Assembly (NCBI GenBank): GCA_018242565.1
Contig: JAFEBR010001138.1
Location: forward strand, 1-64,000
Direction of reading: 5' to 3'
Source of the DNA: Planctomycetota bacterium
Lineage (GTDB): Bacteria > Planctomycetota > Planctomycetia > Planctomycetales > Planctomycetaceae
Length of the DNA: 64,000 nucleotides
Below, piece after piece: positions 1-64,000 of the stretch. The translations under genes were made by a program, and so were the position numbers. The notes beneath the pieces were generated by a model that saw nothing but the letters and a program-made list of their open reading frames with translations, ran no database searches and had not been told where the DNA came from. Position 1 is the first letter of the stretch. Every line of letters starts with the position of its first letter.

Positions 1-796
1 CCGGGACCAGCGGACGCCCCACCTGGGTGGCCAGTTGCGGATCGAGACGCTGGTAGCCGATGCCGCGCCGCACACCCCGCACGAGGGTCCCGCCTCGTTT
101 TTTGAGCATCCCCAGAATATCCAGCGGCGGTGCAATGGCTACCAGGAAGTCGAGATTCGCGGCCCGCAACGAAGTCAGCAGCGACAGCAGCCCGCCATAG
201 CTGACACCCAGCAACCCCACGCGGCGCCCCGCCTGCTGCAGCGACAGAATGACGCGCCACAAATCGAGCACCGCCTGCCGGATCACCGCCAGTTGATGTC
301 CCAGATCGCCCCCGACGATCAACTGGCCGGGGCGATACCCCCGCGGCGTGCGTCGGAAGTTGAACGGAGAATCGACCGCGACCACATCGACCCCCCGCGG
401 GTTGAGCACGGTGGCCAGGCGCCGGAACCAGCGCGTGCCCAGTTGCACGATGCCATCCACGCCCACCAGCGTCACGCCGCGATCGGCCGCCTGGGTTTGC
501 CAGTGCCGGCACCACACCCGGTTATTGTCGCTCCAGCGGGTCGTCGTCTCGCTGGGAAACGAGCAATCCCAGACGGTGCTTTCCGACGTCTGCCGCACAC
601 AGGTGCGCTCGGCCATCAGGTCGACCGGGGCCGGCACCGGCGCGTAGAACTCGGCCAGATCTCCGCTGAACAGGGCCGGAAAGCCTTCCGGCCGCGGGCC
701 CCGCACCGGCGCGTGCCGTCGAAACCACAGGTACCGGTGCAACAGCAGGTTGGCCAGTGCCTCATCGACGAATTGCGCAGTCAGGGAACGGAGCAT
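1..796 (-). CDS. alpha/beta hydrolase family protein, 3' part cut by window edge
   Basis: This is an open frame of about 265 codons running off the left edge, so the C-terminus is missing. Its ATG (796-794) overlaps the ispH stop in a TAATG junction, which sets the start and implies translational coupling. The visible protein contains a nucleophile elbow G-V-S-Y-G-G near residue 195, followed by a hydrophobic stretch ending A-P-P-L-D. This fits an alpha/beta hydrolase with Ser as nucleophile. The acid and His of the triad would lie mostly outside the window. There is no signal peptide. It resembles the ABHD18/DUF2048 kind of hydrolase in general layout, but the substrate cannot be told from the sequence. 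Confidence 0.75.
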   Translation of the reverse strand, partial: MLRSLTAQFVDEALANLLLHRYLWFRRHAPVRGPRPEGFPALFSGDLAEFYAPVPAPVDLMAERTCVRQTSESTVWDCSFPSETTTRWSDNNRVWCRHWQTQAADRGVTLVGVDGIVQLGTRWFRRLATVLNPRGVDVVAVDSPFNFRRTPRGYRPGQLIVGGDLGHQLAVIRQAVLDLWRVILSLQQAGRRVGLLGVSYGGLLSLLTSLRAANLDFLVAIAPPLDILGMLKKRGGTLVRGVRRGIGYQRLDPQLATQVGRPLVP

Positions 797-1740
797 TACT
801 GGCTGGCGGACAACTGCAGCGTCCGCAATTCCCGCGGAACCTGGAAGTGGACATTCTCTTCGCGGACCGTGACCTCTTCGACCTCGGCTCCGTACGTCTG
901 TTTCAGGTATTCGACGCACTCCTGAACGACAACTTCCGGAGCACTGGCCCCCGCGGTAATCAGCACCGCCGAGACGCCGGTAAACCACTCGGGCCGCAAC
1001 TCGGCGACACCGTCAATCAGATAGGCGGGTTTCCCCTGCTGGGTGGCCAGTTCCCGCAGCCGCTGGCTGTTGGAACTGTTCTGGCTGCCCAGCACGATGA
1101 CCAGATCGACCCCCGGCGTCAGCGCACTGACCGCTTCCTGCCGATTCGTGGTCGCGTAACAGATGTCTTCTTTCGTCGGCCCGATGATCTCGGGAAACCG
1201 CTGCTGCAACCGCGAAATGACCCGGTTGGCCTCACTGACGCTCAACGTGGTTTGTGTCAGGTAGGCGAGCCTGGTGTTCGGCGGGACCTGCAATCGATCG
1301 ACATCTTCAGGAGAATCGACGAGTGAGATCTTGCCGGGCGCTTCGCCCATCGTGCCAATGACTTCGTCGTGCCCCTCGTGCCCGATCAGAATGATGTGGA
1401 ACCCGTCGCGCGAGAACCGGACCGCCTCCAGATGCACCTTCGTCACCAGCGGGCAGGTCGCATCGATCGTCCGCAGTCGCCGTCGCTGCGCCAACTCGCG
1501 AATCTGCGGCGACACGCCATGGGCGCTGTACAGCAGGATCGAACCTTCGGGCACGTCTTCGATCGCATCGACAAACGTGACCCCCTGCCGGGTGAACCGC
1601 TCGACCACGTATTTATTGTGGACGATCTCATGGTACACGTAGATACCGGTCCCGCAGATCTTCAGCGCCTGATCCAGGCACTCGATCGCCATGTTGACGC
1701 CGGCACAAAAGCCACGGGGATTCGCAAGCAGAACTTTCAT
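796..1740 (-). CDS. ispH: 4-hydroxy-3-methylbut-2-enyl diphosphate reductase IspH
   Basis: The 314-residue protein has the full IspH length. It catalyses the last step of the MEP isoprenoid pathway, reducing HMBPP to IPP and DMAPP with a [4Fe-4S] cluster. The three cluster cysteines are visible as C12 (N-P-R-G-F-C-A-G), C96 (D-A-T-C-P) and C194 (D-I-C-Y-A-T). The substrate-pocket residues H41, H74, H124 and E126 and the S-Q-N-S-S-N-S loop near 219-225 are also present. It is cytosolic. It is the first gene of a two-gene unit with the hydrolase, joined by a one-base stop/start overlap. Confidence 0.97.
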   Translation of the reverse strand: MKVLLANPRGFCAGVNMAIECLDQALKICGTGIYVYHEIVHNKYVVERFTRQGVTFVDAIEDVPEGSILLYSAHGVSPQIRELAQRRRLRTIDATCPLVTKVHLEAVRFSRDGFHIILIGHEGHDEVIGTMGEAPGKISLVDSPEDVDRLQVPPNTRLAYLTQTTLSVSEANRVISRLQQRFPEIIGPTKEDICYATTNRQEAVSALTPGVDLVIVLGSQNSSNSQRLRELATQQGKPAYLIDGVAELRPEWFTGVSAVLITAGASAPEVVVQECVEYLKQTYGAEVEEVTVREENVHFQVPRELRTLQLSASQ

Positions 1741-2066
1741 AGTTCCTCGTTGGTCATGAATCTCAGGAGTCGGCGGCAGACCGCCACCGTCTGGTCAGCC
1801 GGCCGATTCGGGCGGATTGTAGCAGATCGAGGAATCCCGGCGGTATCCCATGCGCGGACGTTTTCCCGCGAACCCGGGCGGCGGTTCTGGCCTCTGGATC
1901 TGACCGTCCGCAAAGCAGGTCCCACGTGATCGTCGGTGCGGGCGGAACACCCCACGACTTGAGGAACTCCACGTCCCTCTTTCATAATGCGGGCGGGGAT
2001 TTCCGCACTGATGCGGAGAATCGCCCAGCGCCACGACGTCGGGACACGCTACCGGGAGAAACTGTA
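1741..2066. other. divergent intergenic region, ispH / TPR gene
   Basis: This 326-bp region lies between divergent genes. No reading frame here resembles a protein; the open frames are short and of low complexity. The only element I can support is a possible sigma-70-like promoter facing right (TTGAGG, 18 bp, CATAAT at 1959-1988). Confidence 0.5.
1959..1988 (+). promoter_or_regulatory. candidate sigma-70-type promoter for the TPR gene
   Basis: TTGAGG at 1959-1964 and CATAAT at 1983-1988 are separated by 18 bp. The predicted start near 1995 leaves a leader of about 70 nt before the ATG at 2067. Each hexamer is one or two bases off consensus, so this is a reasonable but unproven assignment. 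Confidence 0.4.
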
Positions 2067-2594
2067 ATGGACGAAAAGGCACGACGCCGTCGCGACCGGT
2101 TGATCGATGAGGCCCAGGGATACCGGATGCTGGGAATGTACGACAACGCGCTGGAATCGCTCGACCGCATTCCGGCCGCCGACCGCGATGAATTCTCCGT
2201 CCTGTTCTTGCGGGGCGATCTGCTCCGCAGTGTCGAGCGACACGCCGAGGCGCTGGAGGTGCTGCACCGCGCCTTCGAGCAGCAACCAGCCGACGTCGAC
2301 CTCTTGATGGCGCTGGCCTGGTGTTATAAGCGGACCGATCAACTTCCCCGGGCCATCACCGCGATGGAACAGGCATACCAGATTGCCCCCAAAGAACCGG
2401 TCGTGCTCTACAACCTGTCGTGCTACTGGTCACTGGCGGGTGATAAGATGCAGTGCCTGTCGTGGCTCGGTCGGGCGCTCCGCATGAGTTCTGAATTGCT
2501 CAGCCTGATCGACTCGGAAACCGACTTCGACTCGTTGCGGCACGATCCCGACTTTGTGAAACTCGTGAACCTGGCCAAAGGGACGAAAACCTGA
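2067..2594 (+). CDS. tetratricopeptide repeat protein (TPR end-of-group type)
   Basis: The protein has 175 residues and is all helical. Three TPR-like units span roughly residues 10-120 (Y-R-M-L-G-M-Y-D-N-A-L-E-S-L; A-L-E-V-L-H-R-A-F; A-I-T-A-M-E-Q-A-Y). The C-terminal segment, with Y-N-L-S-C-Y-W-S-L-A-G and ending D-F-D-S-L-R-H-D-P-D-F, is typical of the planctomycete 'TPR end-of-group' tail. I chose the ATG at 2067, with GGGAGA upstream, over in-frame codons further up because the upstream frame reads as non-coding. There is no signal peptide, so it is probably a cytosolic protein-protein interaction module. Partner unknown. Confidence 0.85.
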   Translation: MDEKARRRRDRLIDEAQGYRMLGMYDNALESLDRIPAADRDEFSVLFLRGDLLRSVERHAEALEVLHRAFEQQPADVDLLMALAWCYKRTDQLPRAITAMEQAYQIAPKEPVVLYNLSCYWSLAGDKMQCLSWLGRALRMSSELLSLIDSETDFDSLRHDPDFVKLVNLAKGTKT

Positions 2595-2747
2595 AGCCCG
2601 CCGCCCTCGCTCACGACACGCACCGCGTTGCATCGACATTTCTTGATTCGTATAGTGCACGGGCAGGCTGGCGCTGGCTGGCATTCACATCACGTGCCCG
2701 GCATCTGGCCTGCACCGGCCCACTGGCACCATTTTGAGGATTCACCG

Positions 2748-4031
2748 ATGCTGCATTTCCCCCGCCTGACTCTCGTTTTTCCGGTCGCCCTGCTGTTGCT
2801 GTCGGCGACGGTTCATGCCGAGAACTGGCCGGGGTGGCGCGGGCCGCGAGGCGATGGATCGAGTCTCGAAGAAGGCGTTCCCACCCGCTGGAGCAGCACC
2901 GAAAACGTCGCCTGGAAGGTGGCCGTCCCCTACATCGGGCATGCCTCGCCCGTCATCTGGAACGACCACCTGTTTCTCGTCGGCACCGATCTGCAGAAAG
3001 CCGACCGCAACCTGTCGGCCTTCGATCGCAAAACAGGCAAGCTGCTCTGGAACCGGACGGTGGTGAACTCACCCCTCGAAGGCAAACATCGCCTCAACAG
3101 TTTTGCGTCGAGCACGCCGGTGACCGATGGCAAATCGGTCTTTGTCAGCTTCCTCGACCACGGTCAGATGTGTATCGCCGCGTATGACTTCGCCGGCAAC
3201 GAGCAGTGGACCGTAAGGCCCGGCATCTTCTCGAGCGTACACGGGTACTGCAGTTCGCCGATTCTGTTCGAGGACAAGATCATCATCAACGGCGACCACG
3301 ATGGGGACGCCTACCTCGTCGCTCTGGAGCAGGCGACAGGCCGCACCGTCTGGAAAACGCCCCGCGAAAACCGAACCCGCAGTTACTGCACGCCGATCAT
3401 CCGCGACATCGACGGACGAACGCAGATGGTCCTGTCGGGCAGCAAATGCGTCGCCAGCTACGATCCGCGGACTGGCTTACGGCACTGGATCATCGACGGC
3501 CCGACCGAACAGTTCGTGGCCTCGCTGGTTTACAGTCATGACCGACTGTTCGTGACGGGAGGCTTTCCGGAACATCACGTCCTGTCGATTGACCCGCATG
3601 GCACAGGCAACGTCACCAAAACGCACGTCGGCTGGCACCACACCGGCAAACTCGCCTCATACGTCCCGTCTCCCATCGTACTCGGCGATTACTTCTTGAT
3701 CGTCTCGGACGATGAGCTGGCCACCTGCCTGGATGCGAAGTCCGGGAAAGAACAATGGCAAAAGAAGCTCAGCCGACATTCGAGCGCTTCGCTCGTGTCG
3801 GCTGGCGGCCTTGTCTATTTCCTCGACGACTTTGGAGTGACCCAGGTCATCAAGCCCGGTCCCAGCTTTGACGTCGTCGCGGTGAATCGCCTGCTGGATG
3901 AAGCCGAAGGCCAGCAGGAAGCCGACCTGTGCTCGGCCTCGCCCGCGATCAGTCAGGGACAGCTCTTCATTCGCTCGGACAAGTTCCTGTTCTGTATCGG
4001 CGATACGAAACGGGCAGCCGGGGGGAAATAA
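2748..4031 (+). CDS. secreted PQQ-like beta-propeller repeat protein
   Basis: The 427-residue product starts with a Sec signal peptide (hydrophobic stretch at residues 7-21, probable cleavage after A-x-A near residue 23). It continues with W-P-G-W-R-G-P, the motif that opens many planctomycete secreted propellers. The rest consists of repeated blades such as L-S-A-F-D-R-K-T-G-K-L-L-W and V-A-L-E-Q-A-T-G-R-T-V-W, as in PQQ enzyme repeats. No dehydrogenase active site is evident, so it is more likely a structural or binding propeller than a PQQ enzyme. The ATG at 2748 is preceded by GAGG 8 bp upstream. A second family member lies at 30537-31760. Confidence 0.9.
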   Translation: MLHFPRLTLVFPVALLLLSATVHAENWPGWRGPRGDGSSLEEGVPTRWSSTENVAWKVAVPYIGHASPVIWNDHLFLVGTDLQKADRNLSAFDRKTGKLLWNRTVVNSPLEGKHRLNSFASSTPVTDGKSVFVSFLDHGQMCIAAYDFAGNEQWTVRPGIFSSVHGYCSSPILFEDKIIINGDHDGDAYLVALEQATGRTVWKTPRENRTRSYCTPIIRDIDGRTQMVLSGSKCVASYDPRTGLRHWIIDGPTEQFVASLVYSHDRLFVTGGFPEHHVLSIDPHGTGNVTKTHVGWHHTGKLASYVPSPIVLGDYFLIVSDDELATCLDAKSGKEQWQKKLSRHSSASLVSAGGLVYFLDDFGVTQVIKPGPSFDVVAVNRLLDEAEGQQEADLCSASPAISQGQLFIRSDKFLFCIGDTKRAAGGK

Positions 4032-4046
4032 CCCGGCCGCACACGC

Positions 4047-5129
4047 TCACAGGATTTCCAGCGTCGGCATCGAGGGAGTTTCCAGCAGCGACTTCGCGAT
4101 TTGAATGGCGGTCTGTTCGCAGACATTCATGAGCGGGCCGCGCGATGTACTGCCGGCGTCGAACGAAGCCGCGATCTGCCCGGCGTCGCCGTTGACGCGA
4201 ATCTGAGCGTCGATCGGAATTTCGCCCAGGAACGGCACTCCCATTTCGGCCGCTTTCTGTCGCGCTCCGCCGCGCCCGAAGACATCACCCGACATGTTCT
4301 CGACAATGCCCAGCACGGGAATCTTGACCTTCCGGAACATATTGATCGCTTTGACGGCATCCAGCAGCGCGAGTTGCTGCGGTGTACAGACCACAACGGC
4401 CCCGGCCAGTCCCAGCAGTTGCGACAACGTCAGGGCAATGTCCCCCGTTCCCGGCGGCAGGTCGATGATCAGGTAATCGAGATCTCCCCACGCGGTCTCA
4501 GCCAGGAATTGCCGGATCGTGCCGTGCAGGATCGGCCCGCGGACGATGACCGGTTCGTCGGGCGCGACCAGGAACCCGATCGACATGACCTTCAACCCGT
4601 TGGCATCAATCGGCTGGATCCGCCGAATCGTCTGGCCATCGGGACCTTTTTGCTCCACGATTTCGGGACGCTGGTTGACGCCCAGCAGGTGCGGCACGCT
4701 GGGACCATAAATGTCGGCGTCCATCAGACCGACTTTGGCACCGGCGAGTTGCAGTCCCACGGCGATCGAAGTAGCCACGGTGCTCTTGCCGACGCCCCCT
4801 TTACCGCTGCCGACCGCAATGACGTTTTTCGCCCGCAGTCCAATGGCGCCGCCGGTCTCTTTCCCTTTGACCTTGGCGTGAAACTGCACTTCGACCGGCC
4901 CGATGTTCTCGAATTTGCCAGCCAGCACAGCCCGAATTGACTCGGCCAGGCGCTCCCGACGGGGGTAGGCGGGGGTGGGGAGTTCGATCGTAACGGTGGC
5001 GGAGTTGTTCGCACCCAGCACCACGTTTTCGACCATATCCAGATCGACCAGCGACCGGCCGATTTCCGGGTCATTGACCTGTCGCAAAGCGTCGCGAAAC
5101 TGAGCTTCCGTAATCGTTGTATTACTCAT
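4047..5129 (-). CDS. mrp: Mrp/NBP35-type iron-sulfur carrier P-loop ATPase
   Basis: The 360-residue protein has an N-terminal MIP18/DUF59-like domain (about residues 6-88) and a ParA/MinD-type ATPase domain. The deviant Walker A G-S-G-K-G-G-V-G-K-S-T is at 108-118, with a D-x-D-x-x-G-P switch and D-L-P-P-G-T-G-D. Family members bind and deliver Fe-S clusters. The usual C-x-x-C between E-N-M-S and F-G-x-G-G is absent: the sequence goes E-N-M-S-G-D-V-F-G-R-G-G directly. The ATG at 5129 is preferred because the DUF59 domain begins there; an upstream codon at 5183 is possible. A ferredoxin gene lies upstream on the same strand. Confidence 0.92.
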   Translation of the reverse strand: MSNTTITEAQFRDALRQVNDPEIGRSLVDLDMVENVVLGANNSATVTIELPTPAYPRRERLAESIRAVLAGKFENIGPVEVQFHAKVKGKETGGAIGLRAKNVIAVGSGKGGVGKSTVATSIAVGLQLAGAKVGLMDADIYGPSVPHLLGVNQRPEIVEQKGPDGQTIRRIQPIDANGLKVMSIGFLVAPDEPVIVRGPILHGTIRQFLAETAWGDLDYLIIDLPPGTGDIALTLSQLLGLAGAVVVCTPQQLALLDAVKAINMFRKVKIPVLGIVENMSGDVFGRGGARQKAAEMGVPFLGEIPIDAQIRVNGDAGQIAASFDAGSTSRGPLMNVCEQTAIQIAKSLLETPSMPTLEIL

Positions 5130-5382
5130 TCGAGCCAAAACCTCGAGGATGTTACGTGGCGTGAAACGGTTGAGAGAGCGCAAATTCTGGCAAGGCCGCA
5201 GCGGGAAAACAAGGGGCTCGCGACCCCGCCGGCAATTCCAGAAAATCGGGTTCAGTCGGGTCCGAACCTGCGCGACTCGCCGACTGTCTGAATTGTTATC
5301 GGGACCTGTTTTTTGGCAAGTCGTACAGGCGGAATGACCACGAGCGCTGGGGAACTGTGCGGAATTCGCTCAACCGGAATGG

Positions 5383-5619
5383 TCACCAGTCGCAGATCTG
5401 CATCGTAATCGCCCGGGTCGGGCAGATGGCGTCGCAGATCGAACAGTTGATGCAGGTCTGCGGCGACAGCAGCACTTCGGTCTGGCGGGCCACGGTCAGG
5501 CATTCGACGGGGCAGATGCGGACACAATCTCCACACACCGTGCACAAACGCGAGTCAATCACCGGCAGGAGTTGTCGAGGCACAATCGTTACCGCAGCCA
5601 AAGGCGCATTTGCAGGCAT
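5383..5619 (-). CDS. small 2[4Fe-4S] ferredoxin
   Basis: This 78-residue cytosolic electron carrier has two complete C-x-x-C-x-x-C-x-x-x-C-P motifs: C26, C29, C32, C36 and C56, C59, C62, C66. An extra Cys (C40) follows the first motif and C76 sits near the end. The length and spacing are those of bacterial-type dicluster ferredoxins, with a 20-residue N-terminal extension. It is on the same strand as the Mrp-type ATPase (253 bp downstream) and 22 bp after the DUF1570 gene. The redox partner is not shown by the context. Confidence 0.9.
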   Translation of the reverse strand: MPANAPLAAVTIVPRQLLPVIDSRLCTVCGDCVRICPVECLTVARQTEVLLSPQTCINCSICDAICPTRAITMQICDW

Positions 5620-5641
5620 GCCACACGAGCAACACGCCCAT

Positions 5642-6859
5642 TCACTTCAGTTTTCCCAGGCTCTTCAGCATCGCCCGTTCCAGTTGGTTCAGATCGTCGC
5701 CAAAGGCCGCACGGAATTCGGCGAACCGTTCTTCGGGCGAATCGGCAACCAGCGGGGGCTTGGCCGCCAGAGTGTTCAGATACTTCACATAGGCTTCTTT
5801 TTTGGTGCGGATCAGGAAGTAACTCAAGACCCACGCCTCGGCATAAGCATCGGCCGATTGTTCGCTGTCATTAAAACGGGCGTCCGACATGATCAGGGTT
5901 TTCAGTGAATCAGGACGGCGACGCCCTGAGGACAGAAAATCGCGGAACTGGCCGAGTCGTTCGGTATTCACGGCCCCCGCGGTTTTCCAGCCCGACTTAT
6001 TGGACAAATCGGGCGTCTCGAAGTACATGGCCATGCCTTCGACCAGCCACAACGGGTTGTCGGCGAAACGCGTGTGCAGGCCACTGTTGAAGGCAATCTG
6101 GTGTGTTGCCTCGTGCACAATCGTGGCGATGTTGTACGGAATCGCTGCGACCTGCTTGTCGATGTCGGCATCACCAATCGGGCTGGCGTCGGCCGCGGTC
6201 AGGTCATACAGCACCATCCGATTAGTGGCGATCGAGAAATACCCCTTGGCGGTCGCCGCGTCGGCACCGGCATCCTGGGTGGCAAACCGGGCGAACTCTT
6301 TTTCCGACGCGAACACCAGGGCAATCAGCGGAAACTCGGGTTCCGCCAGCTTCATTCCCCGCTGCTTCCAGTGATTGTGAAACGAGGTATACAGCCGTTC
6401 GAACAACGCCCCGCACCATTGCGCGTATTTCCGGCGGGCACTCGTACAAATGACATAATGCCTGGTCGTCAGCACGTCGAACCCGGCCCCTAGTTCCGTT
6501 TTCAACTGCTTACCCAACGCGGCCGACGTTAACGGTGTGAAGGTTTCTCCCGTGCTGTCGCGCGCGGCCAGTTGTGGCTTGTCGATCGTCCAGAGCCGAC
6601 CGTCCTGCCCGATCACCAACAGACCGCCATCCTCGGCTTCCGTCAGCACCTTGCCGAGCACATCGCGTTCAGGCCCCTCGGCAGGGCGCCAGCGAAACCG
6701 CTCAAGCGGTGCCGCCGTGGATTCACCGGCGGGATTTCGGGGCGGATCAGCACGCGTTTCGGCCGCGAACACCAGACACAGCACGGCGATCAACAGGCAG
6801 TGGTACGGGCGATCCATGCTCGTATTATGACTTGTCCCCCCGGCCAGCGGAATGGACAT
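5642..6859 (-). CDS. DUF1570 family secreted putative zinc peptidase
   Basis: The 405-residue protein has a signal peptide (hydrophobic core L-L-I-A-V-L-C-L-V-F). The C-terminal half carries H-E-A-T-H-Q followed by W-L-V-E-G-M-A-M-Y-F-E, a gluzincin-like HExxH plus downstream Glu, as in DUF1570 proteins of planctomycetes. It probably acts outside the cytoplasm; the substrate is unknown. I set the start at the ATG at 6859 because GGGGTGG lies 4 bp upstream. The ATG at 6817 directly before the signal core is the alternative. The gene is divergent from the BlaI-type repressor, and the operator pair lies about 95 bp from its start. Confidence 0.85.
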   Translation of the reverse strand: MSIPLAGGTSHNTSMDRPYHCLLIAVLCLVFAAETRADPPRNPAGESTAAPLERFRWRPAEGPERDVLGKVLTEAEDGGLLVIGQDGRLWTIDKPQLAARDSTGETFTPLTSAALGKQLKTELGAGFDVLTTRHYVICTSARRKYAQWCGALFERLYTSFHNHWKQRGMKLAEPEFPLIALVFASEKEFARFATQDAGADAATAKGYFSIATNRMVLYDLTAADASPIGDADIDKQVAAIPYNIATIVHEATHQIAFNSGLHTRFADNPLWLVEGMAMYFETPDLSNKSGWKTAGAVNTERLGQFRDFLSSGRRRPDSLKTLIMSDARFNDSEQSADAYAEAWVLSYFLIRTKKEAYVKYLNTLAAKPPLVADSPEERFAEFRAAFGDDLNQLERAMLKSLGKLK

Positions 6860-6941
6860 CGCGCCACCCCGCACATTGGACACGCGCTGTTGAGTTCCTG
6901 CGGGGGCATTCCGGAAAAACTTCGTTTTTCGACAATTCGTC

Positions 6942-6970
6942 TTGACCATCATCTACCGCAGTAGTACGAT
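6942..6970 (+). promoter_or_regulatory. sigma-70-type promoter of the BlaI-M56 operon
   Basis: TTGACC (6942-6947), exactly 17 bp, then TACGAT (6965-6970). Transcription would start near 6977, giving a leader of about 42 nt to the ATG at 7019, which has GGAAGG at 7002-7007. The last 12 bases of the spacer are themselves a CTAC-N4-GTAG dyad, so a bound repressor would sit between the -35 and -10 boxes. Confidence 0.7.
6953..6964. promoter_or_regulatory. BlaI-type operator, dyad 1 (CTACCGCAGTAG)
   Basis: CTAC-CGCA-GTAG is a 4+4 dyad. BlaI/MecI/CopY repressors bind as dimers to short dyads with TACA/TGTA-like half-sites, and this one has CTAC/GTAG. It lies in the promoter spacer immediately before the -10 box and is matched by a second copy one 22-bp step downstream. 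Confidence 0.7.
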
Positions 6971-6974
6971 TCTC

Positions 6975-6986
6975 CTACTTCGGTAG
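6975..6986. promoter_or_regulatory. BlaI-type operator, dyad 2 (CTACTTCGGTAG)
   Basis: CTAC-TTCG-GTAG covers the expected transcription start near 6977. Its centre is exactly 22 bp, two helical turns, from the first dyad, so two repressor dimers would lie on the same DNA face. The arrangement predicts negative autoregulation of the operon. Confidence 0.7.
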
Positions 6987-7018
6987 TAGACAGTCGGTCA
7001 CGGAAGGAACAGACCTCC

Positions 7019-7414
7019 ATGAGCAACAAATCCCAGTTGGCGTCGCTGCAACTGGCCATCATGCGCATCCTCTGGCAGAAAGAGGCCGCGACGGTCAGCG
7101 AAGTCCGCGACACATTAGCGGCCGAGGGGCGCGAACTCGCGTACACCACGGTGGCGACGATGCTCGCGAAAATGGAACGCAAAGGTCAGGTCGGGCATCG
7201 TGCCGGTGCCAAGGCGTTCGTCTACTTCCCCGCCCTGCCCCAAGAACAAGTCAGCCGCACGATGGTCAACGACCTCGCCGAACGCCTGTTTGGCGGCGAC
7301 ATCACCCTGATGGTCAGTCACCTGCTCGATGGTTGCGAACTGTCGGTTGACGAACTGGCCCGGTTGAAAGCGCTCATCCGCAAGAAAGAACAGGAGGACC
7401 GCCATGCCCGATAG
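7019..7414 (+). CDS. BlaI/MecI/CopY-family transcriptional repressor
   Basis: The 131-residue protein has full family length. The N-terminal winged helix spans about residues 5-75 (L-Q-L-A-I-M-R-I-L-W and V-S-E-V-R-D-T-L followed by A-Y-T-T-V-A-T-M-L-A-K-M, the recognition region). A C-terminal dimerisation helix pair covers about 80-130. Relatives are inactivated by proteolysis or by release from DNA when a partner M56 (BlaR1-type) peptidase senses a signal. Its gene overlaps that partner by 11 bp and lies behind two matched operator dyads, so it should repress its own operon. Confidence 0.93.
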   Translation: MSNKSQLASLQLAIMRILWQKEAATVSEVRDTLAAEGRELAYTTVATMLAKMERKGQVGHRAGAKAFVYFPALPQEQVSRTMVNDLAERLFGGDITLMVSHLLDGCELSVDELARLKALIRKKEQEDRHAR

Positions 7415-9074
7415 TCTGCTCGCGTGCTGCGCACTCATTCTGTCCTGGGTCACCAATTACCTTCTGCACTCCACGGTGTTAATGACCACCGTGTGGGGCT
7501 GGTTACGGTTCCAGACTTCGGCCAGTCATCGCCTGCGGGAAGTGCTGTGGAAAACCGCGCTGGTCGGAGGTCTCGCGACCGCCTCGGCCCAGATGCTGTT
7601 AGTTCCCGCCGGATCTTTCGGCAGTGTGACCTGGATGCTGCCGCTGGTGCAGACCGCACTGGTAGAACAATCGCCGGCCACTCCGTCTGAATCCACCGTG
7701 GTTTCAGACGAACATACGGAACCGGATGTGAACGACTCTTCGGACGATGCGCTCTTGTCAGCCAGCCACGAAGAGGTCGAATTCCTGGTCATGACGCGGC
7801 CGCATAAACAGGAAGCCCAGTCCCTTTCGCCCTCCCTCGAAATCAGTTCCCTGTCGGATACCAGGAGCGACAGCTCACGCCCACTTGCCGCCGCGACGGT
7901 CAGCCAACCGACATCTGGATCCATTCCTGCGGCCACAGTGCTGTTCGTTCTGGGATTACTGGCGATCGGTGCGGGCCTGGCTCGTTCCATCTGGCAGTCG
8001 GCACTCCTGTCGCGAAAACTGGCCGGTTGTGAAATCATCCACGAAGGAACGGCTCGCGACCTGCTCGACGAACTCTGCCGGTTTGTGCCTCGCACACCGG
8101 AAGTCCAATTGCTGACAACCCCGGAAGATTCCGAACCGGCGGCACTGGGCGTGCGAAAATGGACCATCGTTCTGCCGGAGCGCGCGCTGTTGGAATTATC
8201 CGAAGACGAACTGCGCTCGCTGCTGGCCCATGAGTTGGCCCACCTCGTCCGGGGTGACGCCGTCTGGCTCGCCATCAGCCGCTGGATCTGTACCTGCCTG
8301 GCGTTTCAACCGCTCAACCACCTGGCGCGACGGGAATGGCAGCGAGCCGCGGAGTTCCTGTGCGACCAATGGGCCGTCCATCGAACACGGAATCCACTGG
8401 CACTGGCGCGCTGCCTGACGGAAGTCGCCGGCTGGCGCCTGGCAGCCCACCTGCCTGCCGCCGCCCTGGCCGCCACCGGCCGGAAGTCGGGTTTGGTCGA
8501 TCGCATTGAATCACTTCTCAGACCGATCGCCGAGATCGAAACGACCGATGAGAACTCAACCGGCCTGCGAGCCATCGTGGGGGGCTGTTGCGGTCTCGTA
8601 CTGCTGGCAGTGCTGGCGCCACGTGTGACCGTCATTGCCTCTGCGGGCGAATTTCTGGCTGAACCTGACATCGAACTCGCGGACGCCGCATTCGAGGTTT
8701 CTGACCTGGAGTTGCAGGACCTGCTCGACTCCACGCCGGAAGAACTGATCGCCAAGATCGAACCCGCCGAGAGTCCGGAGCCCCTCGAAGACGATCACCC
8801 GGTGGCGATTCCCGTTCAGGGGCAACAGTCAGTTTCGATTCTGGAGACGAAACGTCTAGCGTTATCGCAGGCCCAAGAACTCACGACGGCCTTGGCGGCC
8901 CTGCATCGCGACCTCGATGCGGCGGAATCGGAACTGGCGGAATTGCAACCGCTGCTGACCGAGGCGGGGAACTCTGCGATCGCCACGAAAGTGGCGACGC
9001 GACTGCAGCAGGAAATTCAACGTTTGCGACAGCAACGCGATCTGCTGCGGGTGAAAGCCAAGTCTGTGCGTTAA
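7404..9074 (+). CDS. M56 (BlaR1-type) membrane metallopeptidase without a penicillin-binding sensor
   Basis: The 556-residue protein starts in the end of the repressor gene behind a strong AGGAGG. Hydrophobic segments lie near residues 5-30, 45-75, 175-200 and 390-412. The M56 zinc motif is H276-E-L-A-H280, and E317 in the sequence A-E-F-L-C-D is the probable third ligand. In BlaR1 a C-terminal beta-lactam sensor domain follows. Here the last ~145 residues are instead acidic then a predicted coiled coil (about 490-555). Likely role: membrane peptidase that senses an extracytoplasmic signal and relieves BlaI repression. The signal is unlikely to be a beta-lactam bound directly. Confidence 0.9.
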   Translation: MPDSLLACCALILSWVTNYLLHSTVLMTTVWGWLRFQTSASHRLREVLWKTALVGGLATASAQMLLVPAGSFGSVTWMLPLVQTALVEQSPATPSESTVVSDEHTEPDVNDSSDDALLSASHEEVEFLVMTRPHKQEAQSLSPSLEISSLSDTRSDSSRPLAAATVSQPTSGSIPAATVLFVLGLLAIGAGLARSIWQSALLSRKLAGCEIIHEGTARDLLDELCRFVPRTPEVQLLTTPEDSEPAALGVRKWTIVLPERALLELSEDELRSLLAHELAHLVRGDAVWLAISRWICTCLAFQPLNHLARREWQRAAEFLCDQWAVHRTRNPLALARCLTEVAGWRLAAHLPAAALAATGRKSGLVDRIESLLRPIAEIETTDENSTGLRAIVGGCCGLVLLAVLAPRVTVIASAGEFLAEPDIELADAAFEVSDLELQDLLDSTPEELIAKIEPAESPEPLEDDHPVAIPVQGQQSVSILETKRLALSQAQELTTALAALHRDLDAAESELAELQPLLTEAGNSAIATKVATRLQQEIQRLRQQRDLLRVKAKSVR

Positions 9075-9148
9075 TTGACCCGTTTGTCTTTTGAATCTGC
9101 AGGCCCACGCGCGGGCCATCTCAATTCTTCATCTGATCGGAGTCCAAC

Positions 9149-10399
9149 ATGTTAAAGTCGATGAGTACTGGTTTCACGTGCCTGGTTATCGCCACGCTGG
9201 GTGTAGCTATCAGTCGCGGGCAGGACGAACCCCAGACGGCGACCGTCACGGCGGAAGTGGCGGGGGCAGCCGAGGGTCAGGCCATCGTCGTCGGTGTGGA
9301 AGCCAACGGTGAACAGCCTGAGGTCCAGAACGTTGAAGCGGAAATCGTGATTGTCGGCGGGAGCGAAGCCGGCGCAGGCGAAAAGCTCCCGGGCGAAGAC
9401 AATAGGCTGTATCGGATCGGCAAAAAGCCCATCAACCTGAAAATCATCCGCAAGGAAGGCGAAGGCCTGGTCGTCACCGGTGAAGTCGTGACCAGCGACG
9501 GCAATGTCGTCACCGAAAACGTCGAAGGCGACGCGCCAGCAATTCGCCGAAAGGTGGTGTCGCTGCCGACCGGGGCCGCTCTCGACCCGAAAGTCCGCGA
9601 GACACTGGAAAAACTCAAGGCGTCATTGCAGGTTGAGATTGAACGACTGGCCAAAGAGGGCCAGCAGGAATTGGCCACCCAGAAAAAACAGGCACTGGAA
9701 GCCCTCGACCGACTGCTCTCGAACAAGGTCATCGAACAGGCTCATCGGCAGATGATTACTGTGACCGAGGTTGTGAAGAACGAAGAGATTGAAAAAGAAA
9801 TTGCCGCTTTGAAGGATCAACTGGCCGCCACCCTCGACAAGCTGAAAGCTCAAACGGATGCCGCGGTTGCCCAGGAATTGCAGGCTCAGAGCAAGGAACT
9901 CGAAGCCCGGATGGCACAGGCGAAGAGTCGGCTCGAAGCGGCCCTGAAACAACGCCAGACGCGGACGATCAAAGTCGTGCCTGGCAACCCCATCAATGTT
10001 CAGGGTGCTCTGGACCGCTTCACCGGCACCGTGAACGTCGAAGGACGCCCGCTGAGTCGGGAACAACTGGCCATCGTGCATGCGGCGCATGCCAAATCTC
10101 ATGCCTTGCGGCAACAGGCCGAAGCCCTGCAACAAGCGTCGCGACGCCTCAAAGAGGCCGGCTTGCATGACCAGGCACTCAATCTCGCCGAGCAATCCGA
10201 GAAACTTCGCGACCAGGCCGCGGCGGCCGAAAAGCACGAGGCCGAACACGCGGCCCGCATTCAACACGGCTTCGTCTTCGCGACCGCCGGAGAGGGAGGC
10301 CCAGAATTGCATAAATCCATCAAGGAACTGCAGGAACAGGTCCAACTGCTCCGCAAGGAAGTCGCGGAACTTCGCGAGATCCTGCAACAGAAACGTTGA
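9149..10399 (+). CDS. secreted coiled-coil protein of the BlaI-M56 operon
   Basis: The 416-residue protein has an N-terminal signal peptide (cleavage near residues 22-25). An acidic, Ala/Val-rich segment reaches about residue 75. Long heptad-rich helices cover about 150-275 and 310-415, rich in Ala, Glu, Lys and Gln. No enzymatic motif is visible. It lies 74 bp after the M56 gene in the same direction with no terminator between, so it is probably the third gene of the operon. Because the M56 protein also ends in a coiled coil, a periplasmic interaction between the two is plausible. Function unknown. Confidence 0.8.
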   Translation: MLKSMSTGFTCLVIATLGVAISRGQDEPQTATVTAEVAGAAEGQAIVVGVEANGEQPEVQNVEAEIVIVGGSEAGAGEKLPGEDNRLYRIGKKPINLKIIRKEGEGLVVTGEVVTSDGNVVTENVEGDAPAIRRKVVSLPTGAALDPKVRETLEKLKASLQVEIERLAKEGQQELATQKKQALEALDRLLSNKVIEQAHRQMITVTEVVKNEEIEKEIAALKDQLAATLDKLKAQTDAAVAQELQAQSKELEARMAQAKSRLEAALKQRQTRTIKVVPGNPINVQGALDRFTGTVNVEGRPLSREQLAIVHAAHAKSHALRQQAEALQQASRRLKEAGLHDQALNLAEQSEKLRDQAAAAEKHEAEHAARIQHGFVFATAGEGGPELHKSIKELQEQVQLLRKEVAELREILQQKR

Positions 10400-10518
10400 G
10401 CTTTGGCAAACACGATTCTTCGGCCGCTGCGTTCACGGCGTACCTGACGGGAAAGAGTGCTGCGAGCGCGGCGGCCTGTTTTTTTCTGTGACCAGCGGGC
10501 AGATCCTGCCTGTCAGGC

Positions 10519-10524
10519 TACAAT
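10519..10524 (+). promoter_or_regulatory. -10-like TACAAT close to a start codon (possible leaderless start)
   Basis: TACAAT lies only 7 bp before the ATG at 10532, and no Shine-Dalgarno sequence is present between. A start at the usual 7-8 bp downstream of the -10 box would coincide with the A of ATG. No convincing -35 box is visible. Confidence 0.4.
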
Positions 10525-10531
10525 ACCTGAC

Positions 10532-11407
10532 ATGCAGCCTGCCTGTCTGATCATCGGTTGTGGATATCTGGGCCAACGCGTCGCCGCCGCCAGGGTCTCG
10601 CAAGGCTGGCGTGTTTACGCACTCACGCGATCAACAGACCGTGCACTGGAATTCCAGGCCGCCGGAATCGTCCCGCTGCTTGGCGATGTTACGCAGGCTG
10701 ACTCTCTACCAGATTTTCCCGCGGTCGACACACTGCTCTACGCCGTGGGACTCGACCGCCGAACGGGCCATTCCCAGCGCGACGTTTACGTCGAGGGACT
10801 GAACCATGTGCTGCCGCTGCTGAGCGGAAGGACGCAGCGAGCCATCTATATCTCGAGCACGAGCGTCTATGGGCAGAACGACGGCACCTGGGTGGATGAA
10901 GCTTCAGAATGCACGCCCACCTCTGCCAACGGACAAGTCTGCCTGGAAGCCGAGCGTTTGTTCCAGCAGTATTTGCCTCAGGCCAACATTCTGCGACTGT
11001 CGGGCATTTATGGCCCCGGGCGACTGATTGCCCGCATCGACGCACTCCGTGCCGGAACCTCGCCGGGGGGCAACCCTGATGCCTGGCTCAATCTGATCCA
11101 CATCGCCGATGCGACCCGCGCCGTCCTGGCCTGCGATCAAAGCAGTGCCGCCGGGACCACGTATCTGATTTCTGACAACGAACCAGTACGCAGGCGAGAC
11201 TTCTATTCCCGGTTGGCCGAACAAATCGGTGCCCCGCCCCCCTTCCCCGAGAGTGGCATCGTTGCCGCTCCCACCAGCGACGCACTGGAATTGAACAAAC
11301 GCTGCCGCAACCGCCGCATGCGTGAAGAGTTGGGGGTCCAACTGCAATTCCCTGACTTTCGCAGCGGCCTGCCCGACGCCCTGAGCAAACCACCGGCAGC
11401 GAATTGA
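10532..11407 (+). CDS. NAD(P)-dependent epimerase/dehydratase, YeeZ-like SDR
   Basis: The 291-residue protein begins with a Rossmann fingerprint, I-I-G-C-G-Y-L-G-Q-R. It has the extended/atypical SDR features I-S-S-T-S-V-Y-G and L-R-L-S-G-I-Y-G-P-G. The classical Y-x-x-x-K is not evident; the position after S-V-Y-G is Q-N-D. This layout matches the YeeZ-like branch of NAD-dependent epimerases, of unknown substrate. I set the start at the ATG at 10532, where the Rossmann strand begins; the frame is open further upstream but reads as non-coding. It is followed by surE on the same strand after 215 bp. Confidence 0.85.
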   Translation: MQPACLIIGCGYLGQRVAAARVSQGWRVYALTRSTDRALEFQAAGIVPLLGDVTQADSLPDFPAVDTLLYAVGLDRRTGHSQRDVYVEGLNHVLPLLSGRTQRAIYISSTSVYGQNDGTWVDEASECTPTSANGQVCLEAERLFQQYLPQANILRLSGIYGPGRLIARIDALRAGTSPGGNPDAWLNLIHIADATRAVLACDQSSAAGTTYLISDNEPVRRRDFYSRLAEQIGAPPPFPESGIVAAPTSDALELNKRCRNRRMREELGVQLQFPDFRSGLPDALSKPPAAN

Positions 11408-11610
11408 CCGTCATCGCGGCGGATCAACAGGAACTCGCACGGGCAAAACGCAGACTGCCTGGTTCAAATCGCGACCCACGTTCAGTACCTCGGTCCTTTT
11501 CCCTTTCATGGGTCTCCAACCGCAGGGCCCCGATTTCCGCGGGCGGTGTTTGATTTCGCCCCGCAAATGGCCGAGACCTTGGCTGCCGTGCCAGACGCAG
11601 CGCCTCACGA

Positions 11611-11616
11611 TACAAT
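11611..11616 (+). promoter_or_regulatory. -10-like TACAAT close to the surE start codon
   Basis: TACAAT lies 6 bp before the ATG at 11623, with no Shine-Dalgarno between, the same arrangement as upstream of the gene at 10532. It would give a leaderless or nearly leaderless mRNA. Confidence 0.4.
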
Positions 11617-11622
11617 TCCACC

Positions 11623-12318
11623 ATGCCACTGAATTTTCTGCTGACAAACGACGACGGAATCGACGCGGCCGGCCTCGCGGCACTGCGAACGGCCGCACTG
11701 CCGTTGGGTCAACCCTGGGTCGTCGCCCCGGAACATTGTCATTCCGGTTGCGGTCATCAAGTGACGACGCACAACCCCATCCGCTTCTCACAGCAAGCGC
11801 ACGACACCTTCACCACCAATGGCACCCCCGCCGATTGCGTGCGGGTGGCACTCGATCGCCTGGAGACTCCGATGGACTGGGTCCTCTCGGGGATCAACCA
11901 CGGCGGGAATCTGGGAGCCGACTTGTACATGTCGGGCACGGTGGCCGCGGTCCGCGAAGGAGTGCTGCATGGCAAACCGGGAATCGCCGTTTCGCATTAT
12001 CACCGGAAAGGGGTCGATCCCCTCGATTGGAATCGGGCGATCCAGTGGCTGACCCCCATTCTAGGACTGCTGATTGGCCGTCCCTGGCAGCCCGGAACAT
12101 TCTGGAACGTCAACCTGCCGCACCGGCCCAGCGACAGCCCGACTCCTGAAATCATCGAATGCCCGGTCGACCCTTCACCGCTGCCCGTCAGCTTCCTGGC
12201 TGAGGGGAATCAACTGGTTTACAACGGCAACTACCACGCCCGTCCCCGGCACCCTGGGACTGACATCGACAACTGTTTCAGCGGTCGAATTTCGATTTCA
12301 CTTGTCCGCTTATTCTAA
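11623..12318 (+). CDS. surE: 5'/3'-nucleotidase SurE
   Basis: The 231-residue protein is close to family length. SurE dephosphorylates nucleoside monophosphates using a divalent metal. The metal-binding N-D-D-G (N9, D10, D11) is at the N-terminus. S41 sits in the loop corresponding to N-R-S-G in other SurE proteins. S-G-I-N-H-G-G-N-L-G-A-D (about 89-100) provides the conserved Asn. The first metal loop here reads P-E-H-C-H-S-G-C-G instead of the usual P-x-x-N-x-S-G-A, with two unusual cysteines. Confidence 0.93.
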   Translation: MPLNFLLTNDDGIDAAGLAALRTAALPLGQPWVVAPEHCHSGCGHQVTTHNPIRFSQQAHDTFTTNGTPADCVRVALDRLETPMDWVLSGINHGGNLGADLYMSGTVAAVREGVLHGKPGIAVSHYHRKGVDPLDWNRAIQWLTPILGLLIGRPWQPGTFWNVNLPHRPSDSPTPEIIECPVDPSPLPVSFLAEGNQLVYNGNYHARPRHPGTDIDNCFSGRISISLVRLF

Positions 12319-12492
12319 AGGTCACGACCAGTCGCTGTTGCTGACAACGACACCCCCACAGAACCTCGAACGGCTTTGAACACTGGAAAAAACCGATAGC
12401 CTGTCGCGACGACGGCGACCATCTCTGCCCCGATCGAACCGTTCTCGGGCGACTGGTTGACTCTCGGAAATCGATCCTGCTACAAGGGTTAT

Positions 12493-13176
12493 ATGGCGAG
12501 TATCACAATACAGGTCCTGGAGGGCTTTGAACGCGGCAAGATTTTTTCTGAGCTGCCCACCCCCGTCACGATTGGACGTGAAGAAGATAATACGATCCAG
12601 CTCAACGACGAGCGGGTCAGCCGTTTCCACGTGAAGATCCAGGAAGACGCCGGCAACTTGATCCTGACCGATCTCGAAAGCACCAACGGGACACGCATCA
12701 ACGGACATCCCGTCCAGATGCACGTGTTACGGTTTGGAGATCATCTGGCCATTGGCCGTTCCATTCTGCTGTTCGGCAGTCCCGAAGAAATCGCCAGTCA
12801 GCACGGCCCTGTGAGCACCGATTTCGAACAACGCGAAGTTTCGCCTGACCGAGGTCAGGCGGGTTTTCATACGGTGCAGCATTCCGATGACAGCCACGAT
12901 CGGGACTTCGGTCCTGCCGATGATGACTTCCGCGAGTTATTTCCTGGCGGCCCACCCCCGATTCCCGGTGATTTACGGATCGGACAGACGGCCCAACTCT
13001 CGGACCTGCTGGCGTATTTCCACGATGAACTGGCACAATTCGTCAACGCGGCACAGGAAAACCGCCATGACGAATCGAGTTCCATGCGCGTGGAGCGCGA
13101 TGACTGGCAGCGGTTGCTGAAGCTGGAAATGCAACTGGCCCGATACCTTCGCGAGATCGCCGATCCGCAGCGCTGA
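12493..13176 (+). CDS. FHA domain protein
   Basis: The 227-residue protein has an N-terminal forkhead-associated domain (residues 5-98) that binds phosphothreonine. The binding residues are visible: R29 in I-G-R-E, S43 and H46 in V-S-R-F-H, and N65 in S-T-N-G-T. The C-terminal half is acidic and low in complexity with a final helical segment. The ATG at 12493 follows AAGGGT at good spacing. It lacks a signal peptide. It is a candidate reader for the Ser/Thr kinases elsewhere in this window (34593-36416, 59138-60649), although none is adjacent. Confidence 0.92.
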   Translation: MASITIQVLEGFERGKIFSELPTPVTIGREEDNTIQLNDERVSRFHVKIQEDAGNLILTDLESTNGTRINGHPVQMHVLRFGDHLAIGRSILLFGSPEEIASQHGPVSTDFEQREVSPDRGQAGFHTVQHSDDSHDRDFGPADDDFRELFPGGPPPIPGDLRIGQTAQLSDLLAYFHDELAQFVNAAQENRHDESSSMRVERDDWQRLLKLEMQLARYLREIADPQR

Positions 13177-13192
13177 ACCGAGTCGAGGTCGA

Positions 13193-14707
13193 TTGAACAC
13201 CCCCTGGCTGGACTCGTGCCGCGTTCCTCGTAGCGCCGTCGGGTTGGCGCTTGTTGTCGGCATCGTCAGTGGCTACTACGCCACACTCCCCCTGCACCAT
13301 ACCGATCTCTGGGGACACCTCGCCTACGGGCGACTCATCGCGGCCACACGTCAGTTACCAGCTACCGAACCGTTCATTCGGCTGTCGCGCGATAAGCCAC
13401 TGGTCGATACCGCCTGGCTGTCACAAATTGTGGGATTCGAGATTCAGGCCATGGGCGGCTTGCCCGGCCTGCAAGCCCTGCACGGATTGTCCATCGGCGT
13501 GTGCTTTCTACTCCTCGCCTGGCGGGGCTATTCGCAGACACGCAGTGCAGCAGCCACGTTGATGGGGCTGGCGGTTTTCGAACTCCTCAACTGGTATCAG
13601 TTCCAAATTATCCGCCCCCAACTGGGCGGACTCGTTTGTTTTGTATTCATCCTGTTTGTTTTGACTTCCGACCGCTGGAGGACCGCGCAGGTCGTAATGA
13701 CTCCCGCGACGATCACACTCTGGGCCAACCTGCATGGATCATTCATCATCGGGTGGGTGCTTTTGCTCAGCACGGCGATCGGTGCAGGTCTGGATCAGTT
13801 CCGGCGACCGAGCGAACGCTCTGCAATGCCCGACCAAGCGGCATTTTTCCGCCTGCTGCTGACAACCGTGCTGGCCGGCCTGGCGCCACTGATCAATCCC
13901 TATGGGTTTCGCCTGTACGCGGAAGTTCTGGCGATCTCCCGCCATCCCAATCTGCGCGACCTCATTGAATGGCAGCAACTGAATCTGCAGACGAATCAGG
14001 GGCGTTTTTTCGTGGCGGCCGCGCTGACCTTGTGTGCGACCACGATTCTGGCACAGCGCCCGCTTCGTGCCCGTGAAATCACCCCTCTGGCCGTTTTCGG
14101 ATTACTCAGCCTGTGGTCGGCACGTCTGCTGATCTGGTGGACTCCGCTGGCAGCGCTGGCGTTGATGGGGAATATCCAGGCGATTGTGTTGAGGTTTTTT
14201 CCGGCAGCGAGCGTCTCCTCGCCCGGGCCTCGACGACTGCGCTGGACCATGTGTGCCGCACTCGTCCTGGTATTGGGGACCGGGGGAGCGAACACGCTTT
14301 TCCGGTCCAGGGGGATCGTGCAGGACGAGAACGCGACGGCGCTGGGTGCAGAAACACCTCGGGGCGCGGCCGCCTGGCTTGTCGAGCACCCGCCGCACGG
14401 GCCGATCTTCAACACCTACGAGTGGGGCGATTATCTCGTCTGGGCAGGACCGCCCGATTTGCAGGTGTTCGTCACCTCACACGCGCACCTGGTACCGGCG
14501 TCGGTCTGGCGAGATTATTTAACCGCGGCTTACGCCCGGACAGGCTGGAATCAGGTGTTCGATCGCTACGGAATCACGACGATTGTCGTCGATCGCGCTG
14601 AGCGCGGGCGTTTGATTCGAGAACTCGAGCGATCGCCCGTCTGGGAAACCCGCTACGAAGATGCGCAATCAGTCATTTTCTCGCGGCACGAAAGCCCCAG
14701 CCCATAA
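13193..14707 (+). CDS. polytopic membrane protein, GT-C glycosyltransferase-like
   Basis: The 504-residue protein has about ten hydrophobic segments between residues 12 and 375. A short non-membrane C-terminal domain carries F-N-T-Y-E-W-G-D-Y-L-V-W-A. An N-terminal loop has H-T-D-L-W-G-H-L-A-Y-G-R. These motifs are common in bacterial GT-C-like membrane proteins in which an acidic residue in the first loop is catalytic, but I cannot name the donor or acceptor. The start is a TTG at 13193 with GAGG 5 bp upstream, 16 bp after the FHA gene. It is probably co-transcribed with that gene. Confidence 0.75.
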   Translation: MNTPWLDSCRVPRSAVGLALVVGIVSGYYATLPLHHTDLWGHLAYGRLIAATRQLPATEPFIRLSRDKPLVDTAWLSQIVGFEIQAMGGLPGLQALHGLSIGVCFLLLAWRGYSQTRSAAATLMGLAVFELLNWYQFQIIRPQLGGLVCFVFILFVLTSDRWRTAQVVMTPATITLWANLHGSFIIGWVLLLSTAIGAGLDQFRRPSERSAMPDQAAFFRLLLTTVLAGLAPLINPYGFRLYAEVLAISRHPNLRDLIEWQQLNLQTNQGRFFVAAALTLCATTILAQRPLRAREITPLAVFGLLSLWSARLLIWWTPLAALALMGNIQAIVLRFFPAASVSSPGPRRLRWTMCAALVLVLGTGGANTLFRSRGIVQDENATALGAETPRGAAAWLVEHPPHGPIFNTYEWGDYLVWAGPPDLQVFVTSHAHLVPASVWRDYLTAAYARTGWNQVFDRYGITTIVVDRAERGRLIRELERSPVWETRYEDAQSVIFSRHESPSP

Positions 14708-14909
14708 GGCTGCGAACAACCCCGGGCCGGCCCGAAAACACGATTCTGCAGAACCGTCGATCGGTTGCATCCACGATATCTGGGACGACTTCGATTTCCC
14801 CCGGACGGCTCATTGAAAATCTCGTGACTGCCGATCAATGACTCGAGACGAATCTGTCGGTCACGCGTGCGACGCACTTGAAATTCAAATTCCAGGCAGA
14901 GAACAAGAG

Positions 14910-14938
14910 TTGCCGACGAGTAAAATTTGCCATATACT
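14910..14938 (+). promoter_or_regulatory. sigma-70-type promoter of the PAS-GAF-REC gene
   Basis: TTGCCG (14910-14915), 17 bp, TATACT (14933-14938). Both hexamers are near consensus. The expected start near 14945 gives a leader of about 35 nt with GGGAGG (14965-14970) before the GTG at 14980. Confidence 0.65.
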
Positions 14939-14979
14939 TTGATGGACTAGCTCTTTTGCGTCCTGGGAGGCGTTGATCC

Positions 14980-16731
14980 GTGCCCGAGTTGCCCCCGATT
15001 CTGGTATACGGCGGGAAAAGTGAACAGGCAGAGTCGCTGAGTGCGGCGCTCGCAGCCCATTTTTCCCCGGTCCGCGCCGAGGATATGGAAGATGCTCTCC
15101 GAGAACTTCGTGGCCGGGAATTCTCGGGAGTCTGCCTGCTCAACTGCCAGACAGCACAATTCTGCGACGCGTCCCTCTTTCCCCAGGCGGGCGGAATTCT
15201 GGCGCAACTGCCCGACGGACTGGCCGTCCTCGATGTGTCGCTGAAAATCTTGTGGACCAATCGCCGGTTCGATGAATTGACCGGCAAAACCGAATCGCCC
15301 ATCGGTGCCGAGTTCTACAGCGTCTTTGGTGCCCCGGAGATTCTGGGTCCCGATCTGAGTCCGTTTCATACCGCGTTGGGCACGGCGACCCAGTCGCGCA
15401 GCACACTGCGTCTGGGAGAGAAAACCTACTTTCAGGTGCATGCTAATCCGGTAACCTCGGCCGAGTGCCGAGTGCCGAAACACCTGGTGGTTTCGGTCCG
15501 CGACGTTTCCACAGAAATCCTGCAGCAGCAGAAGCTGAACGCGATCTACCAGGCGGGCCTGGAACTAGGCGATCTGTCCCCGGCCGAGATGGCCGAAATG
15601 ACCGTTCAAGACCGGGTCGAACTCGTGAAGTCCCGGATCATTCACTACACGAAAGACCTGCTGGAATACGAAACGGTAGAGATTCGCCTGCTCGACAAGG
15701 CGACCTCGCGCCTGGAACCTTTATTGACCGTCGGCATGGTCCCCGAAGCGGCCAATCGCGAACTGTTTGCCCTCCCGACCGATAATGGGGTGACCGGTTT
15801 CGTCGCCTCATCGGGCAAGAGTTATCTGTGCGAGGACACCCAGAACGACCCCCTGTATCTCATCGGCGCCGCCGGTGCTCGCAGTTCTCTGACGGTTCCC
15901 TTGATGCAGCATGATCAGGTGCTGGGAACATTCAACGTCGAAAGCACACGCCCCGGCGCATTCAACGAGAAAGACCTGCAATTCCTGGAACTGTTCGGCC
16001 GCGAAGTCGCCGTCGCCCTCAACACCCTCGAACTGCTGGCCGCCGAAAAGTACTGTGCGACCAATGAGAACGTCGAGAAGATTCTGCGTGAGGTTGCCAA
16101 TCCCGTCGATGAAATCCTGAACGATACCGCCTGGATTCTGGAACGATTCATCGGCCATGATCCCATGGTGGGTGAACGTCTGCAGCGGATCCTCAAACAC
16201 ACCCGCGACATTCGGGCCGAGATCTATAAGGTGGGCGAGGCCAACGTTCCGCTGGGAGCCAATGCGCCGGTTCAGACCCGCGCGCTGCGTCCAAAACTGA
16301 GAGGCAAACGGATTCTCGTCGCCGACAATGATGAACTCGTTCGCCGAGCCGCGCACGAACTCCTGGGAAAACAGGGCTGCGAAGTGGAAACGGCCCACAA
16401 CGGCCAGGAAGCGCTGCTGATGGTGCGCAGCTTTCAGTACGATGTGGTGCTGGTCGACATCCGTCTGCCCGACATGAGTGGCTACGAGTGCTTCTGCCAG
16501 GTGCAAGACTGTCAGACGGGCCTGCCAGTGATCTTGATGACCGGCTTCGGTTACGACCCCGGCCACTCGATCGTCAAAGCCCGGCAAAGGGGCCTGAAAT
16601 CGGTCCTCTTCAAGCCTTTTCGCGTCGAGCAATTACTCGACGAAGTCGAAAAAAACCTGTACGGGGCCAGCATCGTCAATCAGGGCGAAGACGCCGGCTC
16701 CACAGCGGCGGCGAACCAGCCCACCGCCTGA
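14980..16731 (+). CDS. PAS-GAF response regulator (sensor-like, no kinase domain)
   Basis: The 583-residue cytosolic protein starts with a GTG behind GGGAGG. Residues 1-70 resemble a receiver-like fold without a phosphoacceptor. Residues 75-180 form a PAS-like segment (L-A-V-L-D-V-S-L-K-I-L-W-T-N). Residues 205-355 form a GAF domain (G-V-T-G-F-V-A, S-L-T-V-P-L, G-T-F-N-V-E). A helical linker spans 355-430, and a C-terminal receiver covers 443-560 with D493 as phosphoacceptor, D449 and K545. There is no HATPase domain, so it must be phosphorylated by another kinase or act by protein contact. It is transcribed alone. Confidence 0.88.
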   Translation: MPELPPILVYGGKSEQAESLSAALAAHFSPVRAEDMEDALRELRGREFSGVCLLNCQTAQFCDASLFPQAGGILAQLPDGLAVLDVSLKILWTNRRFDELTGKTESPIGAEFYSVFGAPEILGPDLSPFHTALGTATQSRSTLRLGEKTYFQVHANPVTSAECRVPKHLVVSVRDVSTEILQQQKLNAIYQAGLELGDLSPAEMAEMTVQDRVELVKSRIIHYTKDLLEYETVEIRLLDKATSRLEPLLTVGMVPEAANRELFALPTDNGVTGFVASSGKSYLCEDTQNDPLYLIGAAGARSSLTVPLMQHDQVLGTFNVESTRPGAFNEKDLQFLELFGREVAVALNTLELLAAEKYCATNENVEKILREVANPVDEILNDTAWILERFIGHDPMVGERLQRILKHTRDIRAEIYKVGEANVPLGANAPVQTRALRPKLRGKRILVADNDELVRRAAHELLGKQGCEVETAHNGQEALLMVRSFQYDVVLVDIRLPDMSGYECFCQVQDCQTGLPVILMTGFGYDPGHSIVKARQRGLKSVLFKPFRVEQLLDEVEKNLYGASIVNQGEDAGSTAAANQPTA

Positions 16732-16801
16732 TGCCGCACCCCTCGCGGGCTGATCAGCATCCCAAACAAGTTCACGGGCATTCCTGCGGCGCTCACGGAC
16801 C

Positions 16802-16828
16802 GACCTGCGCCCGCGCTCGCCGCAGGTC
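16802..16828. terminator. hairpin between convergent genes, no U-tract
   Basis: GACCTGCG (16802-16809) and CGCAGGTC (16821-16828) form a perfect 8-bp stem with an 11-nt loop. It lies between the end of the PAS-GAF-REC gene and the end of the PrpD-like gene. Neither side has a T-run, so it is at best a weak bidirectional terminator or a 3'-end stabiliser. Confidence 0.3.
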
Positions 16829-16854
16829 ATGCGAGAACCGATCGCACACCGTCG

Positions 16855-18276
16855 TCAGCGAGACGCCACCGCCGCAAACAATGGCAGCAGGCCATTCAGA
16901 TTGGGCAATTCGTCGAGCTTCCAGCAGAGATCGAGAATCTGGCGTTGCTGTGCGGCCGACAGCCGACCTGTGGCCATCCGCAGGAACTTGGCTTCCACCT
17001 CGGCGTCGGTCATCGGATTCTGATCGTGGCCTCGCGGAAACTCATTCTCGGCTACGACCTTCCGACCATCATTCAGCGTGACTTCCAGTCGATTGGGAAT
17101 CCCACGCGGATACCGGGCGGTCAGGGCGCTATCGCGGTGAATCTTGATCCTGGCCACCAGCGCGAGCAGGCTTTCATCCCGCAACCGGGTATCGCTGAAC
17201 GATTCGAGCGTCACATCACCATCGACGAGCGCGACCGCCGTGCAATAGGGCAAGCTGTGATCGGCCGTTTCCCGGGTTTTGGGGCGCCATTTTTCGGGAT
17301 CCTTCCCGATGATGTCGACGGCAGCATCGAACGAGTAGATATCCAGCGATTTGACCTGTGATGCATCGACACCCTGCTGACGCAATTCCAGGGCCGCATG
17401 GATCGCACTCTGCGAATGGTATTCGGCGGGCCAGAACTTGATCGACGTCTTCTTAATCATGAAGTCGTGGTCGCCTGCGACCTCCCCCCCGAGTTTTTCA
17501 GGCTGGAACTCACCCGAGACCTGTTTGAAGAAGCCCATTTCCCCTTCGAAAATCGGGGCCGGACCGGTCAATCCTTCCGCCGCCAGCAGGGCAGCGAAAA
17601 CTCCGTTACGAGAGGCATTGGCAAATGCGCACCCCTTCCATTCCGAGAGTTCGCCGGCGCGAGTCTGACGCAGCGTCACATTGGGCGTCCCGGCGAGGTT
17701 CAACGCCTGCAGAATCTGCCCCTCGTTCAGCCCCATCAGTTTCGCCGCGGCCGCCGCGGTGGAAAAAGCGCCATACGTCACATGATCCCAGCCGTGCTTG
17801 CGAATGCTGGCCGCATCACAGAAGCGACACTGGATTTCGTAAGCCAGCACAGTCGCCGTAATGATCTCACGGCCTGAGCACCCGGATGCTTCACCGGCCG
17901 CCAAAACTGCGGCCAGGTTGTCGCTGGGGTGTGCCGGTTCCAGCGACAGGTAGGTGTCATTGAAGTCCAGATACCGAAATAACACGCCATTGCAGAAGGC
18001 AGCCAGAGCGGGGAAGGTCTTGCGTTCTCCCCCCAGGAATGTCGCCGCGGGATCCGAAGTCACTTTGCGACAAATCGCCCGGGCCACGTTCGGAGCATCC
18101 GCATCCCAGGCCCCCAGCGCACAGGCGAACGAATCGATCAGCCGACGACGGACTTCGTGGACCGTTTTGGTATCCAGTCGTTCAAACGTCAGGTGAGCGG
18201 CATAGCTGGCCAATCGCTCAGCCAGATTTTGTCGGGGGGAGTTCGTGGAGGACGCGGCGTGCGTGGCGGTGGTCAT
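16855..18276 (-). CDS. MmgE/PrpD family protein
   Basis: The 473-residue protein has the length and motifs of the MmgE/PrpD family. It has A-C-A-L-G-A-W near residue 57, an F-L-D-F-N-D-T-Y-like motif (here Y-L-D-F-N-D-T-Y) and an A-H-P-S-D-N-L segment. The C-terminal part carries I-K-F-W-P-A-E-Y-H-S-Q. Known members are 2-methylcitrate dehydratase (PrpD), cis-aconitate decarboxylase and similar hydro-lyases. No prpB, prpC or citrate synthase gene is adjacent, so the substrate is open. Start ATG at 18276. Confidence 0.88.
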   Translation of the reverse strand: MTTATHAASSTNSPRQNLAERLASYAAHLTFERLDTKTVHEVRRRLIDSFACALGAWDADAPNVARAICRKVTSDPAATFLGGERKTFPALAAFCNGVLFRYLDFNDTYLSLEPAHPSDNLAAVLAAGEASGCSGREIITATVLAYEIQCRFCDAASIRKHGWDHVTYGAFSTAAAAAKLMGLNEGQILQALNLAGTPNVTLRQTRAGELSEWKGCAFANASRNGVFAALLAAEGLTGPAPIFEGEMGFFKQVSGEFQPEKLGGEVAGDHDFMIKKTSIKFWPAEYHSQSAIHAALELRQQGVDASQVKSLDIYSFDAAVDIIGKDPEKWRPKTRETADHSLPYCTAVALVDGDVTLESFSDTRLRDESLLALVARIKIHRDSALTARYPRGIPNRLEVTLNDGRKVVAENEFPRGHDQNPMTDAEVEAKFLRMATGRLSAAQQRQILDLCWKLDELPNLNGLLPLFAAVASR

Positions 18277-18314
18277 GTGGCTCTAAAGGGTAAGCAGAAT
18301 TGATTCGTGCCGAT

Positions 18315-18740
18315 TTATCGCCCCACGGCGATCGCCGTGGCGGTAGCGTAGGACCGGCAGTGAGAAATCGTGATGAGGACTTCGCAGATACCGGCCTGTT
18401 CGGCGATTTCGCGAGCGCCCCCCCGCAGAATGACTGAAGGTTGGCCGCTGCGGCTGGTGCAAACTTCGATGTCGCGCCAGCCCACGCCTCGGCTCCAGCC
18501 GGTTCCCAGGGTTTTCATCACCGCTTCTTTGGCGGCCCAGCGGCCGGCAAAATGCTGGGTGTACTCTTTCCGGCGCTGGCAGTATTGGACTTCGTCCTCG
18601 GTAAACACTCGATTCAAAAACACTTCGCCATGCCGTTCGATCATCTGACCGATACGCAGCACTTCGATGATGTCGGTGCCCACGCCGATAATCAGCGTTC
18701 CCGCACCATTGCGTTTTGATGACTCTGAGGACTCGTCCAT
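18315..18740 (-). CDS. acpS: holo-[acyl-carrier-protein] synthase AcpS
   Basis: The 141-residue protein transfers 4'-phosphopantetheine from CoA to acyl carrier protein. The family motifs are clear: G-V-G-T-D-I-I-E near residues 19-26 and W-A-A-K-E-A-V-M-K-T-L-G-T-G near 69-82, whose Asp and Glu bind magnesium. The ATG at 18740 gives a 16-residue polar extension before the first strand. The sequence further upstream is non-coding in appearance. It lies 38 bp from the PrpD-like gene and may be in one transcript with it. Confidence 0.95.
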   Translation of the reverse strand: MDESSESSKRNGAGTLIIGVGTDIIEVLRIGQMIERHGEVFLNRVFTEDEVQYCQRRKEYTQHFAGRWAAKEAVMKTLGTGWSRGVGWRDIEVCTSRSGQPSVILRGGAREIAEQAGICEVLITISHCRSYATATAIAVGR

Positions 18741-18856
18741 AGTCAGGGATCGTAACGAGAAATACCGGGATCCGCCAAGCAAGCGGCCCGCGATCGGGAA
18801 GTTGGTTTCAGCGTCGTCACCATGGTGCTCGGGCCCACGCAGGACACCGCCGCCGA

Positions 18857-19501
18857 TTAATGGGCCTCGTCTGAAACTGGTGCCGAGCGCCGCAGCCCTG
18901 CGATTGCCAGAAACGTTCCGAGTGCGCTCCCCAGCAGGATTTCCGCCCCCCAGACGATTTCCGGCCAATAACCGGTCGTCAGCGGACGGTTTTTCAGCCG
19001 TTCCATGCGACTGACCAGGTAACCATGAAATTCCAGCCGTCGCTCGCGAAGTGACTCGCGTTCATCGAACTCCGCCAGCCGTTGCAGTCGCTCCCGGCGG
19101 GCCTCCGGAGTTTCATTCTCGGGTTCCTGTGCTAACGCATCACGCACAGCCAGCGCGATCGGATCGTTTCGCAGGCCCTGCCATTTCTCGCGCAAGTGTT
19201 CGGCACGATCCTGGTGGTGTTTCCAGGCCCCCAGCAACTCGGCAATCAGAAGTCCTGTGAACACGACCGGCACCAGAAATCTGCGGCCCGAAATCTCGAG
19301 AGCTTGCCCGAATCGGCCCCAGCCCCAACCTGCCACGGCCCCCAAACCAATCGTCAGGACTCCGGGAAACTTGATTCCATCCGGCAAGTGGGCCGCCGCA
19401 ACGAAGGCAAAAGCCACGCCCACAGCCCCGATCACCAGCCATTGCCGCAATCGGGGCGGGCCTGCCGTCGGCGGTCCCTGAGGAGGATCTTCGGCCACCA
19501 T
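18857..19501 (-). CDS. hypothetical membrane protein
   Basis: The 214-residue protein shows four probable membrane segments, at about residues 21-39, 44-60, 75-92 and 183-203. A hydrophilic helical loop of about 90 residues lies between the third and fourth, rich in Glu and Arg with R-R-E-R-L-Q-R-L. No family motif is recognised. It lies directly after trpS (3 bp between trpS stop and this ATG), so it is probably translated from the pyrD-trpS transcript. Confidence 0.75.
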   Translation of the reverse strand: MVAEDPPQGPPTAGPPRLRQWLVIGAVGVAFAFVAAAHLPDGIKFPGVLTIGLGAVAGWGWGRFGQALEISGRRFLVPVVFTGLLIAELLGAWKHHQDRAEHLREKWQGLRNDPIALAVRDALAQEPENETPEARRERLQRLAEFDERESLRERRLEFHGYLVSRMERLKNRPLTTGYWPEIVWGAEILLGSALGTFLAIAGLRRSAPVSDEAH

Positions 19502-19504
19502 GTT

Positions 19505-20482
19505 TCACCGTTTGCGAGGCACAAACCCCACGGCCTGACGCGCCCGATCGAGCACTTCCTGGCCCTTTTCTCGTGCGCGGCGAGCGCCTTCACGAAGAAT
19601 GTCTTTCACGGTGGCGGGATCGGCCGCCAGTTTCTCACGACGTTCGCGAGCCGCCGCAAAATGGTCTCGCGCCTGTTCAAACAAGGCCTGCTTCGCTTCG
19701 CCATATCCCATGCCACCCGCCCGGTAGCGCTCGGCCAGAGCCGACTGCTGCTCGGGGGAAGCGAACAATTTGTAGAGCGTGAAGATGTGGCAGGCGTCCG
19801 GATCTTTGGCGGCTTCGACCGGTTGCGAATCGGTCTTGATGGACATGATCTTTTTGCGCAGTGGCTTTTCGGCTTCGAACAGTTCAATCGTGTTGCCGTA
19901 GCTTTTCGACATCTTTTCGCCGTCGGTCCCCGGGACTTTGGCAGTTTCATCGAGAACCCGGGCGTTGGGGAGCACAAACACCTCCCCATACTGATGATTG
20001 AACTTCAGCGCCAGATCACGGGTGACTTCCAGGTGCTGCACCTGATCCAGTCCGACCGGCACCACATCGCTGTCATAAAGCAGAATGTCGGCCGCCATCA
20101 GCACCGGGTACGTAAACAGCCCCGCGTCAGCCGGCAACCCCTTGGCGATCTTGTCTTTATAGGCATGGCATTTTTCCAGCAACCCCATCGGCGTGACTGT
20201 CATCAGCATCCAGGTGAGCTCAGTCACTTCCGGAACATCCGACTGCAGAAACAAGGTCGCATGGCTGGGGTCCAGTCCCAACGCCAGCAGATCGAGGGCC
20301 GCTTCCAGGCTCAGTTGCTGTAAAAGCTGCGGATCGCGGACCGTGGTCAGGGCATGCAGGTCGGCGATGAAGTAGTACGCCTGTTCGTTTTGCTGCAGGG
20401 CGATGTACTGGCGAATCGCGCCGAAATAATTGCCCCAGTGAAAGCGTCCTGTGGGTTGAATCCCCGAGAGTACCTTTGTCAT
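19505..20482 (-). CDS. trpS: tryptophanyl-tRNA synthetase
   Basis: The 325-residue class I synthetase charges tRNA-Trp. The HIGH-like motif appears as [10 protein letters not shown] (residues 10-19), and the KMSKS loop as E-K-M-S-K-S-Y-G-N. Length and start match bacterial TrpRS. Its ATG follows the pyrD stop immediately (TGA-ATG without gap), so the two genes are almost certainly co-translated. Confidence 0.97.
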
Positions 20483-21397
20483 TCAGCCATTCGCTTTCAG
20501 CGTACCGATAATGTCCTGCACACTCGTGCAACCTGCGCCAGCGAGCGCGGCGTCGAGTTCATCCACAATTTTGCCCGCCAGCGTCGGATTGTAGAAATTC
20601 GCCGTCCCGATTTGAACGGCCGTCGCCCCCGCCACGAGAAACTCCAGCACGTCATCAACCGAGGAAATGCCCCCCACGGCGACCACGGGGATCTGCACTT
20701 TCTGGGCAACCTGCCAGACCATTCGCAGCACAATCGGCTTGATGGCCGGGCCGCTCAACCCGCCAATATTGTTCCCCAGAATCGGCTTACGGCGACGCCA
20801 GTCAATCGCCATGCCCTGAAACGTGTTCGCAATGGTGACGGCGTCGGCCCCGGCCTCGGCGGCCGCCTGGGCAATTACTCGAATATCAGTCACGTTGGGG
20901 GTCAGCTTCGCCAGAATCGGCAAGCGACAGACCTCTCGCACGCCCCGGACAACCCCCGCCGTCTTTTCCGGATCGACGCCGAAATCGACGCCGCCTGAAA
21001 CATTCGGGCACGAGATATTGAGTTCAATCGCCGCCAGACCAGGGCATGTATCCAGGCGTTCCGCCATCCGCATGAATTCGTCGCTGCTGTGGCCGGCGAT
21101 ATTGGCGACGATCTTGGTCCCCAGACTCGTCAAGTAGGGCACATGCTTGGAAACAAATACGTCAATTCCGTCGTTATCCAGGCCAATGGAATTCAACAGC
21201 CCCGAGGAGGTTTCCACAGTTCGTGGCGGAGGATTCCCTTTGCGCTCGTTCAAGGTGATCGTCTTGGGAACGATGCCTCCCAGACGGTCAAACGGAACGA
21301 AAGCCGTCATCTCCCGGGCATAACCAAAGGTGCCCGAAGCAACCAGAATGGGATTGGCGAGTTCGAGTCGCCGCAGTTTGACGTTGAGAGTGGGCAC
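20483..21397 (-). CDS. pyrD: dihydroorotate dehydrogenase, class 1
   Basis: The 304-residue FMN enzyme oxidises dihydroorotate to orotate in pyrimidine synthesis. It has A-S-G-T-F-G-Y-A near residue 20, N-S-I-G-L-D-N near 67, and N-I-S-C-P-N-V, in which the Cys is the class 1 catalytic base. G-G-I-S-S-V-D-D precedes the phosphate-binding region. Length and sequence fit class 1B (PyrD of the PyrDK type), which normally needs a PyrK electron-transfer subunit; no pyrK is adjacent. The start codon is GTG at 21397. It abuts trpS. Confidence 0.95.
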
Positions 21398-21635
21398 GAA
21401 GAATCGTCAATTCGAGTCAGGATTGGAAATTCGACCCGTTATCGTAACCGGCGCAACACCACGTCGCAATGAATAGACACACCGTAAACATCGTTGCCAC
21501 ATCGACTTTGGTTTTTTCCGTGCATCGGCGGCGTTTTCAAAACTCGACTCAAACTTAGCGCCCCAAACGGTCGAATATATCCAACAGGAGAAAGCAATTT
21601 ATTCCACCTGTAACACCCTTGAGCACACTCGCAGA

Positions 21636-21944
21636 ATGACTGTAAAGAACCGCCATCACGGACGACACCCGATTCCCGTTGAACGCCATCTGCGTCGCAT
21701 TGTCCGCGACCCCCGGCAGGCGGATGCAGAATTCGCCGAATCGCATCTCCAGATCGCACGGCTGTTTCTGTCTTACGGGAAAACCGAAGTGGCCCGCAAA
21801 CGACTCAATCGCGTGCTGGACAAGTTCGGCAATACACCCGCCGCAACCGAGTCGCGCAAACTTTTGACAAGTATCGAAGTCAGCTCAACCGCGGCTCACG
21901 CCAAAAAGTCGCACCGTTCGGTCGAAACCGGCCGTCGCCAATAG
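21636..21944 (+). CDS. small TPR-like protein
   Basis: This 102-residue protein has a Lys/Arg/His-rich N-terminus and one or two helical repeats around residues 28-80. They read F-A-E-S-H-L-Q-I-A-R-L-F-L-S-Y-G-K and A-R-K-R-L-N-R-V-L-D-K-F, followed by A-A-T-E-S-R-K-L-L. This is the style of planctomycete single-TPR proteins in which chains end 'Y/F-G-x-T-x-A-A-x-x-A/S-x-x-L-L'. The 3' end overlaps the convergent WD40 gene by 60 bp. The overlap lowers confidence, but the repeat pattern is not that of a shadow frame. Confidence 0.65.
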   Translation: MTVKNRHHGRHPIPVERHLRRIVRDPRQADAEFAESHLQIARLFLSYGKTEVARKRLNRVLDKFGNTPAATESRKLLTSIEVSSTAAHAKKSHRSVETGRRQ

Positions 21945-22781
21945 CTTCCCACCGGAACTGAACCTGACGCTGTAAACCGTGTTGCGATGAGCCGCCACGC
22001 GCGCCAGTTCGGTCCGATCAGCGACGTTCCAGATTCGAACCGTTCCCGTGCCGTCGCCGCCCGCGAGCCATTCTCCGTCGGGCGAGAATCCCAGCGAACG
22101 AATGCGTGCCGCGCCGCTTTCAAAGGAATCGGCCGTCTCACCGCTCAGCGTCCAAATTCGGATGCGACCCTCCATGTCGGCTGAAGCCAGCAGTTTCGCG
22201 CGCGGTGAAAAATCGACCGCCTCGATACTTGCGTTGTGTCCGCTGAGCACATGCACCTGTTTTCGCTCTTCGACATCCCAGATCCGTACCGTTCGATCGT
22301 TCCCGCCGGATGCCACGAGTGACGTGTCCGGCGAGACAGCGACTGCGAGTACACTCCCCTCGTGACCCGACAGTACGCCGCGACTGCTGGCCAGATCGGC
22401 ATCCCACAGTCGCACCACTTTGTCGAAGCCCCCCGATGCCACCAGCGTTCCACGCGGTGCGGCGGCGGCACACGTGAGGTAATCCTGATGCCCCGCGATG
22501 GTGGATTTGAGCACACCGTCCGCAGACCACACCTTCAGATTACGATCCAGGCTGGCTGTCACGATGCGACCGTCGGCCAGATAGCCGACATACGCCACAC
22601 CATCCCCATGCCCTTTCAACGTACCCACGTGCTCTCGCGACTCGACGTTCCAGAGCTTGACGGTGTTATCCAGACTCGCTGAGGCCAACTGCTTGCCGTC
22701 GCTCGAAAACGCGGCCCAGTACACGGCGTTATTGTGGGTGAATTGAGCGAGGGAATTCAATTCGATGTTGGTCGCAGTCAT
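21885..22781 (-). CDS. WD40 repeat protein
   Basis: The 298-residue protein consists almost entirely of seven WD40 repeats. Each has G-H near the start and a terminal V-K-L-W, V-R-L-W-D, V-R-I-W or similar (for example S-A-S-L-D-N-T-V-K-L-W and S-G-G-N-D-R-T-V-R-I-W-D), enough for one closed propeller. I chose the ATG at 22781 with GGAG 9 bp upstream; the in-frame ATG at 22844 would add a polar stretch. There is no signal peptide. It is probably a cytosolic scaffold. It is downstream of the exporter genes but 251 bp away. Confidence 0.88.
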   Translation of the reverse strand: MTATNIELNSLAQFTHNNAVYWAAFSSDGKQLASASLDNTVKLWNVESREHVGTLKGHGDGVAYVGYLADGRIVTASLDRNLKVWSADGVLKSTIAGHQDYLTCAAAAPRGTLVASGGFDKVVRLWDADLASSRGVLSGHEGSVLAVAVSPDTSLVASGGNDRTVRIWDVEERKQVHVLSGHNASIEAVDFSPRAKLLASADMEGRIRIWTLSGETADSFESGAARIRSLGFSPDGEWLAGGDGTGTVRIWNVADRTELARVAAHRNTVYSVRFSSGGKLLATAGFDRTVRLFGVSRG

Positions 22782-23000
22782 TTCGTGCAACTCCGCCCTG
22801 CCGGGAACAACAAACGACAGGCCACGCTCGCGGCAGCCAGCCATCTGTACCGCCTGGTCACTGCCAACAGACTTCGGTCAAAGACGAAGTCGCAGAATCC
22901 AGATTCCGGCTGCCGAACTCGCTGCGCGTGGCGTCAACATAGTCAATCCGCCACGGTGTCTGTCAGCGATTGATCATAGCCGGTTGTTTTCCACGCCGAA

Positions 23001-23015
23001 ACAGGTGGCACCTGT
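23001..23015. repeat. 15-bp perfect palindrome ACAGGTGGCACCTGT
   Basis: ACAGGTG-G-CACCTGT is a perfect 7+1+7 palindrome located just beyond the stop of the GldG-like gene and followed by CCCCC. Short GC-rich palindromes with GGTG/CACC arms in this position are often interspersed REP-type sequences. Only one copy is visible here. Confidence 0.35.
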
Positions 23016-23032
23016 CCCCCGAGCAACGGAAT

Positions 23033-24622
23033 TCAACCAATGCGCCGCATCGTCCAGACCGTGAACCCGGACGTACCAATCACGGCACACAACAGGATCG
23101 TCGTTTTCCAGACGAGCCCGCGATGGTCTTCGGGAGTTCCTGACAGGTGATAGGCAGCACGCCGCCGGGGAGGAATATCCCCCATCAATTCGCGCCGGCC
23201 GCGAAGCCAGTTCACACACGATAATCCCAGGCTGGCGTGAATCCTGCCTGTGGCACCCGTCAGGGTGCGATTCGACACAACCTGCGGACTGCCGATCACC
23301 ACCATGAGGGGGGACGGGTCGCGTTCGTCGGGGCGTTCAATGGCGGCGGCCATTGCCACCGGACCATCCAAGTCTCGGGCACCGCCGGGCGTGGGGGACG
23401 CTGTCCCCACCGGGTCCCCTTCGGCCCAGGCGCGTGGCGCCGCCTGCGAAACCAGTACCGGAGTCATGCGAACGGGGCGCTGGCCGGGCATTGCAGAAAG
23501 TCGCAGACAGCGACAGCCGGCGATATACACCGGCGCGGTATTCAACGAACGCACCAGTGGATGATCCACCGTCGCCGGTAATGCGGCCGCGACCGCTTCG
23601 ACCTGCCCGGCGAAATTCTGCGAATAGACCCGTTCGTCGCCCAGTCGCACCCCATGGCGCTCACACAAACTCTCCAGTCCGGTCGGCACCGGACGTTTCT
23701 GTCGCGAATCGAAGTGGTAATCTGCCAGAAACAAAACGCGACCGCCCTGCCGCAGATACGTGTCGAGCAGGTCGGCCTCGGCGGACTCCCAGGGGACTTC
23801 ACCACCGGCCACAATCACCAGGCTGGCGTCATGCGGCACCCGCTGTGCCCCCCGCAGATCGAGCGACTCGACACGACAGTCGAACTGCGTGAGCATCTCG
23901 GCAAACAATCCCAATCCGAGCGGGCTGTCGGGAGCCTGATCCGCAATCGACAATTCTCCGTGACCGGTCGTCACGTAGATAACTGCGGGTTTCCTACCCG
24001 AATTCAGCCGAGTCAACGCTGCGGTGAAGGCCTGTTCTCCCAGAAAATCGATGTCCGGCGCCCCATTTTTTTCTGTGGCCCGGAACTCCACCAGATCACG
24101 AGTCGTTAAGACCTCATGCTCGCCGGCGACGGCCCGCGCGATTACGACACAGGGAGCCAGCACGTCGGGAAATCGTTCCTGCCAACTGCGGCCGGCAGGG
24201 CTGTCGACAGGATCCAGTTCCTGAACATGCAGCAGAGGTTGCTGCTTCTGGCAGATGTCCAGAAATTCTCGCAACATGACCGCGGCGTTCCGAAACGACT
24301 GCTCCCCGGCCGTGCGAGGCGATTTGGGAGCCAGAATGATCACATCGACCGGTTCCTTCAGAGCTTCCAGAACATTTCCCGTCTGCGGCGCCAAGGTGTA
24401 TGAGCGCCGTTGTGTCAGATCGATCTGCGATGGGAACAGCAGCCGAGCCAGAGAATTCAAAATCACGAGCACGGTCAGCAGGCCGGCGGTACGCCACAGG
24501 ATGCGCCAGCGCCACCCGCGCTGCAGAGTGCCCGCCTGGGGCTGTCCTGTCGCTCCAGTGTGTCCAGCAGGAACACCAGGATGCGGTTCTTCGGTCAGCA
24601 TTTCGGCACTCGGGCGAACCAT
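23033..24622 (-). CDS. GldG-like ABC transporter auxiliary membrane protein
   Basis: The 529-residue protein has a membrane segment near residues 45-65 and another near the C-terminus (505-522), with a large extracytoplasmic domain between. After the first segment comes D-L-T-Q-R-R-S-Y-T-L-A-P-Q-T, the 'D-x-T-x-x-x-x-Y-x-L-S' signature of GldG-type proteins, and later V-T-T-G-H-G-E and G-G-R-V-L-F-L. GldG pairs with GldA (ATPase) and GldF (permease) in Bacteroidetes. The same three roles occur here in order ATPase, permease, GldG. I chose the ATG at 24622, 4 bp past the permease stop. Confidence 0.85.
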   Translation of the reverse strand: MVRPSAEMLTEEPHPGVPAGHTGATGQPQAGTLQRGWRWRILWRTAGLLTVLVILNSLARLLFPSQIDLTQRRSYTLAPQTGNVLEALKEPVDVIILAPKSPRTAGEQSFRNAAVMLREFLDICQKQQPLLHVQELDPVDSPAGRSWQERFPDVLAPCVVIARAVAGEHEVLTTRDLVEFRATEKNGAPDIDFLGEQAFTAALTRLNSGRKPAVIYVTTGHGELSIADQAPDSPLGLGLFAEMLTQFDCRVESLDLRGAQRVPHDASLVIVAGGEVPWESAEADLLDTYLRQGGRVLFLADYHFDSRQKRPVPTGLESLCERHGVRLGDERVYSQNFAGQVEAVAAALPATVDHPLVRSLNTAPVYIAGCRCLRLSAMPGQRPVRMTPVLVSQAAPRAWAEGDPVGTASPTPGGARDLDGPVAMAAAIERPDERDPSPLMVVIGSPQVVSNRTLTGATGRIHASLGLSCVNWLRGRRELMGDIPPRRRAAYHLSGTPEDHRGLVWKTTILLCAVIGTSGFTVWTMRRIG

Positions 24623-24626
24623 GGAT

Positions 24627-25700
24627 TCAGGCCACTTGATTTCTACGACACAATGCCGCCGTGCCCGCCAGGAACACGGCACACGCCGAAACATGGCCGG
24701 CCATCAATTGCGGCTCCAGAGTTCCCCGACTGAACCGCTCCAGATGTGCCCAGCACGAGAGGGACTCGACAATGGCAATCTGCTCGACCGAGAAATTCCA
24801 CGACGCCAGCACACGCGGGGCCAGCGCCAGAAGCAGGATCCACCCCATGGAACCCGCCGCCAATATGGCCGCGGAGACGGGACTGCGACACAGGCTGGAG
24901 CACAAGACACCCACGGCTACGAAAGTCGCCCCCACGACGGCCAGCCCGGCACAGCCCCCCCAGAGGATACCGACGTCGAAATCCAGCCCCGGACTTTCAA
25001 ACCACGGGATCCCATGCCAGTCGGTCATCCGACCACTCCAGAATCGCAGCACCACCAGGTCATAAACCCAGGGAGACAGTGCCAGCATCAGTTCCAACCA
25101 AATCGCGGCGAACTTCCCCACGACCACCGCCAGCGGTGAGGTGCGTGCGGTCAGCAGTTGCTCCCAGGTCCCGCGCCGACGTTCTTCAGCGATCGAGTTC
25201 ATGGTCAGTAACGGCACGAGCAGAGTGCATTCACCGATCAGAAACACGTTGGGCCCGAGAAACTGTGCGAGCGGATCATCCGCTTGACGCAGCACCAGGG
25301 CCGCCCCTGGTGACAGCAGAGTCACCAGCCAGGAGAACCCCCACGCCGCAACCAGCGCTGCCGCCAGTAACAGCCCATACGATGCGGGCCGTAAGAGAAA
25401 TGATCGCAATTCCCAGATCAGAATGGTCCATGCGGAGTTCAGGAACTGCCCCAGAGCTTCCGCCGCCCGAACGAAGGCCCGTGGCCTTGGGGACGACTTC
25501 GTGCTGTGAACGGGCAACGCTGTGGGACTTTCCCCCGTCAGCGGCCTGTCGAGCCTGCGCACTTGGTTCGGTTGTGTCTCGGGCAGATGCGTGCTGAGAG
25601 TCTCGTCCGCGACCTGGGCCTTGACGCTTTGGTGTGGAGACGATGTCGGCGCGGGTCGGGATGTTTCCGCCTGCTCGCCCCGAGTGGCATGCCGTTTCAT
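24627..25700 (-). CDS. ABC-2 type transporter permease
   Basis: The 357-residue protein has a polar N-terminal ~90 residues, then about six hydrophobic segments between residues 105 and 350. The cytoplasmic motif is E-R-R-R-G-T-W-E-Q-L-L-T-A-R-T-S-P-L, the typical 'E-x-x-x-G-T-x-E-x-L-L' coupling region of ABC-2 permeases. Its ATG overlaps the ATPase stop (TGATG) and its stop is followed by the GldG-like gene, so the three genes form one operon. The exported substrate is not indicated. Confidence 0.9.
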   Translation of the reverse strand: MKRHATRGEQAETSRPAPTSSPHQSVKAQVADETLSTHLPETQPNQVRRLDRPLTGESPTALPVHSTKSSPRPRAFVRAAEALGQFLNSAWTILIWELRSFLLRPASYGLLLAAALVAAWGFSWLVTLLSPGAALVLRQADDPLAQFLGPNVFLIGECTLLVPLLTMNSIAEERRRGTWEQLLTARTSPLAVVVGKFAAIWLELMLALSPWVYDLVVLRFWSGRMTDWHGIPWFESPGLDFDVGILWGGCAGLAVVGATFVAVGVLCSSLCRSPVSAAILAAGSMGWILLLALAPRVLASWNFSVEQIAIVESLSCWAHLERFSRGTLEPQLMAGHVSACAVFLAGTAALCRRNQVA

Positions 25701-26641
25701 CAGGCGGCACCCCGCCGTTGATCACTGAGTAACGACAGGCGAACAAAATGCTCTTCCAGCGAGACTTGCGCGGAGCGCAGTTCACGCAGCGACCATCCCC
25801 GCTGAATGCAAACCTGAGCGGCCAACACGCGTGCCTCGTCCGCCGAGCAAGAGACGGCGAGCCGATGCCACCCACCAGCCGTGTGCTGCACAGCGACGGC
25901 AGTCACCGTGGGTAACTCCCCCAGGGCCGCCTGGCACTCGGCCAACGGCGCCGCCAGTTCAATTTCAAACCCCTGCTGAGCCTGCAATTCCGCCAGGCGC
26001 AGATCCGAAACGAGTCGACCACGAATCAGTACGAGAATCCGATCACACAACCCCTCGGCTTCAGCCAGCAGGTGTGTCGACAGCAAGACGATCGAACCCT
26101 GCGCGACGTCGGCGAGTAACCGTCGTGTTTCGCGGACCTGCAGGGGGTCGAGTCCGATCGTGGGCTCATCCAGCAGCAGGACGGGAGGCTGCCCCAATAA
26201 CGCATCCGCCAACCCGACACGCCGACGAAATCCCAATGACAACCGGCCGATCAATCGACGACGGACCGCGGTCAACTGGCAGGCCGCCAGACAGCGGTCA
26301 ATTTCGGACTGCCGAGTCCGTCGCTCCAGGCCCTTCAGTCGCGCGCGAAACGCAAGGTATTCTTCGACTCGCGATTCCTGCTGTGCCGAACCCTGCTCGG
26401 GCGAGTATCCAATCTGTCGTTGTACACCCAGCGGGTCGAGAACCGTGTCGCAACCACCAATCTGGATGCTGCCCGATGATGGCTGAAGAAACGTCGCCAG
26501 CATGCGCAAGACGGATGACTTGCCTGCGCCATTGGGACCAATCAAACCGACCAACCCGGGTTGCCTGATCTCAAAACTGACGCGATCCACGGCACGAAAG
26601 GCCCCGTAGTTCTTCGTCACATTTTGAACAACGAGCGACAT
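25700..26641 (-). CDS. ABC transporter ATP-binding protein
   Basis: The 313-residue ATPase has Walker A G-P-N-G-A-G-K-S (35-42) and a Q-loop around G-Y-S-P-E-Q. The signature L-S-L-G-F-R-R-R-V-G-L-A-D is degenerate, with L-S-L-G-F in place of L-S-G-G-Q/Y. Walker B is L-L-L-D-E-P-T-I-G-L-D-P, and the H-loop is L-S-T-H-L. The C-terminal ~90 residues are the extension common to ABC-2 exporters (GldA/CcmA type). The ATG at 26641 with GGAAGGA 5 bp upstream is preferred over a GTG one codon earlier. It is the first gene of the three-gene exporter operon. Confidence 0.94.
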   Translation of the reverse strand: MSLVVQNVTKNYGAFRAVDRVSFEIRQPGLVGLIGPNGAGKSSVLRMLATFLQPSSGSIQIGGCDTVLDPLGVQRQIGYSPEQGSAQQESRVEEYLAFRARLKGLERRTRQSEIDRCLAACQLTAVRRRLIGRLSLGFRRRVGLADALLGQPPVLLLDEPTIGLDPLQVRETRRLLADVAQGSIVLLSTHLLAEAEGLCDRILVLIRGRLVSDLRLAELQAQQGFEIELAAPLAECQAALGELPTVTAVAVQHTAGGWHRLAVSCSADEARVLAAQVCIQRGWSLRELRSAQVSLEEHFVRLSLLSDQRRGAA

Positions 26642-27201
26642 CACATTCCTTCCGTGGAATTTGTTGATCTCCGGCGGGGATCATATTGTCCTACCGCCCC
26701 TCAAGCAATGTGAATCCCCGGCGGTGTGTGAATGATCCGCTTCCCCTAAGCCACTGCGAAGCCAGCCAAACGACTGACGAAATTGCGAAACGACGATCCG
26801 ATACTGCGCACGGAACGCGCCGACCCGATCACGGGAACCCAATGAACGGGCCACCCGGGCAGTGCCCAGGCCGGATCGCTCGGTATAAAAGGTGATCGCC
26901 GACGAACCAGGACCGTGAAAACGGCCTCAGGAAATGGGAGGGTTGCAACCGACCAACGCTGGGGAATGGCGGGCCAAAACCAGAAATAGAAAAAGAGGCC
27001 CTTGCCAAGCTTGTACAATTCGTCGATTCACGTCGACCATCAGAAACTTGGCGCAGAAGGAGAGTGCAAACGCTCTGTCGATGCAGTGCAGAAACCGCCA
27101 GCGAACGAACACAGCGACAAGTTTGGCCCGAAATCCACCCGATAGAAAAACGGACGCCGCCCACAGGTGGGCGGCGTCTTCCGAGGTACCCTCGGCCCGA
27201 A
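26642..27201. other. 560-bp region without a gene
   Basis: No credible coding frame was found on either strand. The frames that are open are rich in Trp, Phe and Pro and have no family resemblance. The left part is the leader/promoter area of the exporter operon. The right end holds the cspA terminator at 27146-27178. Confidence 0.5.
27146..27178 (-). terminator. Rho-independent terminator of the cold-shock gene
   Basis: On the minus strand GACGCCGCCCAC pairs with GTGGGCGGCGTC (27178-27167 with 27164-27153) as an almost loopless 11-12 bp GC-rich stem. A C,G spacer and T5 (27150-27146) follow. It lies 24 bp after the stop of the cold-shock gene. Confidence 0.85.
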
Positions 27202-27399
27202 CTAGATGGGCTTCACATTCTCCGCACGCGGACCCTTGGGACCAGTTCCCGCGTTGAAGGACACTTTCTGCCCTTCCTTCAGTTGCTCAAATCGGACTCC
27301 CTCCAGATTCGACATGTGGAAAAACAGGTCCTTGCCGTTCCCGGTCGCAATGAACCCGAAACCCTTGTCGGTGAGCCGTTTGATCGTACCTTCAGCCAT
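27202..27399 (-). CDS. csp: cold-shock domain protein (CspA family)
   Basis: The 65-residue single-domain OB-fold protein binds single-stranded nucleic acid. RNP1 is G-F-G-F-I (K-G-F-G-F-I-A) and RNP2 is L-F-F-H-M (D-L-F-F-H-M-S). The C-terminus G-P-K-G-P-R-A-E-N-V is typical of Csp proteins. I start at the ATG at 27399 with GAGG 7 bp upstream; the frame is open further but that part is the leader RNA. A leader with competing hairpins precedes it and a strong terminator follows, so it is monocistronic. Confidence 0.95.
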   Translation of the reverse strand: MAEGTIKRLTDKGFGFIATGNGKDLFFHMSNLEGVRFEQLKEGQKVSFNAGTGPKGPRAENVKPI

Positions 27400-28092
27400 A
27401 ATCGCCTCAATTCCTCGAAACCAAAAAAAGTGTTGTGCAGCCACAACGTGGCAACAGTATCATCGCACGAATTCTCAAAAACAGCAATACCCACACGGGC
27501 TCAGATTGCTCAGTTTTCCAAACATGATTGACAGCGGCGGACAACCCTGCTGACCTGCAGGGACCCTAAATCTTGCCAGAAAAACGACTTCCCGCGCCCC
27601 TCACAGCTCTCGCAATTCGGCCAAATCCCCCGCAAATCCTGGCAAGCCGTCGGAATTCGCGGTCAAATTGCCCGGGATTTCTGCCACCCCGGCTGTCTGG
27701 AGACCCCCAAAAAACACGGGAACAGCCCCCACTTGCCCCCTTCCAGGCAGCCAGAAAAGCCGACACTCCGAGGGGCCGGCGCGCCCCACCCACAACCGCC
27801 CGCCTGTCCCCCGAATTTCCAATGAATTCGAGCGTAGCTTGATTGTCTGCGATTCGAAAACCATCCCGTGCTTCCTGACCATCCCCCTGATCCGAACCCC
27901 AACAGTTTCCCCGTGTGAGGGGCCTTCCCGGCGGGCGGTCTCGCAGTTTCGCCCGTATCCACACCAGACCTTGAGTTGTAGAATTTCTGCGATGGGGACC
28001 GCAGGTCCGGACCGTGACCAGCAGGAAGCACACGGCCGCGATGTGGTCTCTGGTTTCCCAGTTGTCCCCCCAGGCAAAGAGCGAATCCGCGT
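27400..28092. other. 693-bp region: csp leader, then a C-rich stretch without a gene
   Basis: The first ~100 bp (27400-27500) are the cold-shock gene leader and promoter area on the minus strand. From about 27545 to 28090 the plus strand is strikingly C-rich and G-poor. Frames in that part are open on both strands only because stop codons are rare in such DNA. None shows a domain, a start site or codon usage like the neighbours. I see no RNA gene or mobile element in it. Confidence 0.5.
27423..27452 (-). promoter_or_regulatory. two mutually exclusive hairpins in the csp leader
   Basis: Read on the minus strand, GCCAC-GTT-GTGGC (27452-27440) overlaps GTTGTG-GCTG-CACAAC (27447-27432). The second hairpin is followed by A,C and T7 (27429-27423), so it looks like a small intrinsic terminator. 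The first would prevent it from forming. This could be an attenuator in the leader about 25 nt before the ATG. Confidence 0.4.
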
Positions 28093-29061
28093 ATGACGGC
28101 TGCACGTTATCGAGTCTTACTGACAGACCGGGCCTGGCCCGACTCTTCGATTGAACGCGAGATTCTGGGTGTCGTGGGAGCCGAACTGATCGAAGCACCC
28201 GACACACGAGAATCCACGCTGCAGGCGCTGGCACGAGAGGTCGATGCGATCGCGGCGAACTGGGCACCAGTGACGGAATCGGTCATCCGTCAGACCACGC
28301 GCTGCCAGATTATCAGCCGGACAGGAATCGGCCTCGACAACATCGCAGTCAACGTGGCCACCCAACTTGAAATTCCGGTGACCAACGTCCCCGACTATTG
28401 CGTTGGCGAAGTCGCCGATCACGCACTGGCCCTGTTGCTGGCCTGTGCCCGCAACATCACCTATTTCCACGCGCGAACCAAGCGGGGCGAATATCGCCTG
28501 CAGAACGCCCCATCCATGCGGCGGCTGGCGGGCCAGACCCTGGGATTGTTTGGGCTCGGACGCATCGGACAGGCCTTGGCCGGGATGGCCCGAGGACTGG
28601 GTTTGGTCGTGATCGCTCATACCGCTTCGGGGAACGACCACGGCGTGGGCTGCCCGATGGTCACTCGGGACGAGTTGCTGACCCGCAGCGACTTCATTTC
28701 GCTGCATGCACCGCTGACACCCGATACGCGGCATGTGTTTGGAATGGCCGCCCTGGAGCAGATGAAAAACAGTGCGTACCTCATCAACACCTCGCGGGGC
28801 GGGCTGATTGACCACGCGGCGCTGTGGCACGCACTGCAGACGAATCAGATTGCCGGCGCGGCCCTCGATGTCTTCGAACCGGAACCCCCGGACCTGTCGC
28901 ACCCGCTCTTTCAGGACGAACGAGTCATCGTCACTCCGCATGCGGCTTTCGTTTCCATCGAGTCGCTCATCGAACTGCGAACTCGTGTCGCCCGCCAGAT
29001 CGCCGATCGACTCTCGGGCCGTCGTCCGGAAAACGTCGTGAACCCCCAAGTGCTCGGCTGA
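28093..29061 (+). CDS. D-isomer-specific 2-hydroxyacid dehydrogenase (CtBP-like)
   Basis: The 322-residue protein has an N-terminal substrate domain and an NAD-binding Rossmann domain (G-L-G-R-I-G, about residues 155-160). The catalytic triad is visible as R in N-T-S-R-G-G, E in D-V-F-E-P-E-P and H in T-P-H-A-A-F. The run G-I-G-L-D-N-I and V-P-D-Y-C-V-G-E-V-A-D-H fits the C-terminal-binding-protein branch of 2-hydroxyacid dehydrogenases. The 2-ketoacid substrate is not evident from neighbours. The ATG at 28093 is set by the domain start; no strong Shine-Dalgarno is present. Confidence 0.9.
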   Translation: MTAARYRVLLTDRAWPDSSIEREILGVVGAELIEAPDTRESTLQALAREVDAIAANWAPVTESVIRQTTRCQIISRTGIGLDNIAVNVATQLEIPVTNVPDYCVGEVADHALALLLACARNITYFHARTKRGEYRLQNAPSMRRLAGQTLGLFGLGRIGQALAGMARGLGLVVIAHTASGNDHGVGCPMVTRDELLTRSDFISLHAPLTPDTRHVFGMAALEQMKNSAYLINTSRGGLIDHAALWHALQTNQIAGAALDVFEPEPPDLSHPLFQDERVIVTPHAAFVSIESLIELRTRVARQIADRLSGRRPENVVNPQVLG

Positions 29062-29235
29062 ACCCCGCCGGTTGGCCTGGCCTGCGTGGGCCGTCTTCAT
29101 GATGTGTTTTTCGACCGCGGCAACCCCGTGTCTGCTCAAACCGGGAATACGCTTGTTTGGCCGTTTCACCAGCGACTAGAATACCGCGCCTCGTGTGAAA
29201 CCCTGTGGATCAACAGCCTCTTCGGTGGAGCAACC

Positions 29236-30426
29236 ATGTCTCGAAGGATTTTGTGCGTCAATGTCCTCGCTGCTGTCGTCTTGACGACAGGGTTAGATTC
29301 ATTTGGGGCCGATGTGTCGGGGGCCATCAAGACGATTCGCGCCGTCGACAATGAAGGCAAGGGGAACAAAGAAGCCCTGACAGCCTGGCGGGAACTGTCT
29401 CAGGCCGAGGTCGCCGATCTGCCGAAAATCCTGGCCGGGTTCGACGGTGCCAACCCACTGGCCATGAATTATCTGCGGAGTGCCGTCGAAACGATCGTCG
29501 ATCGCTCGACCGCCGCGGGGGGCAAATTGCCGGCGACGGAACTCGAGAAGTTCCTGTTCGACACGAAACACGACCCCAAGGCCCGCCGTTTGACTTTTGA
29601 GCTTCTCGCCAAGGTCGATCCTCAGGCGCCCGATCGCATCATTCCCAAGATGATCAACGACCCCAGCGTCGAACTCCGCCGCGACGCGGTCGCGCGCCTG
29701 ATCGAAGCCGGCAAGAAATTACTGGCGGCTGAGAAGCCGACCGACGAACAAAGCCAGGCAGCGCGGCAAGTGTTTGCCCAGGCCCTGGACGGGGCCCGCG
29801 ATGACGATCAGGTCCAGGAAATCAAGAAGCAACTGGAAGGACTGGGACAATCGGTCGACCTGCCCAGCCACTTTGGTTTTCTGCTCGGCTGGAAACTGGT
29901 CGCCCCCTTCGACAACACCGACAAGAAGGGGCTCAACATCGCCTATCCGCCGGAAAAGCAACTCGATCTGAAGGCTACCTACCAGGGTAAAGAAGACAAA
30001 GAGATTCAATGGGTGGAGCACACGACCACCGACGAATACGGCATTGTGGACCTCGCCAAAGTCCTCAGCCCGTTTAAGGGGGCCGTGGCTTATGCGGTCA
30101 CCGAATTTCAGAGCCCGACGGAACTTCCCGTGGAATTCCGGTTGGGGACCCCGAACTCCTGGAAAGTCTGGTTGAATGGCGACCTGCTGTTCGGTCGTGA
30201 AGAATATCACCGCGGTATGACCATCGATCAGTACCGCATGAAGGGGACCCTGAAGGCAGGAAAGAACACGATTCTGATCAAGGTCTGCCAGAACGAACAG
30301 ACGGAAGAGTGGGCCCAGCGCTGGGCATTCCAGTTACGCGTCTGCGACGCCACCGGCACCGCGATCCTCTCGGCGGATCGTACGAAAAAGACTGCCAAGC
30401 CGGGCCAGAGCACCGGCAGCGATTGA
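29236..30426 (+). CDS. secreted HEAT-like / jelly-roll protein
   Basis: The 396-residue protein has a signal peptide (residues 1-25). A helical middle part has HEAT-like features (P-S-V-E-L-R-R-D-A-V-A-R-L-I-E-A-G, about 130-150). The beta-rich C-terminus contains N-S-W-K-V-W-L-N-G-D-L-L-F-G-R and L-K-A-G-K-N-T-I-L-I-K-V. That is the pattern of galactose-binding-like jelly-roll domains attached to glycan enzymes. No catalytic site is visible. The ATG at 29236 is preceded by GGTGGAG. It lies 110 bp before a PQQ-type propeller gene in the same direction, and the two may work together outside the cytoplasm. Confidence 0.8.
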   Translation: MSRRILCVNVLAAVVLTTGLDSFGADVSGAIKTIRAVDNEGKGNKEALTAWRELSQAEVADLPKILAGFDGANPLAMNYLRSAVETIVDRSTAAGGKLPATELEKFLFDTKHDPKARRLTFELLAKVDPQAPDRIIPKMINDPSVELRRDAVARLIEAGKKLLAAEKPTDEQSQAARQVFAQALDGARDDDQVQEIKKQLEGLGQSVDLPSHFGFLLGWKLVAPFDNTDKKGLNIAYPPEKQLDLKATYQGKEDKEIQWVEHTTTDEYGIVDLAKVLSPFKGAVAYAVTEFQSPTELPVEFRLGTPNSWKVWLNGDLLFGREEYHRGMTIDQYRMKGTLKAGKNTILIKVCQNEQTEEWAQRWAFQLRVCDATGTAILSADRTKKTAKPGQSTGSD

Positions 30427-30536
30427 GCCGTTGTCTGACCTCTGTCCATTCGCTGATTCCTGCATTGTTCCCCAGCCTTCTTCTGATCGTACCCAGCATT
30501 TGACGCTGCCGCGTCATCCACACGGAGATGAACACC

Positions 30537-31760
30537 ATGCCGCGAGCCTTTTTAATCACCTTCGGGTTGCTGGCCACCCTGTGTTGCGCCGGTGCCGATT
30601 GGCCACAATTCCGCGGAGCCGATTCGTCAGGCGTCGCCAATGATCGCCAGGTCCCCACCACCATTGGCGATCGTATCGCCTGGTCAGCCGAGCTCCCGGG
30701 CCGCGGACTGTCTGGTCCGATTGTCGTGGGCGAGCGATTGTTTCTGACCGCCAGCAGCGGTTACCAGCAGGATCGTCTGCACCTGTTGTGCTTCAATGTG
30801 CAGACCGGCAAGAAACTCTGGGAGCGGGAATTCTGGGCCACCGGCCGGACTCTCTGCCACCCGAAAATGTGTAATGCCACCCCCACCTCGGCGAGTGATG
30901 GCAAACGCTTTTTCGCGTTCTTCTCGAGCAACGACGTCATTTGCGTCGATCTCGATGGCAACCTGCAGTGGATGCGGGGCATGACCTATGACTACCCCAA
31001 CGCCAGCAACAGTATCGGCATGGCCTCGTCGCTGGCCATCGCCGGCGACACCCTGATTGTGCCGGTCGAAAACATGAGCGAATCATTCACCGCCGGCCTC
31101 GATCCGGCGACCGGCGTCAACCGCTGGAAACTCGATCGCCCGTTGATCGACAACTGGACCAGTCCGGCCGTTCTGCGCGGCAAGACCCCCGACGACGATC
31201 TCGTCATTCTCCAATCGGCGAAGGGCATTTCCGCCATCAAGCCATACACCGGATTTGAAGCCTGGCATTTCGACGAACCGGCCAATGTCCAACCCTCGGC
31301 CACCTCGGCCGGCGGGATTCTGTATGTGCCGTCGAAAGGACTGACCGCTCTCGAACCCGGCGCCAACGGCGCGGCACCACGCGTGGTCTGGCAAGCCAAC
31401 CGGATCTCGCCAGCCACCCCCAGTCCAATTGTCGACGACGGCAAGGTGTACGCCATCAATGGCTCAGGAGTCTTGATCTGTGCCGACGCCAAGTCGGCCC
31501 AGGTGCTCTGGCAACTGCGGTTGCAGGTGCAGTCGGGTGAAAAGCCCTCGCGCAGCGTGTTCAGCAGCACGCCGGTCGCCGCAGGGGGACACTTATACGT
31601 CTTCAATGAAGACGGTGTCGCCATGGTGGTCAAGACCGGTGCAACAGGCGAAATCGTTTCCAGCCACGAGTTTGGCGAGACGATCTTGTGCACTCCCGCA
31701 ATCGCAAATGGCGCACTCTACGTCCGCAGCGATCAACACCTCTGGAAGATTGGCAAGTAG
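30537..31760 (+). CDS. secreted PQQ-like beta-propeller repeat protein
   Basis: The 407-residue protein has a Sec signal peptide ending A-G-A, then W-P-Q-F-R-G-A-D-S-S-G, the opening motif shared with the protein at 2748-4031. Repeating blades follow, for example V-Q-T-G-K-K-L-W-E and D-P-A-T-G-V-N-R-W-K. The ATG at 30537 is chosen over the in-frame ATG at 30528, because GGAG (30524-30527) has the right 9-bp spacing only for the former. It is probably extracytoplasmic. Ligand unknown. Confidence 0.9.
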   Translation: MPRAFLITFGLLATLCCAGADWPQFRGADSSGVANDRQVPTTIGDRIAWSAELPGRGLSGPIVVGERLFLTASSGYQQDRLHLLCFNVQTGKKLWEREFWATGRTLCHPKMCNATPTSASDGKRFFAFFSSNDVICVDLDGNLQWMRGMTYDYPNASNSIGMASSLAIAGDTLIVPVENMSESFTAGLDPATGVNRWKLDRPLIDNWTSPAVLRGKTPDDDLVILQSAKGISAIKPYTGFEAWHFDEPANVQPSATSAGGILYVPSKGLTALEPGANGAAPRVVWQANRISPATPSPIVDDGKVYAINGSGVLICADAKSAQVLWQLRLQVQSGEKPSRSVFSSTPVAAGGHLYVFNEDGVAMVVKTGATGEIVSSHEFGETILCTPAIANGALYVRSDQHLWKIGK

Positions 31761-31999
31761 TTTCCCCGACGGCAGGACCAACACTCGTCCGGCGTCCGGA
31801 TATCACTGGGGGCGACCGGTCCGTCGGCCGTGTGCCCGTTACGTCCCGGCAATTCGCAGGCGTTCGGTCACCACCGCTCGCAGCGAGTCGCGGACTGCCC
31901 GGGACCAGGTGTCGTGCGAGGCCGGTTTCCAGCCGTCGTCTGACGGAGACTCTGCCGATGCATAAGTCTTTTTTTCAACCCGTGTAATCTGTGTGGACT

Positions 32000-33034
32000 A
32001 TGACCAGCGCTTCCCCATCGTCGGAAACCGTGTTTGGCTCCGGCGATTATCGCTACCAGGCCGTTGCTGACTGGCCTCAGCTTCCCGCGGGCTGGTCGTT
32101 TGTCGAAGTCGTCGGAGTTGCGGTCGATTCCCGCGACCGAGTGTTTGTCTTCAATCGCGGCGAACACCCGATCATCCTTTTCGAACCCGATGGCACGTTT
32201 CGTGGCGCATGGGGTGAAGGACTCTTTAATAACCCGCACGGCATCACCATCGGGCCATCCGACGAAGTCTGGCTGACCGATTACAAAGAACACACGGTCC
32301 GCAAATTCACCGCCGATGGAAAACTGCTGATGACGCTGGGGCAAAGCAATTCCCCATCAGACACCGGCATTCAGGGCATGGATTATCGCACGATCCGTCA
32401 ACCGGGGGGGCCGTTCAACATGCCCACCAACCTGGCTTTTGCCCCCTCGGGCGAATTCTACATCAGCGACGGTTACGGCAATTCACGGGTCCATAAGTTT
32501 TCCGCCGACGGGAAACTGCTGTTTTCGTGGGGCACCCCCGGCGACGGCCCGGGAGAGTTCAATCTGCCGCATGGCATCGCCGTCGATCGCCAGGGGCGGG
32601 TCTACGTTGCCGATCGAGAAAACAGCCGAATCCAGGTCTTCACACCCGATGGCAAGTTCCTGGCGGTCTGGACCGACACATCGCGTCCCATGCAGATCTA
32701 TTTCGACCGCGACGACCGCGCGTTTGTGTGCGACGTCGGGTTTCGCGCCGGGTTGTTCCCCTGGCAATCCGCGCCGCCTGCCCCGATCCCGCCAGCGACC
32801 GTACGGGTGTTCGATTTGAACGGACAGGTCTTGTCCAAATTTGGTGGTGGCGACGATCCCTGCGCTCTCGGCAATTTCTATGCACCGCATGGCATCTGCG
32901 TCGACTCCACGGGCGCTATTTATGTGGGTGAAGTTACGATGTCCGCGGGAGGGTATCGGGGACTGGTCTCGGCCGATTGCCACACCCTCCAGAAATTCGT
33001 CCCCGTTCACTATAATTCGCCGGACAAAAACTGA
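32000..33034 (+). CDS. NHL-repeat six-bladed propeller protein
   Basis: The 344-residue protein has NHL repeats such as V-G-V-A-V-D-S-R-D-R-V-F-V-F-N, G-I-A-V-D-R-Q-G-R-V-Y-V-A-D-R-E-N-S-R-I-Q-V-F and G-I-C-V-D-S-T-G-A-I-Y-V-G. The N-terminal part V-F-N-R-G-E-H-P-I resembles peptidyl-alpha-hydroxyglycine alpha-amidating lyases, so it may be annotated as such by homology. No signal peptide is seen, unlike typical lyases. The ATG at 32000 is chosen over a GTG at 31991. Enzymatic activity is not established by sequence. Confidence 0.87.
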   Translation: MTSASPSSETVFGSGDYRYQAVADWPQLPAGWSFVEVVGVAVDSRDRVFVFNRGEHPIILFEPDGTFRGAWGEGLFNNPHGITIGPSDEVWLTDYKEHTVRKFTADGKLLMTLGQSNSPSDTGIQGMDYRTIRQPGGPFNMPTNLAFAPSGEFYISDGYGNSRVHKFSADGKLLFSWGTPGDGPGEFNLPHGIAVDRQGRVYVADRENSRIQVFTPDGKFLAVWTDTSRPMQIYFDRDDRAFVCDVGFRAGLFPWQSAPPAPIPPATVRVFDLNGQVLSKFGGGDDPCALGNFYAPHGICVDSTGAIYVGEVTMSAGGYRGLVSADCHTLQKFVPVHYNSPDKN

Positions 33035-33085
33035 AACAGTGCCGCCCACGGCTCCTTCGACAAGGCGGCAACTAACGAGAATTCC

Positions 33086-33958
33086 ATGCGCATTCGAGAT
33101 ATTTACAAGACCGGCACGTTCGGCCTGTCGTTCGAGATCTTTCCCCCCAAGACGCCCGAGGGGGACGGTTTACTCTGGGAAAATGTGTCACGCCTGGCGG
33201 CATTTCAACCGAAATTCATCTCATGCACGTACGGTGCCGGGGGCAGTACGCGGACACGCACACTCGACCTGTGCCAGGAGATCAAGCGGCGTTTCGGAAT
33301 TGGTGTGACCGCCCACTTCACCTGCCTCGGGGGCTCACTGGCGGAATTACGGGACTGGCTGACCTCGGCCGGCCAGCACGGCATCGATAACATCATGGCC
33401 CTGCGCGGCGACCCCCCTGCCGGTCAAACCGAATTCCACCGCGTCACGGGCGGCCTCGAACACGCAAACGATCTGGTCACGCTGATCCACAATGAATACC
33501 CGCATTTCGGGATCGGCGTGGCAGGCTACCCGGAAAAACACCCCGAAGCCCCGAGCCTGGAGGTCGACCTGGCCAACCTGCAGCGCAAAGTCGCCGCGGG
33601 AGGCGAGGCCGTGTACACCCAGGTCTTTTTCGACAATGAGCGGTTTCTGCGCTTTCGCGACCGTTGTGACCAACTCGGAATTCGCGTCCCGCTGGTCCCG
33701 GGAATCATGCCCATCCTGAACTATGCGCAGATCAAACGCATCACGTCCATGTGCGGTGCCTCGTTGCCGACGACCTTGTCGAGCCGACTGGAAGCCGTCC
33801 AGGATGACAAAGAGGCTCAGGCCCGCATCGGCATCGAGTTCGCGATTGAACAGTGTCGCGACCTGATCGCCCGGGGCGTACCCGGCATCCACTATTACGT
33901 ACTGAACCGGTCGCAGGCCTGCGAAGCCATCCTGCAAGCCCTTGGACCGACGTCATAA
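33086..33958 (+). CDS. metF: methylenetetrahydrofolate reductase
   Basis: The 290-residue FAD enzyme reduces 5,10-methylene-THF to 5-methyl-THF for methionine synthesis. Motifs include S-F-E-I-F-P-P-K-T (catalytic Glu in F-E) near the start, T-Y-G-A-G-G-S and A-H-F-T-C-L-G. They continue with N-I-M-A-L-R-G-D-P-P, V-A-G-Y-P-E-K-H-P and P-G-I-M-P-I. Length and order are those of bacterial MetF. It is followed after 64 bp by the NIPSNAP gene on the same strand. Confidence 0.97.
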   Translation: MRIRDIYKTGTFGLSFEIFPPKTPEGDGLLWENVSRLAAFQPKFISCTYGAGGSTRTRTLDLCQEIKRRFGIGVTAHFTCLGGSLAELRDWLTSAGQHGIDNIMALRGDPPAGQTEFHRVTGGLEHANDLVTLIHNEYPHFGIGVAGYPEKHPEAPSLEVDLANLQRKVAAGGEAVYTQVFFDNERFLRFRDRCDQLGIRVPLVPGIMPILNYAQIKRITSMCGASLPTTLSSRLEAVQDDKEAQARIGIEFAIEQCRDLIARGVPGIHYYVLNRSQACEAILQALGPTS

Positions 33959-34022
33959 CCATCTTCGCGGTTTGTGAGTCATCCCAATTCCCTGTTTCAT
34001 CCCCAGGAGCCACACCAGGTCC

Positions 34023-34457
34023 TTGAAGGCCTCGATCGGATTTTGTGTCATCGCCTGTGCCGCGGTCAGCATGTTTGCTTACAACGCCGGCTATTCCCGC
34101 GCGGCGGAACAGCAGGCCGCGCGACTGTACGAACTGCGAACCTACACCTCGCACCCCGGTCGGTTGCCCGCCCTGAATGCCCGCTTTAAGAACCACACGA
34201 TGAAACTGTTCGAAAAGCACGGCATGAAGAACGGCTTGTACTGGATTCCGACCGACGAAAAACTCAAAGACAACACGCTCATCTACTTCGTTTCGCACGC
34301 GAACCAGGAAGCCGCCGACAAATCCTGGAAAGACTTCGTCAGCGATCCGGAATGGAAAGCGGTGGCCGAAGCGTCTGAAAAAGACGGCAAGATCGTCGCC
34401 AAGGTCGACCGCGTCTACATGAAACTCGTCGACTACTCTCCGGCAGACAAGAACTGA
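34023..34457 (+). CDS. secreted NIPSNAP family protein
   Basis: The 144-residue protein has an N-terminal signal or anchor segment (residues 5-25) and one NIPSNAP domain. It starts Y-E-L-R-T-Y-T-S-H-P-G-R-L-P-A-L and continues with K-H-G-M-K-N-G-L-Y-W and W-K-A-V-A-E-A-S-E. This is a ferredoxin-like dimeric alpha+beta fold. The start is TTG at 34023, the only codon that keeps the signal segment; AGGAG lies 13 bp upstream and AGGT nearer. A strong terminator follows at 34522-34567. Confidence 0.88.
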   Translation: MKASIGFCVIACAAVSMFAYNAGYSRAAEQQAARLYELRTYTSHPGRLPALNARFKNHTMKLFEKHGMKNGLYWIPTDEKLKDNTLIYFVSHANQEAADKSWKDFVSDPEWKAVAEASEKDGKIVAKVDRVYMKLVDYSPADKN

Positions 34458-34521
34458 TCGCCCCGCGATGCGGTCCCCGCGGTCACCGGCCAGTGCGGGT
34501 GACGACCTGAAGACCAAGTTC

Positions 34522-34567
34522 ATTCCCCACAGAGTCCGTTGCGGGCGCTGTGGGGAATTTTTCTTTT
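34522..34567 (+). terminator. Rho-independent terminator after the NIPSNAP gene
   Basis: ATTCCCCACAG (34522-34532) and CTGTGGGGAAT (34548-34558) form a perfect 11-bp stem with a 15-nt loop, followed by TTTTCTTTT. It ends the metF-NIPSNAP unit before the convergent kinase gene. Confidence 0.85.
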
Positions 34568-34592
34568 CCGGGCCCGCTCAGGACAGCGACTG

Positions 34593-36416
34593 TCACTTCA
34601 ACTGGTCACGCAGACGTTCGAGCAGCTGATCGCCCGGCACAGCCCGTAAAGCCTCTTCACAGATCTTGAGTGCCTTATCCATGCGCCCCTGGCGGACTTC
34701 GGCCGTCGCCGCGTGCAGGCTGGCCGTCGAAAGTCGTCGACGGACGACTTCATTCCCCGGGTCGTGCGACAGCGCGATTTTGTAGAGCGCCATTGAGGTG
34801 GCAAACTTTCCGCTTTTCTCGAGATCGACACCCCGGTTGTAAGCGAACACGGCGGCCTTTTCGGCCAGCAACTGCGTGTGGGGAAACTTCTGGATGTACT
34901 TCTGCCAGAGTTGCAGTGCCGGCCCGGGGTCGGCATCGCGCCACAACATCCGCCCGGCTGCAGACAGACATTTCGCCAGCAACTCGCCTGACCCTGCGAT
35001 GACGACGGACGCGTGTAAACTCGCCGCCATACTCGTCGCGGCTTTCAAATCACGGGTCTGCAATCGTTGATTGATCGCCCGGGTAAAGGCCTGTTGAATG
35101 AGCTCTGATCCGACCGGACTGCTACAGAACGCCTCACCCTGTGCCTGACAGGCACGCAGCGCCTCGCCTGTGTGCCCGTGCGACAGCAACTCTTCGAGGC
35201 GCCCCAGAAACTCACGATGCGTCGAATTCTGCACTGGTGCGGCGGCAGGCTGAGCGCTCGAACGATCGATCCGATAGCCCTCGGAATCACTTTTCGGCGG
35301 GGCAATTGTTCGGGCCGGTTCCCGCAAGGGTGGCGCCAATGCTTCCGCCGACGACTGCAGCGATTTCAGGTACTGATCCAGCGCCTCGCCCAGAGCCAGG
35401 CCACTGGCAAACCGCTCGTGTGGCTGTTTCGCCAGCAACCGTCGACAGATCGCCTCGACACGACTGTCGAGCCCCGCCCGAAAATTCGACGGCGGCGGAG
35501 CGGGGTCTCGCAGGATCTGCCCGAGCACCGCGCCAACCTTCCCCTGAAACGGACGACGGCCCGTCAACACCTCGAACAGAATCACCCCCAGACTGTAGAG
35601 ATCACTGGACGGCCCGATCTGTTCCTGGTCACCCGAGACCTGTTCGGGAGACATGTAAGCCGGCGTGCCACACAGTTCCCCCAGTCGCGTCAGGGTTTCG
35701 TCCTCTGCATCCGCACGCCGTGCCAACCCGAAATCGACAATGACCGGCTCCCCTTGCCGATTGATCATGATGTTGGTGGGCTTCAAATCGCGGTGGACGA
35801 TGCCATGCTCGTGTGCCACATGCACGGCCAGCGCCAGTTTGCGAATCAGCGCCATCGCATCGGGGACAGGCCACGACTGCTTCCGCTGCGCAATCTGGTT
35901 CGCCAGGGCCTCTCCCTCGATGTAGGCCATGGTGATGAAATGCACGCCATCAATCTCACCCACGTCGTACACCGGACACAGATGCGAGTGATGAATTGTC
36001 GCCGCGGCCCGTGCCTCGCGATAAAAGCGTTCCAGCCACTCGCGACTGTTGTCGTCGGGAATCTGCGGAATTTTCAAAGCCACTTTCCGCTGTAACTGAC
36101 CATCTTCGGCCAGCCACACCGAACCCATACCGCCACTTCCAAGGCGACTGATAATTCGATAGCGCCCCAACTGCCTGAGTGAGTCAGGTACGTTCGACGG
36201 TGGCGAGGTGTGCCCCACGCGCGATGGCTCGCCAGACGCCGACACCCGGCTTGTCGAATTTGGTGCCTGACTGCCTGCGCCGGCATTGCCACCTACGACG
36301 GTCACCCAGGGATCTGCCGGCTCGATCGCCGCCTGGGGCGCTGACTCACCGGAGTCCCCGGAAATGCGGGGCGGTTCATCACCAGGCCTGTCTGCAGGAT
36401 GTTCCGATCGAGGCAT
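34593..36416 (-). CDS. Ser/Thr protein kinase with C-terminal TPR region
   Basis: The 607-residue protein has a disordered Pro/Ser-rich N-terminus (1-84) and a Hanks-type kinase domain (about 86-350). The glycine loop is L-G-S-G-G-M-G-S-V, the lysine is K115 (V-A-L-K), and H-R-D-L-K-P-T-N, D-F-G-L-A-R and S-P-E-Q follow. All catalytic residues are intact. The C-terminal ~200 residues are helical TPR-like repeats. No transmembrane segment is visible, so it is probably cytosolic, unlike PknB-type receptors. The ATG at 36416 is preferred because the frame upstream is non-coding and would overlap the lactamase gene. It lies 157 bp after that gene. Confidence 0.92.
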   Translation of the reverse strand: MPRSEHPADRPGDEPPRISGDSGESAPQAAIEPADPWVTVVGGNAGAGSQAPNSTSRVSASGEPSRVGHTSPPSNVPDSLRQLGRYRIISRLGSGGMGSVWLAEDGQLQRKVALKIPQIPDDNSREWLERFYREARAAATIHHSHLCPVYDVGEIDGVHFITMAYIEGEALANQIAQRKQSWPVPDAMALIRKLALAVHVAHEHGIVHRDLKPTNIMINRQGEPVIVDFGLARRADAEDETLTRLGELCGTPAYMSPEQVSGDQEQIGPSSDLYSLGVILFEVLTGRRPFQGKVGAVLGQILRDPAPPPSNFRAGLDSRVEAICRRLLAKQPHERFASGLALGEALDQYLKSLQSSAEALAPPLREPARTIAPPKSDSEGYRIDRSSAQPAAAPVQNSTHREFLGRLEELLSHGHTGEALRACQAQGEAFCSSPVGSELIQQAFTRAINQRLQTRDLKAATSMAASLHASVVIAGSGELLAKCLSAAGRMLWRDADPGPALQLWQKYIQKFPHTQLLAEKAAVFAYNRGVDLEKSGKFATSMALYKIALSHDPGNEVVRRRLSTASLHAATAEVRQGRMDKALKICEEALRAVPGDQLLERLRDQLK

Positions 36417-36573
36417 CAGATCCACACTCCGAGAGGTGTTGGCACTCGGCCATATTATCAAATCGGCCACCACTCGGCCACGAGATTCCGTCACCGGAAA
36501 AATGCGGGAGTCGTCACGCATCCACCCCGCCATCGTGCTCCACGTCCTGCGCGCTGCCCCTGTAACCAGAGGC

Positions 36574-37497
36574 CTACTTATCCACCCCCAGAATTTTGCT
36601 TTCGGACTCGATGCTCGCCTGGAATTTGTCCCGCCGGGCTTTGAACCACTGCTGATATCCGTCCGGATCAACCCACGCACGCACTCCTTCTGTCTCAACC
36701 CGTTTGCGCTTCGCCGCGAAATCGCACGCTTCAGGATGTGGAGTCAGCCAGATGTCGGGCTTCAGGTCGCCTAATACCTGAAAGGTTCGGCGATAGTCCT
36801 CGGCGATCGTCGGATAGGATGGTTGCTTGACCAGCCGGTATCCAGGGTTAATGCCCGTTCCGTCGGGAAACACCACGGTGTAGGTGTTTCCATCTTCGGT
36901 GGCTTGCATGACCCACGTCGTGGTTCCTTGCGTGTGACCGGGGGTCAAGTGGGCCGTTAATGTCACCCCACCCAGTTGGACGGTATCGCCATCTCGAATC
37001 AAACGGTCGGGAGTGACTTTCGCGAACTGAAACTCGGCGACGCGACTGTATTGAAAATCGGATTTCCCTCCCGATTGCAATAACGCGGCCTCTTCACGCA
37101 TGCTCACGACCTGACAATTCGAAATCTGTTTGATATGCGCATGCCCCCCCACGTGATCGATGTGTGCATGACAGGTCAGCAGCAACTTGATGTCACCAGG
37201 GTGGAACCCCAACTTGCGAATCGAGGCCTCAATCAGGGGCCCAGAGTCGGACATGCCGGTGTTCAACAGAATGTGACCCTCGGGTGTAGTCATCAGCCAC
37301 GAACTCAACCCCTGGGTTCCCACGAAATAAATGGATCCAATGACCCGTACCGGGTCGGCCGGTTCGTGCCAGCGCAGATCCTTCGCGGCCGCTTCCAGGA
37401 ACTGCTTATGGTCGATCGCAGTCGGTGCAGGGTTCTGCGCCCAGGCAGGGGTCGCCATCCACAACAACAGCACGCATCCAGACAGCGACTTGCGCAT
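36574..37497 (-). CDS. subclass B3 metallo-beta-lactamase fold hydrolase
   Basis: The 307-residue protein has a signal peptide cleaved after A-W-A (residue 20). Zinc ligands are those of subclass B3: H110, H112, D114, H115 (C-H-A-H-I-D-H), H188 (P-G-H-T-Q-G) and H254 (T-P-H-P-E). The motif N-P-G-Y-R-L-V-x-x-P-x-Y-P-x-I-A-x-D-Y is also typical of B3 enzymes, which hydrolyse carbapenems and cephalosporins in the periplasm. The ATG at 37497 is chosen, with GGAG upstream, over a TTG at 37530. Neighbours are a porin upstream and a kinase downstream. Activity on beta-lactams is likely but not certain. Confidence 0.9.
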   Translation of the reverse strand: MRKSLSGCVLLLWMATPAWAQNPAPTAIDHKQFLEAAAKDLRWHEPADPVRVIGSIYFVGTQGLSSWLMTTPEGHILLNTGMSDSGPLIEASIRKLGFHPGDIKLLLTCHAHIDHVGGHAHIKQISNCQVVSMREEAALLQSGGKSDFQYSRVAEFQFAKVTPDRLIRDGDTVQLGGVTLTAHLTPGHTQGTTTWVMQATEDGNTYTVVFPDGTGINPGYRLVKQPSYPTIAEDYRRTFQVLGDLKPDIWLTPHPEACDFAAKRKRVETEGVRAWVDPDGYQQWFKARRDKFQASIESESKILGVDK

Positions 37498-37764
37498 ACG
37501 AGGGATCTCCAAGCCGTGAATTCTGACCAATGAACTCGGCCCGCGCCGGAACGCGACCCGAACTTCGCGAGGCTGCGGTCATGCCACGGTAGAGATCGAC
37601 GATCCGCACTTCAACGTCGGAAAGGGAAATTCGCCCGTGCAGTACACACCGTTGGGGTTCCATTGGCCCCAGAGTGCTCAACGCATGACGAGTCAGTCCC
37701 TGGTGCGGCCCCAGAACCAACCGTGACGGCCCCAACATCAGAACCCCGGCAGGTCGCCTGGCGG

Positions 37765-39225
37765 TTAGAACACCATCTTCGCCCGCACGCCGAACAGAAT
37801 GGTCGTCTCGACCGGCTGCACATTGGGTGGCAGAGTCTGAATTCGGTCCGGGACCAGAATCTGTAAATCGGGCGTCACCCGCAGCCAGGGGGCGACGGCC
37901 ATGTTGTAATAGAGTTCCACCGCATTATCACTGCGCAATGGGACCAGCACCGGATCGAGTTGCTGCATTCCCTGGCTCGGGGCCACATGAGAGTAACCAA
38001 TGCCAAACGTATCGAGTGGCCGGGACACGAGGGGACTGCTGCCTCCCACGCCGACGGATGCCGAGAACCGAATCGGACTGGGGTCATTGTCAGCCCAGCC
38101 GATGTTCGTGAAGACCCCCCAACTGCGCTCGGGGTTGTTGGGATCAACATACAGCGCCTGGTCGGCCATATAAAACACGCTCCACGAACCTTGCACGGGC
38201 ACAAAGGTCGCCGACGGCAGGCCGTTCACATCGATGTACGGAATCGTCCGCAAACTGGCATACGTTCCCGTGCTGTAGGTCCCTTCCACTCCCTGGTGTC
38301 CCGGCAACCCGCCTAGCGACACCGGAATTTCGAGTTTCGAGAGGACCGTCACACCGTTGGTGAAAAACGATTCAAACCCCGTCGTCGTGGGGGTGTTGTG
38401 TGTATCGAAGGCCATCAAAGTGAACAGAGCCCGCTTGCCCTGCATGATGGCGCCCCCGGCCCCCAGCGTGGAATAGGGCACGGTGCGATCGAGCACCACC
38501 GGGAACACCAGGCCCGTGTTCATGAAGGCATCGACACCGCGTCCACCACCAAATGTCTGGATGAGTTCATCCAGCATGTTGAATTTTCCGCCGAACACCA
38601 CCAGGGATTCCGACAGGTACTGAGTCAACTTCACACTGGTCAGCGCCGTGTGATTCCCTTCAGGTAAGGGAAACAGCATGGCAATGTTCGGGGGCGAGAG
38701 AATCGGACCGGCGTTGTTGTTGATATCAGTGCCGTAACGGGTCTCGCCATGCAGATCGATATACAGTCCCGACCAGAGTCCCGAGCGTTCCGCATCGAAA
38801 TGGAACAGATAATCATTCCGGCCGGAGTACTCGAAGATGCGATCCAGTCCCCCAGTGGTGACTCCCTGGTAGAACTGGGTCGACGACAGATCAAACGTCA
38901 CCCCGCGTTCGGCCCACCGCTCGCGGAATCCCAGCCAGTTGCCCGTCAAGTATCCCCGTTCCCACAGGGACCGGTCGTAGATCGAACCCGAATCGATCGC
39001 AGTGGGTGACAGGAGCAGGCCGGAATTAGGATCCGGTCGGTCGTCAGCATCCACGGCAAGATTTGCTGCATCCCGGGCTTGATCTGACGAAACCTGAACG
39101 ACTGCCGCATCGGCCGATTCCGCCCCCGGCCCCGCCTGCAGGATCGCCCCTCGCAGACAGCCGAGACAGACCATGAGCCCCATGCATCGCGCGAGCCACA
39201 GCCGCAGGACGGATGTCGCGTTCAT
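37765..39225 (-). CDS. carbohydrate-selective porin, OprB family
   Basis: The 486-residue protein has a signal peptide, a short variable region, then an OprB-like beta-barrel. It contains W-L-G-F-R-E-R-W-A-E-R-G-V-T-F-D, S-L-Y-I-D-L-H-like strands (here G-L-Y-I-D-L-H-G-E) and a final strand ending M-V-F with C-terminal Phe, typical of outer-membrane barrels. It probably allows sugar or small-solute entry. The ATG at 39225 keeps the signal peptide directly at the start; an in-frame GTG at 39261 is less likely. It lies upstream of the lactamase gene on the same strand, 267 bp apart. Confidence 0.87.
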   Translation of the reverse strand: MNATSVLRLWLARCMGLMVCLGCLRGAILQAGPGAESADAAVVQVSSDQARDAANLAVDADDRPDPNSGLLLSPTAIDSGSIYDRSLWERGYLTGNWLGFRERWAERGVTFDLSSTQFYQGVTTGGLDRIFEYSGRNDYLFHFDAERSGLWSGLYIDLHGETRYGTDINNNAGPILSPPNIAMLFPLPEGNHTALTSVKLTQYLSESLVVFGGKFNMLDELIQTFGGGRGVDAFMNTGLVFPVVLDRTVPYSTLGAGGAIMQGKRALFTLMAFDTHNTPTTTGFESFFTNGVTVLSKLEIPVSLGGLPGHQGVEGTYSTGTYASLRTIPYIDVNGLPSATFVPVQGSWSVFYMADQALYVDPNNPERSWGVFTNIGWADNDPSPIRFSASVGVGGSSPLVSRPLDTFGIGYSHVAPSQGMQQLDPVLVPLRSDNAVELYYNMAVAPWLRVTPDLQILVPDRIQTLPPNVQPVETTILFGVRAKMVF

Positions 39226-39583
39226 GGCCGAGTCGGTGCCTGTAAAATGCGTTCTATCCACAAACAGAGTCTCTGCGGAATTATGGGAATTGGCAGTTTT
39301 ATCGACACCGGCAGCACAGCTTTCGATCTCGGCACGGTGTGAGTCGGCTCCGGCAGTTCACATCAGGTTTAACGCCTGCAGACCCCTTGGGTGCCTGGGC
39401 AAACTGTAACGCGCGGGATCGAATCGCTGCGGCGCCCGAGCAGGCAGTCGCTGTCCAAATTCGAGAGTGACGCGGGAAATACGTCACAGCCCCACTCGCC
39501 GAGCCCAAATTCGGGTATAGTGAGTGCCCCCGCCTCATGCGGCGCCCCCTGCTCCAGACAGCATCCCTCCCCGGAGAATTTGA

Positions 39584-40351
39584 TTGACCACTGCATCCGA
39601 GCGGTTTGACGGACTGGCTCGAAACTACGCGATCAGCGAAGTCCATTCTCAAAGCCCCTCACTCGACCGTTTGCGTTCCCTGCTCCCTCGGGTCGAATCC
39701 GTCTGCGATGTCGCCAGCGGCGCGGGACATTCGGGCCTGAGTTACGCCGGCATCGCCCAGCGCATTGTCGCCGTCGATCCCGCGCCTCACATGCTCGCGC
39801 AGGTTCGCCAATTGGCGGCTGAACGCAACGTAGCTGTCGAAACCATTCAGGCCTTCGCCGAGTCGATTCCCCTGCCCACGGGCACATTCGACCTCGTTGT
39901 GTGCCGGTTGGCCGCCCATCACTTCTCGGATGTCGCGGCAGGGGTTCGCGAAATGGTAGGCATCGCCCGGCCGGGTGGTTATGTGGCCGTGATCGACCTG
40001 GTCGGGGAAGGTACGCCCGAATTAGACAACCTGATACACACCATCGAAGTGCTGCACGACCCAACTCACGTGCGGTCGTATACCGCGCCGCAATGGCGCC
40101 AGTGGTTTGACGACTTTGGCTTGAACATCGTGACCTGCGAACCGCGCTGCCGGGAAGTTCCCGCGGGGCTTACCATTGAACGCTGGTGCGAACTCGGCGG
40201 ATCTGGGACGGCCGCCACACAGGAAATCAATCGTCTGCTGGCCGCCGCGCCGGCTGACCACCTGACCCACTTGGAAATCTCCCGCGACGCCGACGGCCGT
40301 TTTCGCCTGCCGGTACACACCATCCTCATCGTCGGACAAAAGCCCGCCTGA
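39584..40351 (+). CDS. class I SAM-dependent methyltransferase
   Basis: The 255-residue protein has motif I as C-D-V-A-S-G-A-G-H-S-G-L (residues 38-49) and motif II acidic residue in V-A-V-D-P-A. Motif post-I is F-D-L-V-V-C-R-L-A-A-H-H-F, as in Methyltransf_11/UbiE-like enzymes. The start is TTG at 39584, with GGAG 8 bp upstream (39572-39575), and no ATG fits. The substrate is unknown; neighbours do not indicate a pathway. Confidence 0.88.
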   Translation: MTTASERFDGLARNYAISEVHSQSPSLDRLRSLLPRVESVCDVASGAGHSGLSYAGIAQRIVAVDPAPHMLAQVRQLAAERNVAVETIQAFAESIPLPTGTFDLVVCRLAAHHFSDVAAGVREMVGIARPGGYVAVIDLVGEGTPELDNLIHTIEVLHDPTHVRSYTAPQWRQWFDDFGLNIVTCEPRCREVPAGLTIERWCELGGSGTAATQEINRLLAAAPADHLTHLEISRDADGRFRLPVHTILIVGQKPA

Positions 40352-40640
40352 AGAAACGAACAGGTCGGCTGCTATGCCACAAGCGCTGGCCACCCCGGCG
40401 GGTCACCTGCGACACTTGACTTCGAGCGGTTTCCAAACGACGATCCGGCTGATTTTCCCATCTACGGGAATCAGCGTCCGTCCTCTAACTCGGCTCGACC
40501 GCGAATCTCAACTCGCGAACTTTCTAAATCACAACTTGAACTCAGACAGCCCGTACGGGCATGTGCTTGCGATCGCCAGGACGGTCGGCCGCGAGTCTTT
40601 ACTCATCGACTGTTCGTATCCTCGCCTCTGAATTGCATCC

Positions 40641-41744
40641 ATGCCGCATCCAACCCGGTTTGCTCAACGACGCCAAAACCTGCTGGCCCAGCTCAAAGGA
40701 CAGCCCTATGAAGCCCTGCTGATCTCGAATGAAACCAACGTCAGCTACCTGACCGGCTTCACGGGTGACAGCAGCTACCTGTTGCTGGCTCCGAAGATCT
40801 GCACGATCATCAGCGATGGTCGATACACCACGCAGCTTTCACAAGAGTGCCCCGACCTCGATGTCTGTATTCGCCCCCAGACCGACACGATCATCGTGGC
40901 AGCATCCAAGGTTGTGAAACAGGCGAAGATCAGCAAACTGGGTATCGAGGCCGACCACCTGACCGTGGTGAACTACGAGAAGCTCCGGACGAGCGTGGCA
41001 ACCCTCGAATTGTGCCCGACTTCGGGAGCAGTCGAATCCCTGCGACAGGTAAAGGACGCCTCGGAGATCGCCGAGATCCGCAAAGCAGTTTACCAGGCCG
41101 AAAAAGGATTTGCCGTCCTGCGGGCTCAACTGCAGCCTGAAATGACCGAACTCGAAGCGGCCCATACGGTTGAACAGGCGATGCGGAAGTTTGGGGCGAC
41201 CGTAGCCGCCTTCCCACCGATTATCGCCGTGGGAGAGCGCGCGGCATTGCCCCACGCCCGGCCCACGAACGGGCGGATCAACGAGGCCGATTTCGTGCTG
41301 GTGGACTGGGGCGCGACCGCCGCCAGCGGGTACAAGAGTGACTTGACGCGTTTAATCGTCACCGGTAAGATTTCGCCTAAACTTGAAAAGGTGTATGGAG
41401 TTGTGTTAAAGGCGCAACGAGCTGCCATTCGGTCCATTCGGGCCGGTGCACGGTGTCGCGATGTTGATGCCGTTGCTCGTCGCGTGATCGAAGCTGCTGG
41501 TTTCGGCAAGCAGTTCAGCCACGGTCTGGGACATGGAATTGGGCTCAATGTCCATGAAAGTCCGCGTTTCAGCGCGGCCTCAGACGCCGAACTACAACCG
41601 GGAATGATCGTCACCGTTGAGCCGGGGATCTACCTGGAAGGTTGGGGCGGTGTCCGCATCGAGGATGATTGCCTGGTAACCCGCGACGGCTGCGAAGTGC
41701 TTACCTCGGTTCCCAAAGAATTGGACCAGATTCTCGTGAATTAA
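40641..41744 (+). CDS. pepP: Xaa-Pro aminopeptidase (M24B)
   Basis: The 367-residue enzyme removes N-terminal residues before proline. The N-terminal creatinase-like domain has S-Y-L-T-G-F-T-G-D. The pita-bread domain has the five metal ligands in V-D-W-G-A and Y-K-S-D-L-T-R (two Asp), G-H-G-I-G (His), V-E-P-G-I-Y (Glu) and R-I-E-D-D (Glu). It lies directly before accB-accC on the same strand, an order also seen in other phyla near efp-accBC. It is cytosolic. Confidence 0.95.
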   Translation: MPHPTRFAQRRQNLLAQLKGQPYEALLISNETNVSYLTGFTGDSSYLLLAPKICTIISDGRYTTQLSQECPDLDVCIRPQTDTIIVAASKVVKQAKISKLGIEADHLTVVNYEKLRTSVATLELCPTSGAVESLRQVKDASEIAEIRKAVYQAEKGFAVLRAQLQPEMTELEAAHTVEQAMRKFGATVAAFPPIIAVGERAALPHARPTNGRINEADFVLVDWGATAASGYKSDLTRLIVTGKISPKLEKVYGVVLKAQRAAIRSIRAGARCRDVDAVARRVIEAAGFGKQFSHGLGHGIGLNVHESPRFSAASDAELQPGMIVTVEPGIYLEGWGGVRIEDDCLVTRDGCEVLTSVPKELDQILVN

Positions 41745-41834
41745 GATCGTATCAGCTAAACCGGCGGGCCGGAGTGCGTGCCTGCTCACGATCGCCGGTC
41801 TCGATTTTCTCGACAGTCCCTGGGTGAACATTCA

Positions 41835-42392
41835 ATGTCCAAAGACAAACCCGATACAGACAATGGCGGATCCGGAAAGCCATTCGACGTCAATAACCCC
41901 TTTGACCTGGCCAAAATTCGCGAACTCCTGGCGCTGATGGAAGCCCACGGTTTGACCGAGGTCGATCTGACCTGTGCCGACCAGCGCTGGAAACTGCGAC
42001 GCGGTCCCGAACAGGTGACCCAGTTCGTCCCCTCGGGCGGTTTCGCCATGCCGCCGATGATGCCGGCCATGCCCCCCGCGGCCCATCCGGCAGCGGCGCC
42101 CGCCCCGGCCGCAGCGCCTGCAGCGGCCCCGGCCCCGGCGGCCGACAAAGACACCGTCGCGATCAAGAGCCCGACGGTCGGCACGTTCTACTCGGCCCCC
42201 TCTCCCGATGATCCCCCGTTTGTGGCCGTGGGGTCGAAAGTTGGTGCCGATACGGTCGTCTGCATCATCGAAGCGATGAAGGTCTTCAATCAGATTCCGG
42301 CGGAAATCAACGGGACGATTACCGAAATCCTGGTGAAGAATGGCGATGCGGTCGAATTCGGCCAGCCTCTGTTTCGTGTCCGTCTGGGTTAG
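41835..42392 (+). CDS. accB: biotin carboxyl carrier protein of acetyl-CoA carboxylase
   Basis: The 185-residue protein carries biotin on K149 in E-A-M-K-V. The N-terminal ~60 residues form a helical domain, followed by a Met/Pro/Ala-rich linker (70-104) and the biotinyl domain (107-185) with S-P-T-V-G-T-F-Y. The ATG at 41835 starts the conserved part; an upstream in-frame codon at 41778 is less likely. It is followed by accC after 6 bp and works with it in the first step of fatty acid synthesis. Confidence 0.97.
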
Positions 42393-42398
42393 TCGCTC

Positions 42399-43754
42399 AT
42401 GTTTCAACGCATTCTTGTCGCCAATCGTGGCGAAATCGCCTTGCGCGTGATTCGAGCCTGCAAAGAGCTGGGCATCGAAACGGTGGCCGTCTTCAGCGAG
42501 GCCGATCGCGGTGCCCACTACCTGCAACTGGCCGACGAGGCGTATTGCATCGGGAACCCGCCCGCGGGCGAAAGCTACCTGATGATCAACCGGATCATCA
42601 GCGCGGCTGAAGTCGGCAACGTGCAGGCGATCCATCCGGGGTATGGATTCCTGTCGGAAAATGCCCACTTCGCCGAGGTCTGCCGCGACTGCAAAATCAC
42701 CTTCATCGGCCCGACCCACGAGGCCATGCAGAAACTGGGCGACAAAGTCTCGGCTAAAGAGATCGCCAAGGCTGCGAAGGTACCTCTCGTTCCAGGCAGC
42801 GATGGCGTGGTGACCAGTGAAGCCGAAGCGGTCGCAGTGGCCAACCGCATTGGGTACCCCGTGCTGATCAAAGCCACCGCCGGTGGCGGCGGTAAAGGCA
42901 TGCGGGTGGCCATGAATGAAGTCTCTTTGCAGGCTGGCCTGAAAGGGGCGGCCATCGAAGCCGAGAAGGCCTTCAAGAACGCCGGCGTGTACCTGGAAAA
43001 GTACATCGAACGCCCGCGGCATATCGAAGTGCAGATCATCGCCGACACGCATGGCAACGTCTGCCACCTCTGGGAACGCGACTGCACCCTGCAGCGGCGT
43101 CACCAGAAACTGGTCGAAGAAAGCCCCGGCCCGACGTTGACCCGTGAAGTCCGCGACGAAATCTGCAAAGCCGCGGTCCGCCTCGTCAAAGAAGCCGGCT
43201 ACACCAACGCCGGCACAGTCGAATTCATTTTCGATCAGAAAGAGAACAAGTTCTACTTCATCGAAGTGAACGCCCGCATCCAGGTGGAACATCCGGTTTC
43301 CGAGATGATCACCGGCATCGATCTGATCAAAACGCAGATTCGCGTGGCCGCTGGCGAAGAATTGCCCTTCAAGCAGAAACAGATTCCGCAGAACGGCGCC
43401 TCGATTGAGGTCCGCATCAATGCCGAAGATCCTGCCCACGGATTCCGCGGCTCACCCGGAACCATCACGAAGCTGCGCGTTCCCGGAGGCCTGGGCGTGC
43501 GCTTCGACTCCCATGTCTACCAGGGCTATACGATCGGCCCGTATTACGATTCCATGATCGGCAAGCTCATCGTGCACAAGCCCACCCGCGAAGAAGCACT
43601 GGCCTGCATGCGTCGAGCCCTGTCGGAATTTGTGATCGAGGGGATTCAAACCACGATTCCCCTGCTCAAAGAGATCTTCAACAATTCGGCGTTCATCAAA
43701 GGTGAAGTCGATACGACGTTCATCGAACGCGAACTGTTGCCCCAAAAACCATAA
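42399..43754 (+). CDS. accC: biotin carboxylase subunit of acetyl-CoA carboxylase
   Basis: The 451-residue ATP-grasp enzyme carboxylates biotin on AccB with bicarbonate and ATP. It begins [15 protein letters not shown]. The glycine loop is G-G-G-G-K-G-M-R, the catalytic segment is [12 protein letters not shown], and G-Y-G-F-L-S-E-N-A is present. Length and motifs are those of bacterial AccC. It is 6 bp after accB and 20 bp before the phosphofructokinase gene. Confidence 0.98.
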
Positions 43755-43774
43755 CTTGATTGAGAAGTAGTCGA

Positions 43775-44812
43775 ATGAAAGTCGCGCTCTTGACCGGTGG
43801 CGGCGACTGCCCCGGGTTGAATGCTGTTATCCGTGCTGTCGTCCGTACGATTCATAATGCTGGCGGAGAATGTGTCGGCCTGCAGGAAGGCTGGCGCGGC
43901 GCGATCGAGGGCAACGCCCGCCCCCTCCACGCGCTCGAAACCGACGAAATCATCGCCCGCGGCGGCACGATTCTGGGGTCGTCCCGCACGAACCCGTACA
44001 AGAAAAAAGAAGAATCGGTCCCCAAGCTGCTCGAAAGCTTCAAACGCCTGGGTCTGACTGCCCTGGTGGCGATCGGTGGCGATGACACGCTCGGGGTCGC
44101 CCGCCGTCTCTATGAAGAAGAACAGTTCCCCGTCGTGGGCGTTCCGAAAACGATCGACAACGACTTGAGCTGCACCGACTTCACGTTCGGTTTCGACACG
44201 TCGATCAACATCGTCATGGAAGCCGTCGACCGCCTGCGCACGACCGCCGAGTCGCACCGTCGCGTGATGGTCATTGAAACGATGGGACGACACGCCGGCT
44301 GGATTGCCTGCTTCGCAGGGATTGCCACCGCTGCCGACTTCACCCTGATTCCCGAAGAACCGGTAAATGTCGAGCGCATGTGCGACGTGCTGCTCGCCCG
44401 CCGCAAGGCCGGCAAGCCGTATGGACTCGTCGTCGTCAGCGAAGGGGTGACTTTGCCCGATGCAGGCTTTATCACGTCGGCGGCGGAAGTTGATGACTTC
44501 GGCCACGTGAAACTGGGTGGCGTGGGCGATCGCATCGCCGACCTCATTCAACGACGCACTGGCATCGAAACTCGGGCCGTCACGCTGGGCCACCTGCAAC
44601 GCGGCGGACCTCCCAGCGCCTACGACCGCGTACTGGGGACCCGCCTGGGGATCCACGCCGCTCGACTCGTGATCAACAAGCAGTTCGGCCAGATGGTCGC
44701 ACTGCGAGGCTTGAAGATCGTGTCGTACTCACTGGCCGATGCCGTCGGCACCATGCGCACACTCGACCTCGAGTTCATGCGCGAAGCCGAAGAGTTTTAT
44801 AAAGGGGTATAG
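43775..44812 (+). CDS. pfp: 6-phosphofructokinase, pyrophosphate-dependent type by motif
   Basis: The 345-residue group III phosphofructokinase has [10 protein letters not shown] (7-16), I-G-G-D-D-T (100-105) and P-K-T-I-D-N-D (124-130), with D128 as the catalytic base. M-G-R-H-A-G-W is also present. In this family an Asp at the second position of G-G-D-D (D104) together with Lys in P-K-T-I-D (K125) marks PPi rather than ATP as phosphoryl donor. The enzyme would act reversibly in glycolysis and gluconeogenesis. The ATG at 43775 is the start; accC ends 20 bp upstream, so co-transcription is likely. Confidence 0.93.
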
Positions 44813-44906
44813 CCCCCCGCGGTCTGAACGGGTCAGTCAACCTGGACTGGCCCGCGAGTCCGCAGATCCTGGTTGCCATCAGAACTCTGAAGTTGCGAGG
44901 CTGTCT

Positions 44907-45449
44907 ATGCTGCCACGACTGAGAATCTCGGGGGTCTGGCGACCGTTGGTGACCGTCGGGTTGATTGGTCTGGCCTGCCTGACAACATCTTGTGATTCGG
45001 GCCATCAGGAAGGGGTTGGCAGCCCCGCGCCCGATTTCGAATTCCAGCCGTTGGGTGGCAAAACAAAGCGCTTGTCCGACTTCCGTGGCAAGCCGGTGAT
45101 CGTGAACTTCTTCGCGACGTGGTGCGGCCCCTGCATGCAGGAACTGCCGCAACTCGACCGGAAGATTGCCCGGCCTCTCGCCGACCGCGGCCTGGTGGTG
45201 ATCGCGATCGGAATCGACCAGCGTCCCAGCGATGTCGCCGACTTTGAACGCACGAACGATTACCGTTTCCTGTTCGCCACCGATCCAGAATCGACCATCT
45301 TTCAGCAGTTCACCCGGCAGGAATCGATCCCCCAGACCTTTCTCATCAAGCCTGATGGAACGATTGGCCTGCACCTGGTGGGGTACGAGCCGAACGACCT
45401 GCAGACGCTCAAGCGGAAGGTCGAAGAGTTGCTGCCCTCGGCCAAGTGA
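44907..45449 (+). CDS. TlpA/ResA-like thioredoxin-fold protein
   Basis: The 180-residue protein has an N-terminal hydrophobic segment ending T-T-S-C (residues ~18-31), a possible but imperfect lipobox. A thioredoxin-like domain follows with P-A-P-D-F, F-F-A-T-W-C-G-P-C (active-site C-x-x-C) and I-P-Q-T-F-L-I (cis-Pro). Family members reduce or oxidise periplasmic thiols. The ATG at 44907 has GAGG 6 bp upstream. Its stop is 2 bp from the convergent channel gene. Confidence 0.92.
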   Translation: MLPRLRISGVWRPLVTVGLIGLACLTTSCDSGHQEGVGSPAPDFEFQPLGGKTKRLSDFRGKPVIVNFFATWCGPCMQELPQLDRKIARPLADRGLVVIAIGIDQRPSDVADFERTNDYRFLFATDPESTIFQQFTRQESIPQTFLIKPDGTIGLHLVGYEPNDLQTLKRKVEELLPSAK

Positions 45450-45451
45450 CG

Positions 45452-46975
45452 TCAGTCGAGACCGAACCAGCGCTTGACGACGACCAGCAAGGGCTCTTTC
45501 TGCGGCGGAGGCGCATTGGGCAGTTCGGCCAGCCGGCGATTGAGCTCCACCTGCCGGTCTTCCAGAATCTGCACGATCCGATTCAGAAAATCCGGCTGCA
45601 GCTTGAGCACCGACGTCATCGCCACCTTGTCGATCACCAGCAGTTCGCAGTCGTGCAGGGCGCGAACCGTCGCCGTCCGCCGACTCCCCTGCAGCATCGA
45701 CGTTTCCCCGAAAAAGGCCCCCGGGCCCAGATCGCGCAAATGGGCCTCCTGCGAATCGTCGGCACGAACGAGCACTGACGTTTCACCACTCAACACCACG
45801 AACATCTCGGCCCCCTCGTCCCCCTGCCGAATGATCGTTTCACCACTGATGTAACGTTTGTTCTGCGTGTCTTGCGCCAGGCGCTGCATGACGTCGCGGG
45901 GCAGTTCCCGAAACAGGGGCACGTGCGACAGCGCTTCCAGCCGCTGTGCCACCGATCGATCGGCATGGCCGCGTTCCGTTTCCGCAGAGCGTTGCTGCCA
46001 GGTGACTTCGTGGGTGGCCACCGGCATGCTGATCCCATGACGGTTGAGCGCGTACCAGATGCGATCGCGCACTCCGCCGTCGACCCCATCGCGGCGATCC
46101 ATTTCGACGGTGAAAAACCGCAGCCAGTACTCGATCCCGCGCTCGGTGAAGGAATTCGTCACGATCGACGGCGTGGGTTTATCGAGAACACCAAAACTCC
46201 CCTGAATCGCTGCCAGCACAATCCGCTGCACTTCCCGCGGCGGGACCGCGTACGAGCACACAAAATAGATTGACCGCCGTGACCAGCGGTCCGGGCGATA
46301 GAAATTGGTCAACGGCAACTCGGCCAGTTTGTTGTTGGGAATGACGACTTCCACCTCGTCGAGGGTGACCACGGTCGTGGCCCGCCAGTTACTTTCGCGC
46401 ACCTTGCCGATGTGTTCACGCTTGTCGTCAAATTGAATCCAGTCGCCAACCGAGAACGGGCGGTGAAACTGAATCGCCAATCCCGCGAAGAAGTTCCCCA
46501 GCGTGCTCTGCATGGCCAAGCCGAGCACAACCGAGATGACCGCCGACCCGGCAACGATGTTGTCGATCTTCACGCCTGCCAGCAGCAGTGCTGCATACGC
46601 CAGCGGCAGGTACACCAGCGCCATTCCCAGGTCCAGATAAATTCTGGGGAAGACGACACGGAACGCCTGCTGCACCAGGGTGGTGAACAGCACGAATGCC
46701 GAGCGCCCGATCGACGCAAACAAAAACAGCAAAGCGAAGACCGACAGCGAATGCGACAACTGCTCGTCGTCCACAAGCTCTTCGAGCAACAGCAACGAAC
46801 TGGCCAGAACCAGGTACGCAAACGGCTGCAGCACTTTGCGACGCTGCTCGCGTGGCAGCACCAGGATCAGCAGCACCAGCGTAATGCCGGCCGCGACTGC
46901 CGCCGGCCCCGCGGTTCGGGGGGCATGCTCCAGCCAGACGTTCAGATCCAAAGCCGCCGTGATTAAGTGCATCAT
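45452..46975 (-). CDS. MscS-family channel with C-terminal cyclic-nucleotide-binding domain (bCNG type)
   Basis: The 507-residue protein has four to five membrane segments (about 23-40, 51-66, 78-100, 115-133 and 140-160). An MscS pore/vestibule region starts with the Ala/Gly-rich helix I-S-V-V-L-G-L-A-M-Q-S-T-L-G-N-F-F-A-G-L. The C-terminal domain (about 345-470) has G-D-E-G-A-E-M-F-V-V-L-S-G and the phosphate-binding cassette F-G-E424-T-S-M-L-x-G-x-x-R433-T-A-T, with Glu and Arg intact. Such proteins are bacterial cyclic-nucleotide-gated channels. It is 27 bp after a cyclase gene on the same strand, so cAMP from that enzyme is the obvious ligand. Confidence 0.93.
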   Translation of the reverse strand: MMHLITAALDLNVWLEHAPRTAGPAAVAAGITLVLLILVLPREQRRKVLQPFAYLVLASSLLLLEELVDDEQLSHSLSVFALLFLFASIGRSAFVLFTTLVQQAFRVVFPRIYLDLGMALVYLPLAYAALLLAGVKIDNIVAGSAVISVVLGLAMQSTLGNFFAGLAIQFHRPFSVGDWIQFDDKREHIGKVRESNWRATTVVTLDEVEVVIPNNKLAELPLTNFYRPDRWSRRSIYFVCSYAVPPREVQRIVLAAIQGSFGVLDKPTPSIVTNSFTERGIEYWLRFFTVEMDRRDGVDGGVRDRIWYALNRHGISMPVATHEVTWQQRSAETERGHADRSVAQRLEALSHVPLFRELPRDVMQRLAQDTQNKRYISGETIIRQGDEGAEMFVVLSGETSVLVRADDSQEAHLRDLGPGAFFGETSMLQGSRRTATVRALHDCELLVIDKVAMTSVLKLQPDFLNRIVQILEDRQVELNRRLAELPNAPPPQKEPLLVVVKRWFGLD

Positions 46976-47002
46976 GTTCTCATTCCGTCGCGCCGCGGGT
47001 GG

Positions 47003-48628
47003 CTAAGAGCGAAACCCTTGAAATTGATAGCGGACAATCACCCCTTTCCCTTTGACAGGAGTGGGCTCGAGTGGAATCCCCTGAGACAGGTCAGCCACCT
47101 GCTCCCAGGCCGGGCCGCTCAGCACGATCTGTCCTTTGACTCCATGGCTTTCCATTCGCGCCGCGGTATTCACCGTGTCGCCGAACAGATCAAACAGGTA
47201 CTGCCGTCGGCCGAGGACGCCGCCAATCACGGGGCCGTAGTGAATTCCCACCCGCAGGTTCCAGCCGGCCGGCCGCGCCTGCGTCGCGGCGATCATTTCC
47301 TGACCGAACCGCAGGCAGTTGAGCACCGGGTTGTCGACCGGCGTTAACAGCCCGCAGGCCGCCATGAACGCATCGCCAATCGTCTTGATTTTCTGAATTT
47401 CATACTTGAGCGCCGCCTCTTCCCACAATTCCACCAGCAACTGCAATTGCTGAACGACATCTTCGGGTGTATGGCGCTCGCAGTACGGAGTGAAATCGAC
47501 GATGTCGGCGAACAGGACGGCCACTCCCTCGTAACGCCGCGGAATGAACGCATTCCGCTGCTTCAGTTCGGTGACGACTTCGTGCGGCAAAATCACGTGC
47601 AGCAGTTCATCGGCCCGCCGTCGCTCGACTTCGATCTGCTCCAGATGTTCGATCTCACGCTCTCGCAGACGGCGTTTTTCCAGGCACGCGCCGATCCGCG
47701 CCTTGAGGACGACCGAGTTGTAGGGGCGGTTCAGGTAGTCTTCTGCCCCCAGCTTGATACAGCCAGCGACGTAATTGATTTCATTGAGCGCCGAAATCAT
47801 GATCACCGAGATTTCGCGCAGTCGCGGATCGGCCTTGAGATGCACGAGCAATTCAAACCCATCCATTTCGGGCATGACCAGGTCGAGCAGCACGATATCA
47901 AACGCTTCCCGGGCCAGTCGGTCGAGGGCCTGGCGGCCGTCGGCCGCTTCGACCACCTGATGCCCCTGCGATTCCAGCAGACGTTTGAGAATATCGCGGT
48001 TGATGTCATTGTCATCGACCACGAGCAGCTTTCCGGTTTCTCCGACATCGCTGGCCTGCTGCTGAGCCACCCGGTTCACGAGACTCTCGAGCTTGGTGAA
48101 ATCCAAAGCCCGGGGGACCAGCAACCCCGACTCTCCCTCGCGCGAGTTCATCACAGTGTCGATCAATTCCAGACACCGCCGGCCCATGTCGCGCAGCAGT
48201 TCCAGATCAGAAGCAAACCCTGCCAGCAGCCCCCCCGAGGCATCCTCCAGCCACATCTCGGAATAATTGATCACGGGGTTCAGGCGATTGCGCATGTCGT
48301 GGCGCATGCGTGAGCGGACCGCCGGCCAATCCGCCGCAGTCCGCACCGCGTCCCACTGCTCGGGACTCAACAAACGGTCGATCAGCGATCGCAATTCCAA
48401 TGCCGAGCCATTCAGACGGCGGATATCATCTACGAAATGGTGATCCTGCGCAGCGCGGCTGTCTCCCAGAATGCGGTCTGAGACGTCGATGATCGCCTGC
48501 ACGGGGGTCAGCAGATCGCTGCGCCTTGTCGCCAGCAGGGCATGCCGCACGAGCGCCTGCTTCGTCGTTTCCGACTCAATCGGCAACGATTCGCCGGCCC
48601 CAGGTTGTGTCTTCTCGGCGTCCGTCAC
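47003..48628 (-). CDS. DHp-receiver-class III adenylate cyclase
   Basis: The 541-residue cytosolic protein starts with GTG in an overlap (GTGA) with the previous gene's stop. Residues ~95-165 are a HisKA-like dimerisation segment with H110 (R-H-D-M-R-N-R-L-N-P) but no ATPase domain follows. A receiver (200-315) has D205, D206 and phosphoacceptor D249, but the usual Lys is R301 (N-R-P). The cyclase domain (365-535) has metal ligands D375 (F-A-D-I-V-D) and D419, and adenine-specific K415 and D480 (F-D-L-F-G-D). N487 and R491 are also intact, as needed for an active homodimeric adenylate cyclase. Confidence 0.93.
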   Translation of the reverse strand: MTDAEKTQPGAGESLPIESETTKQALVRHALLATRRSDLLTPVQAIIDVSDRILGDSRAAQDHHFVDDIRRLNGSALELRSLIDRLLSPEQWDAVRTAADWPAVRSRMRHDMRNRLNPVINYSEMWLEDASGGLLAGFASDLELLRDMGRRCLELIDTVMNSREGESGLLVPRALDFTKLESLVNRVAQQQASDVGETGKLLVVDDNDINRDILKRLLESQGHQVVEAADGRQALDRLAREAFDIVLLDLVMPEMDGFELLVHLKADPRLREISVIMISALNEINYVAGCIKLGAEDYLNRPYNSVVLKARIGACLEKRRLREREIEHLEQIEVERRRADELLHVILPHEVVTELKQRNAFIPRRYEGVAVLFADIVDFTPYCERHTPEDVVQQLQLLVELWEEAALKYEIQKIKTIGDAFMAACGLLTPVDNPVLNCLRFGQEMIAATQARPAGWNLRVGIHYGPVIGGVLGRRQYLFDLFGDTVNTAARMESHGVKGQIVLSGPAWEQVADLSQGIPLEPTPVKGKGVIVRYQFQGFRS

Positions 48629-49002
48629 GACGGGGCCTTCTGATTCAGAAGGGTCTGCATCTTTTCGAGCAACACGGGGAAATCAATGGGCTTGGTCGCG
48701 TAGTCATTGCACCCCGCTTCGAGAACTTTGTCACGATCGCCGTCCATGGCCAGTGCGGTCAGTGCAATCACGGGAATGGCCTGTGTCGCCGGATCGGCTT
48801 TCAGACTGCGCGTCGCCTGCAGGCCATCCAGCACCGGCATCATGACATCCATCAGCACCAGGTCCGGACGCACTTCGCGAGTCTTTGCGCACGCCTCGGC
48901 GCCATCAACAGCCGTCAGCACTTCGTAGCCTCGCTTCTGCAGGCGTCGCTGCAGAAAGTCGCGGTTCATTTCCTCGTCATCGACCAGCAGAATTCGAGCC
49001 AT
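48625..49002 (-). CDS. single-domain response regulator
   Basis: The 125-residue protein consists of one receiver domain with all conserved residues: D8 and D9, phosphoacceptor D52 (L-M-D-V-M-M-P), T82 and K104 (T-K-P). It has no output domain, as in CheY/Spo0F-type relays. The ATG at 49002 lies 10 bp after the hybrid kinase stop; a GTG at 49011 is an alternative. Its stop overlaps the cyclase GTG by 4 bp. It is likely a phosphate shuttle between the kinase and the cyclase receiver. Confidence 0.94.
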   Translation of the reverse strand: MARILLVDDEEMNRDFLQRRLQKRGYEVLTAVDGAEACAKTREVRPDLVLMDVMMPVLDGLQATRSLKADPATQAIPVIALTALAMDGDRDKVLEAGCNDYATKPIDFPVLLEKMQTLLNQKAPS

Positions 49003-49012
49003 GATCTGCACA

Positions 49013-51985
49013 CTACTTCTCTTTTTTAATCAGGTTCCGGACGTGATCCACCAATTGCTCACGCGTGTATGTCCCCTTCTGCAGTACCAGATGCTGACTG
49101 CCATCGAGCAACTGCCGCTCGGGCGTGGTGAGATCTTTCGTGGTCACGATCAGAATCACCGGAACTTCCTGCAGTCGTCCATCGGATTTCAAGGCGGTCA
49201 GAAAATCCCAGCCATTCATGCCCGGCATGACGACATCCAGGGCAATCACGGCAGGGTGGACCTGTTGTGCCAGCCGCAGCCCCTCTTCGCCACTGCTGGC
49301 CGTTACCGCCAGGAACCCCTCTCGTTCAAATTGCCGCTGCAACAACTCCCGTGCATCGGGATCATCGTCGATGACCAGTACCGTCAGACGAGGCGGACCG
49401 GAATGTGTCGAGCCTGTGGTCCGCGCGGCGACATCAGCAGCCGACTCGGCGAGCGCCCGCCCGTTGACCGGCAAACGGACGGTAAAGGTCGAACCCTGCT
49501 GAAAGGTACTCTCGACGAAAATCTCGCCCCCCATCATCTCGCAGAAGCGCTTGCAGATGGCCAGCCCTAACCCCGTACCTCCGAATTTGCGCGTGGTCGA
49601 GGCATCCGCCTGACTGAAATTCTGGAACAGCCTCTGCATCTGTTCGGGAGTCATGCCGACCCCCGTGTCACGAACTCGAAACACGATGAAATTCTCGCCC
49701 GAGGCTGATTCGATCGCGGCGGTCAATTCGATCTCGCCATGGTCGGTGAATTTCGCGGAATTACTCAGCAGGTTCAGCAGAATCTGGCGCACCCGTGTGC
49801 GATCGGCCCGAATCACCGTGACCTCGTCAGCGCACGACCAGCGCAAGCGGTTTTCGTTTTTGCGAACCATGGGCTCGACCGTCCCCACGACCGATTCGAG
49901 CAGCGGCTTGACTTCGAACGTGTCGAAGAACAGTTCCATCTTGCCCGCTTCGACCTTCGACAGGTCGAGAATGTCGTTGATCAACCCCAGCAGATGTCGC
50001 CCCGAATCGATGATCTTCTTCAAGTCGGGGATATGCGTCTCGGCGGGTGAATCGGTAATTTCCTCGACGAGTAATTCGCCATACCCGATGATGGCATTCA
50101 GCGGTGTCCGCAGTTCATGACTCATCTGCGCCAGAAACGCGCTCTTGGCCCGGCTCGCCTCGAGCGCGGCATCGCGGGCCGATTCGAGATCGGCATTGGC
50201 GCGAGTGAGTTCGCCCGTCCGTTGCTGGACGCGAATATCGAGCAAGTCACGTTCACGCTTCAGATCTTCGTTTAAGCCGCGGATCTTCTTCTGCTCTTCC
50301 TGCAGCGCCCGGCTGCGTTCGCGCAGATGTTCGACCATCACCTGAAACGACCGCGCCAGCTCGCCCACTTCACCCCGGTCGTTGACCGGCAATGCGAGTT
50401 CAAATTCGCCATTGGCGAGTCGCTGCGTCGACGCAATGATCTTGTTCAACGGCCGCGTGATGATTTGCGAAAACAACACCGCCAGCACTCCCGCACCGAG
50501 GCTGCACGCAATCGCCCCCACGCGGATCCAGAACATTTCCGCTTCGACATCCGAGGCGATTTCCTGGTACGACACCGCCACCACCATATCGAGAAACCGG
50601 TCGCGATGATTCGGCTCGTACGCCAGCCGTATAAAGTGCAACGCAAACGATTCCAATCGCACGGGGGATTCCCACGCCAGCGATTCGTTGATTCCCGCCT
50701 CGCGCAGTTGGCTGGCGATCTCCCGCTCCAGTACGTGCAGGTCCTGACGATTCGCCGAGTCGCTCCGAATCTTGAATCGTCGGATATCCCGACTGGGCAG
50801 GCTGACCTTGTATTGGGGATGGCGGATGAGATACCCGTTCAGGCGGTCGAGCAGTTTCTTTCGCAGCACCCGTTTCGATTCCAGATTCACATCGTGAGGC
50901 TCAGGATCGAAAATCGACACAATCCGGCTGGAGACACCCAGACCGCGGGTGAAACCGAACCAGGCCTGCATTGATTGCAGCTCTTTGTCACGGACGGTAT
51001 GCCCCAATTCCTGTTCCGTGCGAATATCAGGCGAATCGGCCGCCTTCTCCATCAACTGCTCGAGTTCCATGAGGCAGCTTTGCACCGTGGGGTCTGCCTG
51101 CAGCAAGGATTTCTCGGGTTCGTCTTCCCACCGCTTCGTCAGGTCGGCAATCCGCAGGGGGTCCGGATGCTGCAGAAACCGCCGATCTTGATCGACGAGG
51201 TACAAGATATGTCGCGGGGACGGCGTGGTCTGCTCGTCGTTGCTGAGATCAGAATCCAGTTCGCTGAAATGCGCCGTAACGAACAGCAAAAACCCCGGCT
51301 CGGCGGGCGCTTCCGGGGTGGCTTCCACCGGCCCCCGAATGACCGCGCCTGCCTGCAGAATCAGCTTGCGGCCATCGACCGGAACCGTGTCGAATTCTTC
51401 CGTCGCCAGTTCATCCGCATATTCGGGGTCAGCCTCTTTCAGTTCGTCGAGCGTGCGGTACGTGACGTTGGCCTGGGTGAACTTCGATAACTGCCCCTGG
51501 AGCGCGGGGGCCAAGGCCAGCGAGCGCAGGAAGTCCTCCTGCCCCACGGGCGTATCCACCGAGCGCACAATGCGTCGGCTCAGCCGGGCCACCGTCTGCG
51601 ACAATCCGGGGTCCTCTGCCTCGTTCCACGTCCGAATCTCGACCTGCAGGAAGTCGCGGTGACGGATCATCAATCCCACCAGCAGATCCCGCAGGTTGGG
51701 AGGCAGCGAGTCGATCTCGCGCCCCGCTTCCAGACTCTCGAGCAGTTCTTCAAATCCCCCCAGTCGGATGATCTCCGAACGATCCGACAGGTCTTCGCGG
51801 ACTTCATCCGTATTGCGCAGTATCCTCTGAGCCGACAGATTCGTCTCATCCACCAGATCGACCACTTCATGATCGACCACGTGAAAGGCGCAATAGCGCA
51901 TGACGCGCTCGGCCAGAAACCACGAGGCCAGAAGCACCATCGTGCAGGTCAGCAGACTGATCTTGGTGCCGATGCGAAATTTCAT
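49013..51985 (-). CDS. membrane-bound hybrid sensor histidine kinase
   Basis: The 990-residue protein has TM1 (about 8-25), a large extracytoplasmic sensor region (about 26-485) without a recognisable domain, TM2 (486-507) and HAMP (508-560). A coiled coil (560-612) and HisKA follow, with H623 in S-H-E-L-R-T-P-L. The HATPase has N742, D-T-G-V-G-M at 773-778 and G-T-G-L-G-L. The C-terminal receiver has phosphoacceptor D917 and K970. I start at the ATG at 51985, directly before TM1. It lies 10 bp after the carbonic anhydrase gene and 10 bp before the response regulator. Confidence 0.95.
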
Positions 51986-51995
51986 GCGGGTCGGG

Positions 51996-52607
51996 CTACG
52001 CCGAAGGTGCCTGAGAGGTCGCGTTGCCGTCGACGACGACTTCGATTTTCCCGGTATCGACCGAGTACAACCAGCCATGGACCCGCGGCAGCCCGGTCTT
52101 TTTGCGATGCCGCTTGATGAACCCGATACTGGTCAAGTGCTTGATCTGCAAACGGATATTTTCGCGGGTCAGGACTTCCAGTTTCTGCTCCCGATCGAGT
52201 CCCTGCTCGGCGGCAATGCGATCCGTCCGTTCCTTGGCTCCCTGGGCGATCAATAACCAGTCCGCGATATAATCTTCGCTGACCCCTTCTTCAATCGCCA
52301 TGATGCCGCCACACTTCGTGTGGCCGCAGATGATGATATCGGGGATTTTCAGATACACAACCGCGTACTGAATCAACGAGGCCACATTGACATCGTTGAA
52401 GGCCACGATGTTGGCGACATTGCGGTGGACAAAAATCGTCCCCGGCTTGCTGGCCGTAATCACATCTTCAGAGACACGCGAATCGGAACAGCCGATCCAG
52501 AGAATCTTGGGCGACTGGGCCGCGGCGATCGTCTGATAGTAGCCAAGATTATTGTTGAACTCCGACTCAACAAATCGTTGATTTCCGTGCAATAATTCAT
52601 CGATCAT
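51996..52607 (-). CDS. can: beta-class carbonic anhydrase
   Basis: The 203-residue enzyme interconverts CO2 and bicarbonate. Zinc ligands and catalytic dyad are visible: C40, D42 and R44 in C-S-D-S-R, H96 in G-H-T-K-C and C99. The C-terminal V-H-G-W-L-Y is typical of plant-type beta-CAs such as E. coli Can. There is no signal peptide, so it is cytosolic. The ATG at 52607 follows GGAGGG at good spacing. It is the first gene of the five-gene signalling cluster. Confidence 0.95.
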   Translation of the reverse strand: MIDELLHGNQRFVESEFNNNLGYYQTIAAAQSPKILWIGCSDSRVSEDVITASKPGTIFVHRNVANIVAFNDVNVASLIQYAVVYLKIPDIIICGHTKCGGIMAIEEGVSEDYIADWLLIAQGAKERTDRIAAEQGLDREQKLEVLTRENIRLQIKHLTSIGFIKRHRKKTGLPRVHGWLYSVDTGKIEVVVDGNATSQAPSA

Positions 52608-53158
52608 GTAGACACCCTCCCTGGTTCTGGTGACGGCCGGCCAGCGCACCGTCTGTATGAATTTCGCGCAGCCAGAGCACCCCGCCCCGGCCAGTGTTTC
52701 TCCGCACCTTTGGCTTCCGCCGACTTTCGACAGCCTGTCTTGTCTTAAACCCTACGTACCCCGGGTATGGTTTTCAAGAGAAATCTGAAGATCTCGTAAT
52801 CTTCGGGCAGGCTCCTCTGAGGAATTCCCTGCCGATATTTCACAGCCCCGCACCACCGAACGAACGGGATCCCGGGGATCGACCGAGTGAGCAGGCGGCC
52901 CGGCCCACTTCGGTTTCACGATCGGCCCCGCATACACGACCTGAAAACGGCTTCCCCCGACCCGGCGATTCCACTGGAGAAAGCTTGGCGCGGCCGTCGA
53001 CATAGATTTATAATCAAAGTTTGATGCGATCTGGCTTTTGGCCCCTTCGCTCACCAGACTTCGTCCTCCTCAGACAGGTCTGAACGATCCCGCCCCCCAG
53101 AAATCAGTGCCTCACCGACGATCCACACCTGACGGCAGCCTCGCCCCGGAGATCCCTC
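52608..53158. other. 551-bp divergent intergenic region, carbonic anhydrase / DUF1501
   Basis: No credible gene is found on either strand. It must contain promoters for both directions. The rightward promoter at 52985-53014 is clear; I could not identify a convincing leftward promoter for the carbonic anhydrase cluster. Confidence 0.5.
52985..53014 (+). promoter_or_regulatory. sigma-70-type promoter of the DUF1501 pair
   Basis: TTGGCG (52985-52990), 18 bp, and a perfect TATAAT (53009-53014). The predicted start near 53021 leaves a leader of about 138 nt before the ATG at 53159. Confidence 0.6.
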
Positions 53159-54484
53159 ATGCTCCCCATCGATAGTGGAATGACCAGAAACTGCGAAGGC
53201 GTCGATCGCCGCGATTTTCTGAAAATTGGCAGCCTGGGCGGACTGGGTTTGAGCCTGCCATTTCTGCTGCAGCACCAACAGGCTCTCGCCAAAGAGGGCA
53301 AATCGACGAAAGACGTCAACTGCATCTTTGTCTGGACACTAGGCGGGACCAGCCACCACGACACACTCGATCCCAAGCCCCAGGCCGCCGATAACGTACG
53401 CGGCCCCCTGGGAGTCATCGACACCGCCGTTCCGGGAGTCCAGTTCACTGAACTCTGCCCGCGTCTGGCGACCGAATTGAACCGGTACTCAGTGCTGCGC
53501 AGTTGGAATCCCAAGAACGCCAGCCACGGATTCGCCGACCAGTACTGTATGTCCGGCCGGCTTCCGAATCCCGCCTTCACCTACCCCTGCGTGGGTTCGG
53601 TGATCAGCCAGCAACAAGGGTTCAAGTCGGCTCTGCCCCCGTTTGTCCAACTGGGCGCCTATGTCGACCGCACCTTCAATGGAGGCACTTCGGGCTTTCT
53701 GGGACTCGAACATGGTCCGTTCGAGATTGCCGCCGAGGCCAATGTCGACAAATTCAGCGTCCGCGACATCACACCCCCGCTCAACATCGAGATGTCGCGC
53801 GTCGACCGCCGCAAAAGCATGCTCGCCTCGATCGATGCCCTGCAGCGCACTGCCGAATTGCAGCCTCAGGCCTACGACGCACTCGACGAACACTACAAGA
53901 CGGCGATCAAGATGATTACCGCACCCGAGACCAAACGTGCCTTCGATATCGGCAGTGAAGACCCGCGTCTGCGCGACCGCTATGGCCGAACCCCGTTTGG
54001 ACAGCGCTTGCTGTTGTCGCGACGCCTCATCGAAGCGGGCGTCCGCTTCGTGACCGTCAGCGATCCCTCCTGGGATAATCACCAAGACTGTTTCAACGCC
54101 TTGAAAACCAGTCGTATGCCTCCGGTGGACCAGGCGCTTCCTGAATTGCTGATCGACCTCGAACAGCGCGGCCTGCTCGATTCCACACTCGTCGTCTGGA
54201 TGACCGATTTCGGTCGCACGCCCAAGATCAATTCCGCCAGCGGTCGCGACCACTGGGCTTCAGCCGGTTTCGTCGTGATGGCCGGCGCCGGTGTCCCCGG
54301 CGGTTTGGTGCTGGGCGCCACCGATGCCGAGGGGGGATTCCCGTCGAACAACGAGTATCACACCGAACATGTGATGGCGACCATCTATCACAAACTGGGA
54401 CTGCCGATCGACCTGACGCTGACCGCCACCGATGGCCGGCCTGTCCGTCTGATCGAAGGCGAACCCGTTCGCGAGTGGATCTAA
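53159..54484 (+). CDS. DUF1501 protein with twin-arginine signal
   Basis: The 441-residue protein begins with a Tat motif (D-R-R-D-F-L-K-I-G) and hydrophobic region to about residue 40. The body is the DUF1501 alkaline-phosphatase-like fold, with W-T-L-G-G-T-S-H-H-D-T-L-D-P-K near the start. Other motifs are G-S-V-I-S-Q-Q-Q-G and F-G-R-T-P-K-I-N-x-x-x-G-R-D-H-W near the end. It is exported folded, perhaps a sulfatase-like hydrolase; substrate unknown. GGAGA lies upstream of the ATG. A close paralogue of the same length follows at 54657. Confidence 0.94.
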   Translation: MLPIDSGMTRNCEGVDRRDFLKIGSLGGLGLSLPFLLQHQQALAKEGKSTKDVNCIFVWTLGGTSHHDTLDPKPQAADNVRGPLGVIDTAVPGVQFTELCPRLATELNRYSVLRSWNPKNASHGFADQYCMSGRLPNPAFTYPCVGSVISQQQGFKSALPPFVQLGAYVDRTFNGGTSGFLGLEHGPFEIAAEANVDKFSVRDITPPLNIEMSRVDRRKSMLASIDALQRTAELQPQAYDALDEHYKTAIKMITAPETKRAFDIGSEDPRLRDRYGRTPFGQRLLLSRRLIEAGVRFVTVSDPSWDNHQDCFNALKTSRMPPVDQALPELLIDLEQRGLLDSTLVVWMTDFGRTPKINSASGRDHWASAGFVVMAGAGVPGGLVLGATDAEGGFPSNNEYHTEHVMATIYHKLGLPIDLTLTATDGRPVRLIEGEPVREWI

Positions 54485-54656
54485 ACCCGCGCGGGAACGG
54501 TCGACAACGCGTGGGCCCGACGACCACGGGCGTGCGTGAGACTTCCAAAGGATTGACAGCGTGCAAACGTCACGGATGAATCGGCGATGATGGCAATTTG
54601 AGTTGGGTTGGCCCGATTCAGACCGGGCCGCCGGCGAATTCCTGTGGGAGCAGACC

Positions 54657-55982
54657 ATGTCCAATCCGTCGCGGGGTATTGTGACCACGGGCCACGCTGT
54701 CAGTCGCCGATCTTTTCTGCAAATCGGCACTCTGGGGGGCTTGCTGTCGTGGCCTCTCTTCCTGAAGACCCTCTCTGCGACGGCTTCCGAAACCCCGACC
54801 GCCGCTGGTAAGACAAGCTGCATCTACATCTGGACGCACGGCGGCACCAGCCACCACGACACGCTCGATCCAAAACCGACCGCCCCCGTCTCGGTCAAAG
54901 GTCCCTTCGCGGCGATCGACACCGCCCTGCCCGGTGTGCAGTTCTCTGAGATCTGCCCGCGACTGGCCCAGGAAGCCGGCCGCTTCGGCCTACTCCGCAG
55001 TTGGAACCCGATGAATGGCAGCCACGGAACCGCCGACGCCTGGTGCATGTCCGGGCGCAAATTCAACCCGGCCATCACGTACCCGTGCTACGGATCAGTG
55101 ATCAGCCAGCAGCAGGGCTTCAAATCGGCACTGCCCCCCTTCGTCCAACTGGGGAATTCTCTTGACCGTCGATTTGGCGGAGGGGTTTCCGGTGTCCTCG
55201 GCCTCGAACACATGCCGTTTGAAATCGACTCAGACCCCAGCTCCAAGGACTTTACTGTCCGCGACATTTCGCTTCCCAAGGGCATCCAGGCCGATCGTGT
55301 CAGCCGGCGTACCAACGTTCTGGCCACGCTCGACGCGTTGCAGAAACAGGCTGACCTGCAACCCAGTGAATTCGCCGCGCTCGACGAAAACTACAAGACC
55401 GCCTTCAACATGCTGACCGCTCCCGAAACGAAGCGTGCGTTTCGGCTCGACACCGAAGACCCCCGCCTGCGTGATCGGTACGGCCGAACCCGGTTCGGCC
55501 AGAGCCTGCTCCTGGCCCGCCGACTGGTTCAGTCGGGAGTGCGTTTCGTAACCGTCACTGACCCGGGTTGGGACACCCACACCAATAACTTCGAGGCGTT
55601 GCAGAAATCCCGCATGCCGCCGATCGACACGGCTCTGCCCGAACTGCTGATCGATCTCGAAGAACAAGGACTGCTCGCATCGACACTCGTGGTCTGGATG
55701 ACCGATTTCGGGCGCACCCCGAAAATCAACTCGGCCAGCGGCCGCGATCACTGGGCCAGTGCGGGGTTCGTCGTGATGGCGGGCGCCGGAATTCCCGGCG
55801 GCTCAGTCGTTGGCGCCACCGATGACCAGGGAGAACGCGCCACGCGAAGTGAATACACGACCGATTCTGTCGCCGCCACGATCTACGCCAAACTGGGGCT
55901 ACCACTGGACCTGGTCGTTACGGCTCCCGATGGCCGGCCCGTCCGTCTGATCGAGGGGCACCCCATCCGCGAATGGGCCTGA
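54657..55982 (+). CDS. DUF1501 protein with twin-arginine signal, paralogue of the preceding gene
   Basis: The 441-residue protein has the same length and arrangement as its neighbour: Tat motif S-R-R-S-F-L-Q-I-G, then W-T-H-G-G-T-S-H-H-D-T-L-D-P-K, G-S-V-I-S-Q-Q-Q-G and F-G-R-T-P-K-I-N-S-A-S-G-R-D-H-W. The N-terminal 30 residues differ and the rest is similar throughout. GGGAG lies 8 bp before the ATG at 54657; a TTG at 54603 is less likely. It is 172 bp downstream of its paralogue, in the same direction. Confidence 0.94.
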   Translation: MSNPSRGIVTTGHAVSRRSFLQIGTLGGLLSWPLFLKTLSATASETPTAAGKTSCIYIWTHGGTSHHDTLDPKPTAPVSVKGPFAAIDTALPGVQFSEICPRLAQEAGRFGLLRSWNPMNGSHGTADAWCMSGRKFNPAITYPCYGSVISQQQGFKSALPPFVQLGNSLDRRFGGGVSGVLGLEHMPFEIDSDPSSKDFTVRDISLPKGIQADRVSRRTNVLATLDALQKQADLQPSEFAALDENYKTAFNMLTAPETKRAFRLDTEDPRLRDRYGRTRFGQSLLLARRLVQSGVRFVTVTDPGWDTHTNNFEALQKSRMPPIDTALPELLIDLEEQGLLASTLVVWMTDFGRTPKINSASGRDHWASAGFVVMAGAGIPGGSVVGATDDQGERATRSEYTTDSVAATIYAKLGLPLDLVVTAPDGRPVRLIEGHPIREWA

Positions 55983-56023
55983 CTCCGCTTCGTCCGCCAC
56001 CCAGGTCGTTTCCCTGAACGGGC

Positions 56024-57367
56024 TTATTTCCCCAGCGCCAGCAGCGCCACGTTGTAATAAATCAGCACACCGATCATATCGCTCAGCGAGGCGATCAGCG
56101 GATTCGACATCAACGCCGGGTCGAGCCCCAGTTGCTTCAAAACAATCGGCAGCAGCGTCCCGTTGACGGTTCCAAACGTGACCACCAGGGCCACCGTGCC
56201 GGCAACCACGGCGGCATCGACTGTGGGCACGTAGAACCGCGCAAACGTAAAGCCCATCACCGCCAGCGTGGCCCCCAATGTGAGTCCTGTCAGCAATTCA
56301 CGCCGGCCAATTTGAAATTGTGTCTGGCGATTGAGTTGCCCCAACGCCAAGGCCCGAATCACCAGCGTGGCCGATTGCGAACCGGCATTCCCGCCACTGG
56401 CCAGCACCAGAGGCAGGAACCAGACCAGCCATTCGAAATGTTCGGTCTGGGAGTTGTAATGGCTCAAAATCGCCGAGGTGCCGAATCCCGCCACCAGCAG
56501 CAGCACCAGCCAGATGCCCCGCTTCCAGGCCAGAGTGAAGAACGAGGTGGACAGATACCCGTCTTCGAGCGGTTCGACGCCCCCCAGGCGGTGGACGTCT
56601 TCGGTGGCTTCCTGCTGCACGACGTCGAGCACGTCGTCGTGGGTGACGATTCCCACGAGGCGCCCCTGGTCGTCGACCACCGGCATGGCGATGAAGTCGT
56701 ACCGCGCAATCTTGTTGGCCACCATCTCCTGATCGTCATCGACCCGGACCGAGATCACATCGGTATCCATCAGGTCGGCGACCAGCGCGTCCGAACGGGC
56801 CAGAAACAGCTTGCGCAGCGTGATGAAGCCATGCAGGTGTCGGGCTTCATCGATCACGTACACGTAGTAAATCGTTTCCCGATCGGGTGCCTGATGTCGC
56901 AATTGCGACAGCGCTTCGCGAACCGTCATCCCCTCGGGCAATGAGGCGTAATCGGTGGTCATGATCGACCCGGCACTGTGATCCGGATACGACAGCAGTT
57001 TGCGAATGTCGGTGCGTTCGGCGTGGGCAATCAGGGGCAGCAGCAACTCGACCTGCTCGTCGTCCATATTCTTCAGAAACGACGCGCGATCATCCGACGC
57101 CATGGCCTCGAGCAGGCCGGTCAAGTCCTTCTTTTCGAGGGTGGCCACCAGTTCCATCTGCCGGGGCAGCGACAGGAATGCGAACACTTCCCCCCGCCGC
57201 CCGACATTGGCATGCGACAGCACATTCCAGCATTCCGTGGTCGTCAGCGCGTCGAGATTCTCGGCGATGACCCCCGGGTGGAAGACTTCGCAGAATTCCT
57301 GCATGGCCGAGACGTCCTGCTCATTGAGCATCTCCCGAAGTTCGGGCAATAACAGGGGATCGTGCAT
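56024..57367 (-). CDS. mgtE: magnesium transporter MgtE
   Basis: The 447-residue protein has the three MgtE parts. The N-terminal helical domain (about 1-125) has motifs such as L-L-E-A-M-A-S-D-D. A CBS domain pair (about 130-250) has D-E-A-R-H-L-H-G-F-I-T-L-R and D-D-Q-G-R-L-V-G-I-V-T. Five membrane segments (about 285-445) include G-G-N-A-G-S-Q-S-A-T-L-V-I-R-A, part of the ion pore. The start is the ATG at 57367; a TTG at 57418 would overlap the rpsI terminator. Mg2+ uptake is gated by cytosolic Mg2+ through the N and CBS domains. Confidence 0.94.
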   Translation of the reverse strand: MHDPLLLPELREMLNEQDVSAMQEFCEVFHPGVIAENLDALTTTECWNVLSHANVGRRGEVFAFLSLPRQMELVATLEKKDLTGLLEAMASDDRASFLKNMDDEQVELLLPLIAHAERTDIRKLLSYPDHSAGSIMTTDYASLPEGMTVREALSQLRHQAPDRETIYYVYVIDEARHLHGFITLRKLFLARSDALVADLMDTDVISVRVDDDQEMVANKIARYDFIAMPVVDDQGRLVGIVTHDDVLDVVQQEATEDVHRLGGVEPLEDGYLSTSFFTLAWKRGIWLVLLLVAGFGTSAILSHYNSQTEHFEWLVWFLPLVLASGGNAGSQSATLVIRALALGQLNRQTQFQIGRRELLTGLTLGATLAVMGFTFARFYVPTVDAAVVAGTVALVVTFGTVNGTLLPIVLKQLGLDPALMSNPLIASLSDMIGVLIYYNVALLALGK

Positions 57368-57416
57368 GTGCGACCAGCCGATGCAGGAAGAAGAACTTGA
57401 GACAGCACGCGGGAAC

Positions 57417-57446
57417 AAAAAAAACGCGGCGCTGGTGCGCCGCGTT
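57417..57446 (-). terminator. Rho-independent terminator of rplM-rpsI
   Basis: AACGCGGCGC and GCGCCGCGTT form a perfect 10-bp stem with a 4-nt loop (57446-57423), followed on the minus strand by T8. The last two A-U pairs overlap the U-tract. It lies 30 bp after the rpsI stop. Confidence 0.9.
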
Positions 57447-57476
57447 CAGATCATCAGAGACAGCAAACCCGAGCCA

Positions 57477-58082
57477 TCACCGCTTCGAGAACTGGAAGCT
57501 GCGACGGGCTTTCTTGTGGCCGTATTTCTTGCGTTCGACCATACGATCGTCACGGGTGAGGAACCCCCCATCGCTCAGGGGACCGTGCAATTCCGGATGC
57601 AGCGCCTGCACCGCACGGGCAATCCCCAGAATGACCGCTCCCGCCTGACCGTTGATACCGCCGCCGCTGGCCCGGACCCAAATGTCGACCTGGCCGTACA
57701 TGCCGGTCGCTTTCAGGGGGGCTTCAATCAGCAGTCGATGACGTTCGACCGGGAAATACTCTTCGAAAGCCCGACCATTGACGGTTACCTTGCCGGTCCC
57801 CTTCTTCAGGCGGACGCGAGCCACCGCCGTCTTACGACGACCGGTGCTGATCGCCGTGCCGCTGGCGTCAATCTTGCCACGAATCACCGTGGGCAGACGA
57901 ACAACCGGGGCCGCCGGTTCGGCAGACGCCGCCGAGGTTCCCAGGGTCAGCCCGTCAACGACCGAGCCTTCGGCCGCGGGGACAGGTTCACTCGCCGCCG
58001 CACTTTCAGCAGCCGCCGCACCTTCGGTTGCAACCACCGGATCATTGGGCTGGGCTTGAGATTCGCTCACTTCGTTTTCCAT
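57477..58082 (-). CDS. rpsI: 30S ribosomal protein S9 with an N-terminal extension
   Basis: The 201-residue protein contains a complete S9 domain from about residue 75 (T-G-R-R-K-T-A-V-A-R-V) to the C-terminus (K-K-A-R-R-S-F-Q-F-S-K-R, the conserved tail reaching the P site). Usual S9 proteins are about 130 residues. Here an Ala/Glu-rich, acidic ~70-residue extension precedes the domain. The ATG at 58082 is the only reasonable start for the extension. It is downstream of rplM, the universal L13-S9 pair, separated by 71 bp. Confidence 0.97.
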   Translation of the reverse strand: MENEVSESQAQPNDPVVATEGAAAAESAAASEPVPAAEGSVVDGLTLGTSAASAEPAAPVVRLPTVIRGKIDASGTAISTGRRKTAVARVRLKKGTGKVTVNGRAFEEYFPVERHRLLIEAPLKATGMYGQVDIWVRASGGGINGQAGAVILGIARAVQALHPELHGPLSDGGFLTRDDRMVERKKYGHKKARRSFQFSKR

Positions 58083-58153
58083 GACTGTCTTACCTGATCA
58101 AACAAATGTCTTCGAATGGAATGCGGATTTCAGAGTTCGCGTCGGCAGGCCGG

Positions 58154-58621
58154 TTACAGCGCCCGCGGGGTCGGGACCTGCGACTGATGGGGATGTTCAT
58201 TCCCCTTGTAAACCTTGAGCTTCTTCAGCATGTGCCGGCCCAGCTTGTTCTTCGGCAACATGCGGCGAACGGCCAGACGCAGAATGTCTTCAGGACGCTT
58301 TTCCAGCATTTCGGCGGCGGGAACGACTTTGCGTCCACCCGGATAACCGGTGTAATAATCGTACTGCTTGCTCAGCATCTTCGAAGTGAAGTTCGGATGC
58401 GTGGGGTGGGCCATCCGACGTCCGCCGAAACGCACCTTTTCGGCATTGATCACGACAATGAAATCGCCCACATCGACATGCGGAGTGTACTGCGGCTTGT
58501 GCTTGCCCATCAGGATCGTCGCCAGTTTCACGGCCAAACGGCCGACGACATGCCCGGAAGCGTCAACCAGGATCCAGTCGGGGTTGATTTCCCCGGGTTT
58601 TGCGAGATACGACTTAGTCAC
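58154..58621 (-). CDS. rplM: 50S ribosomal protein L13
   Basis: The 155-residue protein has T-K-S-Y-L-A-K-P-G-E at the start, W-I-L-V-D-A-S-G-H-V-V-G-R-L-A and G-K-H-K-P-Q-Y-T-P. Near the end it has R-M-L-P-K-N-K-L-G-R. I set the start at GTG at 58621 because TTGAGG lies 9 bp upstream as a Shine-Dalgarno. A longer frame starting with that TTG itself would add five residues absent from L13. rpsI follows. Confidence 0.95.
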   Translation of the reverse strand: MTKSYLAKPGEINPDWILVDASGHVVGRLAVKLATILMGKHKPQYTPHVDVGDFIVVINAEKVRFGGRRMAHPTHPNFTSKMLSKQYDYYTGYPGGRKVVPAAEMLEKRPEDILRLAVRRMLPKNKLGRHMLKKLKVYKGNEHPHQSQVPTPRAL

Positions 58622-59137
58622 GTGAATATTCCTCAACTTGATGACGACGAAGTTCTAACCCCATCGGGTGATGACCAGTTTTTCGCGGCGATTCGAACCG
58701 AAAACTGGCGATCACCTGCGCAATCCAAGCCTGACATCATGTCTTCAGGCAGGCCGTCGCTTTGCACTCCCCGGGGAAGCGCGACGGAACGGGGCAGTTT
58801 AACCGGTTTCGGTTCTCGATTCAATGGCTCCCACACAAATTTGGAGCAATCTCGACTCGCCCTCCCTGGCCCCTCTATTTCCGGGCCCCATTCTAGGGCG
58901 CTGCCTCATGCACTCCCAGTCTCAATCTCATCCCGCGCCAGAAATCCCGGAAAAATCTGCCAGCGAAACTCCCCACTGCGGGCTTCAGCTCAGTCAAAAC
59001 CGCCTGGGAACCAGACCCCAACTCATCCAGCTCGCCAAAATTGACACAAACCATTGTTTAATATACAGTTAAGAGGAATCCAACAGCACCAGCGGACTCC
59101 CCGGCACAGAGACACACGCTTCAGTGGCCCCTGGCAT
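58622..59137. other. 516-bp divergent intergenic region, rplM / kinase-RDD
   Basis: No credible gene. The left part must hold the rplM-rpsI promoter, which I could not place with confidence. The right end has the rightward kinase promoter at 59041-59069. Confidence 0.5.
59041..59069 (+). promoter_or_regulatory. sigma-70-type promoter of the kinase-RDD gene
   Basis: A perfect TTGACA (59041-59046), 17 bp, and TACAGT (59064-59069). The expected start near 59076 gives a leader of about 62 nt to the ATG at 59138. Confidence 0.6.
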
Positions 59138-60649
59138 ATGAAATCTCCCGCTCCAGACCAGCCCAAGATCCCGGCCACTGCTTTACCCATCCCTGCTTCC
59201 GCCAAGTCCACCGCGGAACAACTCTCGGCGACAGTTCTCTATCCCCACGGAGCCGACCCTCATCCCAGCATCCTGGGCGATGCCGAGGTGTTCGCACCAG
59301 GAACGCTGCTCAAGCACTTCCGCATCGTCCGCCTGATCGGTCGAGGCGGCATGGGAGACGTGTATGAAGCGACCGACGAATCCCTCGAACGCACCGTCGC
59401 CTTGAAGGTCATTCAGGCCGGCAAACAGATCGCGACCACCGACCATGCCCGTTTGATTCACGAAGCCCGTTCACAGGCCCGCATCAATCATCCGCATGTC
59501 GTTCAGATTTATTACGTCGGCCTGGAACCCGATTGCCCGTTCCTGGCAATGGAATTCGTCATCGGCAAAACACTCGCCGAGAGTCTCCGCGAGCAGCGCC
59601 CCTCATTCCGTAACGTCGTCCGCATTGCACTGGAAGTCACCCGGGCCCTGGCCAAGGCCAACGAAATGGGCATCGTGCATGCTGACATCAAACCCAGCAA
59701 CATCATTCTCGACCAGGCCGGCACGGCTAAGCTTTCGGACTTCGGCCTCGCCCGCCCCGTCTCCGCCGACCCCTCCCGCACGACTGGCCTCACCGGTACA
59801 CCCAAGTACATGGCCCCCGAACTGTTCACCGGACTTCCCAACTCAGCCGCCAGCGACATGTACTCGCTGGGCATCACGCTGTTTGAAATGACGTTCGGAA
59901 GTTACCCCTACGCCGACTCGGCGACTTCATTCTCACAACAGATCACGCTCCATCGAACTGCGGACATTGAATTCCCCAAACCGTGGCCCGAGGGAATTCC
60001 CGAAGGCTGGCGTTCGGTTCTGGAACGCCTCCTGGCCAAACAGCCAACCGATCGCTTTGCCAGTTATGCCGAATTGCGGGCAGCGATCAGTCAGTTCCGC
60101 CCCACCACCCGATTGCCCGCCGGACTGTTACCCCGCGCCCTGGCGTGGACGATCGACTTTGGTTTGCTCCTGGCCACGCTGGGAATGTTCGGAGTCACAG
60201 AGTTCCTGCTGCGCCTGGGCCTGGATAAACTCCTGGAAATCAAACTGGACTACCTCGTCGGTCTACTGGTGTTTCTGGCCCAGGCCGGTGCGTTTGTACT
60301 GATGTCGATCGCGCACGCGAAATTCAAAATCACTCCCGGCAAACGACTGTTTCAGATTTCGATCGCCGACTCGCACGGTCTCGACCTGGTCCCAGCACGC
60401 CTCGTCCCGAGATTGATTCTGTCGCAGTTTCCCGTAACGCTCATTCTGTTTATGGAACTGATCGACCGATTGACGGGCGAAGCCTTCGGCTGGCTGGTCC
60501 CCACCGCGGTCGCCGTCATGTTTCTGTGGTTCATCGGCAACGCCGTTTCCGTTTTGCTCGCGTCGAGTCGACTCGCCCTGCACGACCGCATACTGGGCTC
60601 GCGGGTCGTCGTCGATCAGGCCGAGTCCCAGACGCCGGTCACGGCATAA
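59138..60649 (+). CDS. Ser/Thr protein kinase fused to an RDD membrane domain
   Basis: The 503-residue protein has a disordered N-terminus (1-57). The kinase domain (about 61-320) has I-G-R-G-G-M-G-D-V, K90, E109, H-A-D-I-K-P-S-N (181-188) and D-F-G (201-203). The HRD Arg is replaced by Ala, so it is a non-RD kinase, while the catalytic Asp and Asn are intact. From about 325 an RDD domain with three or more membrane segments follows, starting L-P-R-A-L-A-W-T-I-D-F. The protein is thus anchored by its C-terminus. I start at the ATG at 59138. Confidence 0.92.
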   Translation: MKSPAPDQPKIPATALPIPASAKSTAEQLSATVLYPHGADPHPSILGDAEVFAPGTLLKHFRIVRLIGRGGMGDVYEATDESLERTVALKVIQAGKQIATTDHARLIHEARSQARINHPHVVQIYYVGLEPDCPFLAMEFVIGKTLAESLREQRPSFRNVVRIALEVTRALAKANEMGIVHADIKPSNIILDQAGTAKLSDFGLARPVSADPSRTTGLTGTPKYMAPELFTGLPNSAASDMYSLGITLFEMTFGSYPYADSATSFSQQITLHRTADIEFPKPWPEGIPEGWRSVLERLLAKQPTDRFASYAELRAAISQFRPTTRLPAGLLPRALAWTIDFGLLLATLGMFGVTEFLLRLGLDKLLEIKLDYLVGLLVFLAQAGAFVLMSIAHAKFKITPGKRLFQISIADSHGLDLVPARLVPRLILSQFPVTLILFMELIDRLTGEAFGWLVPTAVAVMFLWFIGNAVSVLLASSRLALHDRILGSRVVVDQAESQTPVTA

Positions 60650-60674
60650 ACCGAATGCTGCCCGCAGTCCCGTC

Positions 60675-60711
60675 AAAAAACAAACCGGCCCGACGGAGTT
60701 CCCGGGGCCGG
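60675..60711 (-). terminator. Rho-independent terminator of the WD40 gene at 60739
   Basis: On the minus strand CCGGCCC pairs with GGGCCGG (60711-60705 with 60691-60685) around a 13-nt loop. It is followed by TTTG and T6 (60684-60675). It lies between the convergent kinase-RDD and WD40 genes. Confidence 0.7.
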
Positions 60712-60738
60712 CGACCTGCAAGGTGGGTGACAGAAATT

Positions 60739-61797
60739 TCAGCCGACTTCCAGGGCCTTTTTCACGCGACCCGTACGGGCATCGTACAATTGCAGCGTGC
60801 CGTCGTTGCCCGAGACAGCCAGAAACTGGCAGTCGGGCGAGAACTTGATATCCCAGACCATCGAAGCTGAAATCGAAATCTCGAAACGCTTACGGGCGGT
60901 TTCCAGATCCCAGACCACGATCTTCCGCCGGTGACCTCCCCAGGCGGCTGTTTTTCCATCGACCGACACGGCCATCGAAGTCACACCGAACAGGCCCGCC
61001 TTGGCTCCCAGGACTTCGCCCTTCCCGTTGGCATCCCAGATCCGAACGGTGTCGTCGAGACTGGCGGTCAGCACTCGCCCCTCAGGCAATACCGCCACCG
61101 ACGTCGCCGGTTGTTCATGGCCCTGCCAGTTCTGCACTTCTTGTCCGGTGCTCAGGTCCCAGAGTCGAATCCCGCCCCCATAATTCGCCGCGGCCAGGTA
61201 TCGACCATCGCTCGAGAATTTCAAATGGGTCGTGCGCACAGCCGGACCAGTTACCAGTCGGCGTTCCAGGTTGCGTTCGGGCGCGCTCTGCGGATCAATC
61301 AGAAACACCGAGCCATCCGTGGCGGCCACCGCCGCTTTCGTCCCATCAGGCGAGACGGTTGTCCACGAAAACTCGGATTCACCCGGCAACTCCAGCACCA
61401 GGCGATCTTCACCCGACTCCAGTCCCGACCACCACAGGCGTCCTTCGCGCGTCGCCACCAACGCGTAGCGGTCGTCCGCCGCCAAATCGGCTGAGACAAT
61501 CGTCTCTCCTGGCGGTCCCACGCTGACCCGCCGGGGTCCCTCATCCAGATTGTGCAGAATGAGCGGCCCCGCTTCGCCGATTTCCCCGTGTGTCACCGTC
61601 AGCAATCGCCGACCATCCGCGGACCACGAGATTTTTCGCACAGCCGTCGAGGAAATCGGGGTCACAGCTTCTTCGAGTTCCGAGGGATTCAAAAACCCGC
61701 CCGGCTGCAACGCGGCCGGCCGGCTGGCGACCCACACTCCCAAGGCGACAATGCCACCGATAATGGCCAGACCGGTCCCTGTTTCTCGCAGTTTCAT
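60739..61797 (-). CDS. membrane-anchored WD40 repeat protein
   Basis: The 352-residue protein has an N-terminal hydrophobic segment (about residues 9-26: L-A-I-I-G-G-I-V-A-L-G-V-W-V-A) that anchors it in the membrane. WD40 repeats follow, for example G-G-G-I-R-L-W-D-L-S-T-G-Q and D-D-T-V-R-I-W-D. Six to seven repeats are discernible, enough for a propeller. The ATG at 61797 has GGAG 7 bp upstream. It is convergent with the kinase-RDD gene. Function unknown. Confidence 0.88.
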   Translation of the reverse strand: MKLRETGTGLAIIGGIVALGVWVASRPAALQPGGFLNPSELEEAVTPISSTAVRKISWSADGRRLLTVTHGEIGEAGPLILHNLDEGPRRVSVGPPGETIVSADLAADDRYALVATREGRLWWSGLESGEDRLVLELPGESEFSWTTVSPDGTKAAVAATDGSVFLIDPQSAPERNLERRLVTGPAVRTTHLKFSSDGRYLAAANYGGGIRLWDLSTGQEVQNWQGHEQPATSVAVLPEGRVLTASLDDTVRIWDANGKGEVLGAKAGLFGVTSMAVSVDGKTAAWGGHRRKIVVWDLETARKRFEISISASMVWDIKFSPDCQFLAVSGNDGTLQLYDARTGRVKKALEVG

Positions 61798-62162
61798 GAC
61801 ACTCTCCAACTTTCCTAAGACCTGAAAAACGACCGCGGCGGAGTGCCCCGAATGGGGTGCTGGTGAATCTAAGACATTTTGCCTTGTCGGTCAATTTCAG
61901 TATTTCGACAGGATCTCGTTCTACTTCGCCCGACACCTGGGATTCTTGGATTTTTTTTCAAAATCCCAGGTGTCGCGACGCCAAGCTCGCGAGTAACCCT
62001 AATGCCCCGAAGGCGTTGGAGTCGCGCAGCAACTGGCCCTGAACCTGGCCTCATCAGCCCCCAGGTCACGCCGACACCCCATACGGCGCACTGGTCCTGC
62101 ACCGTACGGATCTCGGCTCGACAACCGCCCTCTGCCTTACCCTCAAAGGCGAAGCCAGAGCC
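61798..62162. other. 365-bp region with a large perfect inverted repeat
   Basis: No gene is evident. It contains the 14-bp perfect inverted repeat at 61931-61975. Otherwise it has the leader and promoter region of the WD40 gene. Confidence 0.5.
61931..61975. repeat. perfect 14-bp inverted repeat with T8 loop
   Basis: CGACACCTGGGATT (61931-61944) and AATCCCAGGTGTCG (61962-61975) are perfectly complementary, with a 17-nt loop containing T8. It lies between two genes that both run leftward (the WD40 gene at 60739 and the Cys N-terminal hydrolase at 62163). It could be a bidirectional terminator-like hairpin or an interspersed repeat; no T-run follows the stem on either strand. Confidence 0.6.
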
Positions 62163-63212
62163 TCAGCCTTTGTTCACACCGAACACGAACGGCTGGGCCT
62201 TTTCCAGTTTGTCGGTCACATCGCCGTTGAGTTTGAAGATCTCTTTTTCGACCTGCAGTTCCTTTTCAGGTTGCCCCGGGCTGAAGTCGAGCCTGGAGAC
62301 ATCGATCCAGACCACGTTCGGTGCGTAGGTACTCTCAAAGTAGTAACGGCCGCTCGTCAGGTCCTGCACCGACCGGAAAATCGTACTGGAAACATTGGGC
62401 TTCTTCGGATCCGGTTTGCCGAAGGGCACGGAAACGTTCCGGATCACACTGAACATGAAGGCTGCCCCTTCGTCCCGATTGGCCGGCTTGGGCAAGTTGT
62501 CGGCATAGTAAGCCGCCCGTACGAAGCGATCGGTCGGTGTCCGTTCGCCGGGCAACGGCTTATCGCCACCGAACGTGCGATAGTTCTTGAGGTTCTCGAT
62601 CTGCTTGTCGTAGGTGGGCTCGTTGGTCATCACGGTGAATCGCTTGTCGTGATACACCTTGGCCTTGCCGGCGATGTACTCGATCACCGCTGAGTCGCCG
62701 GTCTTGTCCGAGAGTGAGATATGCACCAGAGTCGGAAAGCCATTCGGCAAGATCAGCGTATCGATCTGGAACGCGAACGACTTCTGCGCTTCGACCGACT
62801 CGGCGACCGATGCGTAATTATCGAGGAAGTACTGCACCCACTGGGTGACCCCCAACCCTTCCCGCTTGGGATCGCGCTTGCCGTAGTCGCATTCGCCGGC
62901 CAGATACAGAATATGGGCACTCAGCCCTTTCTCGTTGACTCCTTCGTGGGTGGCCAGGTCGTAACCGGTGATCACCAGGCTGCCGTATTTCGACGTCCAC
63001 TTGTGAGGATTCTCGGCCACCGCCCCGACGCGTTGCATGCCGCGCGGATACACGCGGAAGGCGGAGTTGGCCTTCTCAGTCCAGCCCTGCGTCCGCCCCA
63101 CGAACACTTGCCCATCCCCGGCCTGCCAAAGGACGCGAGAACAGGGGAGTGCCGTCGAGGCCGTGATCAGACTGATCAGACAAACCGCCAAAGCTCCAAC
63201 AAGTTGACGCAT
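62163..63212 (-). CDS. linear amide C-N hydrolase (choloylglycine hydrolase family)
   Basis: The 349-residue protein has a signal peptide ending A-L-P, so that cleavage would expose C24 as the N-terminal nucleophile of the Ntn-hydrolase fold. R40 (V-F-V-G-R-T) is the conserved Arg, and E-G-V-N-E-K-G-L, V-M-T-N-E-P and T-P-T-D-R-F are present. These are as in penicillin V acylase and bile-salt hydrolases. The usual Asp after R-T-M (R-T-M-D-W) is Gly here (R-T-Q-G-W). The substrate could be an N-acyl amide such as an acyl-homoserine lactone, a penicillin or a bile salt; sequence does not decide. Confidence 0.9.
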   Translation of the reverse strand: MRQLVGALAVCLISLITASTALPCSRVLWQAGDGQVFVGRTQGWTEKANSAFRVYPRGMQRVGAVAENPHKWTSKYGSLVITGYDLATHEGVNEKGLSAHILYLAGECDYGKRDPKREGLGVTQWVQYFLDNYASVAESVEAQKSFAFQIDTLILPNGFPTLVHISLSDKTGDSAVIEYIAGKAKVYHDKRFTVMTNEPTYDKQIENLKNYRTFGGDKPLPGERTPTDRFVRAAYYADNLPKPANRDEGAAFMFSVIRNVSVPFGKPDPKKPNVSSTIFRSVQDLTSGRYYFESTYAPNVVWIDVSRLDFSPGQPEKELQVEKEIFKLNGDVTDKLEKAQPFVFGVNKG

Positions 63213-63727
63213 GGAGTTGCTCCAGATGTAAGTTTTGCCGCCACTGAAACCGCAGACTGCGCAGCCTCATTCATCCGCCACCCACTACCCAGCCGGCAGA
63301 CCGAACGACGGCCTTATTCGGTCAGCTTATTTACTGCCCGCGCGGCCGACAACTCAGTCCCCTCCGGTCCAGCCACGGGCGCCAAGTTTTTCTTAACGAA
63401 ATCAGCCTACGTCAGCACGAACCGCATCCACCCAATCGAGCCAGCCCCCGCCCCCCGCGAACTGGGGCCTTCTCCCCCGTGTCTTTGATTTTAGTTGGTG
63501 GCGAACGAGTCTGCTTTAGCAGCCAGTTTCAACGGGTATCGACCGACCACAAGGGAGAAAACCCCGGCGGCCACAGCTTGCCCTTACGCTCTGCGGTTTC
63601 CGTTAAATCATGGCAAAATTGTGATGTCCGCTTCGTTCACCAAGGATAAACTAGGAATTCTCGGGACCGAGCTTGGGCCAGTGGGCTGCCAGATTCCTGA
63701 ATCGTTTTTTAATTGAAGGACCGTTCA
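63213..63727. other. 515-bp divergent intergenic region
   Basis: It lies between the hydrolase (minus) and the gene starting at 63728 (plus). A 73-codon frame inside has no family resemblance and no good start site. I see no clear promoter pair, repeat or RNA gene. Confidence 0.45.
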
Positions 63728-64000
63728 ATGGCTGACTTCGAACAGAAACATGTCTGGGAATACGCCTACCGCATCACCTGGAAACGCATCTTTCGCCAAT
63801 GTCTGTGGTTCACTCCGTATCTGGTCGGGATGCTGATCGCCGGCCGCTATATCGACGATCCATACGCTTTCAAGATTTTGCTGATCTGTGTTGCCGCCAC
63901 ACTGTTACAATGCACGTTCATGGGCCTGAACATCGCCCATCGGTTCACGTATCGTCAACGGATCGCCTGCACCAGGGGGGCGGTCATTGTGCCGGTGTCT
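63728..64000 (+). CDS. membrane protein, 3' part cut by window edge
   Basis: The frame is open from the ATG at 63728 (GAAGGA about 9 bp upstream) to the window end: 91 codons without a stop. The visible part has a charged start, a hydrophobic segment F-T-P-Y-L-V-G-M-L-I-A-G (about residues 32-45), and a second one I-L-L-I-C-V-A-A-T-L-L (about 54-68). No motif is recognised. It is probably a polytopic membrane protein; its length and family cannot be known from here. Confidence 0.7.
   Translation, partial: MADFEQKHVWEYAYRITWKRIFRQCLWFTPYLVGMLIAGRYIDDPYAFKILLICVAATLLQCTFMGLNIAHRFTYRQRIACTRGAVIVPVS

Follow-up and report, generated by a model that had tools for sequence, protein, structure and literature searches.

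Background

The closest described relatives of the operon reported here are the BlaI-BlaR1 and MecI-MecR1 systems of Staphylococcus aureus and Bacillus licheniformis, in which a BlaI-family repressor acts over the promoter of its own operon. To our knowledge BlaR1 is an antibiotic receptor, and most M56 genes have no known input. The Rv1846c-Rv1845c (BlaI-BlaR) pair of Mycobacterium tuberculosis includes an M56 protein that lacks a penicillin-binding domain and is regulated with BlaI; we know of no exported coiled-coil partner for it. CpxA-CpxP and RseA-RseB are two-part envelope sensors, which the present operon would resemble if its third protein were a soluble inhibitor of a membrane receptor; they differ from it in that the proteins are unrelated and in that the output here would be proteolysis of BlaI. 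As to mechanism, one account (PMC9834060) describes direct cleavage of BlaI by BlaR1 and a signal carried by the outer sensor domain, by an outer loop and by movement of the sensor toward the membrane.

Here we analyse the window, a 64,000-nucleotide stretch of planctomycete DNA, and the relatives of an operon that it contains. Like the staphylococcal and bacillar systems, this operon has a BlaI-family repressor predicted to act over the operon's own promoter and an M56 membrane protease with HExxH, a distal glutamate and a fold best matched by BlaR1. Unlike them, it encodes a protease with a short helical-hairpin tail in place of a penicillin-binding sensor domain, has a separate gene for an exported coil-bearing partner, and contains neither a beta-lactamase gene nor mecA. 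Single-chain M56 receptors of Gemmatimonadota, Myxococcota and other Planctomycetota share its catalytic core and in many cases an adjoining blaI, whereas their presumed sensing part (HEAT, PDZ or others) is fused to the protease and here is a separate gene. A search of the open-licence literature, in which most subscription papers are missing, brought up no account of this operon or of exported coil partners of M56 proteins.

Layout of the operon and its neighbours

Three genes running in the same direction form the operon (Table 1): blaI, the M56 protease gene, whose start overlaps the 3' end of blaI, and the gene for an exported helical protein. A first-pass annotation of this DNA had reported a three-gene operon with an intact M56 protease of BlaR1 type lacking a penicillin-binding domain, and that observation is borne out as a whole; its linkage of the M56 gene and the third gene stands, while its coordinates began at 7404 and so missed blaI (7019-7414). 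The source genome is 9.3 Mb in size, and its M56 gene from the window is nearest to loci of Planctomicrobium and other Planctomycetaceae.

Table 1. Features of the operon region (positions in the window)
Feature	Position	Strand	Remarks
Sigma-70-like promoter TTGACC-17-TACGAT	6942..6970	+	precedes blaI; overlaps operator 1
Candidate BlaI-type operator 1, CTACCGCAGTAG	6953..6964	.	tandem pattern search
Candidate BlaI-type operator 2, CTACTTCGGTAG	6975..6986	.	22 bases from operator 1
blaI	7019..7414	+	131 aa; BlaI/MecI-family winged-helix repressor; Pfam PF03965, 1.1e-28
M56 membrane metalloprotease gene	7404..9074	+	556 aa; BlaR1 fold, without penicillin-binding domain
HELAH zinc/catalytic motif, residues 276-280	8229..8243	+	H276, E277 and H280 invariant
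E317, third zinc ligand by homology with BlaR1	8352..8354	+	invariant in relatives
Tail helical hairpin, M56 residues 476-555	8829..9068	+	AlphaFold2; tail profile
Exported helical partner protein gene	9149..10399	+	416 aa; no Pfam match at its cut-off
Signal-peptide-like start, about 24 residues	9149..9220	+	read from the sequence by eye; presumed cleavage point
Four-heptad coil, residues 387-416	10307..10396	+	coil profile; common to nearly all partner proteins
Terminator-like hairpin, 3' of the third gene	10458..10475	+	weak; shuffles give many such sites

Two flanking genes were considered as possible operon members and are treated as neighbours. A divergent gene on the minus strand (5642-6952), encoding an exported putative metallopeptidase of the DUF1570 family, shares with the operon the intergenic region that holds the operators; a relative lies near an M56 gene in one (L052) of 42 loci searched. 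The NAD-dependent epimerase gene at 10535-11404 has a promoter-like site of its own, and relatives occur in four of the 42 loci (L048, L050, L051, L059); it is kept 3' of the operon in the window's own sub-clade and not beyond.

The repressor and its candidate operators

The Penicillinase_R domain spans residues 9-121 of the first protein, which also matches the MecI structure 1sd6 in the PDB over residues 3-123 (6.9e-9); by these domain matches the gene is assigned to the BlaI/MecI repressor family. Two promoter-like sites were found in the region, against a mean of 0.7 in shuffles. Both predicted operators are CTACnnnnGTAG palindromes, the first lying over the promoter, so that the sequence offers a putative palindromic operator at BlaI's own promoter.

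A strict search for the tandem pattern across the whole genome returned the window site only, with none in a backwards control; the single-operator pattern gave one match in the backwards control too. Across 170 genomes of the family there were 23 occurrences of the tandem pattern: 15 belonged to loci of the M56 clade defined below and 8 lay elsewhere. Because the backwards control gave 17, the sites outside clade loci are at chance level. At least one exact operator site was present in 23 of 34 clade upstream regions (shuffled mean, 0.07). By eye, operator centres in the clade often read CTAC-YNNR-GTAG, and those at many M56 loci in other phyla CTAC-ANNT-GTAG; the choice of BlaI may depend on this centre.

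The M56 protease

The second protein matches Pfam Peptidase_M56 (1e-16), and a profile built from 34 M56 sequences retrieves BlaR1 from the PDB (1.3e-5). In alignments of 39 subfamily members and of 34 sequences there is no variation at H276, E277 and H280 or at E317, which upholds the earlier claim that both motifs are intact. The AlphaFold2 model (mean pLDDT 77) places helices at residues 2-36, 42-66, 176-207 and 383-404, and its five best PDB matches in Foldseek are all BlaR1 (8exp-8ext). With HExxH, the distal glutamate and four membrane helices, the protein is a member of the M56 (BlaR1) peptidase family.

The protein does not qualify as a beta-lactam receptor of BlaR1 type: a search for the sensor domain came back empty, Pfam detecting no penicillin-binding or transpeptidase domain in it at E<=1. 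The NCBIfam model blaR1_generic covers residues 209-325 only and scores 25 bits against a cut-off of 400. Beyond the fourth membrane helix, a low-confidence linker leads to a tail hairpin of two helices (476-520 and 525-555) modelled at a block pLDDT of 84-96. The first-pass annotation had described this C-terminus as a coiled coil in place of a penicillin-binding domain; the absence of that domain holds, and helical hairpin is the more fitting term for the tail. TM2 and TM3 are joined by a long outer loop (low-confidence at 91-170), which, unlike the tail hairpin, is conserved neither in length nor in sequence.

The exported third protein

AlphaFold modelled the third protein poorly (mean pLDDT 55, 9 sequences), and helix positions alone were taken from the model. 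The first third of the chain is non-helical; helices begin at residue 147 and are arranged as helical hairpins, followed by the C-terminal coil, a regular run of 4-3 heptads. The earlier description as a signal-peptide protein made of long helices was thus right about the signal-peptide-like start and about the chain from residue 147 onward, and wrong for the first third. Pfam detected no domain in the protein at E<=0.01, secretin-type domains included; the Secretin/CpaC-like class, which is recognised by a Secretin or T2SS-T3SS_pil_N domain, does not appear to include it.

Five recognisable orthologues of the 416-residue protein (G057, G101, G163, G164 and G166) all lie 3' of an M56 gene. Contigs of close relatives scanned with the third protein alone gave no match, and a match in G024 (6.5e-4) was set aside as a generic helical protein with no M56 gene nearby.

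Different exported proteins share one coil

Among the M56-relative loci in the family, the gene that follows a clade M56 gene nearly always encodes an exported protein. Forty such downstream proteins contained, by Pfam, Secretin (8), the pilus-formation N domain T2SS-T3SS_pil_N (8), BON (7), thioredoxin (7) and RcpC (3) domains, and several, that of the window among them, had no domain match. What the partners have in common is a segment of about 28 residues resembling LHxEVRxLRxDVRxLxELLEKR.

A coil profile of this segment matched at E<1e-3 in 34 of 39 testable family loci, the window included, testable meaning that the sequence continued for over 1.2 kb beyond the M56 gene; six further loci counted as truncated and were left out, and one of these (L075) holds a complete short partner without the coil. 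L063 went unmatched, with a shifted coil visible by eye; L086 has a broken gene and was unmatched in this test, its coil being found in a six-frame search; the coil of L089 is weak (0.13) and those of L070 and L077 are degenerate. In that six-frame search, which took in 1608 ORFs from 54 loci and the window, matches at E<1e-4 fell only in genes after an M56 gene; among them were some on which the profile had not been trained, namely those of L062, L066 and L086 and the second gene of L064.

Genome-wide searches rejected the idea that this is simply a common planctomycete coil. In the window's genome the coil of the third protein is the sole match of its kind (E 2e-8; next 0.35), and the profile found no second coil protein there. 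The 170 family genomes hold 38 coil places at E<=1e-5, and 35 of these adjoin a clade M56 gene. The first-pass annotation had named, as a finding that would overturn its proposal, a third protein occurring mostly apart from M56 partners; the 35 of 38, together with the five orthologues beside clade M56 genes, show the opposite, and the third protein does belong with the protease. As for the remaining places, that in G147 lies at a contig end and its M56 gene at the end of another contig, and those in G141 and G143 have no M56 gene within about 5 kb. The latter two (L127, 5503-6804, and L126, 5259-6515, respectively) are partner-like coil proteins with, by eye, a thioredoxin-like C-terminal part; they are possibly orphans or relics. 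Eight of 22 weaker places (1e-5 to 1e-3) were examined: one follows a clade M56 gene, two are inside other M56 proteins and five have no M56 gene.

In the wider phylum (392 genomes, for many of which 20 candidates were scored) there are at least six coil places at E<=1e-5 outside the family, four after an M56 gene and two cut by contig ends. The order blaI, M56 gene, coil gene recurs in other planctomycete families. The M56-partner arrangement is real, conserved and more general than first supposed.

Association of the coil with the protease tail

In 80 named loci a hairpin profile was applied to the M56 tail and the coil profile, at a cut-off of 0.05, to the genes after it. Among loci outside the training set with enough sequence, the coil was present in 5 of 5 with the hairpin and in 1 of 32 without it (Fisher 1.4e-5, a value that overstates the association and is not exact because the species are related, four of the five positives falling in the same clade). 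One of the five, L161, reaches the coil cut-off only at 0.028, and two loci scored as coil-negative, L209 and L180, end in coils by eye. An M56 tree, from which L149, L174 and L176 were left out, groups 28 of the 30 coil-bearing rows in one clade of 37 rows (SH-aLRT 99); the two outside it, L196 and L201, are both planctomycetes.

Over 29 pairs, coil distance tracks tail distance when the catalytic core is controlled for (partial correlation 0.27; 0 of 2000 permutations as high). Resolved by region over 28 pairs, the partials with the coil were 0.28 for tail helix 2, 0.21 for the whole tail and 0.08 for tail helix 1, and elsewhere 0.06 for the N-terminus, 0.07 for the TM3 region, 0.13 for TM4, 0.13 for the first half of the core and -0.07 for its second half. 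The co-variation points weakly to the tail.

A proposed split receptor and the alternatives to it

We think it probable that the operon is a self-regulating, split BlaR1-type receptor in which exported subunits, exchangeable for one another, bind the tail of the protease by means of the common coil. As judged from its sequence, the operon belongs to a split M56 receptor clade that we propose here, consisting of blaI, an M56 protein with a hairpin tail and an exported coil protein. We infer the docking, the cleavage of BlaI and the direction of control. BlaI bound to the two tandem operators over the promoter would repress the operon. The M56 protein would span the inner membrane, its protease facing the cytoplasm and its hairpin the outside, where the exported protein would dock through its coil as the detachable input part of the receptor; hairpin and docked partner would, by analogy, replace the sensor domain of BlaR1. 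An envelope condition that altered the bound partner, by removal, loading or unfolding, would switch the protease on, and cleavage of BlaI would allow expression of the operon. Because the strict tandem operator was found nowhere else in the genome, the main regulated product would be the partner itself. This suggests a homeostatic loop, with unbound partner turning the protease off once more. Negative feedback with the partner as inhibitor is a guess towards which we lean slightly, an activating partner being nearly as likely.

The first-pass annotation had tentatively read the locus as a BlaI/BlaR-type system for a signal other than antibiotics, with a coiled-coil contact between the two proteins outside the membrane. 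The system itself is there, with BlaI and M56 domains and no penicillin-binding domain found; the contact receives indirect support from the co-occurrence of hairpin and coil and from the weak tail-specific co-variation, with the amendments that the M56 side is a hairpin and that the partner is one of many architectures carrying the same coil. Against a split receptor stand the two coil proteins of G141 and G143 that lack an M56 gene, the degenerate, weak or absent coils of L070, L075, L077 and L089, and the modest size of the co-variation, in which the first half of the core and TM4 also reach 0.13.

Coils, moreover, stick to many things, and this one could serve homo-oligomerisation. The exported protein might then be a homodimer or trimer and an ordinary envelope output of the BlaI-M56 pair, with the input elsewhere, for example in the M56 outer loop at about 67-175. 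Regular heptads would homo-oligomerise readily, two coil proteins lack an M56 neighbour, and the TM2-TM3 outer loop is long, its equivalent in BlaR1 being involved in signalling (PMC9834060). A coil that merely oligomerised would, however, need neither confinement to genes after clade M56 genes nor co-occurrence with the hairpin, and it is the tail hairpin that is conserved while the loop varies; we regard this explanation as rather unlikely. Nor do the Secretin and pilus-formation N domains (eight each) or the BON, RcpC and thioredoxin domains among the 40 downstream proteins persuade us to see in the exported protein a client or structural component, tethered near the membrane by tail and coil for assembly of an envelope structure with BlaI setting its dosage. 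Such a role is improbable, since it leaves the same coil on unrelated domains unexplained and the window's own partner lacks a secretin-like domain. A degenerate beta-lactam system would fit the family membership of BlaI and M56. In it, a separate penicillin-binding protein would still relay beta-lactams or wall damage to the M56 protein, and the third gene would serve in resistance or repair. We consider this very improbable: Pfam found no penicillin-binding or beta-lactamase domain in the operon, and with the tandem operator absent from the rest of the genome, no resistance gene is seen under it.

Should the partners indeed bind the tail of the protease, the sequence would reveal the inputs of a large planctomycete clade, and a repressor-protease pathway would have a receptor of two parts that can be swapped. 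A three-gene system would then allow tests of how a phylum with unusual cell walls monitors its envelope. Extending the split-receptor reading, we tentatively suggest, at somewhat less than even confidence, that Planctomycetota possess a modular receptor class in which one protease with a standard docking hairpin is combined with swappable coil-bearing inputs, each operon being homeostatic for its own subunit. As part of that same tentative reading, the input subunits might be helical, secretin-like, BON, thioredoxin, RcpC or STN proteins with the docking coil alone in common.

M56 genes beyond the clade and variant loci

Coil partners are rare outside the M56 clade. In ten long M56 proteins scanned from outside it, the protease is followed by fused HEAT or PDZ domains, or no further domain was recognised at its cut-off; the studied clade combines a short tail with a separate exported gene. 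The window's genome has nine further M56 genes, eight of which adjoin a blaI; their reading frames run from 509 to 3312 residues, and contig ends truncate four. A coil-like stretch occurs in two M56 proteins of a different type, from G059:C94 (L129, 4309-6720) and G068:C70 (L134, 4967-6904), within their own long tails rich in proline, arginine and acidic residues; neither was counted as a fusion of the M56-coil system. At L064 (G084:C26), two successive exported genes on the minus strand (1677-3482 and 3551-6505) follow the M56 gene and both encode the coil, as if this protease had two partners.
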